Shown piece by piece: positions 1 through 42,901 of a stretch of 42,901 bases of DNA. Every line of letters starts with the position of its first letter. Position 1 is the first letter of the stretch. The notes under the pieces are model-generated. The model worked only from the letters and a program-made list of their open reading frames with translations. It did not search any database and had not been told where the DNA came from. The DNA is taken from the IMG/VR virus record IMGVR_UViG_3300035670_000456, positions 1-42,901 of that record; one strand, 5' to 3'. A program made the position numbers and the translations under genes. This DNA comes from a virus.

Positions 1-153
1 GTTGACAGGGACGAATGCGGTGGGCCTCGCATCGACCGAACTCACAGCTAACATTGTGGGCGTGGCCAATAAATATTTCCCCTATCGTGCGCCAGTGGAT
101 CGCTCGATGTGGACGTCCGAGCCGGTTGACGCTTGGAACGGTCCCACGGACGA
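1..153. repeat. Terminal overlap, left copy (matches 42749-42901)
   Basis: These 153 bases are the same as the last 153 bases of the window apart from position 127 (T here, C at 42875). The reading frame of the primase-helicase continues through the join, so the overlap marks a circular or circularly permuted genome of about 42,748 bp. The mismatch is at the third base of a valine codon (GTT or GTC) and is silent. Confidence 0.95.
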
Positions 154-2125
154 CGACGAGCTTATCGAAAAGATGCTCGCGACTAAGTCCGGCGCGTATA
201 TGTTCGGGGGTAAAACTAATTTTCAGGCGCTTTGGGATCGTGACGAGGCGGCTTTGGCCGCACTGTACCCCGACTCGGATCGCGCTTTCGATATGTCCCA
301 AGCCGACGCCGCGCTCGCTCAGCATCTAGCATACTGGACCGGCAACAATTGCGACCGTATCTTTGCGCTCATGTGGCGCTCGTCTCTCGTCCGTGACAAA
401 TGGTCGCGTGAGGATTATTTAGAGCGGACTATTCTCCGCGCCGTATCGCTACAAGATAAGTTTCATTTTGAGATTGACACGTCAATCGTGGATAAATACA
501 GGGCGGGCCGAGTCGATGCGTCTAGTGATGCTCAGCGTGATTTTGCCGAAGCGATCCGCGCCAAAGTGGTCGCATCGTGCACAGATGATATTGCGACAAT
601 TCTTTGTCAAACGCGCACTAATGCTAAATTTTGGCTAGATAATCAAGACAAGACGCCCGATCAATTGGCCACAATGTTAAAGCCCGTCGAGACGGTGACA
701 GAAAGCAACATCGAGGCGCCCGCGTTGGTTTCCGGGTATCAATACCTATCATCTTCGATAATGATTGAGCATTTTGCGGGGTGCGTTTATGTGACAGACT
801 TGCACGGCATCTTTACACCTCGCCGCGGAGTGCTCGACTCGGCGCGATTTAATGCCGTTTTTGGGGGATATACGTTTCAGATAGACGAACGGGGCGACAA
901 GACCACGCGGAAAGCTTGGGAGGCTTTCACAGAGTCGCAATGTGTTCGATTCCCTAAAGCGGATACGACGACTTTCCGCCCCGACTTGGAGACTGGCGCA
1001 TTTGTCGATAAAAATGGGATTACAGCTGTAAATGTCTACGTCCCGATCGAAACGCCCCGCCTCGTTGGTGATGTGTCGCCATTCCTGAACCATGTCGAAA
1101 AATTACTACCCGATGCCCGGGATCGCGACGTATTGCTCTCGTACATGGCCGCCGTGGTCCAGTACAAGGGCAAAAAATTCCAATGGGCGCCGCTGATACA
1201 AGGCGCACCGGGGAACGGTAAAACCCTTTTCACTCGTTGCGTAGCGTTTGCAGTCGGCGAGCGCTATGTCCACATGCCAAAAGCTAAAGAGCTGACAAAT
1301 AAATTCAACTTTTGGCTACTGAATAAAATATTTATCGGTGTCGAGGATGTGTACGTGACGGAGACCCGACGCGAGGTTCTCGAAGAATTAAAGCCGATGA
1401 TCACGAATGACGTCCAAGAGATTGAGGCGAAAGGAGGCAACCAAGTCAATGCGAATATCTGCGCTAATTTTATTCTGAACTCGAACCACAAGGACGCGAT
1501 CCGTAAGACCTTGGACGACCGTCGTTTTGCGGTGTTCTATACGGCGCAACAAACCGCGCTTGACATCGCCCGAGACGGCATGGGCGGCGACTATTTCCCG
1601 GACCTTTACGACTGGCTCACTGGGGGCGGTTACGCTATCGTCAATGAGTTTTTGCACACGTACAAAATCAAAGACGAATTTAACCCGGCGACTAAGTGCC
1701 ACCGAGCGCCTATTACATCGAGCACGGACGAGGCGGTCGAAATGGGTCGGGGCAGCGTCGAGCAAGAGATACTCGAAGCGATCGACGAGGGGCGCCCGGG
1801 GTTCGCAGGGGGATGGGTCTCAAGCGTGGCCTTGGAGCGTCTTTTAAAAGATATGCGAGCAGACCGAGCGATCCCGCAGAACAAGCGCCGCGAAATGATG
1901 CAAAGCATAGGTTACGACTGGCACCCGCATTTACCGCATGGCCGTGTAACGACTCCGATCCTTGGGGTTGACGAGGGCAAAAAGCCTCGCCTATATTTGA
2001 GAAAGGGACATTTAGCGCTCAATCAAACCATACCGGGCGAGATTTCTAAAATGTATCAAGCGGCGCAGCAATGCGGACCGACTCCAACGTCGGAGATTTT
2101 CAAAAATGCCCCGCCAATGCAGTAA
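2..2125 (+). CDS. Primase-polymerase/SF3 helicase fusion, C-terminal part (gene starts at 42288)
   Basis: This is the helicase part of a replication protein that starts at 42288 and crosses the window join; the full protein is 154 + 707 = 861 aa. Visible here are a Walker A motif (GAPGNGKT, about residue 401 of this part and 555 of the whole), a Walker B-like IFIGVEDVY some 40 residues later, and a sensor-like NSNHK before an arginine-rich segment (LDDRRF). This is the D5/DUF5906-type superfamily 3 helicase layout seen in phage and plasmid PriPol-helicases, which unwind DNA and prime synthesis at the fork. The apparent TTG start at base 2 is only the window edge. The stop is at 2123-2125, overlapping the next gene. 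High confidence in the class; the host loading partner is unknown. Confidence 0.92.
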   Translation: MTGTNAVGLASTELTANIVGVANKYFPYRAPVDRSMWTSEPVDAWNGPTDDDELIEKMLATKSGAYMFGGKTNFQALWDRDEAALAALYPDSDRAFDMSQADAALAQHLAYWTGNNCDRIFALMWRSSLVRDKWSREDYLERTILRAVSLQDKFHFEIDTSIVDKYRAGRVDASSDAQRDFAEAIRAKVVASCTDDIATILCQTRTNAKFWLDNQDKTPDQLATMLKPVETVTESNIEAPALVSGYQYLSSSIMIEHFAGCVYVTDLHGIFTPRRGVLDSARFNAVFGGYTFQIDERGDKTTRKAWEAFTESQCVRFPKADTTTFRPDLETGAFVDKNGITAVNVYVPIETPRLVGDVSPFLNHVEKLLPDARDRDVLLSYMAAVVQYKGKKFQWAPLIQGAPGNGKTLFTRCVAFAVGERYVHMPKAKELTNKFNFWLLNKIFIGVEDVYVTETRREVLEELKPMITNDVQEIEAKGGNQVNANICANFILNSNHKDAIRKTLDDRRFAVFYTAQQTALDIARDGMGGDYFPDLYDWLTGGGYAIVNEFLHTYKIKDEFNPATKCHRAPITSSTDEAVEMGRGSVEQEILEAIDEGRPGFAGGWVSSVALERLLKDMRADRAIPQNKRREMMQSIGYDWHPHLPHGRVTTPILGVDEGKKPRLYLRKGHLALNQTIPGEISKMYQAAQQCGPTPTSEIFKNAPPMQ

Positions 2126-2303
2126 AGTCGCGTATTCGACCCGATCCGAAGCAATTCGGGATTGGGAGTATATTTATAATCAACGCCGACACTTTAGAAA
2201 ATGGAATAGTGTCATACAAAAGAACGGACGAAAACTCTCGCCGTATGAGTGCCCGATCTGCGGATCGTGGCACCTAACAAGCCAACCAAAGAGGAAATAC
2301 TAA
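2106..2303 (+). CDS. Small zinc-ribbon protein, 65 aa
   Basis: A basic 65-residue protein beginning inside the last codons of the primase-helicase gene (20-bp overlap), with a GGAG Shine-Dalgarno about 10 bases before the ATG. Its C-terminal third carries CPICGSWHLTS, a single CxxC knuckle followed by histidine. I recall this short pattern from many phage genomes as a one-knuckle zinc-ribbon protein of unknown function. It probably binds nucleic acid or modifies a host factor, but nothing in the sequence says which. The stop codon overlaps the next start (TAATG), so the two small genes are translationally coupled. Confidence 0.7.
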   Translation: MPRQCSKVAYSTRSEAIRDWEYIYNQRRHFRKWNSVIQKNGRKLSPYECPICGSWHLTSQPKRKY

Positions 2304-2467
2304 TGAGCCAAGGCTATCAACCTCGCCGGCGTACAGGGTCGCGCATCACTGACCACGCTATACTCCGCGATAATGACGAATATTATTGCCCTCGCTGCGG
2401 GTGTCGGTGGGGCTTGCGAGAGTCAGCCCCCGAAAAGTGTGTTCAAAGTCCGCCACGTAAGCCATAA
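2303..2467 (+). CDS. Small cysteine-containing protein, 54 aa
   Basis: ATG at 2303 overlaps the previous stop (TAATG), and GAGG lies seven bases upstream. The 54-aa product has CPRCGCRWG near residue 32 and one further Cys near the C-terminus, so it could bind zinc with three or four cysteines. I do not recognise a family. The gene is the last of the plus-strand replication arm: an intrinsic terminator begins within its final codons. Confidence 0.6.
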   Translation: MSQGYQPRRRTGSRITDHAILRDNDEYYCPRCGCRWGLRESAPEKCVQSPPRKP

Positions 2468-2482
2468 TGTACGTGGCTTTTT
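2452..2482 (+). terminator. Intrinsic terminator after the replication arm
   Basis: GCCACGTA (2452-2459) pairs with TACGTGGC (2470-2477) around a 10-base loop, followed by TTTTT. It overlaps the 3' end of the 54-aa gene and separates the replication arm from the tailspike gene. Confidence 0.85.
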
Positions 2483-2505
2483 AATTTTTATCTGAGGCTA
2501 TAGAT

Positions 2506-4392
2506 ATGGCTAATTTAGTACCTACTCCGTCATGGGACGGGGTTTATCAAATCGAAACCACGGACCCAGTCCTAGGTGGCCCGGGCGGAGTGGCTAACAC
2601 TCCCGCGCAAAACTTGGCGAACCGGACAGAATACTTAAAAAAATACGCGGCTTTGCCTTTTATGATTGGGCAGGAATACGAAGAAAATTCCCGTGTCATG
2701 CTTGAGAACGGCGATATTGTACAATCGACGGTCTCCGGGAACACCAACGACCCGAACACAAATACGGCGGGGTGGGTAAGGAAAGGCAATTCGATCGAAG
2801 TTGAATCAATCGTCGAGATGCTAGATATTCAGAACCCCGATAATGGCATGTACATCTTTGTGAAAAGCCTCGGACTGAATTATAAATTTGACACAAGTCA
2901 GGCCGCGGTTAATAACGGTGGCACTGTGCTAAATGGGTGGGTCGCCCAAAATTTAAAATATGTAACCCCCGAAATGTTCGGGGCGGACCCAACGGGGGCG
3001 ACATCCTCACGTTTGGCGGTGAAGAACATGTTAAACAGCTTGGCAGTTGGGGGTGTATTGGAGCTAAAACCGAACGCGATATATTATAATGACGCACCGA
3101 ATGGCACCTCGGACGTGTGGGTTTTAGATAAAGATAAAACTTACATCATCGCAAACGGTGCGACCTTTAAGCGTAGGGCTACGTCCCCCGCCACGAGCGC
3201 GATTGACCACGATCTTGCGGCGTTAAAGGTCGTGGCGGATAGTGTCACGATTGGGGGAAAAATTTATTTTGATGGATCGGAAAGCTACGCCCCTATCGTT
3301 GACGGGTCGGGCAACACCCTCGCGTCGGGGGACTATGTGCGCGGGTACGCGTCCTCGCACGGACTCCATTTATTCGGCGCGGATAACTTCACGGCGAAAA
3401 CCGTTGAGTCTATTAACTCGGTTTTTAATATTTTCGCCGATGGGTGCGTCGGTTTAACTATTAAGGGTAAAGGCAAATCCTCAGGGCAAGTCTACCCCGT
3501 CACCGGAGTTGACCTTAACCTAGGCAGCGGGATTAAATTGGCGTACAGCATCGACTTCGACATTGACCTACACACCGAATACGCGGGGTACTGCGGGGTG
3601 GAAATTGAGCCGGCTTGTCGGTTCGGTAAAGTGGTTTCGGTCGCTCGACACCCATCCCACCACGGGGTCAGCTACCAAGGAGATTGTGAGGGGTCTACCG
3701 TTATGTCTATTTGCAATGACGCAAAACTAGGGGCTTCATTGCGCCTAGGTGCAGGGTCGCGACAGATCACAGGGTCTTTCAGCGCTAAAGACTGTTTTGT
3801 CGGCTTATGGGTAGAGCCGTCCGCCTCAGATAACACAACCGCCGGCGACATATCCCTTTGTGACGTAGTTGGCTCTAGTAGTGGGTGTCCCGGGGGCGGC
3901 CTGTTAATATCCAATACTCCCGCGGGGGGCCGTCTGAGAGAATCGTCCCTGCGGGTAAGGTCAAACGCAGACGGCGGGGGTCAGACACAAGCCATAACGT
4001 TGGAGAATGCGGAGGATTGCTCTTTCGATGTGGGCGTGAAAACAGCAAAACAAGCGGTCGTCGTTAATCGGGTGTATGACTCAGAGTTGCATATCGCCTA
4101 TATGTCAGCGATAACAGACGCTAACCCTATGTTTTTCACATCGGACAACACCATCGACGTATCTTTTAAACAAGGTGCGACAAGCTACGATTTAAGACGA
4201 ACAAACGGCCACATTGTTGCGAGTTCCCTAATCTCGGCAAACGCGGCGCTACCGGTCTCGACATACGACGCTTTTGATATTCGAGCGAGTCAGATAATAG
4301 CGCCTAGTCTACCTACTTCTAGCGCGGGCACCCTCTCCGGCGGACTTTGGGTCGATAGTGCTGACGGCGATAGTGTTAAACGAAAACCATAA
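2506..4392 (+). CDS. Tailspike / receptor-binding protein, 628 aa
   Basis: The N-terminal 50 residues carry the WD-VYQIE..DPVLGGPGG..N pattern common to phage tail fibre and spike anchors. Residues 60-100 include a short fold (NGDIVQS...NTAGWV) often found next in such proteins. From about residue 150 there is a phrase typical of pectate-lyase-like spikes (TPEMFGADPTGAT), then some 400 residues rich in G, V, I, D and N with the spacing of a right-handed parallel beta-helix. The C-terminus (LPTSSAGTLSGGLWVD) is a common phage spike ending. It probably binds and may depolymerise a host surface polysaccharide; no catalytic residues can be assigned by eye. It sits about 21 kb away from the tail-fibre gene at 27354, on its own after a terminator. 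SD CTGAGG lies upstream. Confidence 0.82.
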   Translation: MANLVPTPSWDGVYQIETTDPVLGGPGGVANTPAQNLANRTEYLKKYAALPFMIGQEYEENSRVMLENGDIVQSTVSGNTNDPNTNTAGWVRKGNSIEVESIVEMLDIQNPDNGMYIFVKSLGLNYKFDTSQAAVNNGGTVLNGWVAQNLKYVTPEMFGADPTGATSSRLAVKNMLNSLAVGGVLELKPNAIYYNDAPNGTSDVWVLDKDKTYIIANGATFKRRATSPATSAIDHDLAALKVVADSVTIGGKIYFDGSESYAPIVDGSGNTLASGDYVRGYASSHGLHLFGADNFTAKTVESINSVFNIFADGCVGLTIKGKGKSSGQVYPVTGVDLNLGSGIKLAYSIDFDIDLHTEYAGYCGVEIEPACRFGKVVSVARHPSHHGVSYQGDCEGSTVMSICNDAKLGASLRLGAGSRQITGSFSAKDCFVGLWVEPSASDNTTAGDISLCDVVGSSSGCPGGGLLISNTPAGGRLRESSLRVRSNADGGGQTQAITLENAEDCSFDVGVKTAKQAVVVNRVYDSELHIAYMSAITDANPMFFTSDNTIDVSFKQGATSYDLRRTNGHIVASSLISANAALPVSTYDAFDIRASQIIAPSLPTSSAGTLSGGLWVDSADGDSVKRKP

Positions 4393-4404
4393 TCGTGGGG
4401 GCGT

Positions 4405-5082
4405 ATGTTTAATATAGATGATCGGGATTTAAAGAAATTAGAGAAGCGTCTCCGGGCGCTTAACTCTAAAGGCCTACCGTTTGCGACCCGTGAGGTGCTG
4501 AACAAACTAGCGTTTGAATCCCGGCGCGAGTCTCAGCAACTTATCACGCGTGAAATGGTGCTCCGTAATAAATACACGGTGAACTCTATCCGCGTGGACC
4601 GGGCGCGAGGTTCCAACATAGCGACGCAACAATCCACGGTTGGATCGGTTGCGGACTACATGGACGAGCAAGAGCACGGGGGCGTTAAGAATCGCAAACA
4701 GGGGCGTAGCGTTGGCATTCCGACGTCATTCTCCGCGGGCCTAGGGCGTGGAATGCGCCCTCGTGCACGTTTGCCCCGTGGCATCTACAAGATGGCCAAC
4801 ATCGCGCTAAGGAGCGGCGTTAGACGTGGGGTGAATCAGAAGCAACAAAACGCGATCAATATAGCCACGTCTTTAGGTGGGTTTACTTACTTGGACCTTG
4901 GCCGCCGTCGTGGTATTTTTAAAATCGACAAGAAAGGCAACCCAACAATGGTGCATGATTTAACTCGCGCCAGTGTCAAAATCCCCGCGACGAAATGGGT
5001 GCAGCGATCCGTTGATAGGATATTACCGAAGCGGATAGATTACTATCGTACCGCTTTAGAATTTCAACTCGCTAGACTGTAA
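4405..5082 (+). CDS. Conserved phage protein, probably virion-related, 225 aa
   Basis: A very basic protein (many R and K) that starts 13 bases after the tailspike stop, with GGGGGCG upstream of the ATG. The central part (FATREVLNKLAFESR, then VADYMDEQEHGG, then YLDLGRRRGIFKI) matches a pattern I remember from uncharacterised proteins of myo- and siphophages, some labelled minor tail or gpZ-like. The order of these blocks is the main support; no enzymatic motif is seen. It lies between the tailspike and a strong terminator, so both are probably made together late in infection. A morphogenesis or chaperone role is inference. Confidence 0.6.
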   Translation: MFNIDDRDLKKLEKRLRALNSKGLPFATREVLNKLAFESRRESQQLITREMVLRNKYTVNSIRVDRARGSNIATQQSTVGSVADYMDEQEHGGVKNRKQGRSVGIPTSFSAGLGRGMRPRARLPRGIYKMANIALRSGVRRGVNQKQQNAINIATSLGGFTYLDLGRRRGIFKIDKKGNPTMVHDLTRASVKIPATKWVQRSVDRILPKRIDYYRTALEFQLARL

Positions 5083-5087
5083 AAGAG

Positions 5088-5113
5088 AACCGCCTCAATA
5101 GGGGCGGTTTTTT
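5088..5113 (+). terminator. Intrinsic terminator after 4405-5082
   Basis: AACCGCC (5088-5094) pairs with GGCGGTT (5103-5109) around an 8-base loop, followed by a T run to 5113. The stem also encodes the last codons of the convergent minus-strand gene 5095-5358. A T run is seen only in the plus direction. Confidence 0.85.
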
Positions 5114-5358
5114 ATCCGTTGGTATTCTGCGAAACCCGCGTCCGTAAGCCCACAGATGGAATCTCTCCCGTCGGCTACGTGCCACACTATCCCGGCGTTT
5201 AATATGCTCGTGAACACCCCTTTGTCTTGGGCGGTCTCGATAATCATTTCCGCATAAGTGAGGGCGTCTTCTTTACACTCCGGGACGTCTTCGTTTATCG
5301 GGGTGTGTAGGTCTTCGGCAATTGCAACGATCATTTTTGTTTGTAACTGAGTTGTCAT
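5095..5358 (-). CDS. Small protein of unknown function, 87 aa
   Basis: An acidic 87-aa protein with no motif I recognise: it begins MTTQLQTKMIVAIAEDL, has a cysteine near residue 28, and ends in NRPY. It has its own sigma70-type promoter (5384-5412), a short leader and an AGGAG ribosome-binding site. Promoter, leader and the terminator of the gene upstream are an exact inverted copy of the cassette at 18847-18936. Together with its position among accessory genes this suggests a moron-like early gene, perhaps acting on the host. Function unknown. Confidence 0.65.
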   Translation of the reverse strand: MTTQLQTKMIVAIAEDLHTPINEDVPECKEDALTYAEMIIETAQDKGVFTSILNAGIVWHVADGRDSICGLTDAGFAEYQRIKNRPY

Positions 5359-5383
5359 GTCTGTTTCTCCTGTCTATACCGCT

Positions 5384-5412
5384 ATATTATTCCATAGTGA
5401 CGGAGCTGTCAA
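5384..5412 (-). promoter_or_regulatory. Conserved-spacer promoter for gene 5095-5358
   Basis: Minus strand: -35 TTGACA (5407-5412), 17-bp spacer containing CCGTCACTATGGAA, -10 TAATAT (5384-5389). The same spacer is used by promoters elsewhere in the genome. Confidence 0.85.
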
Positions 5413-5433
5413 CAAGTAATAATAAAAATATTT

Positions 5434-5453
5434 AAAAACCCGCCGAAGCGGGT
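5434..5453 (-). terminator. UUCG-loop terminator after gene 5453-5746
   Basis: On the minus strand ACCCGC-TTCG-GCGGGT (5438-5453) is followed by TTTTT (5434-5438). The extra-stable UUCG tetraloop makes this a strong intrinsic terminator. It also lies directly upstream of the promoter at 5384-5412. Confidence 0.85.
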
Positions 5454-5746
5454 CAAAGGTCTATTTTGTGCGTCGTAAGACTGGCGCCCGCTTCAATAGC
5501 TTTTACGGCCTCATGGTGGGCGTCTATGCCGTCTTTCATCGTTTGGAATACCGCCTCTAACTCGTCGATGCGCTCGTTACGCTTGCGGATCACGTACTCT
5601 AAAAATTCAATGTGGCGAGGGCTACCGCGTGGGTATCGTTCGCCCGTGGACCTCTCTAAATTGTCATACCGCGCTCGCATTTCGTCTCGAGGGATGCCGT
5701 ACAAGTCGGCTTGCATGTGCTCAAATTCTTCTTGATATTGTTTCAT
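5453..5746 (-). CDS. Coiled-coil protein, 97 aa
   Basis: A 97-residue, highly charged and mainly helical protein. Residues about 1-35 and 50-90 have heptad-like spacing (for example EYVIRKRNERIDELEAVF), which suggests a coiled-coil hairpin or dimer. Its ATG overlaps the stop of the upstream gene 5743-6690 (ATGA), so it is translated from the same message. I recognise no family. It may be an accessory partner of the zinc-finger protein encoded just upstream. Confidence 0.65.
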   Translation of the reverse strand: MKQYQEEFEHMQADLYGIPRDEMRARYDNLERSTGERYPRGSPRHIEFLEYVIRKRNERIDELEAVFQTMKDGIDAHHEAVKAIEAGASLTTHKIDL

Positions 5747-6690
5747 TTTATTAATCCCTCCTCGGGTTGTATGGGTTTTGGTGCTAGTGTTTCTAGCAAT
5801 AGGTTCGCCGCATCAAATTCGACTTGATTGAGCACCCCCGGCGCTGAACATAGCGCGGCAATTTGCTCTCGCACCAATCTCGCTTCGTGGGCGCTGTTGA
5901 AGATCACGGCAGTTACGGCGTGGCAGAGGTTGTCCCGATCCCCACCTATTGAATAATATCCCTCGCATAGTTTGAGCAAGAAAACCACGTTACGGCGTGA
6001 CGGTCCGACCGGATGCGCCCTGTGGTGGCGCCCGTTGCATTGTGGGCAGCCTTTGAGCCGAGTAAATACGCGCCACTTTATATAAAAAGGACCGTGGTCC
6101 GGACAAATGACTTTTATGTCTGAGTCCACCCCTTTAAAGTCGGATTGATCGACAATGTATCCGCCCTCGGGGTATCTAGCCTCGGCGACGGCTTGAACGT
6201 CAAATGATCGACCTCTTTTCCATCGAACGGGCGGCACGCCAAGGAACTCAAAAAGGCTTTTCTTGATGTACTTGCCCGGTATCGGAGTGAACTCGGCAGC
6301 CCTATCTAAAAATAGTTTTAGCATTGAGGTGCCCTCGCTCTCGATCATTTCATTCGCAACTCTAAGTACAACATCCGCCACGCGTCTGTCTTTATACCCT
6401 ACCGCGTAGATAAACACGCCGTCTAATGGGCTTGCGACCAGTCCTCCGCACAGCGTCTCTCTAATATACACAACGTGCCCCGTATTCGGGCGATTGCATC
6501 CGACCGGGCGGAATCTTGGATGCACCCCGCGACATGCGGAGCACCCGCGCAGATATTTAAAATTTGTTTCGGACACGCGGAAATCCCCGTGAAGTGGGCA
6601 CGTGACCGTTAGTCCGCCCCCGACCATTTCTTTTATCACGTACCCCGATTGAGGGTAATTTTCTAGCAAATCGCTCATACAAATATACAC
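5743..6690 (-). CDS. Tandemly duplicated zinc-finger protein, about 315 aa
   Basis: Two similar halves are visible. Half 1: YPQSGYVI, then CPLHGDF, then GCSACRG..HPRF-PVG. Half 2: YPEGGYIV, then CPDHGPF, then GCPQCNG..HRAHPVG. Each gives a C-x2-H ... C-x2-C treble-clef-like finger of the kind (DUF723-like, CPxHG...GCxxC) found in phage proteins linked to homing endonucleases. After each finger comes a second similar block (HVVYIRETLCGG.. and NVVFLLKLCEGYYSIGG), which faintly recalls a GIY-YIG start but lacks a clear catalytic set. A DNA-binding, possibly degenerate endonuclease-like role is inference. The start is uncertain: GTG at 6690 or ATG at 6678, neither with a good SD. It lies next to a long AT-rich non-coding region. 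Confidence 0.75.
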   Translation of the reverse strand: MYICMSDLLENYPQSGYVIKEMVGGGLTVTCPLHGDFRVSETNFKYLRGCSACRGVHPRFRPVGCNRPNTGHVVYIRETLCGGLVASPLDGVFIYAVGYKDRRVADVVLRVANEMIESEGTSMLKLFLDRAAEFTPIPGKYIKKSLFEFLGVPPVRWKRGRSFDVQAVAEARYPEGGYIVDQSDFKGVDSDIKVICPDHGPFYIKWRVFTRLKGCPQCNGRHHRAHPVGPSRRNVVFLLKLCEGYYSIGGDRDNLCHAVTAVIFNSAHEARLVREQIAALCSAPGVLNQVEFDAANLLLETLAPKPIQPEEGLIK

Positions 6691-6758
6691 GTCTATGATG
6701 AAATACCCTTATAATGTGAATTAATGTAGGGCTATTGTCAACTACAAATATACATCAA

Positions 6759-6787
6759 TTGTGTGTAAACCCGCTACGATGTATAAA
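6759..6787 (+). promoter_or_regulatory. Possible promoter in the non-coding region
   Basis: TTGTGT (6759-6764), 17 bases, TATAAA (6782-6787). The -10 is good and the -35 moderate. It would transcribe the hairpin-rich stretch 6840-6966. It does not share the conserved spacer of the phage's other promoters. Confidence 0.35.
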
Positions 6788-6839
6788 AAATGAGCAAAAA
6801 ACCCCCTACAAATCTATACCATATCGGGGATAAATCCAC

Positions 6840-6864
6840 GTAAGTTATTGATTCTTACTTTTTT
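6840..6864 (+). terminator. Weak terminator-like hairpin
   Basis: GTAAG (6840-6844) pairs with CTTAC (6854-6858) and is followed by six T. The stem is short, so this is a weak call. Confidence 0.35.
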
Positions 6865-6966
6865 AAGCCCGCAAATTTAAAGCACGCTGAAGTGCGGGTA
6901 TGCTTTGCGGCGTAAGGGTTTGAGCCGTTTTTAAACCGCGTTTTTAAAAATTTGCGGCGGTTTTAT
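6862..6966 (+). ncRNA. Candidate structured non-coding RNA upstream of terS
   Basis: Three consecutive hairpins can be drawn: AAAGCA/TGCTTT (6879-6884 with 6901-6906), CGGC/GCCG (6909-6912 with 6924-6927), and CCGC/GCGG (6936-6939 with 6954-6957), the last followed by a T-rich stretch (TTTTATTCTTT). In addition 6869-6878 (CCGCAAATTT) is exactly complementary to 6948-6957, while 6868-6873 can pair with 6893-6898, so exclusive alternative folds exist. There is no convincing ORF. This may be a terminating leader RNA, an attenuator or a replication-linked transcript. No known RNA family is recognised. Confidence 0.45.
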
Positions 6967-7115
6967 TCTTTATAGATTATTTCTTTATAGATATACTATA
7001 TTTGTAGTACATATGTTATATACTTATATGCACGTCATTATGGCTATGATATTTTATCAGGGCTTAGGGCTTTTATATACTATTAATTAATTAAATATAT
7101 ATAAGAAATAATAAG
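6961..7115. other. Very AT-rich tract with direct repeats, possible origin or unwinding element
   Basis: This tract is strongly AT-rich compared with the rest of the genome. It contains an exact 12-bp direct repeat, TTCTTTATAGAT, at 6966-6977 and 6981-6992, and runs such as TTAATTAATTAAATATATATAAG. No gene is supported. AT-rich DNA with iterated repeats at an intergenic hub fits a replication origin or a late-gene regulatory region. The sequence alone cannot choose between them. Confidence 0.4.
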
Positions 7116-7377
7116 ATAGGGAAAAGCCCGAACAAAAAGCCCCAACGATGCCCGAACTAAAAACGATAGCGGTGCGGGCTTATACAGCGTGGTCATGTGA
7201 AGCGGGGGCGGTGCCGTAGCGACTAGCGTGGTCAGAGCGCCTCGGTCTGTAGCAAAAAGGTACTGTGGAACGCCCCCTCCCCCTCGCCGTTTTGATTGCG
7301 CCGCGCGGGCCTCGCACTGTCTGAGGTTTTGAAAATGAGCTTGACCGAGCGGGGCGAGTGGGGATAAACTCCCCGAC
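7116..7377. promoter_or_regulatory. Region upstream of terS, candidate cos/TerS-binding region
   Basis: A GC-richer non-coding stretch just before the terminase genes. It holds a direct repeat AGCGTGGTCA at 7186-7195 and 7225-7234 (39 bp apart) and two GCCCGAAC(T)AAAAA-like repeats (about 7127-7139 and 7150-7163). In lambda-like phages cos and the TerS-binding sites lie immediately upstream of the small terminase gene, so this is the best candidate region. No cut site can be identified by eye. Confidence 0.4.
7335..7367 (+). CDS. Possible leader peptide (10 aa) before terS
   Basis: ATG at 7335 has a good SD (GAGG, eight bases upstream) and encodes only MSLTERGEWG before TAA at 7365-7367. The stop lies in the loop of a hairpin (GGGGA 7360-7364 with TCCCC 7370-7374) that ends four bases before the terS ATG. 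terS has no free SD of its own, so translation of this peptide could open the hairpin and feed ribosomes to terS. Confidence 0.4.
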   Translation: MSLTERGEWG

Positions 7378-8214
7378 ATGGAAAAACTCGTATCACGAAC
7401 CGAATTTGCTCGATTAGCGGGAGTTACACCCGGAGCCGTGACCAAGGCGGCGAAATCGTCCTTGCTCGAAGCCGTGAGCGGAAAATACATCGACGCTAAC
7501 CACGCGGCGGCGCTAAAATTCATGGAAAAAGTCGCCCGCGACAAGACCCCGCCACCGCTCCCGGGAATCGACCCGCTATACGAGGAGGCGCTAGAAATTT
7601 GCCAACAGACAGGGAAATGGGGCATAGATTTTCTAAGAGAACATTTTCGGATCGGACACCCACGGGCGATGAAGATACGAGACCAACTCAAAGCCGCAAA
7701 AGAACAATCACGGGCGGAGAAAGTTATACCCGTGGCTTTGACCGAGCCAAAGACGCCGCATGTCCGAGGGACCGCACTGCTAAAACAAAAACGAATCGCA
7801 GCAGACATCGTACCGCTTGACGAGGTCGTAATACCGGACAACATCGCCGCATTTGCGGACATGACAATTCGAGACGTAATCAAAAAATACGGAACGGCCG
7901 AACGGTTCACCGATTATCTAAAAGCGCTAAAAGAAATCGGCATCATGGCCGAGCGTGAAATAAGACTTGCAGAGATCAAAGGCCAATTGGTTAGTCGCGC
8001 TATGGTGCAGACTCAGGTCGTCGAGCAGTTCGACGAAGCGCACATGAAACTACTTCGCGACGGCTCCAAAACGATCGCGATCCAAGTCTCGGCCATGTGT
8101 GAAGCGGGCGAGTCGATCGAGGACATAGAAAAATTTATTTCGGAAAAAATAACGGACTTCATTCGTCCGGTTAAGGCAAAAATCGCTAAGGCACTCAGAC
8201 ATGATCGAGGTTGA
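7378..8214 (+). CDS. terS: Terminase small subunit with FtsK-gamma-like domain, 278 aa
   Basis: Residues 1-55 look like a Nu1-type winged helix (SRTEFARLAGVTPGAVTKAAK). Residues about 62-105 (DPLYEEALEI..TGK.GI..L...FRIG..RAMKI.DQL) closely resemble the FtsK gamma domain, the winged helix by which FtsK reads KOPS sites on bacterial chromosomes. The C-terminal half is mostly helical, as expected for oligomerisation and TerL contact. The product should recognise the packaging site and load the motor. The gene directly precedes the large subunit and overlaps it by 14 bp. The start at 7378 has no clear SD; a hairpin and a leader peptide lie immediately upstream. Confidence 0.8.
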   Translation: MEKLVSRTEFARLAGVTPGAVTKAAKSSLLEAVSGKYIDANHAAALKFMEKVARDKTPPPLPGIDPLYEEALEICQQTGKWGIDFLREHFRIGHPRAMKIRDQLKAAKEQSRAEKVIPVALTEPKTPHVRGTALLKQKRIAADIVPLDEVVIPDNIAAFADMTIRDVIKKYGTAERFTDYLKALKEIGIMAEREIRLAEIKGQLVSRAMVQTQVVEQFDEAHMKLLRDGSKTIAIQVSAMCEAGESIEDIEKFISEKITDFIRPVKAKIAKALRHDRG

Positions 8215-10186
8215 AGAAATCGGAGCGGATTGGCTTGCTAACGTGGTCGAAAACATGACGGATCACATCGAGCACATCAAGCCGTCGGACTTTAACGAAG
8301 CGCATCGGTATTTGCCCGCGTCGGTGACAAACTTGCCGGGGTATCTGCGCTACAGCGTCAATCCGTTTATGCGTGAAATCGTGGATTGTTTCGACGTCGA
8401 CTCGCCAGTCCGCGAAGTGAATCTCAAAAAGGGCGTGCAGATCACGTACTCGACCGCACTAGAATCCGGGTTTTTGTATTTCCTCGGCCACGTTAAAACT
8501 TTGCCGATCATGTATATGTCCGCGGACAAAGAACTCGCGCTCGCACGTATCGAAAATAACTTTATCCCGATGATCAACCATAGCGGCATGGCCGACTTGA
8601 TCCGCTCAAGTGACGAGGGGAACTCGCGCAAATCGGGCAAAACCAAGGATCATATCCAATTCGCCGGGGGCGGCTACCTCATTCCATTCGGCGCAAAGAA
8701 CGCGGATAAAATGCGCTCGTTCTCCATTGCGGTAATGCTCAAAGACGAGATCGACGCGTGGCCCGACGTGGTCGGAAAGGATGGAGACCCGGACGACTTG
8801 TCCGACGGTCGTTTAAAAGCGTATTGGGACAAAAGAAAAATATTTCGCGGCTCGACGCCGTTGATCAAAAGCAATTCCAAAATCGAAAAGGCCTACCAAG
8901 ACGGAGATCAGCGTCAGTATTTCGTAATGTGCAAGCATTGCGGGTTTGAGCAAGTGATTCGATGGTCGACTCCCGACGGAGCGCCGGGCGGGTTTAAATG
9001 GGACTTCGACGAGAACGGCACGCTAATAAATTCATCCGTCCGGTATTGTTGCCAAAAATGCGACGGCCCACATTACGAGCACGACAAAGCAAAATTATTC
9101 TCGCCTGAGCATGGGGCAAAATGGAAACCTACGGCGCACCCTAAAAAATCGGGCGTCAGGTCGTACCATTTGCCCGCGTTTTATAGCCCGATCGGGATGC
9201 AGCCGTGGTACGCGTGCGTCGAGTCGTATCTAGCCGGGTACGACCCAATAGAGCGCAAAGTCCGAGACATTGGAAAGTACCAAGTATTTTATAACAACAT
9301 CCTCGGCGAGCCGTTCGAGATTATGGGAGCTAAGATTCGATTCGAAAGTGTGTCGCAGCATCGACGCACCGAGTACCGAAGCGGAGAGATACCGAACCGA
9401 TATGCTACCCGTGTGGCCGGATCGCCGATTTTATTCTTGACGTGTCAGGTCGACGTACATAAATCATTCTTGGCCGTGGCAGTCATGGGATGGGCACGTG
9501 ATGCGCGTAACTTTGTGATCCAGTACACGCGGATCGAGGGCGAAGATTGTAGCGACAGCCTTGATCCATGTTGGGGCGAATTGCGTAAGGTGATCGAAGA
9601 AACCACGTTCACAGCTGACGACGGAAAAAGCTACGCAATTCTGCTCACGCTCATTGACGCCGGCTATGCACAAGATACGGTCGTCACTTTCTGCTCAGAC
9701 TACGCGAGCAATGTTTACCCGATTCTCGGACGTGACAGACCGAGCAAGTCGCAGCGCATCGTCGAGTTTGATCAGTTCGAGACAAGGCTAAAAACAATCG
9801 GCTACCGCATTACCGTGGACCACTACAAAGACCGCATCGCGCCCGTGCTACGACGAGAGTGGATCGATGATGGATCGACGCAAGGCGCGTATCATTTCAA
9901 CGCCCCCTACGACGTGACGGACGCGCAGCTAAAAGAACTGACAGTCGAGACACGACGCGAGAAACAAGACCCGAACGGCGGGACCTCTTACGCGTGGTAT
10001 AGACCGGGCAACGCACGCAATGAGCTTTGGGATTTATTATGTTATGGCCACGCCGCGGTCGAGATACTTGCGTGGACTATCTGCATCGGGCAATTCGAGC
10101 TTGAATCAATAGACTGGCCAAAATTTTGGGACTTTATCGAACATGATCAAAAATATTATATTGACGCGGACGAAAACATAGAATAA
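8201..10186 (+). CDS. terL: Terminase large subunit (lambda GpA family), 661 aa
   Basis: The length (661 aa) and sequence fit the GpA family, which pumps DNA into the prohead and cuts concatemers at cos. The ATPase part covers roughly residues 60-250 (NLKKGVQITYSTALES in the Walker A region; VMLKDEIDAWPD as Walker B with catalytic Glu). A Cys cluster (CKHCGF...CCQKCDGPH) follows at about residues 245-290, and the nuclease part lies C-terminal, with acidic residues such as LTCQVDVHKSF and LIDAGYAQD. ATG at 8201 overlaps terS. The gene's 3' end carries a promoter (10161-10189) for a short transcription unit. Confidence 0.95.
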   Translation: MIEVEEIGADWLANVVENMTDHIEHIKPSDFNEAHRYLPASVTNLPGYLRYSVNPFMREIVDCFDVDSPVREVNLKKGVQITYSTALESGFLYFLGHVKTLPIMYMSADKELALARIENNFIPMINHSGMADLIRSSDEGNSRKSGKTKDHIQFAGGGYLIPFGAKNADKMRSFSIAVMLKDEIDAWPDVVGKDGDPDDLSDGRLKAYWDKRKIFRGSTPLIKSNSKIEKAYQDGDQRQYFVMCKHCGFEQVIRWSTPDGAPGGFKWDFDENGTLINSSVRYCCQKCDGPHYEHDKAKLFSPEHGAKWKPTAHPKKSGVRSYHLPAFYSPIGMQPWYACVESYLAGYDPIERKVRDIGKYQVFYNNILGEPFEIMGAKIRFESVSQHRRTEYRSGEIPNRYATRVAGSPILFLTCQVDVHKSFLAVAVMGWARDARNFVIQYTRIEGEDCSDSLDPCWGELRKVIEETTFTADDGKSYAILLTLIDAGYAQDTVVTFCSDYASNVYPILGRDRPSKSQRIVEFDQFETRLKTIGYRITVDHYKDRIAPVLRREWIDDGSTQGAYHFNAPYDVTDAQLKELTVETRREKQDPNGGTSYAWYRPGNARNELWDLLCYGHAAVEILAWTICIGQFELESIDWPKFWDFIEHDQKYYIDADENIE

Positions 10187-10189
10187 TAT
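10161..10189 (+). promoter_or_regulatory. Promoter inside the 3' end of terL
   Basis: TTGACG (10161-10166), 17 bases ending in CATAGAA, TAATAT (10184-10189). The -10 context GAATAATATCAAAT repeats that of the promoter at 39682-39710. A strong terminator follows only about 75-95 bases downstream, so it would drive a small RNA or a strongly attenuated transcript. Confidence 0.65.
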
Positions 10190-10195
10190 CAAATC

Positions 10196-10286
10196 TTAGC
10201 CGGCGAGCCATGCTCTAGGAAAGTGAGTTTGCATTACCCGGCGCCGATTACCTCTTTCCGCCCACTTCCCCAAGTGGGTTTTTTTT
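10196..10286 (+). ncRNA. Candidate small RNA between terL and the gpW-like gene, about 90 nt
   Basis: The predicted transcript begins about seven bases after the -10 at 10184-10189 and ends at the strong terminator 10261-10286. The body can fold as a long hairpin: GCCGG (about 10200-10204) with CCGGC, enclosing ATGC with GCAT and a roughly 17-base purine-rich loop. A single-stranded linker leads to the terminator stem. No reading frame of useful length exists. It matches no RNA family I know; an antisense or host-targeting sRNA, or a packaging-related RNA, are possibilities. Confidence 0.5.
10261..10286 (+). terminator. Strong intrinsic terminator between terL and head genes
   Basis: CCCACTT (10261-10267) pairs with AAGTGGG (10272-10278) around CCCC, followed by eight T. 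A -35-like TTGACA overlaps its end (10285-10290) but I see no good -10 at the right distance, so how the head genes downstream are transcribed (read-through, antitermination or an activator) is open. Confidence 0.92.
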
Positions 10287-10322
10287 GACATACTAAAACC
10301 AATCAATCATTGGGGCGAGGAT

Positions 10323-10577
10323 ATGAGCGCACAATTTTGGGCGGAACGTCTCGAATACACAAAAAATCTAATCGTCCAGTACGAAACGGCCATACTACAG
10401 ATCGGAGAGGGCAGCGTTCAGTCGTACTCGATCAATACGGGGCAGACCACGACAAACGTGACGCGCTTCGACCTCGCTCGGCTACAGGCACAGTTGCCGG
10501 GACTTTACAACCAACTTGCCACACTTGAGGCACGCGTCAACGGATGCGGCGCCGTGATTGCACAGCCGGGGTTTTAA
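10323..10577 (+). CDS. Head-tail joining protein, gpW-like by position, 84 aa
   Basis: An 84-aa protein between the large terminase and portal genes, the position of lambda gpW. The N-terminal helix (WAERLEYTKNLIVQYETAIL), a central GS-rich beta-hairpin-like part and a C-terminal helix (RLQAQLPGLYNQLATLEARV) fit the small alpha-beta gpW-type fold. gpW plugs the portal and forms the platform for the tail in lambda. SD GCGAGG precedes the ATG. Its stop overlaps the portal start (TAATG). Assignment rests more on position than on residue matches. Confidence 0.7.
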   Translation: MSAQFWAERLEYTKNLIVQYETAILQIGEGSVQSYSINTGQTTTNVTRFDLARLQAQLPGLYNQLATLEARVNGCGAVIAQPGF

Positions 10578-12202
10578 TGAATTACAACTCGATACACATT
10601 GACTACACACCGGGCGGAGCGGTTCCGGCGGTATCGAATCAACCGCCCCGCGTATCGGTTGACGCGCTTGGACCTTACAATTCTGAAATAATTGCGGACT
10701 TCACTGGCGAGAAATTTCTCGGCGGTTTTGGTGTAACGAATATTTATCAGACGGACTACTGGACACTGCGAAAACGGTCCGCGCAATTATTCAAAGAAAA
10801 TCTTTATGCGAAAGGCTTGTTACGCCGTCTCGTAACTAACGAGATCAACACGGGATTAACGCCCGAGTCGCTACCGGACGAGAGAGTCCTAGGCGTCCCG
10901 AGTTCGGAGCTAAGCCCGTGGACAGAGCTTGTCGAGTCACGTTTCGAGCTTTGGGGGAAAGCGCCTTTTGTCTGCGATTATTTGCAAGAGTCTACGTTCG
11001 GAGAAATCCAACAGATCGCGAGGCTTGAGGCATTGATCGAGGGCGATGTGCTCGCAGTCATTCGCCAGTCGCCGCGGACCAAGGTCCCAAGTCTGCAACT
11101 AATCAACGGATCGCGCATACAAACCCCGATGGAGCAACCACGCGCGGGGAATACGATCAAACACGGCGTCGAACGCGATTCCGTTGGTCGTGTCGTAGCG
11201 TATTGGGTACAGCAAGACGATTTCACCTCGAAGCGACTCCCGGCGTATGGTGAAAAATCAGGGCGTCGGATAGCGTGGCTAGTATTTGGCACGGAGCGCC
11301 GCATTGACGACGTGCGAGGCGAACCGCTCTTGTCAGTGGTTTTACAGTCTTTGAAAGAAATCGACCGCTATCGCGATTCTGCGCAGCGTAAAGCCGTGAT
11401 TAATTCGATCTTGGCCATGTTTATCAAAAAGACCCAAGACAAACCGAGCACGCTCCCAATTCAGGGCGCGGCGGTTCGACGCGGCTCCGTATCGGTCGGG
11501 GACGCGCAGAACCCGCAGCGCAAATTTAATATGACCTCGCACATCCCGGGCGTAGTCATGGAGGAATTGCAAACAGGCGAGGAGCCGGTCGGATTTCATA
11601 GCCAAGGTACGGACGTCAATTTCCCAGTATTCGAGGCGGCGATTATCAACGCTATCGCGTGGGCGAATGAAGTTCCGCCCGAAATCCTAACGCTCGCATT
11701 TAGCAATAACTATTCGGCGTCACAGGCGGCGATCAATGAGTTTAAAATTTACTTAAATAAATTTTGGACCAAGTGGGGCGAGAATTTTTGCACCCCGATT
11801 TATATTGAGTGGCTTGTCAGTGAGGCGCTATTGGGGAACATTCAAGCCCGCGGGTTTTTGGACGCGTGGAATGACGCCTCGAAATATGATATTTTTGGAG
11901 CGTGGACCCGTGTGGACTGGTATGGCTCAATCAAACCGTCGACGGACACACTCAAGCAAGCCCGCGGCGCGCAAGTCATGGTTCAACACGGGTGGAGCAC
12001 AAACTCCCGAGAGTCGCGCATGTTGACAGGGACCAAGTTCGCGCAAAATGTGAAATGGCTTGAAAAAGAAAATGAGGCCATTGCAAAAGCCCTCCGACCA
12101 TTGTTAGAACTGGAAAGAGAGTTCGGGAAACCAATCCAAACGCTACAGGCATTAGCCAACGGCGAACTAAGGGCCACACAAGAGGGCACAGAAATTGAAT
12201 AA
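10577..12202 (+). CDS. Portal protein (lambda GpB family), 541 aa
   Basis: Length and several segments (LVTNEINTGLTPESLP, FVCDYLQESTFGEIQQIARLEALIEGDVLAVI, EVPPEILTLAFSNNYSASQAAINEFKI) fit the lambda-type portal family. The portal forms the dodecameric ring at the capsid vertex through which DNA passes. The ATG at 10577 overlaps the previous stop; an upstream in-frame start at 10544 lies inside the gpW-like gene and is unlikely. The next gene begins eight bases before this stop. Confidence 0.92.
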   Translation: MNYNSIHIDYTPGGAVPAVSNQPPRVSVDALGPYNSEIIADFTGEKFLGGFGVTNIYQTDYWTLRKRSAQLFKENLYAKGLLRRLVTNEINTGLTPESLPDERVLGVPSSELSPWTELVESRFELWGKAPFVCDYLQESTFGEIQQIARLEALIEGDVLAVIRQSPRTKVPSLQLINGSRIQTPMEQPRAGNTIKHGVERDSVGRVVAYWVQQDDFTSKRLPAYGEKSGRRIAWLVFGTERRIDDVRGEPLLSVVLQSLKEIDRYRDSAQRKAVINSILAMFIKKTQDKPSTLPIQGAAVRRGSVSVGDAQNPQRKFNMTSHIPGVVMEELQTGEEPVGFHSQGTDVNFPVFEAAIINAIAWANEVPPEILTLAFSNNYSASQAAINEFKIYLNKFWTKWGENFCTPIYIEWLVSEALLGNIQARGFLDAWNDASKYDIFGAWTRVDWYGSIKPSTDTLKQARGAQVMVQHGWSTNSRESRMLTGTKFAQNVKWLEKENEAIAKALRPLLELEREFGKPIQTLQALANGELRATQEGTEIE

Positions 12203-12761
12203 ATTAAGTTTACCGGGTTTTTTACAAGACGCCCCAATCGACGCGCTCTCAGCAATGACAATGCTCGGGAACGAGTTCGAGTTCGAGTGGTACGCGGCGG
12301 CGGTCCCGGCGACAAATGGAAAAGTATATTTAAAAATCACGACCCCGGCGGACAAGTACACGCTTGTAAACTTCCGTGAGGTCCGAATGGATCAGACCCG
12401 TGGATGGTATCGCCAGTACGCTTCGACAAGCTTTTCAGGCGGGACAGTTACGGACACAATCACACCCGTTAAAATGCGCGGGGACGGTACGGTAAACAGC
12501 GGCGGAACGTTTCAAACTGTAACGACCCCAACGATCACAGGCCCCGCATTCTCGGCCGTGCCGCTATGGGGCGCTGAGGGTGTAGGAAACCGACCACAAG
12601 GCGGAGGGCTGTCACAGCTCGGGGCTTTTCGAGTAATCCCACCGGGGCGTCAGATTTTGCTAGAGTTTGAAAATAATTCGACCAATCCGGCGGCGTGGTA
12701 TGCTTATTTCAAACAGTTCGAGCTATCGGAGAATGCAATCCTACAGCTTGCGGAGCTTTAA
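12195..12761 (+). CDS. Unassigned head-region protein, beta-rich, 188 aa
   Basis: Probably starts with TTG at 12195, eight bases after a good SD (GAGGG) and overlapping the portal stop; the first ATG lies some 19 codons further in. The product is rich in T, G, V and aromatic residues and looks like an all-beta domain (FEFEWYAAAVPATNGKVYLKI ... ILLEFENNSTNPAAWY). It has no enzymatic motif. The place between portal and protease is not filled by a separate gene in lambda. It may be a capsid decoration, head-fibre or vertex protein, which is inference. Confidence 0.6.
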   Translation: MNKLSLPGFLQDAPIDALSAMTMLGNEFEFEWYAAAVPATNGKVYLKITTPADKYTLVNFREVRMDQTRGWYRQYASTSFSGGTVTDTITPVKMRGDGTVNSGGTFQTVTTPTITGPAFSAVPLWGAEGVGNRPQGGGLSQLGAFRVIPPGRQILLEFENNSTNPAAWYAYFKQFELSENAILQLAEL

Positions 12762-12764
12762 TTT

Positions 12765-13910
12765 ATGAATGCGTGGCTAATAACACAAGACGCGTTTAAC
12801 CCGATCGCGGCGGCGATCAAAGCGGGGCATCGTGCAACGTCCGAAGAAATTGCGGCGTTCAATGCCGAGTACGGCGTGTCGGGTGACTATCCCGGCGCCC
12901 GCATTATGACCAAAGCGGGCAACACGGCACAAATTAGTATCAAGGGCGTTTTGTCCAAGGAACCGAGTTGGATGCTGCGATTTTTCGGCGGCGGAAATAC
13001 CGCATACAGCGAAATTTTATCCGCTATCGCAGAGGCAGAGCGCGACCCAAGTATCGAGCGAATTATCTTCGAGATTGACAGCCCCGGCGGATCGACTAAT
13101 GGACTCGTCGGTGCAATGGATGCGATTCGTGACATGACGAAACCGACGTCGGCTTTTGTCACAGGTACAGCAGCAAGCGCGGCATACGGACTGGCGAGTC
13201 AGACGGACCGCATCGAGGCGATGAATCGCGGTGTGATGGTCGGCAGCGTGGGCATTATCGCAACGTATTATGTCGACCCTCAAGAAGTCGACGTTACGAG
13301 TTCAAACGCCGAAAATAAGGCGCCCGATCCGACGACAGACGAGGGCAAGGCCACGATTCGCCAATTGTTAGATAGCATCGAGGCGACTTTTATCGAAGAT
13401 ATTGCAGCGGGACGAAAGACCACGCCCGAGAAAGTCAAGTCTGATTTTGGACGCGGCGGCGTGGTACTTGCAAATGATGCCCTAAATCGTGGTATGATCG
13501 ACGCTATCAGTAATAACGAACGTTCCCAAACTCCGGGGGCGGAAACATCAACGCAAGAGGCTAAATATATGGACTTGCAAGAACTAAAAGCAAAGCACCC
13601 GGAAACGTACAAAGCGGCGTTTGCGGAGGGCGAAGCTAAGGAACGCGACCGCGTAAGTGCCCATTTGATTATGGGCGAAGCTTCGGGGGACGTTAAAACC
13701 GCGATCGAGGCCGTTAAAAAAGGCGACGAAATGACGGCAACATACACGGCTACTTATCAGGCTTCGGCTATGAAAAACGGCCACATTGGTGCGCGTCAAA
13801 CTGACGAAGCGGCAGCGGCAGCAGCGGCAACCGTTACACCGGGCGCGACGACCCCACAACAAAGCGACGACGAGCTTTTCATGGCGGCGCTTAAAGGCGA
13901 GGTGATTTAA
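12765..13910 (+). CDS. Prohead protease (S49/SppA-like) with C-terminal scaffold, 381 aa
   Basis: Residues 40-230 are a ClpP/SppA-type serine protease domain: FEIDSPGGST near residue 105, the catalytic-serine region TGTAASAAYGLAS near 130, and GVMVGSVGIIA near 160. In lambda the equivalent gpC matures the prohead. From about residue 268 the sequence becomes an Ala/Lys/Glu-rich helical scaffold-like tail (MDLQELKAKHPE... AAAAAAATVTPG). As in lambda C/Nu3, the tail may also be made alone from an internal start (13569). No separate scaffold gene is present, which supports this reading. Confidence 0.88.
   Translation: MNAWLITQDAFNPIAAAIKAGHRATSEEIAAFNAEYGVSGDYPGARIMTKAGNTAQISIKGVLSKEPSWMLRFFGGGNTAYSEILSAIAEAERDPSIERIIFEIDSPGGSTNGLVGAMDAIRDMTKPTSAFVTGTAASAAYGLASQTDRIEAMNRGVMVGSVGIIATYYVDPQEVDVTSSNAENKAPDPTTDEGKATIRQLLDSIEATFIEDIAAGRKTTPEKVKSDFGRGGVVLANDALNRGMIDAISNNERSQTPGAETSTQEAKYMDLQELKAKHPETYKAAFAEGEAKERDRVSAHLIMGEASGDVKTAIEAVKKGDEMTATYTATYQASAMKNGHIGARQTDEAAAAAAATVTPGATTPQQSDDELFMAALKGEVI
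13569..13910 (+). CDS. Probable internal in-frame scaffold protein (Nu3-like), 113 aa
   Basis: An in-frame ATG at 13569 within the protease gene is preceded at eight bases by AAGAGG, a good ribosome-binding site. It would give a 113-aa charged, helical, alanine-rich protein, as expected for a capsid scaffold. The arrangement matches lambda Nu3 nested in C. Confidence 0.55.
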   Translation: MDLQELKAKHPETYKAAFAEGEAKERDRVSAHLIMGEASGDVKTAIEAVKKGDEMTATYTATYQASAMKNGHIGARQTDEAAAAAAATVTPGATTPQQSDDELFMAALKGEVI

Positions 13911-13912
13911 TT

Positions 13913-14314
13913 ATGGCTAATATCACTATTACCAACGTGGACACCGGAAACGTAATTTTAGAAAATTGTCGCTTTGATGATGGCGTATTAACGTTTGCGG
14001 GTGCGGCGACGGCTAAAGCCGGGACGATCCTAGCGCGTGACTCAGTGTCGAAAAAGTTTGTTCTATTCGTTAAAGGCGGCACAACAAACGAAAACGGCAT
14101 CCCTAAAGCTGTCTTGACGTATGACGTCACGGCGACAGGTGCGGGCGATGTGTCTATTCGTGCGGCAGTTGAGGGTAATCTCCGCAAAGAGCGCCTAGTT
14201 ATTCATGCTGACGGAAACGCGACAAACGTCGACGCAGTTGTTTTAGACCAATTACGTGATTACGGGCTTACAGCGCTTAGCGTTAAAGAGCTTGGCATCC
14301 TTGATAATCAATAA
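13913..14314 (+). CDS. Head decoration protein (gpD-like), 133 aa
   Basis: A 133-aa protein between protease and capsid genes, the position of lambda gpD. It is rich in short beta segments (ANITITNVDTGNVILENC, AGTILARDS..KKFVLFVKG, IPKAVLTYDV), and the pattern of a value-setting cap followed by IPKAVL resembles the gpD/head-decoration family that stabilises expanded capsids as trimers. It begins two bases after the protease stop. Confidence 0.82.
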   Translation: MANITITNVDTGNVILENCRFDDGVLTFAGAATAKAGTILARDSVSKKFVLFVKGGTTNENGIPKAVLTYDVTATGAGDVSIRAAVEGNLRKERLVIHADGNATNVDAVVLDQLRDYGLTALSVKELGILDNQ

Positions 14315-14329
14315 TAAGGGGCGCACTAG

Positions 14330-15433
14330 ATGAGCGGAACTCGCACGGCGACTATGTTGTCGCTATATATTCAAATCGCAATGCTCCCGACGGGTTTCTT
14401 TACGGGCATGTTTACGGTACGCCCGGAGAATATCCACACTAGCGAGGAGGTCGAAATCGACATTCAGCGCTCAGGTGAGGACGTTGCGGTAGTGGTTCAC
14501 GATATTTCAGCGGGCTACCGCATGAATTCCGAAGAACTATTCACAAACAAAGCATTTAAACCGCCAGTGTTTAAAGAAGCGTTCACCGTTAACGCCTTTT
14601 CTTTGATCAAACGTCAAGCGGGTCAAAACCCATTCCAAAGTCCGGTATTTCGCGCGAATTTGGTCAACCGTATTTTCCGCGGTATGGTCAAAGTAGACGA
14701 AAAAATTCGCCGAGCTATCGAACTGCAAGCGGCGCAAGTTATGCAGACCGGTAAAGTCGGCTTAATCGACTCGACAGGTGCGGTCGTTTACGAGCTTGAC
14801 TACAAGCCAAAAACGACACATTTCCCGACAGCGGGAACGGCGTGGAACGCGGTGGGCGCGGACCCATTGGGTGATCTACGCTCGCTTTGTGACGTGATTC
14901 GTAATGACAGCGGCTATCGTGCGGACATGGTCATCATGGGTTCAGATGCGATCGACGTATTCTTGAAAAATGACGACGTGCAAAAAGCGTATGACAACCG
15001 CCGCATCGATCAAGGGACAATTTCGTCGGTTCCGAACCGCGGACAAGACGCAGCGCAGTATCGCGGCACCGTGGACGTTGGCTCGTATAAGCTAGACTTA
15101 TGGACGTATGGCGCGGTGTATAAAGACCCTCAAACCGGTGTGGTGACTGAGTACCTAGACCCGGCAAAAGTCGTTGTACGTGCGTCACGCGGTCGTTTGG
15201 ATGGCACTTTCGGGGCGATCCCGAACATCGCCGAAGAACTCGGCATCGGTACTCGTCAGCAGCTATTGCCGGAATTACCTCCGCGCATGTCTAGCGTTGC
15301 TGAGGGCGTAGACTTCCACGTAAATGCGTGGTTAGACGAGCGCGGCGAGGCAATGTTCGCGGGCTTAGGCTCACGTCCGTTGATGATCCCGACAGCGATC
15401 GATTCATTCGGGTGTCTTGACACCGGATTGTAA
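14330..15433 (+). CDS. Major capsid protein (gpE family), 367 aa
   Basis: Length and many segments match the lambda E family of HK97-fold capsid proteins: the N-terminal part with VRPENIHTSEEVEIDIQRSGEDVAVV, a central MGSDAIDVFLKNDDVQ, and a C-terminal LGSRPLMIPTAIDSFGCLD. It forms the capsid shell after cleavage of the scaffold. The SD AAGGGG lies ten bases before the ATG. Confidence 0.93.
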   Translation: MSGTRTATMLSLYIQIAMLPTGFFTGMFTVRPENIHTSEEVEIDIQRSGEDVAVVVHDISAGYRMNSEELFTNKAFKPPVFKEAFTVNAFSLIKRQAGQNPFQSPVFRANLVNRIFRGMVKVDEKIRRAIELQAAQVMQTGKVGLIDSTGAVVYELDYKPKTTHFPTAGTAWNAVGADPLGDLRSLCDVIRNDSGYRADMVIMGSDAIDVFLKNDDVQKAYDNRRIDQGTISSVPNRGQDAAQYRGTVDVGSYKLDLWTYGAVYKDPQTGVVTEYLDPAKVVVRASRGRLDGTFGAIPNIAEELGIGTRQQLLPELPPRMSSVAEGVDFHVNAWLDERGEAMFAGLGSRPLMIPTAIDSFGCLDTGL

Positions 15434-15489
15434 TCTAATGAATATCCCCGCGAGGGGCTTTTCCACAAACTTACAAGGCGGTAAATATC

Positions 15490-15852
15490 ATGCCAAGCAA
15501 TAGCGAATTAATTAGCGACATCCTAGCGATCGACCCGAATGCAAAAACTAGCGGTTTAAAAAATGCCGAGCTTTCGGACTTGCTCCGGGACCTACGCGCA
15601 CAAAAAGCGCCGACATCGGGCACAGATGCACAGGCGGCAGCAGATGCACAGGCGGCAGCAGATGCACAGGCGGCAGCAGACGCACAGGCGGCAGCAGATG
15701 CCCCCGCGACCAAAACGCTACACGTGGCCGACGGTAAATCCCTCACAAGCAAAAAAGGCATTTTAGGTCCCGGTGATGAAGTTCGCGCCGAGTTTTTTGC
15801 GGGTGGACAAGAGACAGTCGATTCATTAGTTGAACGAGGTCTCGTAATCTAA
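15490..15852 (+). CDS. gpFI-like head protein with AQAAAD repeats, 120 aa
   Basis: Immediately after the capsid gene, the place of lambda FI. Residues 1-38 form a small helical part (LISDILAIDPNAKTSGLK). Residues about 46-71 are four tandem AQAAAD units made by 18-bp DNA repeats, a likely flexible or helical linker. The C-terminal 45 residues (HVADGKSLTSKKGILGPGDEV) form a compact domain seen at the ends of several phage neck and packaging proteins. A role in packaging or head completion is inferred from position. The stop overlaps the next start (TAATG). Confidence 0.6.
   Translation: MPSNSELISDILAIDPNAKTSGLKNAELSDLLRDLRAQKAPTSGTDAQAAADAQAAADAQAAADAQAAADAPATKTLHVADGKSLTSKKGILGPGDEVRAEFFAGGQETVDSLVERGLVI
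15628..15699 (+). repeat. Four 18-bp tandem repeats
   Basis: The unit GCACAGGCGGCAGCAGAT is repeated four times without gaps; the third copy ends in C. The unit is a multiple of three and encodes AQAAAD, so the copy number can change without breaking the frame. Confidence 0.95.
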
Positions 15853-16307
15853 TGGGCTTGCGAGAAATTGCGGAGCAGGACCTCTCTTTCATCATGGAGG
15901 ATCGTCAAACCGGATGGGCGTGGGACATTACACTCACAAGTCCCGAGGGTCTGACGGCACCATTGAGAGGTCTATCGAATGACATTTCCCTCGCGGTTGA
16001 TCCCGACACGGGTATGTTAATCAGCGGGCGCACAGCTACGGCCACGCTCCGCATTTCTAGCATTCGCGCCGCAGGGTTCGCAGAGAATCCGCGCAACATT
16101 TCAGACCTGAACCGAAAGCCGTGGATCGTAGGGTTTAAAGATATTAATAACGTCCCGTGTCTTTTCAAAGTGATGAAGTCAAACCCGGATCGCACAGTAG
16201 GCGTGGTGTCTTTGATTTTAGAGGCGTATAAACAAGCGGTTTTATATAATGGTGCGTGGACGTTTGACGGCACCCAAGAATATGACGGGGTCCTTGCGTT
16301 ATTATGA
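15852..16307 (+). CDS. Neck / head-tail connector-region protein, 151 aa
   Basis: A 151-aa beta-rich protein in the connector part of the operon, coupled to its neighbours by TAATG at the start and a four-base overlap at the end. Segments such as SNDISLAVDPDTGMLISGRTATATLRIS and VVSLILEAYKQAVLYNGAWTF recall proteins located between capsid and tail terminator genes in other phages. No individual residue supports a finer call. A head-completion or neck role is inference from position. Confidence 0.5.
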   Translation: MGLREIAEQDLSFIMEDRQTGWAWDITLTSPEGLTAPLRGLSNDISLAVDPDTGMLISGRTATATLRISSIRAAGFAENPRNISDLNRKPWIVGFKDINNVPCLFKVMKSNPDRTVGVVSLILEAYKQAVLYNGAWTFDGTQEYDGVLALL

Positions 16308-16963
16308 ATCTAATCGACAAACAAGATACGTTTGAAATAGTCCGCGATCAGATCGCGGCTTTATTAAAATTAGAGGTCGAAAATCAAAAGGTCCTCGCAA
16401 CCGCCGCGGGCAAAGACCCGAGCCGATGGGATTTTAAAGTTTTTTCTGAGCGCTCGAACCCTTTCGAGGAGTTCCAAGCCGCTGAGCCTCCGTACGTCCC
16501 GATCGTGAATGTGTGGTATGACAGTTCGACATCGGACGATGCGGGTAGCGATACAGTAGAGCGCCAAAAAGTAGAGGGAATGTATAACATCGATTGCTAT
16601 GCGGCGTCGGGCAGCATGGGGACCGGGACAGGCCACGCTTCGGGGGATATGCTCGCATCGCTAGACGTTCACCGTGTCGTCAAGCTTGTTCGTAATATCC
16701 TCATGTCAGGCGAGAACACTTATTTAAAATTACGTGGGACAGTGTGGTCACGCAAAGTAATGTCGGCCAACATTTTCCAACCCGACCCGAACGATGCGAC
16801 CATTCAAAATATAATAGGTGCCCGCATCGTTTTTCGTGTAGTATTTAACGAGCTATCCCCGCAAGTTGAGGGCCAACCGCTTGAGACACTTTTTGTCCAA
16901 GTCAAACGAGCGGAAACGGGCGAAATTTTGCTAGAAACGGAGTATACATACAATGGCGAATAG
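16304..16963 (+). CDS. Probable tail terminator / completion protein, 219 aa
   Basis: Placed directly before the sheath gene, where tail terminator proteins usually sit. The central part (VPIVNVWYDSSTSDD.. YNIDCYAASGS, then a histidine-containing helix LDVHRVVKLVRNILMS) and the C-terminal VVFNELSPQVEGQPLETLFVQ have the alpha-beta layout of gpU/STf-like terminators, though the protein is longer than lambda gpU (131 aa). It would cap the sheath and tube and join the tail to the head. It overlaps the sheath gene by 11 bp. Confidence 0.6.
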   Translation: MNLIDKQDTFEIVRDQIAALLKLEVENQKVLATAAGKDPSRWDFKVFSERSNPFEEFQAAEPPYVPIVNVWYDSSTSDDAGSDTVERQKVEGMYNIDCYAASGSMGTGTGHASGDMLASLDVHRVVKLVRNILMSGENTYLKLRGTVWSRKVMSANIFQPDPNDATIQNIIGARIVFRVVFNELSPQVEGQPLETLFVQVKRAETGEILLETEYTYNGE

Positions 16964-18449
16964 CATAGCCGTTGACCGCAGCGCAGTGGCGCGGGTCGTA
17001 GGCATCGAAACAATTTATAAAAACCTGAATAACAGCAACGTCGCCATCTTGCCGCAACGTGTCGTTATTGTAGGCCAAGGCAGTAGCGACGCGGTGTTTG
17101 CATCGACAAAGCTACAAGTCACCAACGCGGCAACCGTGGGCGCAACGTATGGCTACGGCTCTCCGTTACACTTGGCGGCTAAACAGCTTTTCCCGGTAAA
17201 TGGCGACGGCGTTGGGTCAATCCCCGTGACAATCGTGCCATTGACGGACGCTGTCTCCGGCGTTGCGGCTACTGGCAGCATTGCCCCGACTGGCACACAA
17301 CTTACAACCGCGGCGTATCGTGTGTTAGTGAATGGCATTCGTTCCGAGCAATTCGTTATCAATGCGGGCGCGACAATTGCGAGTATCTGCACCTCGATTG
17401 CAACGGCAATCAATAGTGTTTTAGATATGCCGGTTAAAGCCGTGGCGTCTGCTACCGATGTCGACCTCACGTCTAAATGGAAAGGCGAGAGCGCTAACGG
17501 CATATACGTCCAAGTGACAGGCCCGACAGATGCGGGCGTGACGTTTGCAGTCACTCAATTGACTGGCGGACTTGTAAACCCGACCGTCGACTCGGCGCTG
17601 ACTCAATTCGGCAACGTGTGGGAAACGATGGTAATTAACTGTCTAAATATCTCAGACACCGACGCGCTTGATGCGTACCAAACCTTTGGCGAGGGGCGAT
17701 GGGGGTCATTGGTCCGCAAGCCTTTAGTCGTATTCACTGGAACGACTGAGAGTTCGGCAACGACCGCGACGGCTATTTCAGACGCTCGAAAGACCGATCG
17801 AATCAACGCTCAATTAGTGAGTCCGGGATCGGTTGACTTGCCTTTCGTTGTTGCGGCTCGACAAATTGCTCGAATCGTTGTACAGGCGAATGATAACCCG
17901 CCTTGCGACTATGGTCGCCTACAAGCCACGGGATTAAACCCCGGCGCGGATTCGGTGCAATGGTTATACACTGACCGAGACTATGCAGTAAAACGCGGAT
18001 CGTCTACGGTTGAAGTACGCGACGGCGTTGTCGAGATTTCGGATGTCGTAACGTTCTATCATCCAACAGGCGAAGAAGTCCAGGCGTATCGTTACGTGTG
18101 CGACATTGTCAAGTTACAGAATATTATTTTCAATCTTGACTTGGCATTCGCCAACAAAGAGTGGGACGGGGCGCCATTGATCCCGGATGATCAACCAACC
18201 GTCAACCCGCGAGCGAAGCAACCAAAAATGGCCGTCGCTAAGATCGTTTCGATTGCGAATAGCCTGGGGCTTGAGGCAATTATTAGCGACCCGGATTATA
18301 CGCGTAAAAACACTTTCGCGCAGATCAACACAAACAACCCGAAACGCTTGGACGTAATCACCACGGTTAAACTAAGCGGAAACACGAACATTTTAAGCGT
18401 GGACTTAAATTTCGGTTTCTACTTCGGCACGTCTCAAATAGTGGGGTAA
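16953..18449 (+). CDS. Contractile tail sheath protein (Mu gpL-like), 498 aa
   Basis: The protein carries an N-terminal VGIETIYKNLN..VAILPQRVVIVGQG, a central beta-rich region, and a C-terminal sheath-core pattern with VCDIVKLQNIIFNLDLAF and RLDVITTVKLSGNTNILSVDLNFGFYFG. These features and its place just before the tube gene fit the Mu-type sheath family. It shows that the virion has a contractile tail. Starts at 16953 within the end of the previous gene. Confidence 0.9.
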   Translation: MANSIAVDRSAVARVVGIETIYKNLNNSNVAILPQRVVIVGQGSSDAVFASTKLQVTNAATVGATYGYGSPLHLAAKQLFPVNGDGVGSIPVTIVPLTDAVSGVAATGSIAPTGTQLTTAAYRVLVNGIRSEQFVINAGATIASICTSIATAINSVLDMPVKAVASATDVDLTSKWKGESANGIYVQVTGPTDAGVTFAVTQLTGGLVNPTVDSALTQFGNVWETMVINCLNISDTDALDAYQTFGEGRWGSLVRKPLVVFTGTTESSATTATAISDARKTDRINAQLVSPGSVDLPFVVAARQIARIVVQANDNPPCDYGRLQATGLNPGADSVQWLYTDRDYAVKRGSSTVEVRDGVVEISDVVTFYHPTGEEVQAYRYVCDIVKLQNIIFNLDLAFANKEWDGAPLIPDDQPTVNPRAKQPKMAVAKIVSIANSLGLEAIISDPDYTRKNTFAQINTNNPKRLDVITTVKLSGNTNILSVDLNFGFYFGTSQIVG

Positions 18450-18455
18450 TTAGAC

Positions 18456-18839
18456 ATGACAGCAGTAGGCGGACCAATTGAAAGCATTTCGCTAGACGGC
18501 CGAATCTTTTCAGTCGCAGCGGATGCAGACTCTAACCGTAAGCTAGGCGGGACAGAGAACGAAGTTCAGCCGAACGGCGACGGGACGGCGCGACTCATTA
18601 AGAGCCGTGCGACACCAATGCTTGACGGCTTGACGCTCTCCATTGACGACACGCGAGGCGATGCGGAGTATCTGCAAGACCTACAGGACCGAAAGGACTT
18701 TTTCGCGGTGTCGGTGACGTATGCGTCGGGCGTGACGTATCAAGGCACAATGCAAATCGTGGGCGAGACGCAGATCAGCAGCGCCAACACGACCGCGGCG
18801 ATCTCATTAGCCGGAACGGGCAAATTGACTCAACAATAA
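18456..18839 (+). CDS. Tail tube protein (Mu gpM-like), 127 aa
   Basis: A 127-aa protein six bases after the sheath stop. IESISLDGRIFSVAADAD..RKLGG.ENEVQPNGDGTARLIKS and the end LAGTGKLTQQ fit the Mu gpM / tail-tube family, which polymerises into the inner tube ejecting DNA. A strong terminator begins ten bases after its stop. Confidence 0.88.
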   Translation: MTAVGGPIESISLDGRIFSVAADADSNRKLGGTENEVQPNGDGTARLIKSRATPMLDGLTLSIDDTRGDAEYLQDLQDRKDFFAVSVTYASGVTYQGTMQIVGETQISSANTTAAISLAGTGKLTQQ

Positions 18840-18848
18840 AAAAAACTG

Positions 18849-18868
18849 ACCCGCTTCGGCGGGTTTTT
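18849..18868 (+). terminator. UUCG-loop terminator after the head/sheath/tube operon
   Basis: ACCCGC-TTCG-GCGGGT (18849-18864) followed by TTTTT. It ends the packaging-head-sheath-tube transcript. Confidence 0.92.
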
Positions 18869-18889
18869 AAATATTTTTATTATTACTTG

Positions 18890-18918
18890 TTGACAGCTCC
18901 GTCACTATGGAATAATAT
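18890..18918 (+). promoter_or_regulatory. Conserved-spacer promoter of moron cassette 1
   Basis: TTGACA (18890-18895), 17-bp spacer with CCGTCACTATGGAA, TAATAT (18913-18918). The leader ATAGACAGGAGATATTGAT leads to the ATG at 18944. Confidence 0.88.
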
Positions 18919-18943
18919 AGCGGTATAGACAGGAGATATTGAT

Positions 18944-19108
18944 ATGACTAAGCAAGAACAAATCGCAAAATTATGGGCCGAAATGGCGATTCACAAAGCA
19001 CAGCGCGAAGCACGCCAAGAGGCAGAGGCGAAATTCGCTGAGGAGCATGACGCGCAGTGGCCGGAGTTCAAAAGAACTTACACATACAAGAAAAGCGGTG
19101 CCCTTTAA
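18944..19108 (+). CDS. Small charged helical protein, 54 aa (moron cassette 1)
   Basis: Encodes a 54-aa protein whose first 40 residues are a long, charged, alanine-rich helix (EQIAKLWAEMAIHKAQREA), followed by a basic tail ending KKSGAL. AGGAG lies eight bases upstream of the ATG. The gene has its own promoter and is followed within the same cassette by 19108-19299, whose start overlaps this stop (TAATG). No family recognised. A cassette with its own signals inside the late tail operon suggests a gene expressed early or independently, perhaps against host functions. Confidence 0.65.
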   Translation: MTKQEQIAKLWAEMAIHKAQREARQEAEAKFAEEHDAQWPEFKRTYTYKKSGAL

Positions 19109-19299
19109 TGGGTCCGCATCTTTGCATGGAGTGGGTGAAGAAGCACGGCGGAAAACAGTTCGACTACATCACAAACTTAAACGTAGTCGAGCATGTCGCC
19201 GATAAAGCTTTAGAAATTGCGACCACTGAGGAAGAAATTAAACTTTGCAAAGCCGCAAAAGACGCCGCCTTAAAACAGATACAGAGCCTACAAACTTAA
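19108..19299 (+). CDS. Small protein, 63 aa (moron cassette 1)
   Basis: ATG at 19108 overlaps the stop of the 54-aa gene, so this start is preferred to an in-frame one at 19057. The 63-aa product has two cysteines near the N-terminus (HLCMEWV) and near residue 44 (EIKLCKAAK) and two probable helices. Function unknown. The last codon abuts a terminator. Confidence 0.65.
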   Translation: MGPHLCMEWVKKHGGKQFDYITNLNVVEHVADKALEIATTEEEIKLCKAAKDAALKQIQSLQT

Positions 19300-19321
19300 C
19301 CCGCACAAAGCGGGTTTTTTT
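19299..19321 (+). terminator. Terminator of moron cassette 1
   Basis: ACCCGC-ACAAA-GCGGGT (19299-19315) followed by seven T. Nearly the same 30-bp sequence ends cassette 2. Confidence 0.92.
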
Positions 19322-19334
19322 ATTGTATTAAGTA

Positions 19335-19363
19335 TTGACAGCCCCGTCACTATGGGATAATAT
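19335..19363 (+). promoter_or_regulatory. Conserved-spacer promoter of moron cassette 2
   Basis: TTGACA (19335-19340), 17-bp spacer GCCCCGTCACTATGGGA, TAATAT (19358-19363). The leader closely resembles that of cassette 1, including AGGAGATATTGATATG. Confidence 0.88.
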
Positions 19364-19388
19364 AGCTACATAGACAGGAGATATTGAT

Positions 19389-19643
19389 ATGATGCTTAAT
19401 GGGGTCAAGATAGACACAAAAAACATTAAGGCGGCTCGGGATCACTTCATAGCGATCGCAGAAGAATGTAAAACTTTAAAGGTAAATGATCCAGAGGGGT
19501 GGGTTAAGATGCAGAATGACCACATCAGGGAATTAGAGGCGGGGGAGCTTGATCGATCGCTAATGGTTATGCAATACGCGTACTACTTACAGACGGGGGA
19601 GTCCATCCCGATACTTCCGCCTGCAACGCCCCCACAAACATAA
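19389..19643 (+). CDS. Small protein, 84 aa (moron cassette 2)
   Basis: An acidic, mainly helical 84-residue protein (AARDHFIAIAEECKTLKVNDPEGWVKMQNDHIRELE...LMVMQYAYYLQTGE) with a proline-rich C-terminus. It has its own promoter, ribosome-binding site and terminator, between the tail tube and tail chaperone genes. It resembles no family I recognise and is unlikely to be structural given the separate transcription signals. Confidence 0.65.
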   Translation: MMLNGVKIDTKNIKAARDHFIAIAEECKTLKVNDPEGWVKMQNDHIRELEAGELDRSLMVMQYAYYLQTGESIPILPPATPPQT

Positions 19644-19664
19644 CCCGCACAAAGCGGGTTTTTT
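19643..19664 (+). terminator. Terminator of moron cassette 2
   Basis: ACCCGC-ACAAA-GCGGGT (19643-19659) and a T run to 19664, then ATTGTATTA as after the first cassette. Confidence 0.92.
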
Positions 19665-19758
19665 ATTGTATTATAAAAACCAACAAGGAATTAACGCCGC
19701 GTTGGTTGCCTTGTACCTCAAAAAGCGCGGCACCCAATCTAACAAGGCAGATTGAAAA

Positions 19759-20166
19759 ATGACTGAAATAGTAGATCGTGACGTAGCGGAAAGTGAGTTT
19801 AACCGTTTTTGTGAGTTGATGGATATTGACCACGACACTAGCAAAATGGCCGAAGATGATGGGAAAGGCTTCAACGAAAATAAAGAGATTTTGATCAAAG
19901 CGATCACGGACGGACGCCTCGTTATTAGCGAGGACGGCGAACCGGAGTACACGCCAAAACGCGGCAATTTCCCGAACCCCCTAATTTTTAAAGAGCCGAA
20001 CGGGGGCACCTACGCCGCGATGGACCGTCAAAAATCAGGCAACGACGTGGGGAAAATGTTGGCGCTTATGGATGCAATGAGTCTATCAACGCCGGGCACA
20101 TGCGCTAAATTAGCAAATGTGGATTTTAAAGTCGTTCGAGCGATCGCTATCCTTTTTTTGGCTTAG
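19759..20166 (+). CDS. Tail assembly chaperone, unshifted product, 135 aa
   Basis: A 135-aa mostly helical protein just before the tape-measure region, where tail assembly chaperones (lambda gpG type) are found. It contains a short beta hairpin (GRLVISEDGEPEYTPKRG). At its 3' end C-TTTTTTT-GG (20152-20161) precedes the stop; a -1 shift there joins it to the frame ending at 20369. It should bind the tape measure during tube assembly. SD AAGG lies 11 bases upstream. Confidence 0.78.
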   Translation: MTEIVDRDVAESEFNRFCELMDIDHDTSKMAEDDGKGFNENKEILIKAITDGRLVISEDGEPEYTPKRGNFPNPLIFKEPNGGTYAAMDRQKSGNDVGKMLALMDAMSLSTPGTCAKLANVDFKVVRAIAILFLA

Positions 20167-20369
20167 TCCGAACCCCGCTTGTAATGTACGGTTCCGACGG
20201 GTACATACCCAAAGGCGGACACACCCGAGGGGCGGTGTATTCGACGATGCTTATGCAAGTCCTACGAGAATACAATGTCGGGGACTTTCGAGTATTAGAA
20301 GCCCATGAAATACGATTCTTTTATGATGGGCTGCGGGCGGAGCTAAAAGAATCAACAAAACCGAGGTGA
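20160..20369 (+). CDS. Tail assembly chaperone, -1 frameshift extension (gpGT-like)
   Basis: The -1 frame is open from the slippery run T-TTT-TTG (20154-20160) to the stop at 20367-20369. It adds 69 residues (GLVRTPLVMYGSDGYIPKGG ...) to 134 of the upstream frame, giving a product of about 203 aa. An internal ATG at 20184 exists but has no SD in front of it, and the frame is open before it, which favours frameshifting over a separate gene. The layout copies lambda G/GT and Mu tail chaperones. The tape-measure gene begins five bases after the stop. Confidence 0.75.
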   Translation, partial: GLVRTPLVMYGSDGYIPKGGHTRGAVYSTMLMQVLREYNVGDFRVLEAHEIRFFYDGLRAELKESTKPR

Positions 20370-20373
20370 TCCA

Positions 20374-21921
20374 GTGAGTCGCTACAGCATAGAGACAATT
20401 TTTAAAGCCGTGGATAAAATGACGGCTCCCGTATCTAAGATGCAGAAAAAAGTGAAAGAGTTCACCGAGTCCGCATCTAAAGGCGCTCAAAAAGCCTCGG
20501 ATTTCTTTACGAGCATGGCCACGCGTGCGACTGCTTTCGGGACGGTCGCCCTCGGAGCGTTCACTACCGCAGCGGGCGGCGTGGCGCTTTTCGTATCAGA
20601 AACAAACAAAGCCAATCAAGAAATGCTAAATATGTCTAAGGCGATGGGCGTCTCGTATGACACCACGAAAGCTATGGACGGGATTCTCAGCTCAATGACT
20701 TTAAATTGGGAAAACTTTACCGACTTGATAGAAGAACAAGCGAACAAGTTCGGGGAGCTGAAAGGCGCGGGCGAAATGAAAAAGCTAAATGAGGCTATCG
20801 CGCTGACCGGCTTGTCTGTTGAAAAATTACAAAAAATGAATCCCGAGCAGCAATTCATCGCAATAGCTGACGCACTTGTAAAAATGAAAGACGGACAAAA
20901 AGCCGCATTTATTGCCGACGAAATTTGGGGCGGCGAGGGTAACAAAATTATCCAAGGATTACGGGCGAGGAAGCAAACCGTGAGCGAAGTTATCGCCGAG
21001 TATCAGCGCTTTAACTTCTACACGAAAGAGGGGCAGAAAGCGACCGAAGACTTTAACAAAGCGATGTCGCCGATCTCGAAAATGGCTAATTCCATTCGCT
21101 CGCAATTCGCGGCGTTGATTGGTCAGGCGCTTGTACCGTACTTGCAAAAAGCAACGCTTTGGGCCACGACTAACAAAGAGGTAATTCAAACCAAAATAGC
21201 GGAATACGCGCAGAAGATCGCCGACGCGATGGCATGGCTCGCCACCAACATGGGAACCATCCTAACGTGGGCGCAACGGTTCGCGATTGCAATCGGTATT
21301 TTCATTGCGCTGACAACCGTGTTACGGACCTTTGTCCTCGTGATGACCGCGGTCAATTTAGTCATGGCGATGAATCCGATCTCGTTAATCGTTATCGCGA
21401 TCGTCGGGCTTATCGCCGTGATCGGATATTTGATTAATAAATTCTTTGGATGGGAGGCCGTTTTAAGAACGACTGAATTGGCCATGTACGCGATTGGGGC
21501 GGCAGTCCTCGCGCTTATGGGTCCGGTCGGGTGGCTAATCGGTGCGGCCGTCCTAATCTATACGAATTGGGGCAATATAAAAGGGTTCTTTAGTGATTTA
21601 TGGACAGGCGTGGTCAATATATTTAACAGTGCGGCGACGTCGATCATGTCGGTAATTGACCGCATCACTAACGGCATCACAAACATTATTAATCTAGGCG
21701 GGTCGATAGCGGGCAAAGTCAAGGGCTTTTTAGGCTTTGGCGGAGGCGGTGCGGAGTCGGCAGGGACACGAGTCACAAGCCCTCAGCAACGCACGGCGAA
21801 CGCGATTAGCGAAACAAAAACGACATCCGAGGTTACGATCATGGATCGCACAGGCCGCGCCAAAGTCACACGCGGGCCACTGGGGTCGGGCGTTAGACTT
21901 CAACAATCAGGGGGCTTTTAA
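20374..21921 (+). CDS. Tape measure protein, 515 aa
   Basis: Starts with GTG at 20374 after GAGGTG. The protein is long and alpha-helical: an N-terminal amphipathic helix (VSKMQKKVKEFTESASK), a hydrophobic segment near residues 65-85, and a strongly hydrophobic central block of several membrane-like segments (about residues 305-390). The C-terminus is basic and glycine-rich. This is the usual composition of a tape measure, which sets tail length and may enter the host membrane during injection. At about 0.15 nm per residue the tail would be near 75 nm, which is short for a myovirus. The stop overlaps the next start (TAATG). Confidence 0.88.
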   Translation: MSRYSIETIFKAVDKMTAPVSKMQKKVKEFTESASKGAQKASDFFTSMATRATAFGTVALGAFTTAAGGVALFVSETNKANQEMLNMSKAMGVSYDTTKAMDGILSSMTLNWENFTDLIEEQANKFGELKGAGEMKKLNEAIALTGLSVEKLQKMNPEQQFIAIADALVKMKDGQKAAFIADEIWGGEGNKIIQGLRARKQTVSEVIAEYQRFNFYTKEGQKATEDFNKAMSPISKMANSIRSQFAALIGQALVPYLQKATLWATTNKEVIQTKIAEYAQKIADAMAWLATNMGTILTWAQRFAIAIGIFIALTTVLRTFVLVMTAVNLVMAMNPISLIVIAIVGLIAVIGYLINKFFGWEAVLRTTELAMYAIGAAVLALMGPVGWLIGAAVLIYTNWGNIKGFFSDLWTGVVNIFNSAATSIMSVIDRITNGITNIINLGGSIAGKVKGFLGFGGGGAESAGTRVTSPQQRTANAISETKTTSEVTIMDRTGRAKVTRGPLGSGVRLQQSGGF

Positions 21922-23165
21922 TGGCTTGGGACGATCGTCTAAAGGATGGGGCGTACACGTCCCCGTCGGGCAATAGGTTCACTTTCTTGTATGAGGATGT
22001 GAGCAGAACGTTTGATAAAAAAACCTCGTCTTACGATTTCCCGGACGCCACTGGGACCTACATCCAAGACACGGGCGCGACGGGCCGAAAGTACCCCATC
22101 ACAGCTATTTTTAGCGGAGCGGATTGTGATCTATCCGCGGATGCTTTCGAGGACGCTTTGGCCGAGACAGGACGGGGCAGACTTGAACACCCAATCTACG
22201 GGACGATTGATGTCGTACCATTTGGCACCGTGACGCGCTCCGATGCGTTAAAATCCGCAGCGAACCAAAGCACGGTAGAAGTGACATTTTGGGAGACGAT
22301 CCCGCTCATCTACCCGCAGCAGCAGAACGATCCTGCGTCAGAAGTATTGGACGCGGTGCGAGAACTGACGGGGGCGCTAGGGCTAGAAATCGCAAACAGT
22401 CTCGACATATTCTCGTCTGAAACGGTACTCAGTTTTAAATCAAGCATGACCGCGCTTGTCAATAATGTAAAAGGCGTGATCGGGAAAGCTATCGAGATCA
22501 AAGCCATCGTTATGGCAAAAGTGTCGAACGTTATCGCAAAAATCGACGCCGTCGTTGTAGCCACGTTGGAAACAGCGCAACAGGTTCGAGACAATATTGT
22601 CGGCGTAATCGAAAGTGTGGTCGACCTCGTAGCGACCCCGAGCGTATTAACAGACTCGATCAAACAGAAATTTAACTCGTACAAAGGGATGATAGACTCA
22701 ATCATCGCGCCGATCTTTTTAGATACGGGCGAGAGCGATTATCTAAGCAGCGTATCCATGACCGACGCCTTGCTTGGCGGACTAATCGTGAACATTGTCG
22801 AGTCAGAGTTCGAGACTCAAGGATCAGCGCTAGAGACCGCCGAGGACTTGCTAGAATTATTTGAGACTGTTACAGACTGGACCGAAACCACGTCGCAACA
22901 AGTCGGGATTGTGGACACTGGCGAGAGCTATACGCAAATGCAAAAATCCGTCGCGTTGACTGCGGGGTATTTGGTCGAGATTTCGTTCACATTGAAAAAA
23001 GAGCGAGCGGTGATATTGACCCGCGCCCGGTCTATCGTCGACCTAGTAGCGGAGCTATACGGGTCAGTCGATGACGTTTTAGACTTCTTTATCACATCGA
23101 ACAATCTAAGCGGATCAGAAATTATCGAGGTTCCGAAAGGTCGAGAGGTTTTGTACTATGTCTAA
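21921..23165 (+). CDS. DNA circularisation / tail protein (Mu gp43 gpN-like), 414 aa
   Basis: Residues 1-140 contain WDDRLKDGAYTSPSGNRFTFLYEDV and TFWETIPLIYP, typical of the DNA_circ_N domain of the Mu gpN family. The rest is helical with a long amphipathic middle (about 160-230). In Mu-like phages this baseplate-associated protein is linked to DNA circularisation or baseplate attachment; its exact function is not settled. Start and end overlap both neighbours. Confidence 0.85.
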   Translation: MAWDDRLKDGAYTSPSGNRFTFLYEDVSRTFDKKTSSYDFPDATGTYIQDTGATGRKYPITAIFSGADCDLSADAFEDALAETGRGRLEHPIYGTIDVVPFGTVTRSDALKSAANQSTVEVTFWETIPLIYPQQQNDPASEVLDAVRELTGALGLEIANSLDIFSSETVLSFKSSMTALVNNVKGVIGKAIEIKAIVMAKVSNVIAKIDAVVVATLETAQQVRDNIVGVIESVVDLVATPSVLTDSIKQKFNSYKGMIDSIIAPIFLDTGESDYLSSVSMTDALLGGLIVNIVESEFETQGSALETAEDLLELFETVTDWTETTSQQVGIVDTGESYTQMQKSVALTAGYLVEISFTLKKERAVILTRARSIVDLVAELYGSVDDVLDFFITSNNLSGSEIIEVPKGREVLYYV

Positions 23166-24255
23166 CGCGGTTCAAGTCCTCATACAGACGCAACGATTCA
23201 TATTTTGGGACTCAGTAAAGATAACCCGGAGCATTGACTCGATAGACGCGATTGACCTATCGGCACCATTCGACTATACCTCGCCCGGATTTAAGGACAA
23301 TTTTAGACCGTTCGCGTATCTACCAATCGTCGTAAGTGTGGACGGAGTGCCACTTTTTACGGGGACAATGGTCAATGTTGACCCAGTAGTCGAGGAGAGC
23401 CGCAAAGCGATCGCGGTGTCCGGGTATGCAACTTGCGGCGTCCTACAAGATTGCACCGCCCCGGTCGAATCGATGCCGCTCGAATACAATAACTTGACAT
23501 TGAAAGAGATCGCCGAAGCACTGGCGAAGCCGTTCAATGTGGGCGTAGAGTTCCAAGGCGAGCCGGGTCCGGCATTCGAGCGCGTCGCGTGTGATCCCGA
23601 CAAGAAAGTGTTTGAGTTTCTCACAGAACTGGCCAAACAAAGAGGCTTTATCATTTCGAGCAATACGAGTGGGGGCTTGTTGTTTTTAAAGTCTACCAAT
23701 TCGACCCCCGTGGCCAAGTTGGACCAAGGTCTCGCGCCAGTGGTCAGCGTAACGCCCTCATTTAATCCGCAAGACTTCTACACGGACTTAACGGGCTTAG
23801 CACCCATCGAGGTCGGAAAGACTGCGGCAAAGAAAACCGTAAAAACTAAAAAAGACGCTCCGAAAGTAAAGGCCCCGAAACCCGCTAAAAAATATTCTCA
23901 ATTTTCAGTCTCGGAGACGTCCGAAGTATTCCGCCCGCTTTCGTTTAAGGTTGACGATATTGACGGCGCAGACTTAGAGACAGCAACTAAGGCGAAACAG
24001 GCGCGAATGCTCGGCAATATGGCCACGTATGACGTAGTAGTCGCAACATGGCGCGACGCTAACGGCGAGCTATGGTCGCCGAATACGACGCTCGCGTTAC
24101 GCTATCCGGATGCCATGATCTATGATTTTTATAATTTTACAATTAAGAGCATCACGTTTGAAAAGGACGGAGACTCGGAAACCGCGACGCTAACGCTCGC
24201 ATTGCCCGGCTCGTTTAATGGTGAAGTTCCGGAGGTGTTCCCGTGGGAGTTATAG
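23158..24255 (+). CDS. Baseplate hub protein (Mu gp44 gpP-like), 365 aa
   Basis: SNAVQVLIQTQRFIFWDSVKITRSIDSIDAIDLSAPF at the start, then a domain with FLTELAKQRGFIISSNTSGGLLF, a lysine-rich insert at about 222-245, and a C-terminal beta domain (PNTTLALRYPDAMIYDFYNFTIKSI). This is the layout of Mu gpP / gp27-type hub proteins that sit between tube and spike. It is placed between the gp43-like and gp45-like genes, as in Mu. Confidence 0.85.
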   Translation: MSNAVQVLIQTQRFIFWDSVKITRSIDSIDAIDLSAPFDYTSPGFKDNFRPFAYLPIVVSVDGVPLFTGTMVNVDPVVEESRKAIAVSGYATCGVLQDCTAPVESMPLEYNNLTLKEIAEALAKPFNVGVEFQGEPGPAFERVACDPDKKVFEFLTELAKQRGFIISSNTSGGLLFLKSTNSTPVAKLDQGLAPVVSVTPSFNPQDFYTDLTGLAPIEVGKTAAKKTVKTKKDAPKVKAPKPAKKYSQFSVSETSEVFRPLSFKVDDIDGADLETATKAKQARMLGNMATYDVVVATWRDANGELWSPNTTLALRYPDAMIYDFYNFTIKSITFEKDGDSETATLTLALPGSFNGEVPEVFPWEL

Positions 24256-24725
24256 CCGAAGTTTTAAGCACTGACGGGACAGACGTCAAGTCCGATCGAG
24301 GGTCTAGCGACAATGTCACCGCCCGACATTTTTCTGCGCCGGGGGACGACTCGCACCCATTACCGGGAGATTATGTGGCGCTCTCAGGTGCGGCGGGCAC
24401 GGGCCGACAAACAGCCGTCGGATACAAAGATAAAAACAACGCACCGCAAGCGCAGCCGGGGGAACGTAGAACGTACGCACGAAATCCCGCGGGCGCGGTT
24501 GTCGCGCAAATATGGGCAAGAAATAACGGTGAAGTTTCGGTATTCAACGACAATGGGGCGTTTACACTAGAACCCGGCGGCGATGTGGTCATTAACGGCG
24601 TTCGGATCACTACCGATGGGCGCGTGATTGCGGCGAATGGTGTATCATTAACTGAACATACGCACGCTCAAGGCAACGATAGCGGCGGAAGTACAGAGCA
24701 AGAAACGGAGCCGCCTACGCTATGA
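24243..24725 (+). CDS. Baseplate spike (Mu gp45-like), 160 aa
   Basis: GTG start at 24243 with GGAGG eight bases upstream, inside the end of the hub gene. The N-terminal OB-like part (GAAGTGRQTAVGYKD) is followed by a narrow beta-helix (VVINGVRITTDGRVIAANGVSL) and the tip motif EHTHAQG. In P2 gpV and Mu gp45 an H-x-H pair at the trimer apex binds iron, so HTH here probably does the same. It pierces the outer membrane when the sheath contracts. Confidence 0.87.
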   Translation: MGVIAEVLSTDGTDVKSDRGSSDNVTARHFSAPGDDSHPLPGDYVALSGAAGTGRQTAVGYKDKNNAPQAQPGERRTYARNPAGAVVAQIWARNNGEVSVFNDNGAFTLEPGGDVVINGVRITTDGRVIAANGVSLTEHTHAQGNDSGGSTEQETEPPTL

Positions 24726-25462
24726 ATAAAGACGTTTACATATTTGACACTAGCGACGGGGGCGACGTCACCCTCGATTTAGAAATCCGGGACGGTCTCG
24801 AATCGTCCTTTTACCTCAGTATCTTCGGCGGGAACTCTAAAGACGACGGACTCGAAAAAAATCCGTTTACTTGGTGGGGAAATATCGGCGAGACCGTACA
24901 GTCGAGAATCTATCAAAGCGAAACGGCGTATCTATTGCGCACGATCCCGCCAACGCCGAAAAATTTGCAACGTATTCGAGACGCCGCGAATCGCGATCTA
25001 GCATGGGCGCTGACAGAGGGCATTTGTAAAACCTTAGATATTCAGGTCTCAATGCCCGCCCGTAACAATGTAAAAATCGTGATCAATGCGGACGGCATTA
25101 GCCCATTAGAGTTCCAATCGTTTTGGGGCGAACGTGACGAGGAAGATTTTTCTATCTTGGTCCCTCCGCCAGTTGTCACGATTAATAACGGTATTGTTCT
25201 CTCGGGCACCGGATTGGCCAACGCCGATCTATACCTAGTTTTAGCGAATGGGTCTGTCTTAACCGTACCGATCAATAACGCGGGGGTATGGACCATTTCG
25301 CCGTACCCGCTCGCAGTCGGAGAGATTTCTACAGCTTACGTCAAGACAAAATCGGGGCTTGCATCACGCGGGGCGATTATCGTCGGGGTCGGTGCGCTAT
25401 ACTATGACGGATCGGTATATTATGATGGTTCACAGAATTACGACGGAATTGGGACGAACTAA
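24722..25462 (+). CDS. Baseplate wedge protein (Mu gp46-like) with C-terminal extra domain, 246 aa
   Basis: The first 140 residues (DVYIFDTSDGGDVTLDLEIRDGLESSFYLSIFGG, NPFTWWGN, AYLLRTIPPTPKNLQRI) fit the Mu gp46 / GP46 family of baseplate wedge proteins. From about residue 150 there is an added Ig- or bacterial-surface-like domain (GIVLSGTGLANADLYLVLANG), and the protein ends in a triple YDG repeat (YYDGSVYYDGSQNYDG). The extra domain may decorate the baseplate or bind glycans. Confidence 0.85.
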   Translation: MNKDVYIFDTSDGGDVTLDLEIRDGLESSFYLSIFGGNSKDDGLEKNPFTWWGNIGETVQSRIYQSETAYLLRTIPPTPKNLQRIRDAANRDLAWALTEGICKTLDIQVSMPARNNVKIVINADGISPLEFQSFWGERDEEDFSILVPPPVVTINNGIVLSGTGLANADLYLVLANGSVLTVPINNAGVWTISPYPLAVGEISTAYVKTKSGLASRGAIIVGVGALYYDGSVYYDGSQNYDGIGTN

Positions 25463-25465
25463 GAC

Positions 25466-26632
25466 ATGGCCACAACTAAAGAGATAAGCGATAATTTAAT
25501 CGTACAGCTTGAGGCGACATTCGGCTCATCTATGCCGAAATCCTTTTCCCGCGTACTGGCCAAAGTATTAGCGGGCGTTTTTATCATTTTGTATAAATAT
25601 TGTGGATTTATTTTTCTGCAATTGTTTGTATCTACGGCGTCGATGCGCCCGACCGAGATTAATGGCAAAACCGTTACGCCCCTTATTGAGTGGGGCCGTC
25701 TCATTGGTGCGGGCGATCCGTTCCCTGCGACACAGGCCGAGCTAGTCGTCGGGGTGACGGCGGAAATACTCGGGACGACACTACCCGCAGCGACTCAGAT
25801 TGTCAGCGTGGCCAGTGGCGTGACGTATATCACAATGCAAGCGGTTACACTCGACGCGACACTAACCGATATTGATGTAATAGCCGTATCTGACCAATCG
25901 GGCGGAGGCGGGGCGGGAACGATAGGTAATTTAGAACCCGGGGCGGCGCTATCATTTGCGAACCCATTGTCGGGAGTCGCCCGAGGTGTCTCAGTCGTGA
26001 GCCAAGCCGTAACGGGTGCAGATGCCGAGACGGACGACCAATATCGGACCAGAGTCATTAATCGATTCCAGTTAAGACCCCAAGGCGGCGCGTACGTCGA
26101 TTATAAACTGTGGGCGGAGTCAACCCCCGGCGTATTACAGGCGTATCCGTACACGTCAAGCAATCCGGGACAAGTGAACGTATATATTGAAAGTTCGACC
26201 GAACCCGACGGCATCCCAACGACCGCACAGCTTGAGTCGGCTTTAGAATCTATCAAGTATGATAATTCTACAGGCTTGGCCACACGTCGACCGGCGGGGG
26301 CGTTGGTGAATACGCTTGCGATTATCCGCGTGCCGTTCTCGGTTGAGATCGTTGGGCTATCGGTCGAGAATCCCGTCACTGTGAAAGCCAATATCGAGGC
26401 GGCGCTTAATGCGTATTTTGTGGAGCGTTCGCCGTATCTTGTCGGGCTAACTTCGCCCCCGCGCCTTGACCGTATCACCGAGTCAGCCGTGTCGGGCATT
26501 GTCGAGGACGTTGTCAGTCTTGCGAATGGCATCTTTACCGAAGCGAAGCTATACAAGTCGGCGGTTTTAACGCCTATCTATACGCTCGGAATCGGTGAAA
26601 AGGCCAAGCTTACAGGGGTGACATATACATGA
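25466..26632 (+). CDS. Baseplate J-like protein (Mu gp47), 388 aa
   Basis: Length and blocks such as SVASGVTYITMQAVTLDATLTDI, ALSFANPLSGVARGVSVVSQ and DDQYRTRVINRFQLRPQGGA are characteristic of the baseplate J family (Mu gp47, P2 gpJ), which forms the wedge arms linking hub to fibres. The gene starts four bases after the gp46-like stop and overlaps the next gene. Confidence 0.92.
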   Translation: MATTKEISDNLIVQLEATFGSSMPKSFSRVLAKVLAGVFIILYKYCGFIFLQLFVSTASMRPTEINGKTVTPLIEWGRLIGAGDPFPATQAELVVGVTAEILGTTLPAATQIVSVASGVTYITMQAVTLDATLTDIDVIAVSDQSGGGGAGTIGNLEPGAALSFANPLSGVARGVSVVSQAVTGADAETDDQYRTRVINRFQLRPQGGAYVDYKLWAESTPGVLQAYPYTSSNPGQVNVYIESSTEPDGIPTTAQLESALESIKYDNSTGLATRRPAGALVNTLAIIRVPFSVEIVGLSVENPVTVKANIEAALNAYFVERSPYLVGLTSPPRLDRITESAVSGIVEDVVSLANGIFTEAKLYKSAVLTPIYTLGIGEKAKLTGVTYT

Positions 26633-27351
26633 TTGACCTATTCAAGCACCTTTTGCCCACCGGCCGAGCGTGGTCTATAACGGCGGACAAACCTCTCCGA
26701 AAATTTTTCGAGGCTTTGGGCGATCTTGTCAGCGGTCCACGCGCCGAGGCGGATAATATTTTCCTTGATATATTCCCGAGCACTACGACCAAGCTATCGG
26801 AGTGGGAAAAGCAATTCGGATTAGGCGCGGCGTTACCAACCGAGGCACAGCGACGCGCACGCCTCGCCGCAGCTTGGAGTGACGTCGGAGGTCAATCCCC
26901 CGCGTACATACAAGACCTTTTACAAGCGAACGGGTTCGACGTGCATGTCCATGATTGGTGGGTCCCGGGCACAGAACCGCCAGTCGGTACGGATGCCGCA
27001 GCGACGGCGCGAAACCCGCTAACGGTACTCAGTGCGCAATATGTGGAAACCGTTCCGGGTGTCGATTGCGGCGAAGCACTGGCGGAGTGCGGCGAGGCTT
27101 TTGCGGAATGCGGCAACTATACGGGATCGGTAGGGTATCCGCTCGTGAATAAATTTGTTTATGATTCTGACAACGTGGGGTACACTGTTTCGAGTGATCC
27201 GGCGACGTGGCCTTTTTATATGTATGTTGGGGGTCCTAGTTTTGGAGATATTGCGGAGGTTCCCGCATCCCGTCGCTACGAATTTGAAGCATTGTTATTA
27301 AAGATTCGCCCCGCCCAATTATGGATAGGCGTAATCGCGAGGTACGTTTAA
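26629..27351 (+). CDS. Tail protein (Mu gp48-like, YmfQ/DUF2313 family), 240 aa
   Basis: N-terminal LFKHLLPTGRAWSITADKPLRKFFEALGDL, DIFPSTTTKLSEWEKQFGL and QRRARLAAAWSDVGGQSPAYIQDLLQANGFDVHVHDWW are typical of the gp48 family. The C-terminal half has a CGEALAECGEAFAECG repeat that may form a disulfide or metal cluster. It completes the baseplate wedge. Confidence 0.9.
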   Translation: MIDLFKHLLPTGRAWSITADKPLRKFFEALGDLVSGPRAEADNIFLDIFPSTTTKLSEWEKQFGLGAALPTEAQRRARLAAAWSDVGGQSPAYIQDLLQANGFDVHVHDWWVPGTEPPVGTDAAATARNPLTVLSAQYVETVPGVDCGEALAECGEAFAECGNYTGSVGYPLVNKFVYDSDNVGYTVSSDPATWPFYMYVGGPSFGDIAEVPASRRYEFEALLLKIRPAQLWIGVIARYV

Positions 27352-27353
27352 AA

Positions 27354-27935
27354 ATGGCAATTATACCTGAAACAGAATTTCCCGGGAAAATCATAGCCGG
27401 AAACGCTAATTACCCATACGGACAGGCGCGGGACATTACCGCGCCGAGCGATGGAACGGGGACACCGTGGAGAGCGTCCCTAGTTAATGATATTTTTGGC
27501 TTTTTACAGGCCACGTTGATAGAGGGCGGCGTAACTCCAAGCGGGGCGCCCGATACTGCTACAGTTTCGCAATACTTAACAGCGATTGAAAATATTATAT
27601 CGGCGGCCATATCCGCGGCAGTCCCTCGCGGGGTGCGTGCTTGGGTTCGCTTCGGATGGAATGGGTCGGCCGTGCAAATATTCGCATCATCCGGAGTGAC
27701 TAGCGTCCAACGTTTAGCGCTAGGAAAATACCGAATAAACTTTAGTGCCCCCATTGGCGACACAAATTTCGCAGTGACAGCAAACGCGCAGCAGGGGGGT
27801 AACACCGGGACGATTTTCGCAAATACTGCGGTGCCGATGGTGTACGCCTCGGACTACGTGGACGTGTGGACGGGCGACAATAACACAGACGCGTTTTATG
27901 ACACCGCTAACGCTAACGTCGTAATTTACAAGTGA
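27354..27935 (+). CDS. Short tail fibre / fibre base protein, 193 aa
   Basis: The ATG at 27354 (GAGGT upstream) is preferred to an in-frame one inside gp48. Residues 1-60 (FPGKIIAGNANYPYGQARDITAPSDGTGTPW..LVNDIFGFLQATL) are a common N-terminal fibre anchor in Mu-like tails. The C-terminal 95 residues form a beta domain (YRINFSAPIGDTNFAVTANAQ) of the sort found at fibre tips. At 193 aa it is short for a full fibre, so it may be an adapter while the large spike at 2506 does the main receptor recognition. Confidence 0.75.
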   Translation: MAIIPETEFPGKIIAGNANYPYGQARDITAPSDGTGTPWRASLVNDIFGFLQATLIEGGVTPSGAPDTATVSQYLTAIENIISAAISAAVPRGVRAWVRFGWNGSAVQIFASSGVTSVQRLALGKYRINFSAPIGDTNFAVTANAQQGGNTGTIFANTAVPMVYASDYVDVWTGDNNTDAFYDTANANVVIYK

Positions 27936-27942
27936 GTGAATA

Positions 27943-28386
27943 ATGTACTTACATAATATAAAACTTTGGACTTTTTTAACGGCGCTGACAATGCCCGTAA
28001 CGGTTTTAGCGGGTAAAGTCGCGCCTAAATTCGGCGTTGCGGAGCTTGTTAGCGATAGCGTGGTCATTGCGCTCATTGCGTTATTTGCGCTTATGGGCGG
28101 GGTTGGTGCGGTATTTATCAAGACCGACGCGGACGAGTTCGTGAGGCACCCGGAGCTTGCGAAAGTATTTATCGGGTTTTGGTTCGGCTTGGGGCTTGGC
28201 CTCGGGGTTTACTACTATTACGCTATCCCGATCTATGTGCTACTGGCGCCCGTGTTTATGATGTCGGCGCTTGGTTCGGCTATTCTTGTGTTTTATATGC
28301 AATGGTTCAGCGACCCCAAAACAAGGCGAGAGCTACGGGACAAATTGAACGGTACGATCGGAATTGATAGAAATAGAGGCGCTTAG
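27943..28386 (+). CDS. Candidate holin, multi-spanning membrane protein, 147 aa
   Basis: Four hydrophobic segments are visible (about residues 8-24, 38-58, 75-92 and 94-118), separated by short charged loops, with a basic C-terminal tail (DPKTRRELRDKLNG). A small multi-span protein directly before a peptidoglycan amidase is the usual position of a holin, which forms the inner-membrane lesion that frees the endolysin. Function is inferred from topology and position. Confidence 0.65.
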   Translation: MYLHNIKLWTFLTALTMPVTVLAGKVAPKFGVAELVSDSVVIALIALFALMGGVGAVFIKTDADEFVRHPELAKVFIGFWFGLGLGLGVYYYYAIPIYVLLAPVFMMSALGSAILVFYMQWFSDPKTRRELRDKLNGTIGIDRNRGA

Positions 28387-28502
28387 GCGTCTTTTTTGTT
28401 GAGTGAGTCTAGCCACAGTTTTTTATACACATTAGCGTGATGATTACGATGCAAACAGAATACGAATACTAGGAATAAAACGATGCTGAGTACAATGCTC
28501 AT
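28383..28502 (-). CDS. Possible small single-span membrane protein opposite the holin end, 39 aa
   Basis: On the minus strand an ATG at 28502 opens a 39-aa frame: a strongly hydrophobic N-terminal segment (IVLSIVLFLVFVFC) followed by a polar basic tail (HRNHHANVYKKLW..). It overlaps the holin stop by four bases and fills most of the gap before the amidase. The SD is weak and no promoter is clear. The composition is protein-like, but it could be chance. Confidence 0.3.
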   Translation of the reverse strand: MSIVLSIVLFLVFVFCLHRNHHANVYKKLWLDSLNKKDA

Positions 28503-28561
28503 TGCTAGAATCTCGGGTAATGTGGTCTAATTTAACTTTACTGCTAAATGATGGAGAAATT

Positions 28562-29095
28562 ATGAAGACGGTAGCGATCACAGCGGGGCATTCTAATACA
28601 GACCCCGGCGCGGTGAATGGTAAACGCACCGAGGCGCAAATTGTTCTTGACATGCGCAAAATGGTGGCGCATTACCTAATGCTTGCGGGTGTTAAGTTTG
28701 AGACAGACGGAGCGGACGGAGTAAATCAACCACTCAGTCGGGCGATTGAGGTTGCGGCGCGTAATGACTTAGCAATCGAGTTCCACTGCAATGCGGCGGC
28801 GTCTGCATCCGCTAAGGGCGTCGAGGTACTGGCCGCACCCAAACATAAACGAATCGCCCAAGACCTTGCCAAAGCGGTCGCTGAGACACTAGGCACGACG
28901 TTACGCGGCGACGGGGGGTATAAGCCGGAGAACTCGGGGCAACACTCACGACTCGGGTTTATTAGCAAGGGCGGCGGGGTGATCGTAGAATTATTTTTTA
29001 TCAGTAATCCGGTAGAATTGGCAGCGTGGGACGCTAAAAAATGGCTCGTTGCTAAAAATGTGGCCAAGGTTATCATTGACGAGGTGAAAAAATGA
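28562..29095 (+). CDS. Endolysin: N-acetylmuramoyl-L-alanine amidase (Amidase_3), 177 aa
   Basis: The ATG at 28562 gives a natural start MKTVAITAGHSNTDPG, the first zinc ligand (H) of the Amidase_3 fold; a 20-residue longer frame lacks an SD at its start. LAIEFHCNAA carries the second His, and VIVELFFISNP the catalytic Glu. It cleaves the amide bond between MurNAc and L-Ala. No signal peptide is seen, so it needs a holin. The stop overlaps the next start (ATGA). Confidence 0.9.
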   Translation: MKTVAITAGHSNTDPGAVNGKRTEAQIVLDMRKMVAHYLMLAGVKFETDGADGVNQPLSRAIEVAARNDLAIEFHCNAAASASAKGVEVLAAPKHKRIAQDLAKAVAETLGTTLRGDGGYKPENSGQHSRLGFISKGGGVIVELFFISNPVELAAWDAKKWLVAKNVAKVIIDEVKK

Positions 29096-29358
29096 AAGTG
29101 AAAATCGAGGACGTAGCGGTCAACGCTATCAACGGCATTCAAGCCGGGTATGAAATTTACAAAGCTACCGCGGCAGCTATGGACGCTATAGAGGACGACA
29201 TCGACAAAGATGGAAAGTCTAAACTCGCTTGGGTACTGGCGTACATAAAAGGGACGATCGAGGAGGTTGCCGAGAATTGGTCGTACTGGTCCGAATTGTT
29301 AATTAAGTTTATCAATAGTATTAAATTTTTATACAATATTGTAAAAACGCCCCTATAG
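29092..29358 (+). CDS. Unknown protein coupled to the endolysin, 88 aa
   Basis: An 88-aa mainly helical protein whose ATG overlaps the amidase stop. The first 40 residues are amphipathic (VAVNAINGIQAGYEIYKATAAAMDAIEDDIDKDGK); the last 35 contain a more hydrophobic stretch (YWSELLIKFINSIKFLYNIV). The DKDGKS segment looks like a turn and not a true EF hand. A lysis-related role is suggested only by position. Confidence 0.6.
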   Translation: MKVKIEDVAVNAINGIQAGYEIYKATAAAMDAIEDDIDKDGKSKLAWVLAYIKGTIEEVAENWSYWSELLIKFINSIKFLYNIVKTPL

Positions 29359-29365
29359 TGGGGCG
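29343..29365 (-). terminator. Terminator of the minus-strand membrane-peptide operon
   Basis: CGCCCC (29348-29353) pairs with GGGGCG (29360-29365) around a 6-base loop; on the minus strand it is followed by five T. It overlaps the last codons of both convergent genes. The plus direction has no T run. Confidence 0.8.
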
Positions 29366-29472
29366 CGTCTAATCAATAGATAGAGTATCGTAAGGGTTAC
29401 AACAACCCTTTCGTCTAAGGTAAAAATCGCAATAGATACGATCAAAAGGAAAATGTAGTCTCGCATATTCAT
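29353..29472 (-). CDS. Small membrane peptide C, two hydrophobic segments, 39 aa
   Basis: Reads MNMRDYIFLLIVSIAIF, then a charged turn LDER, then VVVTLTILYLLIRR. Two membrane-length segments with a tight acidic-basic turn suggest a hairpin in the inner membrane. Its ATG overlaps the stop of peptide B (ATGA). It is the last of three such peptides in a row behind one promoter. Roles such as superinfection exclusion, a toxin-like membrane effect or lysis timing are possible but unproven. Confidence 0.55.
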   Translation of the reverse strand: MNMRDYIFLLIVSIAIFTLDERVVVTLTILYLLIRRAPL

Positions 29473-29561
29473 CGTGTCATCAACCATTCAACAAATGCGT
29501 AATACGCCCACATCATCCCGAAACATGACACTACGACAAAAATAGAAAGCAGTATCCACAT
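29469..29561 (-). CDS. Small membrane peptide B, 30 aa
   Basis: Thirty residues, almost all hydrophobic (WILLSIFVVVSCFGMMWAYYAF), ending EWLMTR. The ATG lies two bases after the stop of peptide A, and the stop overlaps the start of peptide C. Single membrane span expected. Function unknown. Confidence 0.55.
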   Translation of the reverse strand: MWILLSIFVVVSCFGMMWAYYAFVEWLMTR

Positions 29562-29563
29562 TT

Positions 29564-29671
29564 TCACACATCCGCATCGAGTGACAGGGCGGAGAGCACC
29601 ATTAAAAAATACCACGCCACTAGAACGCAAACGACCGACGCGATGAATAGCGCCGCTAAAACTTGCAACAT
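29564..29671 (-). CDS. Small membrane peptide A, 35 aa
   Basis: First gene behind the promoter at 29702-29730. The ATG at 29671 follows a G-rich stretch (CGGGGG). A single span (VLAALFIASVVCVLVAWYFLMVL) occupies most of the 35 residues. The following peptides B and C are packed directly behind it. Function unknown. Confidence 0.5.
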   Translation of the reverse strand: MLQVLAALFIASVVCVLVAWYFLMVLSALSLDADV

Positions 29672-29701
29672 AAAACCCCCGATTAATTAACAAGTGATCT
29701 G

Positions 29702-29730
29702 ATTTTATTCTATAGTGACGGGGCTGTCAA
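29702..29730 (-). promoter_or_regulatory. Conserved-spacer promoter for the membrane-peptide operon
   Basis: Minus strand: TTGACA (29725-29730), spacer GCCCCGTCACTATAGAA, TAAAAT (29702-29707). It begins directly after the stop of gene 29731-29907. The flanks differ from the other copies while the spacer core is kept. Confidence 0.85.
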
Positions 29731-29907
29731 CTATACATAAACAGAAATTTGTTGGTCACACTCCGGGCACGATACAAGTAAAATCATTTCATTCCTATCA
29801 TTTATCACCCGACCGTCCGCTTGGCTAAATTCGAGTTTCGACCCGCACCCACGACACGTCGCCCGGTAGAATTTCTCTTTCTTTGTCCCGCGTTTCAACA
29901 CTTTCAT
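29731..29907 (-). CDS. Zinc-ribbon protein, 58 aa
   Basis: Starts at ATG 29907 (GGAG eight bases upstream), overlapping the stop of the gene before it. It contains CRGCGSKLEF and CPECDQQISV, two CxxC knuckles 30 residues apart, as in a small zinc ribbon. It may bind nucleic acid. It is the last gene of the long minus replication operon. Confidence 0.7.
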   Translation of the reverse strand: MKVLKRGTKKEKFYRATCRGCGSKLEFSQADGRVINDRNEMILLVSCPECDQQISVYV

Positions 29908-30146
29908 ATAAAAAACTCCAATTGATTCGATCCGCACCATGCGCACCGTAATTCGCCAAAATCATCATGCGCCACGTCCCAAGGGTCGAGAACGCCGTCA
30001 CAAGCCGCGCAGCCCATGAAATTAATATTGTGGCTACGAAATATCGGCCCAATGACCGTCAGAGCGCTAACAGGCTCGAACGGATACCAATATTCGCCGT
30101 ACATGACCACGTTAGATTCATTACTCGCATCGTCGTGTATGCTCAT
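29904..30146 (-). CDS. Zinc-ribbon-like protein, 80 aa
   Basis: ATG at 30146, four bases after the polymerase stop, with GGA in front. The C-terminal half has CAACDGVLDPWDVAH and CAWCGSNQLEF, two CxxC pairs that probably hold one zinc. The N-terminal half is polar. It is not a family I recognise. Coupled on both sides to replication genes. Confidence 0.65.
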   Translation of the reverse strand: MSIHDDASNESNVVMYGEYWYPFEPVSALTVIGPIFRSHNINFMGCAACDGVLDPWDVAHDDFGELRCAWCGSNQLEFFI

Positions 30147-30150
30147 TTTA

Positions 30151-32502
30151 TTAGTCCTTTCTATAACGTTTACCGCGCCAACCGCCCGCGGCTTTAATTG
30201 GCCAGTCTTTGCACCAATGCGGCAACGTGGCCATGATGCGCTCAAATTCTTCAACAGTGCCCCAACCCTCGTCGACTTCGGACACCATTTCGTCATGTAT
30301 GTGTAAAACTGGGTCGTATCCCGCCGCGTCAGCCAATAGCAAAGCGTGGGCGAGAATGTCGCGGGCGGTCGCTTGGACCACGTTCTCGCACAGTTTGCCG
30401 CCATATGTATCAAGTCTGACCCATTGCTTAGTGACTGAGTCCATCCCCATGTAAGTGATCTTGAGAACGGTTTTGCCCCACGGTGTTACGTCAGGGTGTA
30501 GTCGCGGTTGATGATAAGATAGTTTACGACCGCTCAGTAGTTGGATGTATAAAACGTCATCTTTACACCCGAATTTTAAGCCGCGGAACTCAAAGCACTG
30601 TCCGGGGTTTTGGATCGCTGCGACGGCCGCCTCCTCTAGCCCGTACCAAAATTTGACAATCATCGGCGATTCATCACGCCATTTTTTAATATTGGCTTTG
30701 ATCTCCTCGTCGGACATAAACTCGTCGGCGCCGAAGTTTTTCCACGCCCCAAGCCCGCCTTGATACCCGGACGCTAACTCCGCGACCTTGCCGACCTTTT
30801 TCCGCATCGGGTGATGCTGTCCCGTTTCTTTCTTATGCTTGGCAAATTCTTCAAACGGGATGCCCGTAATTTTAGAGGCGGACATCTCATAAATTTTGCC
30901 ATGCGTTCTAAATACTTCGAGACGCCATTCCTCGCCGGCCAGTGCCGCCAAAACCACGGCTTCAATCGCAGAGTAATCCGAGCAAATAAAATCTTTACCG
31001 GGCGCAGCTGTAAACATACCGCGCAGACACCCCGACACAGCCGCAATTGCGTCACCGAACACACGCTCGACAAGATCAAGGCGACGATATTTAATAACCA
31101 TGATCGCATCCTCGACCGCGTCAATGCTCCAATCCTCGGGGGCGAGCGCCCATTCAGGGGCAGAACACCACGGGCACGCCGTCCCGCGGAAATCCCCCGA
31201 GTAGTGGCCACATCCGTTGACAACGTCACAGCGTCGCACCTTTGGCCCGCTATTTGGCAAGTTTTGAGGCTGCGGACCACGACCCGCCCATCTCCCCGTC
31301 CGATCCGCCCCACAATACGAGAGAATGTCACGGATGCGATTGTCGGAGCATAGTCGGCGCGATATTGAATACAGTTTCTTCACACTTGCCGCGCCTAACG
31401 ATGCGCGAATCTCTAACACCCGTTTAACGTCGCCCGGCAAATTGGGACGAGCGAGCAAAGTCTCGACATCGTCAGCTGTCATGCCTGAAACAGGGACTCC
31501 GCGACCTCCGACCCATTCGGTAATCTTTTTGATCTCGCCCGCTGTCTGAACATAGCCGCCAGTGAGTGCGATTAGTTCCGCGGTGTACTTCTCAGTCGCT
31601 TGGCGCACGATCTCAAGACAAGCGTCGACCGCTTCTTTATCAATGTGAACACCACGAAAATTAATTTTTTGATCCAGTAGCCACAATTTTAGCTCGTAAT
31701 CCGACAAGTCGGGGATACAAGCAGATACGGCCGACTCCGCTTTAATATCGCCCAAGTTGTACGTATAATGCGCATTGCCATCGACCAAGGCGTCCGGATC
31801 AGTCGGTCTGATTCGAGTGCGTACGTCGTTCTTGGTCGGGTTTCTTGGCTTGGAGAATTTATCGAGTAGGCGTTTGCCCTCGTCGATCTTTTGGTCCTTA
31901 ACTTCTAAAACCTTGGCAATTTTACCGAGCGCCCCGGGCAATGAGTGCGCCCGAGCTTTGGCCAATGTGTCCCGTAACTGCAAATGGCTCAGAGCGGGCC
32001 ACCCCATGCGCTTATGGCACACGTTCAGCCATATGAAATACTCAAACCCCGAGTTAGCCGCCTCGATTAAACCGCCTTGTAAAATGTGGTTAAAAAGATC
32101 ATAAGGGGGTGGCATTCCCGGAATCCAAAGGCGCGAACCGATGCCGTCTTTTAAATTATATGAGAGGCTCAAAACCTCCGTCGATGGGTGTTCGCTATAT
32201 ACAGCCGCCCCTACCGCCCCGAGACCATGCGGCGCAGTATTCGCCGCGGAAATCCATTTGTTTAACACTGGGTCGAAATTATAGCCGGCTTCGCTATACG
32301 TCTCGAAATCCATGTCTGCCAACACTTCGGCGTACCCCGTAGCGACTTGGATTTTAGTTCCCGCCGCTAGGTCCGACGGGTCAACTTCATAACATACCGA
32401 CGCCGTGTAATCGCTCGACCCCCAATTAAAAACGGTGTCGACGTAATAGCAGTCGCTTTCAGGGTGATGATACACCCCGCGCCAATTGGTCATAGTTGTC
32501 AT
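30151..32502 (-). CDS. DNA polymerase, family A with 3'-5' exonuclease, 783 aa
   Basis: The ATG at 32502 overlaps the stop of the clamp-like gene (ATGA) and is preferred to one 13 codons upstream. Exonuclease motif I (DFETYS) is near residue 64, Exo II-like NSGFEYFIW follows near 155, and Exo III-like YNLGDIKAE is near 260. Polymerase motif A (CSDYSAIEAVV) is near residue 510, the O-helix region (KKVGKVAELASGYQGG) near 575, and motif C (HIHDEM) near 735. Palm metal ligands D and D/E are present. A putative zinc cluster (CGHYSG...CPWC) lies near 430. It should be the replicative polymerase of the phage. Confidence 0.93.
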   Translation of the reverse strand: MTTMTNWRGVYHHPESDCYYVDTVFNWGSSDYTASVCYEVDPSDLAAGTKIQVATGYAEVLADMDFETYSEAGYNFDPVLNKWISAANTAPHGLGAVGAAVYSEHPSTEVLSLSYNLKDGIGSRLWIPGMPPPYDLFNHILQGGLIEAANSGFEYFIWLNVCHKRMGWPALSHLQLRDTLAKARAHSLPGALGKIAKVLEVKDQKIDEGKRLLDKFSKPRNPTKNDVRTRIRPTDPDALVDGNAHYTYNLGDIKAESAVSACIPDLSDYELKLWLLDQKINFRGVHIDKEAVDACLEIVRQATEKYTAELIALTGGYVQTAGEIKKITEWVGGRGVPVSGMTADDVETLLARPNLPGDVKRVLEIRASLGAASVKKLYSISRRLCSDNRIRDILSYCGADRTGRWAGRGPQPQNLPNSGPKVRRCDVVNGCGHYSGDFRGTACPWCSAPEWALAPEDWSIDAVEDAIMVIKYRRLDLVERVFGDAIAAVSGCLRGMFTAAPGKDFICSDYSAIEAVVLAALAGEEWRLEVFRTHGKIYEMSASKITGIPFEEFAKHKKETGQHHPMRKKVGKVAELASGYQGGLGAWKNFGADEFMSDEEIKANIKKWRDESPMIVKFWYGLEEAAVAAIQNPGQCFEFRGLKFGCKDDVLYIQLLSGRKLSYHQPRLHPDVTPWGKTVLKITYMGMDSVTKQWVRLDTYGGKLCENVVQATARDILAHALLLADAAGYDPVLHIHDEMVSEVDEGWGTVEEFERIMATLPHWCKDWPIKAAGGWRGKRYRKD

Positions 32503-33071
32503 AGCCGAAGCCCTTGTATAATGAATTGTCCGAACTCGCAATCGCCCGCGACATTGCCGTCGTAATACGTTTTGCCTGGCTTGGCGAGGGCGTCATTCAA
32601 GTAGACTTGATTGATTGCGACGTCTCCGACCATGAAATAAAAAATTTCTTTTTTCTTGAGGATTTTAACGCCCGGGGTAAATTCCTTGGCGAGTTTCATA
32701 TTCTCGCGTTTTGGTATGACTCGCTTGTATTGCGGATACTTTGCGTCAACGTCAACCCGTAGCCGCGTTTTCGGGCAGTAGTATCCGTTTGATAGGTCGG
32801 TCTCGCCGATGTGCATACGGTGCCCATTCGTGGCCACGATTTCGCCGTTCTCGACGTACACGTAGCGGAGGTACGTCCGAACGTCCCGATCGTCAGCGAC
32901 CGCTTTAGCGACCCAATCAAAAACGTCTTTAGGTTTCTTTGGCACGGACGGGGCGAAATAGTTTATCAGCGCGTCAAGTGTGTAGGTGTCAAGTTCGGCG
33001 CCGTTTTTATTCGCTAAAAGCTTCGTAAAAACTTGGGTCCGGCTAAACTTGTCTGAGTGTGTCAATATCAT
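32499..33071 (-). CDS. Small sliding-clamp-like protein (beta-clamp fragment fold), 190 aa
   Basis: The middle of the protein has LRYVYVENGEIVATNGHRMHI, a close match in spacing to the ATDGHRL loop of bacterial beta clamps, and then YPQYKRVIP, matching the FPDYRRVIP block. Near the C-terminus NQVYLNDAL recalls YLLDAL of the third clamp domain. At 190 aa it is half the size of DnaN (about 370 aa), so it has fewer clamp domains and would need to form a multimer, or it is only a polymerase accessory factor. It is translationally coupled to the polymerase. I hold the family call as likely but unproven. Confidence 0.6.
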   Translation of the reverse strand: MILTHSDKFSRTQVFTKLLANKNGAELDTYTLDALINYFAPSVPKKPKDVFDWVAKAVADDRDVRTYLRYVYVENGEIVATNGHRMHIGETDLSNGYYCPKTRLRVDVDAKYPQYKRVIPKRENMKLAKEFTPGVKILKKKEIFYFMVGDVAINQVYLNDALAKPGKTYYDGNVAGDCEFGQFIIQGLRL

Positions 33072-33724
33072 TTCGGCAGCCCTATCAATTTGTTAAGTGT
33101 GTCCGTTTGCAATGCGATTGGCATCGGTTGCGAAGCGGCGCTAACTTCTTTCGGGATTAACGTGGCGCACTCGGGCCAGTGCTCGACAAGTTTCTCAACC
33201 GTGGCAAAACTATCGACAGCGGCTTGAACGGTATTGCGCAAGATTTTGGTCTGCTCTATCAAATCCTCGGCATCGCTTATGATCGATCGAAACTCTTGTG
33301 TAAACTCGTGGTCGGACGGGTACTCCATGTGCACGGGGGAGTAGAATTTTTTAGAAAATACGTATCCGTCAGGCGAGACCACTATGTCACGACTACGATT
33401 TTTAGAATAAATCGCCCCACTAAAATATATGGGGCGGCTCTCCTCGCCCAATTTAACGTAGACGTCGCTACTTCGATTAAATATGGAGCTCGGGATAAAA
33501 TTCTCAGGGATGCCGCGGCGTTTTAATAGTTCGGAAAACTCTTTTTCGACTACTGCAAGATTAGTGTCTAGGTCCCCCGCATTAAAAGCGGCAAGCCCAT
33601 CGAGTCGGATATTTTCAGCCAGTGCCATGCTTCGAGCTGTCAAGGCTTTTTTAGCTTCGGGAATTGGTGACGCCTTGTATGCGTTTTCTACGATCTTGGT
33701 GCGAAGTTCTTTATTGAGTCTCAT
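33068..33724 (-). CDS. Nmad5-like putative nucleotide-modification protein, 218 aa
   Basis: The N-terminus MRLNKELRTKIVENAYKAS and the C-terminal pattern VDSFATVEKLVEHWPECATLIP ... LNKLIGLP match what I remember of Nmad5 proteins, a family predicted by genome context to be linked to base modification in phage DNA. The biochemical activity of that family is not established. The middle is poorly conserved. It overlaps the clamp-like gene by four bases. A hairpin lies between it and the gene before. Confidence 0.5.
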   Translation of the reverse strand: MRLNKELRTKIVENAYKASPIPEAKKALTARSMALAENIRLDGLAAFNAGDLDTNLAVVEKEFSELLKRRGIPENFIPSSIFNRSSDVYVKLGEESRPIYFSGAIYSKNRSRDIVVSPDGYVFSKKFYSPVHMEYPSDHEFTQEFRSIISDAEDLIEQTKILRNTVQAAVDSFATVEKLVEHWPECATLIPKEVSAASQPMPIALQTDTLNKLIGLPK

Positions 33725-33743
33725 TGTTTAATCCTATTAAAGA

Positions 33744-33760
33744 GCGCCCACTCGGGGCGC
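33744..33760 (-). terminator. Hairpin within the replication operon, possible attenuator
   Basis: GCGCCC (33744-33749) pairs with GGGCGC (33755-33760) around five bases; on the minus strand TCTTT follows. The T run is short, so partial termination or protection of the upstream message is more likely than a full stop. Confidence 0.45.
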
Positions 33761-33774
33761 CTTGGTTGATTTAT

Positions 33775-34698
33775 TTAAGCGCGCGGCTGTGCATTAATTT
33801 GGTCGTCGCTCCAACCCGAAGCGTGTAATTGCTCTCGTGTCCACGCTTGGCCGTTAATGAGGAATTTCTCCTCTACGACGGGCGCAACCGGTGCGACTGG
33901 TGCGGGGTTGAGGAAATCGGGAGCGGGTTGGACTGCGACAGGCTGCGGACTAGGAACGGCAGACACGGGCGTAGCCGGCGCCGTCACAGCCCCAACAGGC
34001 GCGGCAGACACAGGCGTAGCCGGTGCCGTCGTTCCGACTGGCATAGCCGCCAATGTAGGCTGTGGCGTGGTCACGGACCCTACAGGTGCCGCCGGCATAG
34101 GATTAGCGCCAAAGATCGCAGCCGCATCGATACCGCTAAAAATCTCCTCGCCCGCATGACTGAATTGCACCGCGACCGGGTTTAAGTAGATGCCCGGTTT
34201 TTGGGCGTTGCCGTTCGGTGCGATAGACAGGTGAACTCGAACATAGTCGCCGCGCTTAACGGCTTTTGACTCAGCCGCGATCAATTGATTATTACGATCA
34301 TAGATTTTTGGCGCGATGCTTGTCGCTAAGTTTAAAACCCAGTGTCCCGGATACCCCTCTTTATCACACGGGCGGTTATTGTTTTGGTTCATCACCGTAC
34401 TGTCACCGTCAATAAGTTTGAAAGCAAAATCTTGGCGCAAGCACTGACCCTGTGCATCAAAGAGGGTCGGGAACCCTTGACGGCCCGCTTGTGTCATCGC
34501 CGCCCAAAGCGCCCCGAAAGTCGGGTCGGTTTTTGCGATCGCTAGTCCGATGTAATACTCTTGACGAGGTTGTCCTGCATTTGCGCCAGTTTTAACCACT
34601 AACGGGGCGCCCGAGTGGTCAGTCGTTCGAGGTGTGAAAAGGTCCCCCGCTACGATGCGGCCGACTGGTGTAGTAAATTCAATGCGTTCATTTGCCAT
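33775..34698 (-). CDS. DUF2815 protein, probable single-strand DNA-binding, 307 aa
   Basis: The ATG at 34698 has GGAG nine bases upstream; the in-frame start 13 codons earlier lies in the nuclease gene. Residues 1-185 (TPVGRIVAGDLFTPRT, YYIGLAIAKTDPTFGALW, SIAPNGNAQKPGIYLNPVAVQFSHAGEEIFSG) match DUF2815, regarded as an OB-fold ssDNA-binding family next to phage polymerases. About 195-275 is a low-complexity P/A/V/T linker with repeated PVGAVTAPATPVSA. The end (FLINGQAWTREQLHASGWSDDQI) is a small C-terminal module shared by several phage replication proteins. Strong context: DUF2800 nuclease upstream, clamp-like protein and polymerase downstream. Confidence 0.75.
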   Translation of the reverse strand: MANERIEFTTPVGRIVAGDLFTPRTTDHSGAPLVVKTGANAGQPRQEYYIGLAIAKTDPTFGALWAAMTQAGRQGFPTLFDAQGQCLRQDFAFKLIDGDSTVMNQNNNRPCDKEGYPGHWVLNLATSIAPKIYDRNNQLIAAESKAVKRGDYVRVHLSIAPNGNAQKPGIYLNPVAVQFSHAGEEIFSGIDAAAIFGANPMPAAPVGSVTTPQPTLAAMPVGTTAPATPVSAAPVGAVTAPATPVSAVPSPQPVAVQPAPDFLNPAPVAPVAPVVEEKFLINGQAWTREQLHASGWSDDQINAQPRA

Positions 34699-35860
34699 GG
34701 TTATTATCTCCAAAAATGTGGCGGGCTTTTGAGCCATCGTCAGGGACCACTTTTAATCCTGTGACTGGTTTATGAGTGTATTCTTTAATGACGGCTTCGT
34801 CAATACCTAATTTAATCGCTTGTTTCGGTGTGACAGCCGTCGGCTTTCTTAAATCGATTTGCAGCATGTCACCGAGTAGAAACACCTCGTCTATGGGTTT
34901 TGACCACGTTTGTCGACCTACTGTCTGAGTCACCCCATAGCCCGGGACGTGCTTGCCGCTTCGGACCATGTTCTCGACTTGTTGCTCTAACGTGTCTTTG
35001 ATCGCTTCGAGTTGCTTTACCGCCCTCGTAACGATGGTTAATTGCGTGGCCGTGGCTTCATCGCTCATATAAAGCGGCAGCGCTTGGCTTGCAACTTCGT
35101 ACAATCGAACCGATGCAGAGATCGCAGATTGACACCCGTGTCGAGCGTGGCAATAGCGACAATGTGGTCCGGATTGAGTCTCGCCTAGCCCACTCATAGC
35201 GAGCGCGGCGGCGTCTTTCATCCGTTGAAAGTACGGCAGCAAATCGCCCAACGTGGTCGTCCATGTCCGCGATGGTCCGTCCGCATGAAATGATCGAGGT
35301 TGATTAATATTTAGGATAAACTTCATTCCGTGCTGTCTATCCAATACAAACGGAGTGAACCGTAATAAATGATCTACAACGCCCGCGGCGTATGCGATTA
35401 GTTGCCAGTTCTCGAACACCTCGACCGGGTCATGGCCATACTTAAAGTCGCTTATGTACACCGTGCTATTTTTCAAATCAACAATGAAAAAATCGGGCGT
35501 TCCGAAAACGTGCTCGTTAATGCTCGACATCGTGAGGCGGCGCTCTAGCCCGAAAGACTCGCCACCAAAGACGCCAGTTTTGAGCATAATCTCGCGACAT
35601 TTACCCGCGAAATACTCCGCAGCGTCTAACATTTCTTCGTCAATGACCACGTTATTTGACGTAATGTCGCCGATCTGAGGATTATACGCTCCGCCACGTG
35701 CGTAGCTGTCTATGAATTTTGCCGCGACTTCATGGGCCGCCGTTCCAGTGCGTGAGTGCTCCGTGTCCGTCAGCTCGGGAAAGGATTGGGACATTACGGC
35801 CCAACCCGGACACATGACCCACATACTAGCCGCCGAGGGCGCTAATACTGAGTGATCCAT
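34688..35860 (-). CDS. DUF2800 nuclease (PD-(D/E)XK, RecB/Cas4-like), 390 aa
   Basis: The N-terminal ASMWVMCPGW carries one Cys, and CRYCHARHGC near residue 230 has three more, the usual four-cysteine Fe-S arrangement of RecB/Cas4-type nucleases. GTPDFFIVDLKNSTVYISDFKYG (about residues 118-140) is the PD-(D/E)XK core. A GTAAHEVAAKFID helix supplies the preceding His/Glu motif. It likely acts as the phage recombination exonuclease with DUF2815. It ends 11 bp inside the next gene. Confidence 0.85.
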   Translation of the reverse strand: MDHSVLAPSAASMWVMCPGWAVMSQSFPELTDTEHSRTGTAAHEVAAKFIDSYARGGAYNPQIGDITSNNVVIDEEMLDAAEYFAGKCREIMLKTGVFGGESFGLERRLTMSSINEHVFGTPDFFIVDLKNSTVYISDFKYGHDPVEVFENWQLIAYAAGVVDHLLRFTPFVLDRQHGMKFILNINQPRSFHADGPSRTWTTTLGDLLPYFQRMKDAAALAMSGLGETQSGPHCRYCHARHGCQSAISASVRLYEVASQALPLYMSDEATATQLTIVTRAVKQLEAIKDTLEQQVENMVRSGKHVPGYGVTQTVGRQTWSKPIDEVFLLGDMLQIDLRKPTAVTPKQAIKLGIDEAVIKEYTHKPVTGLKVVPDDGSKARHIFGDNNHGK

Positions 35861-36643
35861 CTATAGCCCCAATGCAGCCGCTACACGCGGGATAAGTTCC
35901 GGACGAGGCGCCACTACCGCCAATGACGTGATAGCGGGGTCAATAGTCGGCAAGATGGCCGCGACGGTCGCTTGATCAATTTTCGCCGCAGTAATCGCCG
36001 CCATTAATTGTGCAAATGTGGTGATACTTCCCGCGGCCGGTGCAGTCGGAGCGGGTGCCGCGACAAGCGGATCAGGGTTCGGATGTAGCCCGTGTGTCTC
36101 GGTCACTGGTGTAGCGGTAGGGATCGCCATCACGCCGCGCAATTCTGCTTTGACTTGTTCGACGAGGGCCTCGTCAACTCCGCGTTTTAATTTCCACGTG
36201 CTATCCTTTACGAGCTTTTCTTTGCTCGACGAATGGATTCGACCGTCCCACGGCAGCCCCTCGCTATCTACGGGCACATTCGTAGCAGTCTCCGTAGTCG
36301 TACTCGTCGAAGTAGTAGCGACCGGAGCCGGAGCAGATGGGGCCGTCGGGAAAGGGCTATCGTTCGCAGAAGATGCAGAAGCCGCGGGAGGTGTAGCCGA
36401 CTCCGCCGCAGTGGTCGCACCAAAAGCCGCCACTGGGTCGAACGGCAAAGGGTTCTCTCCGATGCTAACAAGGTGCTCATTCACAGCTTGATTGAGATTG
36501 GTGGGCACTTGGGCCGCTTCCGCAATGGTTGAGATGTCAGGGTCCGCAAGCTCTAAGTCATGCACCATGCCAGTGAGCATTCCGATAGCATGTTTCAGCG
36601 CGTTTAATTGTAAAGGGACCGTGATCGATACTTGATTAGTCAT
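35861..36643 (-). CDS. Phage replication-region protein with LPWD..IHSSSK motif, 260 aa
   Basis: Residues 1-70 are helical. About 75-120 is a low-complexity A/P/S/T stretch. Then comes a conserved block EGLPWDGRIHSSSKEK..DSTWKLKRGVDEALV, which I know from many phage replication regions under the label hypothetical protein. A further linker and a C-terminal helical part (FAQLMAAITAAKIDQATV) follow. It directly precedes the DUF2800 gene with no gap. A DNA-binding or adaptor role is inference. Confidence 0.6.
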   Translation of the reverse strand: MTNQVSITVPLQLNALKHAIGMLTGMVHDLELADPDISTIAEAAQVPTNLNQAVNEHLVSIGENPLPFDPVAAFGATTAAESATPPAASASSANDSPFPTAPSAPAPVATTSTSTTTETATNVPVDSEGLPWDGRIHSSSKEKLVKDSTWKLKRGVDEALVEQVKAELRGVMAIPTATPVTETHGLHPNPDPLVAAPAPTAPAAGSITTFAQLMAAITAAKIDQATVAAILPTIDPAITSLAVVAPRPELIPRVAAALGL

Positions 36644-36645
36644 TT

Positions 36646-36930
36646 TTAATTTACCCCTATGATCAATTGAGTTACAGGTGTGTGGTTAATAACGTTCGCT
36701 AAAAATTCGCGGAGTAGCGACTCGCCGCTTAAACGGTGTGGATAGTTATTTTCTGTTTTTAGAAAATTTTGGATACCCTCCACGCTGACCGTGAATTCGC
36801 CATCACCATTGGTCCCGGTGTCCATTTCCGTAGCGTGGAAATATTCGAAGAAATTAGACATATCTCCCGACACGTTTAGGGTGTCTATCTCCTCGCGCTT
36901 GGGTGTCAGCGCTCTAAATGAATAAGACAT
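36646..36930 (-). CDS. First gene of the minus replication operon, 94 aa, unknown
   Basis: A 94-aa acidic protein with no known motif (SFRALTPKREEIDTLNVSGDMSNFFEYF at the start). GAGAGAC lies seven to eight bases upstream of the ATG. It is the promoter-proximal gene of an operon of at least nine genes, about 25 bases after the expected transcription start. Confidence 0.6.
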   Translation of the reverse strand: MSYSFRALTPKREEIDTLNVSGDMSNFFEYFHATEMDTGTNGDGEFTVSVEGIQNFLKTENNYPHRLSGESLLREFLANVINHTPVTQLIIGVN

Positions 36931-36947
36931 TTAAGTGTCTCTCGTTG

Positions 36948-36976
36948 TTGACAGTAAGGCGAGATTATTCCATAAT
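36948..36976 (+). promoter_or_regulatory. Plus-strand promoter for the helicase arm
   Basis: TTGACA (36948-36953), 17 bases, CATAAT (36971-36976). It overlaps the opposing promoter at 36962-36990 for 15 bp, so both cannot be occupied at once. Confidence 0.75.
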
Positions 36977-36990
36977 GACGGACATGTCAA
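36962..36990 (-). promoter_or_regulatory. Minus-strand conserved-spacer promoter for the replication operon
   Basis: Minus strand: TTGACA (36985-36990), spacer TGTCCGTCATTATGGAA, TAATCT (36962-36967). It shares CCGTCA-TAT-GAA with the other promoters of this family. Confidence 0.8.
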
Positions 36991-37007
36991 TAGTGAGTTA
37001 AAAAATA

Positions 37008-38723
37008 ATGCCGCAGCTTCGAGGGTATCAACAAAAAATTAAGTCCGATATTTATGCGGCGTGGGATAGCGGCGCTCAAAACGTGCTCGCCGTGCTACCT
37101 ACTGGGGCGGGCAAAACGGTCACGTTCTCGGACGTTATCCACGACCATGACGAGCCGAGCTGCGCCATCGTGCATCGTCAGGAATTAGTCGGGCAGATTT
37201 CTACCGCACTGGCGCGAAATGGCGTTAGACATCGTGTGATCGGTCCGCCTAAAGTTACAAAAATGTGCGTCAACTTACACATGGATGAATTGGGGCGCTC
37301 GTATGTTGATCCGAACTCGTGGCACGCCGTAGCCGGGGTTGACACGATTATCAGACGCACCGCGGAGCTAGAAACGTGGTCAAGATCGGTTCGTCGTTGG
37401 GTCGGCGACGAGTTTCACCATTTTTTACGCGAGAATAAATGGGGCAAAGCGATCGAAATGTTCCCGAATGCTAGGGGCTTGGGCGTTACGGCCACGCCTT
37501 GCCGCGCTGACGGTAAAGGGCTAGGGCGACACGCTGACGGCGTGGTCGATGTAATGATCGAGGGGCCGACCATGCGCGAGTTGATCGACATGGGCTATCT
37601 AACCGATTATCGGATTTTCTCGCCTCCGTCAGATTATCACCGCCCCAATATTGTCGGGACGAGCGGGGACTATACACGCGACGGGATGCGCAAAGCTGCG
37701 CGAGAATCTCATATCGTTGGTGATGTAGTCGAGCATTACCTCCGCATCGCACCGGGCAAACTGGGCGTGACATTCGTGCCGGACTTGGACACCGCGGCAG
37801 AAGTTGCAGCGCAGTTCAACGCTCGGGGCGTTCCCGCTGCGGTTGTCAGTGGTGAATCATCCGACGAGGAACGTACAAGACTGCTCCGTATGTTCAAAAA
37901 CAAACAACTTATGCAGCTTGTCAATGTGGACTTATTCGGCGAGGGTTTCGACTTGCCCGCTATCGAAGTGGTTTCGTTTGCCCGCCCGACTGAGTCCTTG
38001 TCGCTCTATATCCAACAATTTGGCCGCGTGCTCCGTTTGATGCTTGGCTCAGAATTGCACGCGATATGGGAGTCACTCAGCCCCACACAACGTAAAGCGT
38101 ATATCGCAGCGAGCACAAAGCCACACGGTATCATTATTGACCACGTTGGTAATGTTACGCGTCACCGTTTGCCGGATGCCACTCGCGCATGGTCACTCGA
38201 TCGTCGGGACCGCCGTAGTGGCTCGTCTAGGGATTCAGGCGTACCAATGTGGACGTGTCTCCAGTGCTCCGGATCATGGGAAAAGATTTATAAAACTTGC
38301 TTAGGTTGCGGCGCTCCGATGCCTGAGCCAAGCGCGAGAAGTGGCCCCGAGTTTGTCGACGGCGATCTAATCGAGCTAGACCCGTTTGTATTGGAAAAGA
38401 TGCGCGGGGAGATCGCACGGATCGACATGCACCCGGAGGCGTACCGAGTAGAGCTATCCGCTAAGTATGTCCCGACCATAGGCCAACACGCCCACGTTAA
38501 ACGCCACGTTGAGCGACAAGAGGCACAGCGACAATTGCGCGACTCTCTCGCTTGGTGGGGCGGGTATCAAAGGGCGCTCGGGCGTGACGATTCGGAGAGT
38601 TACAGAAGATTTTATTATCAGTTCGGGGTCGATGTGCTCACAGCGCAGACGCTCAACGCAAAAGGCGCGCTCGATCTGCGGGCGCGAGTTGATTCACATT
38701 TAACAGGAGTGATTCGGAAATGA
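37008..38723 (+). CDS. SF2 DNA helicase (DEAD/DEAH-like) with zinc finger, 571 aa
   Basis: Motif I LPTGAGKTV is near residue 30, motif II is GDEFHHF (DExH box) near 137, motif III GVTATP follows near 160, and motif VI is QQFGRVLRL near 340. A Cys4 finger (CLQCSG...CLGCG, about 415-440) follows the helicase core. It probably unwinds or remodels forks or recombination intermediates, like other phage SF2 helicases of the type found beside VRR-NUC nucleases. The message starts from 36948-36976. Its stop overlaps a tiny ORF (ATGA). Confidence 0.9.
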   Translation: MPQLRGYQQKIKSDIYAAWDSGAQNVLAVLPTGAGKTVTFSDVIHDHDEPSCAIVHRQELVGQISTALARNGVRHRVIGPPKVTKMCVNLHMDELGRSYVDPNSWHAVAGVDTIIRRTAELETWSRSVRRWVGDEFHHFLRENKWGKAIEMFPNARGLGVTATPCRADGKGLGRHADGVVDVMIEGPTMRELIDMGYLTDYRIFSPPSDYHRPNIVGTSGDYTRDGMRKAARESHIVGDVVEHYLRIAPGKLGVTFVPDLDTAAEVAAQFNARGVPAAVVSGESSDEERTRLLRMFKNKQLMQLVNVDLFGEGFDLPAIEVVSFARPTESLSLYIQQFGRVLRLMLGSELHAIWESLSPTQRKAYIAASTKPHGIIIDHVGNVTRHRLPDATRAWSLDRRDRRSGSSRDSGVPMWTCLQCSGSWEKIYKTCLGCGAPMPEPSARSGPEFVDGDLIELDPFVLEKMRGEIARIDMHPEAYRVELSAKYVPTIGQHAHVKRHVERQEAQRQLRDSLAWWGGYQRALGRDDSESYRRFYYQFGVDVLTAQTLNAKGALDLRARVDSHLTGVIRK

Positions 38724-38782
38724 ATTTAATTGATCAATTGGGCGACTACGAGGAGATTGCGAACAATGCACGTTCTGAATAA
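38720..38782 (+). CDS. Possible 20-aa ORF coupled to the helicase gene
   Basis: An ATG overlapping the helicase stop opens a frame of 20 codons (MNLIDQLGDYEEIANNARSE). Similar openings (MNLIDQLGGYE) begin longer proteins in other phages as I recall them, so this may be a truncated remnant. Alternatively it is a leader that carries ribosomes to the next start at 38766, 14 bases before this frame ends. Confidence 0.35.
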   Translation: MNLIDQLGDYEEIANNARSE

Positions 38783-39044
38783 ATACGCGCAAATGCGCGG
38801 AAATAAAAATATAGGCCCCGCAGCCTTACAAGCGTTTCGGGCCGAAAATGATCTTTACGAGGTGGGCGATGCCGTGGTGTATGCAGACAAACACGGCGTT
38901 AAAAATGTTTTGATCGTTACGGAACGGTCGAAACGTTTCAAAGCAACACGGCTAAAATGTGGCAAATGGTCGGGCTTGCGAGTATCGGGCCGTCTGCGCC
39001 ACGCTGAACCGCATGGGGTGGCACGATGCTTACACCACACTTAA
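38766..39044 (+). CDS. Small protein, 92 aa
   Basis: The ATG at 38766 has GAGGAG about ten bases upstream; the longer frame from 38730 has no SD at its start. The protein has a basic N-terminal helix (VLNKYAQMRGNKN), a middle strand-turn-strand (DAVVYADKHGVKNVLIVTE) and an R/K-rich C-terminal half ending CLHHT. Not recognised. It lies between the helicase and nuclease genes, so a nucleic-acid role is reasonable. Confidence 0.55.
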   Translation: MHVLNKYAQMRGNKNIGPAALQAFRAENDLYEVGDAVVYADKHGVKNVLIVTERSKRFKATRLKCGKWSGLRVSGRLRHAEPHGVARCLHHT

Positions 39045-39205
39045 TACATCCTAATTTTTGGAAATATCGACGCTTTCGAGTGCCAAGATCTATCATTTTG
39101 CGCATTGACCCAATCGGCGAGGCGGAGAAAGATTTCCGCCGTAGATGGTGCGCTCGTCAGCTTGAACAACTTAAACACAACCCTAGTAATGCGGTGATAA
39201 AATGA
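39026..39205 (+). CDS. Small basic protein, 59 aa
   Basis: The ATG at 39026 overlaps the previous gene by 19 bases, and the stop overlaps the VRR-NUC start (ATGA). The 59-aa product is basic (FWKYRRFRVPRSIILRIDPIGEAEKDFRRRWCARQ) and probably helical. The double overlap in a tightly packed operon supports it as real. Function unknown. Confidence 0.55.
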   Translation: MLTPHLIHPNFWKYRRFRVPRSIILRIDPIGEAEKDFRRRWCARQLEQLKHNPSNAVIK

Positions 39206-39678
39206 ATCTTGAACAATGGGCAATTAAATGGGGCGTCTCTTATGAGGCGATCCAAGATTTACGCAAGCAGTTCGGCGCGATCAATACCGACCCGGTCACG
39301 CCAGTACGCGGCAATGGTGAAGCGGCAGTACAAAATGAAATCCGATTAGAGGCGTCTAAAGCGGGGCTGCGCTTGTGGCGCAATAACGTGGGCGCAATCA
39401 AAGACGAGCGAGGCGTCCCGGTACGTTACGGGCTTTGCAATGACAATGCACAGCTAAACGCCTCGCTTAAATCGTCCGACTTGATCGGCATTCGCCCCGT
39501 ACTGATTCAGCCGCACCATGTCGGGACGGTTATCGGGCAATTCGTAGCGCGTGAGGTCAAGGCCCCGACATGGCGCTATACAGCCACAACGCGAGAAATG
39601 GCGCAGCTTCGGTTTTTAGAGCTTGTCACATCATTGGGCGGCGACGCTTGTTTCGCTAATAGTGTGGGGACGATCTAG
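39202..39678 (+). CDS. VRR-NUC nuclease, 158 aa
   Basis: After an N-terminal helical part, AVQNEIRLEASKAGLRLWRNNVGAI provides the leading Glu of the nuclease fold, and SSDLIGI...GQFVAREVKAP gives the D ... ExK core of the VRR-NUC (PD-(D/E)XK) family. In phages such small nucleases are thought to resolve branched DNA together with an SF2 helicase, which is encoded three genes upstream. The stop is three bases before the -35 of the next promoter. Confidence 0.85.
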   Translation: MNLEQWAIKWGVSYEAIQDLRKQFGAINTDPVTPVRGNGEAAVQNEIRLEASKAGLRLWRNNVGAIKDERGVPVRYGLCNDNAQLNASLKSSDLIGIRPVLIQPHHVGTVIGQFVAREVKAPTWRYTATTREMAQLRFLELVTSLGGDACFANSVGTI

Positions 39679-39681
39679 CTA

Positions 39682-39710
39682 TTGACAGCCCCGTCACTAT
39701 GGAATAATAT
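39682..39710 (+). promoter_or_regulatory. Conserved-spacer promoter before the small-gene/methyltransferase group
   Basis: TTGACA (39682-39687), spacer GCCCCGTCACTATGGAA, TAATAT (39705-39710), starting three bases after the VRR-NUC stop. It would drive 39745 through the methyltransferase and onward to the primase-helicase. Confidence 0.88.
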
Positions 39711-39744
39711 CAAATTTCTTTAACAGAGGTACAGGGCAATAAAA

Positions 39745-39888
39745 ATGATTTATCTAGTTTTATTAACAATGCTGACAGGTGGCGGGTATGTCGAACAAGT
39801 GCAAGAATTTAAAGGGTCAATCGAAGAATGTCACCGAAGTGCAGAAAAGCACTCTCGATATTCATATTGCTTTCAAACAACACGGTGA
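39745..39888 (+). CDS. Small exported or membrane-anchored peptide, 47 aa
   Basis: First ATG after the promoter, with AGGG eight bases upstream. The first 11 residues are hydrophobic (MIYLVLLTMLT), and the rest has two cysteines 12 residues apart (ECHRSAEKHSRYSYC). This looks like an anchored periplasmic peptide with a possible disulfide. Such short proteins are common in phage early regions. It overlaps the next gene by 101 bases in another frame. Confidence 0.5.
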   Translation: MIYLVLLTMLTGGGYVEQVQEFKGSIEECHRSAEKHSRYSYCFQTTR

Positions 39889-39970
39889 GCGCCTTTTCAT
39901 TCGCGGCGAGGATGGGCAGTATTCCCACCTCGTCATCCGAGCACTTTTTGAGGTTTTTAATCATGGGTAA
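39788..39970 (+). CDS. Small protein overlapping its neighbour in another frame, 60 aa
   Basis: The ATG at 39788 lies inside the 47-aa gene in the +1 frame, with GGTGG about five bases upstream. The 60-aa product is basic at the start (MSNKCKNLKGQSKN) and then protein-like (STLDIHIAFKQHGERLFIRGEDGQYSHLVIRALFEVF). Its stop overlaps the next ATG by eight bases, forming a chain with the following gene. Either this or the overlapping frame could be spurious, but the chain and start sites support it. Confidence 0.5.
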   Translation: MSNKCKNLKGQSKNVTEVQKSTLDIHIAFKQHGERLFIRGEDGQYSHLVIRALFEVFNHG

Positions 39971-40040
39971 CGCTATTATCGGCGGCGTTGTAGGCGTCGC
40001 AATATTCTTTTTATTATGCTTTGGGTACGGTGTTTATTAA
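39963..40040 (+). CDS. Tiny membrane peptide, 25 aa
   Basis: ATG at 39963 inside the end of the 60-aa gene; its TAA overlaps the methyltransferase ATG (TAATG). The sequence is MGNAIIGGVVGVAIFFLLCF followed by GYGVY, a single span with a glycine zipper-like pattern (GGVVG). It may be translated as a coupling peptide for the methyltransferase. Confidence 0.45.
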   Translation: MGNAIIGGVVGVAIFFLLCFGYGVY

Positions 40041-41398
40041 TGAGATATGGATCAGTGTGCAGCGGTATCGAAGCCGCTAGCGTGGCTTGGCACCCCCTAG
40101 GATGGACGCCCGCGTGGTTCGCCGAAATCGAGGCATTCCCGAGCGCGGTACTGGCGCACCATTTCCCCCACGTTATTAATGTTGGGGACATGCTCAATTT
40201 ACCGTACCTCATTCGCAACGGTTTTGTTGAAGCGCCCGATATAATCGTGGGCGGAACTCCGTGCCAAGCGTTTAGCGTTGCGGGGGCGCGTCAATCATTG
40301 GGCGACGATCGAGGGAAATTAACGCTTGCATTTTTAGAAATTATTGAAGCTATAGACGAGGTCAGATTAAAAGATGGAAAACAACCAGTCATCATCGTAT
40401 GGGAAAATGTCCCCGGCGTCCTCGGCACGATCGACAACGCGTTCGGCTGCTTTTTGGGCGGACTATGTGGGTCGGGGGATGCCCTACAGCCTACAGGGCG
40501 AAAATGGGGCAACAATGGTTATATCGTTGGACCAAAAAGACAAGCGGCTTATCGAGTTCTCGACGCCCAATTTTTCGGAGTGGCCCAACGACGCCGACGT
40601 GTGTTTGTTGTCTCAAGTGCTCGAAACGGGTTCGATCCATCCTCGATACTATTTGAGTTCGACGGCGTGCGCCGGGATTCTCCGCCGAGCCGAGAAACGC
40701 GGGAAAACATTGCCCCATACGTTGGAGTTAGCCTTGAGACGTCAAGCCGATTTTATGATAGACAACGAAGTGACGAATGGGGCACTCAAGAAATAGCGAG
40801 CACTATTGCTCGCCGAGATTACAAAAGCTTTACCGACTTAATTGAGGTTGTCCACGGTACACAAGACCCTCTAACCCAATCGGAGCGGGCGTTCCCTTTG
40901 GGTCGAAACAGCGGTCAAGAAAACGCGGTTTTTGCCATCCAAGGCAGCATGATTGGGCGCAATGACAACGCGGGGCCGCAAGGGTCGGGCATTAGTGAGG
41001 ACGTGAGCTTTACATTAACGCGAGGAGATCGTCACGCCGTCGGTGTGAATATAACGTTCTGTGACGCGAACGGGACACGTAAGGATCGCCCAAACGGCGG
41101 TCTTTATATATCACAGACAGACACCGCGAACACGGTAACGACGTCGGGGACGGATACTAAATTATTAAGCTCCGCCGTTCGCAGATTCACACCTAAAGAA
41201 TGCGAGCGTTTACAAGGTTTTCCGGACGATTGGACAAAAATCCCTTATCGTGGCAAAGACGCTGAAAATTGTCCCGATGGCCCACGGTATGCGGCTTGCG
41301 GCAATTCAATGGCGGTGCCAGTGATGCACTGGATTGGAAAGCGTATTGACGCACTCGTCAACATAGAATATCATGCGGGCAGAGGTGTCTATTTATGA
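40040..41398 (+). CDS. DNA cytosine-5 methyltransferase, 452 aa
   Basis: The ATG at 40040 overlaps the previous stop. Motif I YGSVCSGIEAA lies at residues 3-13; the catalytic motif IV GGTPCQAFSVAG has its Cys near residue 75; motif VI WENVPG is near 120 and motif VIII QRRRRVFVV near 182. A variable target-recognition part follows, then motifs IX/X (LQGFPDDW, YAACGNSMAVP) near 390-425. It methylates C5 of cytosine, probably to shield phage DNA from host restriction; the target site cannot be read. No partner restriction gene is seen. A second frame is open across residues about 112-252. Confidence 0.93.
   Translation: MRYGSVCSGIEAASVAWHPLGWTPAWFAEIEAFPSAVLAHHFPHVINVGDMLNLPYLIRNGFVEAPDIIVGGTPCQAFSVAGARQSLGDDRGKLTLAFLEIIEAIDEVRLKDGKQPVIIVWENVPGVLGTIDNAFGCFLGGLCGSGDALQPTGRKWGNNGYIVGPKRQAAYRVLDAQFFGVAQRRRRVFVVSSARNGFDPSSILFEFDGVRRDSPPSRETRENIAPYVGVSLETSSRFYDRQRSDEWGTQEIASTIARRDYKSFTDLIEVVHGTQDPLTQSERAFPLGRNSGQENAVFAIQGSMIGRNDNAGPQGSGISEDVSFTLTRGDRHAVGVNITFCDANGTRKDRPNGGLYISQTDTANTVTTSGTDTKLLSSAVRRFTPKECERLQGFPDDWTKIPYRGKDAENCPDGPRYAACGNSMAVPVMHWIGKRIDALVNIEYHAGRGVYL
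40374..40796 (+). CDS. ORF nested in the methyltransferase gene in the +1 frame (up to 140 aa)
   Basis: The frame runs 140 codons fully inside the methyltransferase. Its best part (about residues 65-115: NFSEWPNDADVCLLSQVLETG, then HPRYYLSSTACAGILRRAEKRGKTLP) matches a motif I recall from separately annotated phage and prophage proteins of unknown function. A random shadow would not show this. A likelier start than 40374 is ATG at 40512 (94 aa), preceded by GGGG. Motif VIII of the methyltransferase is encoded by the same bases in the other frame. Function unknown. Confidence 0.5.
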   Translation: MENNQSSSYGKMSPASSARSTTRSAAFWADYVGRGMPYSLQGENGATMVISLDQKDKRLIEFSTPNFSEWPNDADVCLLSQVLETGSIHPRYYLSSTACAGILRRAEKRGKTLPHTLELALRRQADFMIDNEVTNGALKK

Positions 41399-41892
41399 CT
41401 AAAGATGAAGCGTTAAAAGCGGGTGTGAAACTCGCTTCAAAAATCGGGCTTATCAATGTGAGCCGTCAAAATTTGTGTGAGTCGATGGGCATTCCGTTCG
41501 GCTCATGGACCAACGTGGTCGGGTGCTCGTTCACTGATTTTTATAACGAGTTAAAAACTCTCGTCGATTCAAATGATACGCTTGCGATCACTAAGAAACG
41601 TGTCGACCCGGAGTTACGCAAAGACCACATTTTGAACGCCGCTATCGAAGTGGCCAAAAATACCCCGTTCAATAAAATGTCGCGCATCCAAGTGGCCGAG
41701 GAGGCGGGCGTATCTGAGGGCCTCGTCTCTAAACATTTCGGGACAATGGAGCAGTTACGCGGCGATGTGGTGCGTCGAGCGATTAAAAACGAGGTGCTCG
41801 TCATTATCGCCCACGCTATTGCGTCGGGTCATCGCCACGCTAAGAAATTGGACGCGGAGCTAAAGGAGAGAGCGCTAAAATGTTTGATATAG
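41395..41892 (+). CDS. Putative regulator with two TetR-type HTH units, 165 aa
   Basis: Residues about 5-55 (EALKAGVKLASKIGLINVSRQNLCESMGIP) and 78-125 (HILNAAIEVAKNTPFNKMSRIQVAEEAGVSEGLVSKHFG) both follow the TetR N-terminal helix-turn-helix pattern; the second is the clearer one. The ligand-binding domain of TetR proteins is missing. It is the only evident DNA-binding regulator in the genome. It may control the conserved-spacer promoters; this is inference. It overlaps the methyltransferase stop (ATGA). Confidence 0.65.
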   Translation: MTKDEALKAGVKLASKIGLINVSRQNLCESMGIPFGSWTNVVGCSFTDFYNELKTLVDSNDTLAITKKRVDPELRKDHILNAAIEVAKNTPFNKMSRIQVAEEAGVSEGLVSKHFGTMEQLRGDVVRRAIKNEVLVIIAHAIASGHRHAKKLDAELKERALKCLI

Positions 41893-42287
41893 TCATGTAC
41901 GGACGAGAAAAACACAAAGTCGTCGGGCGTATTCCGTCGCTCGGTCTTGTGTATTTTAGTGACGGAGAGGCGGCTCCGGCCAAAGCGGTCAAGCCCGTTA
42001 TCCGCCTTACGCCATTGGTGCGGGCGGAAATGTTGGTTCAGGCTGTTAAGGACCATATAAAAAACGTGTACGCTGACACCACGGCGATCCCTGAATTGCT
42101 GTGCATAAGAGGGGTGTTAATCCATGAAGATCGGTACTTTAAAGCGCGAGACGCGGCGCGTTTTATCCAATCAATTGGGGGCTACGAAGCCGCTCAACTA
42201 TATACAGATTGCGACGGCTATGTTAATGGGCGTTTTATACGTGGTGATGATGTCCGTCGGGCGTTGAGAATTTTAGAGGGCTTGTAA
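41880..42287 (+). CDS. Unknown protein before the primase-helicase, 135 aa
   Basis: ATG at 41880, overlapping the HTH protein by 13 bases, with GAGAG upstream. An N-terminal beta hairpin (KHKVVGRIPSLGLVYFSDG) is followed by a helical C-terminal half (DAARFIQSIGGYEAAQLY and DDVRRALRILEGL). Not recognised. The next gene starts directly after its stop codon. Confidence 0.6.
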   Translation: MFDIVMYGREKHKVVGRIPSLGLVYFSDGEAAPAKAVKPVIRLTPLVRAEMLVQAVKDHIKNVYADTTAIPELLCIRGVLIHEDRYFKARDAARFIQSIGGYEAAQLYTDCDGYVNGRFIRGDDVRRALRILEGL

Positions 42288-42901
42288 ATGCAAACACTAC
42301 CGAGGGCGCTCGCGCCTCTCGCGGCTTTCAATCAGTTCGTTTTATATAAACTCATTCCGGGCGAAAACGGGAAATTTAACAAAATCCCGGTGAACCCATA
42401 CACCCGCGCACCTTTCCCGAAAAAATCCGATTGGCAAAAAGACCCGTCACAGATGAGTAATTTTGCCACCGCTGCGGCGAATTGCATTCCGGGTTATGGC
42501 GTCGGGTTTCTACTCACTCCGAACGATCCTTTTTTCTTTGTCGATATTGATAGCTGTCTTAACCCGGACGGCGCGTCGTGGTCGCCCCTAGCATTGGAAT
42601 TGTGCGCGTCTTTACCGGGTGCGGCGATTGAGGTTTCGAGCAGTGGGCGCGGCTTGCACATCATTGGCACGGGATCGCCGCCCCTTAACCACGCTAACAA
42701 AAATGAGGCGCTTAAACTTGAGTTATATACCGAGTGGCGTTTTATTGCGTTGACAGGGACGAATGCGGTGGGCCTCGCATCGACCGAACTCACAGCTAAC
42801 ATTGTGGGCGTGGCCAATAAATATTTCCCCTATCGTGCGCCAGTGGATCGCTCGATGTGGACGTCCGAGCCGGTCGACGCTTGGAACGGTCCCACGGACG
42901 A
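42288..42901 (+). CDS. Primase-polymerase/SF3 helicase fusion, N-terminal part (continues at base 2)
   Basis: ATG at 42288 directly follows the previous stop; GAGGG lies eight bases upstream. The first 154 residues before the overlap carry the archaeo-eukaryotic primase core: metal-binding D86/D88 in FFFVDIDS and the SSSGRGLHI block (His near 124). The frame runs through the terminal overlap into the part at 2-2125, giving 861 aa in all. The protein both primes and, through the helicase end, unwinds. Confidence 0.92.
   Translation, partial: MQTLPRALAPLAAFNQFVLYKLIPGENGKFNKIPVNPYTRAPFPKKSDWQKDPSQMSNFATAAANCIPGYGVGFLLTPNDPFFFVDIDSCLNPDGASWSPLALELCASLPGAAIEVSSSGRGLHIIGTGSPPLNHANKNEALKLELYTEWRFIALTGTNAVGLASTELTANIVGVANKYFPYRAPVDRSMWTSEPVDAWNGPTD
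42749..42901. repeat. Terminal overlap, right copy (matches 1-153)
   Basis: Repeats bases 1-153 with a single C/T difference (42875 versus 127). See the left copy. Confidence 0.95.

Follow-up and report, generated by a model that had tools for sequence, protein, structure and literature searches.

A moron is reportedly defined, following the work on HK97 and HK022, by the possession of its own promoter and its own terminator. Short phage transcripts that carry no gene are also on record. StxS of an Stx phage is a stable sRNA that arises as a by-product of the antitermination control of a late promoter (PMC7873438), while PreS of lambda and VpdS are expressed, Hfq-dependent phage sRNAs that act in trans and have targets (PMC12197685). 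Morons themselves are accessory loci, one of them described with its own promoter (PMC7067206).

A locus that shares features with each of these systems lies in the virus record IMGVR_UViG_3300035670_000456, the whole 42,901 nt of which were analysed and are called here the window. The genes concerned all lie on the + strand, in the order terS-position gene, terL, gpW-like gene and portal gene, and a gap of 136 bp separates terL from gpW. The features are the following.

7378-8214, + strand: gene in the terS position, upstream of terL
8201-10186, + strand: terL, terminase large subunit (PF05876, E 8e-44; PF20454, E 1e-37)
10161-10189, + strand: sigma70-type promoter TTGACG-N17-TAATAT over the terL stop, probably a diverged class member, without the TGAC-N6-GTCA dyad
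10196-10259, + strand: non-coding body of a putative RNA of about 95 nt, its predicted start lying near 10196
10260-10286, + strand: strong intrinsic terminator (8-bp stem, CCCC loop, T tract), homologous to that of phage Scuro
10286-10294, + strand: TGACATACT, extended -10-like counterpart of the gpW promoter of the family (TGnTATACT), 28 bp before gpW
10323-10577, + strand: gpW-like head-tail adaptor, which opens the portal/head unit (phrog_118, E 9.5e-8)
10544-12202, + strand: portal protein gene (PF05136, E 3e-54)

The terS-position protein (7378-8211) also matches PF09397, the FtsK gamma domain that orients DNA translocases (E 3.7e-8).

As in a moron, a promoter and a terminator flank a short stretch that separates two core genes, and at precisely this junction relatives (L063, L109 and others) have coding insertions. 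Unlike a moron, the unit holds no gene, its longest sense ORF (10223-10288, GTG start) being of 21 codons, so that the first-pass annotation was right in seeing no useful ORF between promoter and terminator; the promoter, moreover, overlaps the stop codon of terL. With the lambda pR'-tR' leader (6S RNA) and StxS the locus shares a short terminated transcript placed before late genes; it departs from them in having a gpW promoter motif behind the terminator and a body that is not conserved, and no Q-like protein was seen among the window proteins scanned. The likeness to PreS and VpdS is that of a non-coding transcript from a phage genome, predicted in the window with a U-rich terminator; expression, Hfq dependence and targets are documented for those two, whereas the window RNA is a prediction from sequence.

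The DNA features themselves are real, and the explanation most likely to account for them is an ordinary one. We hold it probable, though well short of assured, that the stretch between terL and gpW is the border between two transcription units, with a gene-less cassette at its promoter. Transcription arriving from terS-terL, like any that begins at the terL stop, would end at the hairpin; the gpW-portal-head unit would restart from the family gpW promoter, with TGACATACT as its -10; and the promoter over the terL stop would belong to a cassette without a gene, either a remnant or a minimal form.

The terminator, with the eight T announced for it by the first-pass annotation, is indeed present downstream of the promoter: a hairpin GCCCACTT-CCCC-AAGTGGGT occupies 10260-10279 and is followed by a T tract that runs through 10286, and it thus stands as an intrinsic terminator 3' of the last gene of its unit. 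A loose scan gave no excess of terminators over shuffles. With a strict rule (stem of at least 7, at least 6 T in 8), the window genome holds six against 1.25 in shuffles, and 10260-10286 is among the six. How efficiently it stops transcription, and how active each of the promoters discussed here is, we infer from the letters. It had been argued that a terminator would be harmful in the middle of a late operon; this finds no support, as the gpW gene of the relatives has a promoter directly upstream. Searches with TerL, portal and profiles gathered about 120 loci, with about 80 distinct terL-gpW junctions, none of them closer than 71% in TerL; a viral scan with gpW alone returned no match. Where the junction gap measures 15-130 bp, a promoter score of at least 8 is reached in 89% of cases, whereas control windows nearby reach it in 9-11% and shuffled versions of that DNA in 29%, a contrast that is large even though the relatives are not independent and the p-values are therefore overstated. 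A promoter lies within 85 bp of gpW in 67 of 78 junctions, typically as TGnTATACT, and it is found there also when genes have been inserted (L005, L007, L019, L049, L070, L074, L077, L101, L109). Most relatives have this promoter and no terminator.

In the window, TGACATACT follows directly on the T tract of the terminator, and with the family matrix a share of 0.00045 of the genome positions scores as high. It stands 28 bp from gpW, against 31 bp for the corresponding site in Scuro and a family median of 33; of the two sites, the TATACT of Scuro is the clearer. Its -10 reads CATACT and lacks a good -35, and its generic matrix score is 6.7, so that the gpW promoter of the window may have little activity or none; of the promoters near gpW, the one that scores best with the generic matrix is that at 10161, upstream of the terminator. 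The low generic score also leaves room for partial readthrough, or for antitermination.

The terL-gpW gap is a hotspot of gene insertion: more than a dozen of the loci carry ORFs there, on one strand or the other. Related ORFs of 82-88 aa (LLLELTRIDS...GIKQQNFNR) are inserted between terL and gpW at 2072-2441 in L009 and 2916-3284 in L070, and L009 repeats a near-copy of the end of terL and the promoter after its insert. In L063 a full-dyad promoter sits precisely on the terL stop and is followed by ORFs and by a terminator 61 bp short of gpW; in L109 the order is ORFs, terminator, strong promoter, gpW. Such inserted genes, above all those of L063 with a promoter at the same spot and a terminator, make a gene-less cassette the most likely reading of the window junction, and the simplest history would be that of a cassette site which now has no gene or never had one. 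In L052 the gap (2978-3095) combines a promoter with two GC-rich hairpins and a TTTTCT upstream of gpW, and this may be a weak leader of the attenuator type.

Among the roughly 80 relatives, the whole layout is common only to Acinetobacter phage Scuro, where TTGACA-N17-TAAAGT covers the terL stop in the identical position and is followed by a stretch of 300 nt without plausible sense ORF, a terminator, TATACT and gpW. The terminator and the segment behind it are homologous in the two phages (p<0.001), and the stem shows two compensatory changes, from CCCACTT/AAGTGGG in the window to CCCGCTA/TAGCGGG in Scuro. The transcripts predicted from promoter to terminator are of unrelated sequence, about 95 nt in the window and about 300 nt in Scuro, and their bodies show no homology (p 0.13-0.49; 229th of 650 genome windows). 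An apparent alignment running through the body was rejected once taken piecewise, only the terminator and post-terminator part being significant. When the 300-nt region of Scuro was searched in phages and plasmids, it found itself and short matches around the terminator only, and the intergenic DNA of the window, searched directly in phages, gave at best a match of 26 bp (E 0.5). Conservation, proposed as a check of the RNA, has thus a divided outcome: promoter and terminator are kept in one relative, the RNA is not. As the nearest TerL relative found is at 71%, the history of the body cannot be traced.

The first-pass annotation saw here a dedicated regulatory sRNA gene, giving from 10161 an RNA of about 95 nt with a U-rich 3' end that would act on phage or host mRNAs. 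The short promoter-terminator unit is plausible: it would have its own class promoter, no ORF and a strong intrinsic terminator with a U run suitable for Hfq, and its layout recurs in Scuro. The body is where this reading fails, being neither conserved nor folded beyond chance. Its predicted free energy (10196-10258) is -14.1 kcal/mol, against -14.6 kcal/mol in shuffles (z +0.2). The longer segment 10196-10287 reaches a minimum of -25.1 kcal/mol (z about -1.3 to -1.5), an excess that is due to the terminator, the body alone having z about 0. In the helices that had been put forward as a foldable body, the outer GCCGG/CCGGC pairs with a predicted probability of 0.74-0.87 and the inner ATGC/GCAT with less than 0.5. 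Rfam scans of the window and the relatives matched no family, apart from weak terminator-like hits, and a duplex scan of the body against the phage's own start regions found pairing no better than with shuffles, so that target prediction, on the phage side, brings nothing in favour of a regulator. The unit is, in addition, absent from the great majority of the relatives. Neither the sequence nor the structure of the putative RNA looks selected, as far as its letters tell, and the RNA may be a by-product, its lack of function being what we infer. A functional sRNA is possible, and we consider it unlikely; a terminator that forms a border before a conserved gpW promoter is the simpler explanation.

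It is also conceivable that the promoter at 10161 is an accident of the C-terminal codons of terL, and the hairpin the plain terminator of a terS-terL operon. The promoter is present at 10161-10189 as first described, TTGACG-N17-TAATAT, with the TAA stop of terL within its -10 box. Its score with the sigma70 matrix is 11.8, a value reached by 11 start positions on the + strand, and synonymous re-codings of the terL tail yield a promoter that scores as well in 20% of cases in the window and 10% in Scuro; in L105 a terminator immediately adjoins the terL stop, and neither an extra unit nor a promoter module is present. An accident is nevertheless improbable in view of the identical placement of the promoter in the window, Scuro and L063, of the Scuro copy, identical at 24 of 29 positions to another Scuro promoter, of the full dyad of the L063 copy, and of a 14-nt block, GAATAATATCAAAT, which in the window genome occurs only in the promoters at 10161 and 39682. 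An exact scan of viral contigs for the 29-bp promoter gave no match. The terL-stop promoter is thus probably real, even though a fifth of the tail re-codings score as well.

The 39682 promoter belongs to a class whose hallmark is a dyad, TGAC-N6-GTCA, laid over the -35 and the spacer. TTGAC-N6-GTCA followed by a -10 is found 8 times in the window, 5 times in Scuro and twice in SppYZU01, where 0.1-0.5 would be expected, and it is the spacing of six that stands out. The members in the window are as follows.

5412, - strand: class promoter heading a cassette
18890, + strand: class promoter heading a cassette
19335, + strand: class promoter heading a cassette
29730, - strand: class promoter
34803, - strand: class promoter
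36990, - strand: class promoter heading an early operon
39682, + strand: class promoter containing GAATAATATCAAAT
41346, + strand: class promoter heading the gene of a TetR_N-domain protein (41395-41892)

Two complete cassettes, with promoter, RBS, ORF and terminator, lie at 18890-19316 and 19335-19660, and their presence in this genome speaks for the cassette reading of the terL-gpW junction. They stand in tandem at 18848-19670, behind the tail tube gene; each has small ORFs, and the two have in common their promoter, their leader and RBS (ATAGACAGGAGATATTGATATG) and an identical terminator, AACCCGCACAAAGCGGGTT. The promoter at 10161 had been called one of the phage's own type. It has TTGAC and GAATAATATCAAAT in common with 39682, and ranks 9th of 85,746 positions with the matrix of the class, but its second half-site is missing (GAAA, not GTCA), as it is in Scuro; we may take it as probably a diverged member of the early/moron promoter class of the phage.

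In Scuro as in the window, class promoters head an early operon (26265 in Scuro) and the TetR_N-domain gene (21974 in Scuro); the TetR gene of SppYZU01 has merely an imperfect site upstream. An extension of the class to phage PD0307 was rejected, this more distant phage having a TetR gene and no such sites. The TetR-like phage protein has until now been presented as an auxiliary gene related to resistance (PMC10132091). The placement of the sites suggests that the TetR_N protein would be an autoregulated repressor of early and moron genes, not a resistance gene, and it is possibly this protein that controls the TGAC-N6-GTCA operator-promoters, the link being one of correlation only. Elsewhere in the window, an Nmad5 domain (nucleotide-modification-associated; 33068-33724, - strand; PF18757, E 4.7e-36) hints at modified phage DNA.

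The absence of the second half-site from the terL-stop promoter in both phages might mean that this promoter has escaped the operator by which the other early promoters of the phage are marked. It would then make a short RNA independently of the repressor; the unit would be a non-coding moron with the role of an sRNA, and its terminator would keep early transcription out of the late head operon. We judge this quite unlikely. That the gpW/head operon starts at 10161 and a phage antiterminator carries it past the hairpin, as at lambda pR'-tR', is very unlikely: the order of promoter, short leader, terminator and late genes in the window and Scuro would fit, as would the best generic promoter lying upstream of the hairpin, but both phages have a family-type promoter site behind the terminator, most relatives have the promoter without a terminator, and the subset of proteins scanned contained no antiterminator-like protein.

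With a border between transcription units as the preferred reading, the late region of this phage may be reread: packaging and head genes look as if they were started separately, with an insertion hotspot between them, and this hotspot marks the point at which phages of this group take up extra genes. Should the short RNA turn out to be functional, the terL-gpW site would hold a non-coding cassette. As for the operator-promoter class, it would give the TetR-like phage protein a regulon that can be tested.
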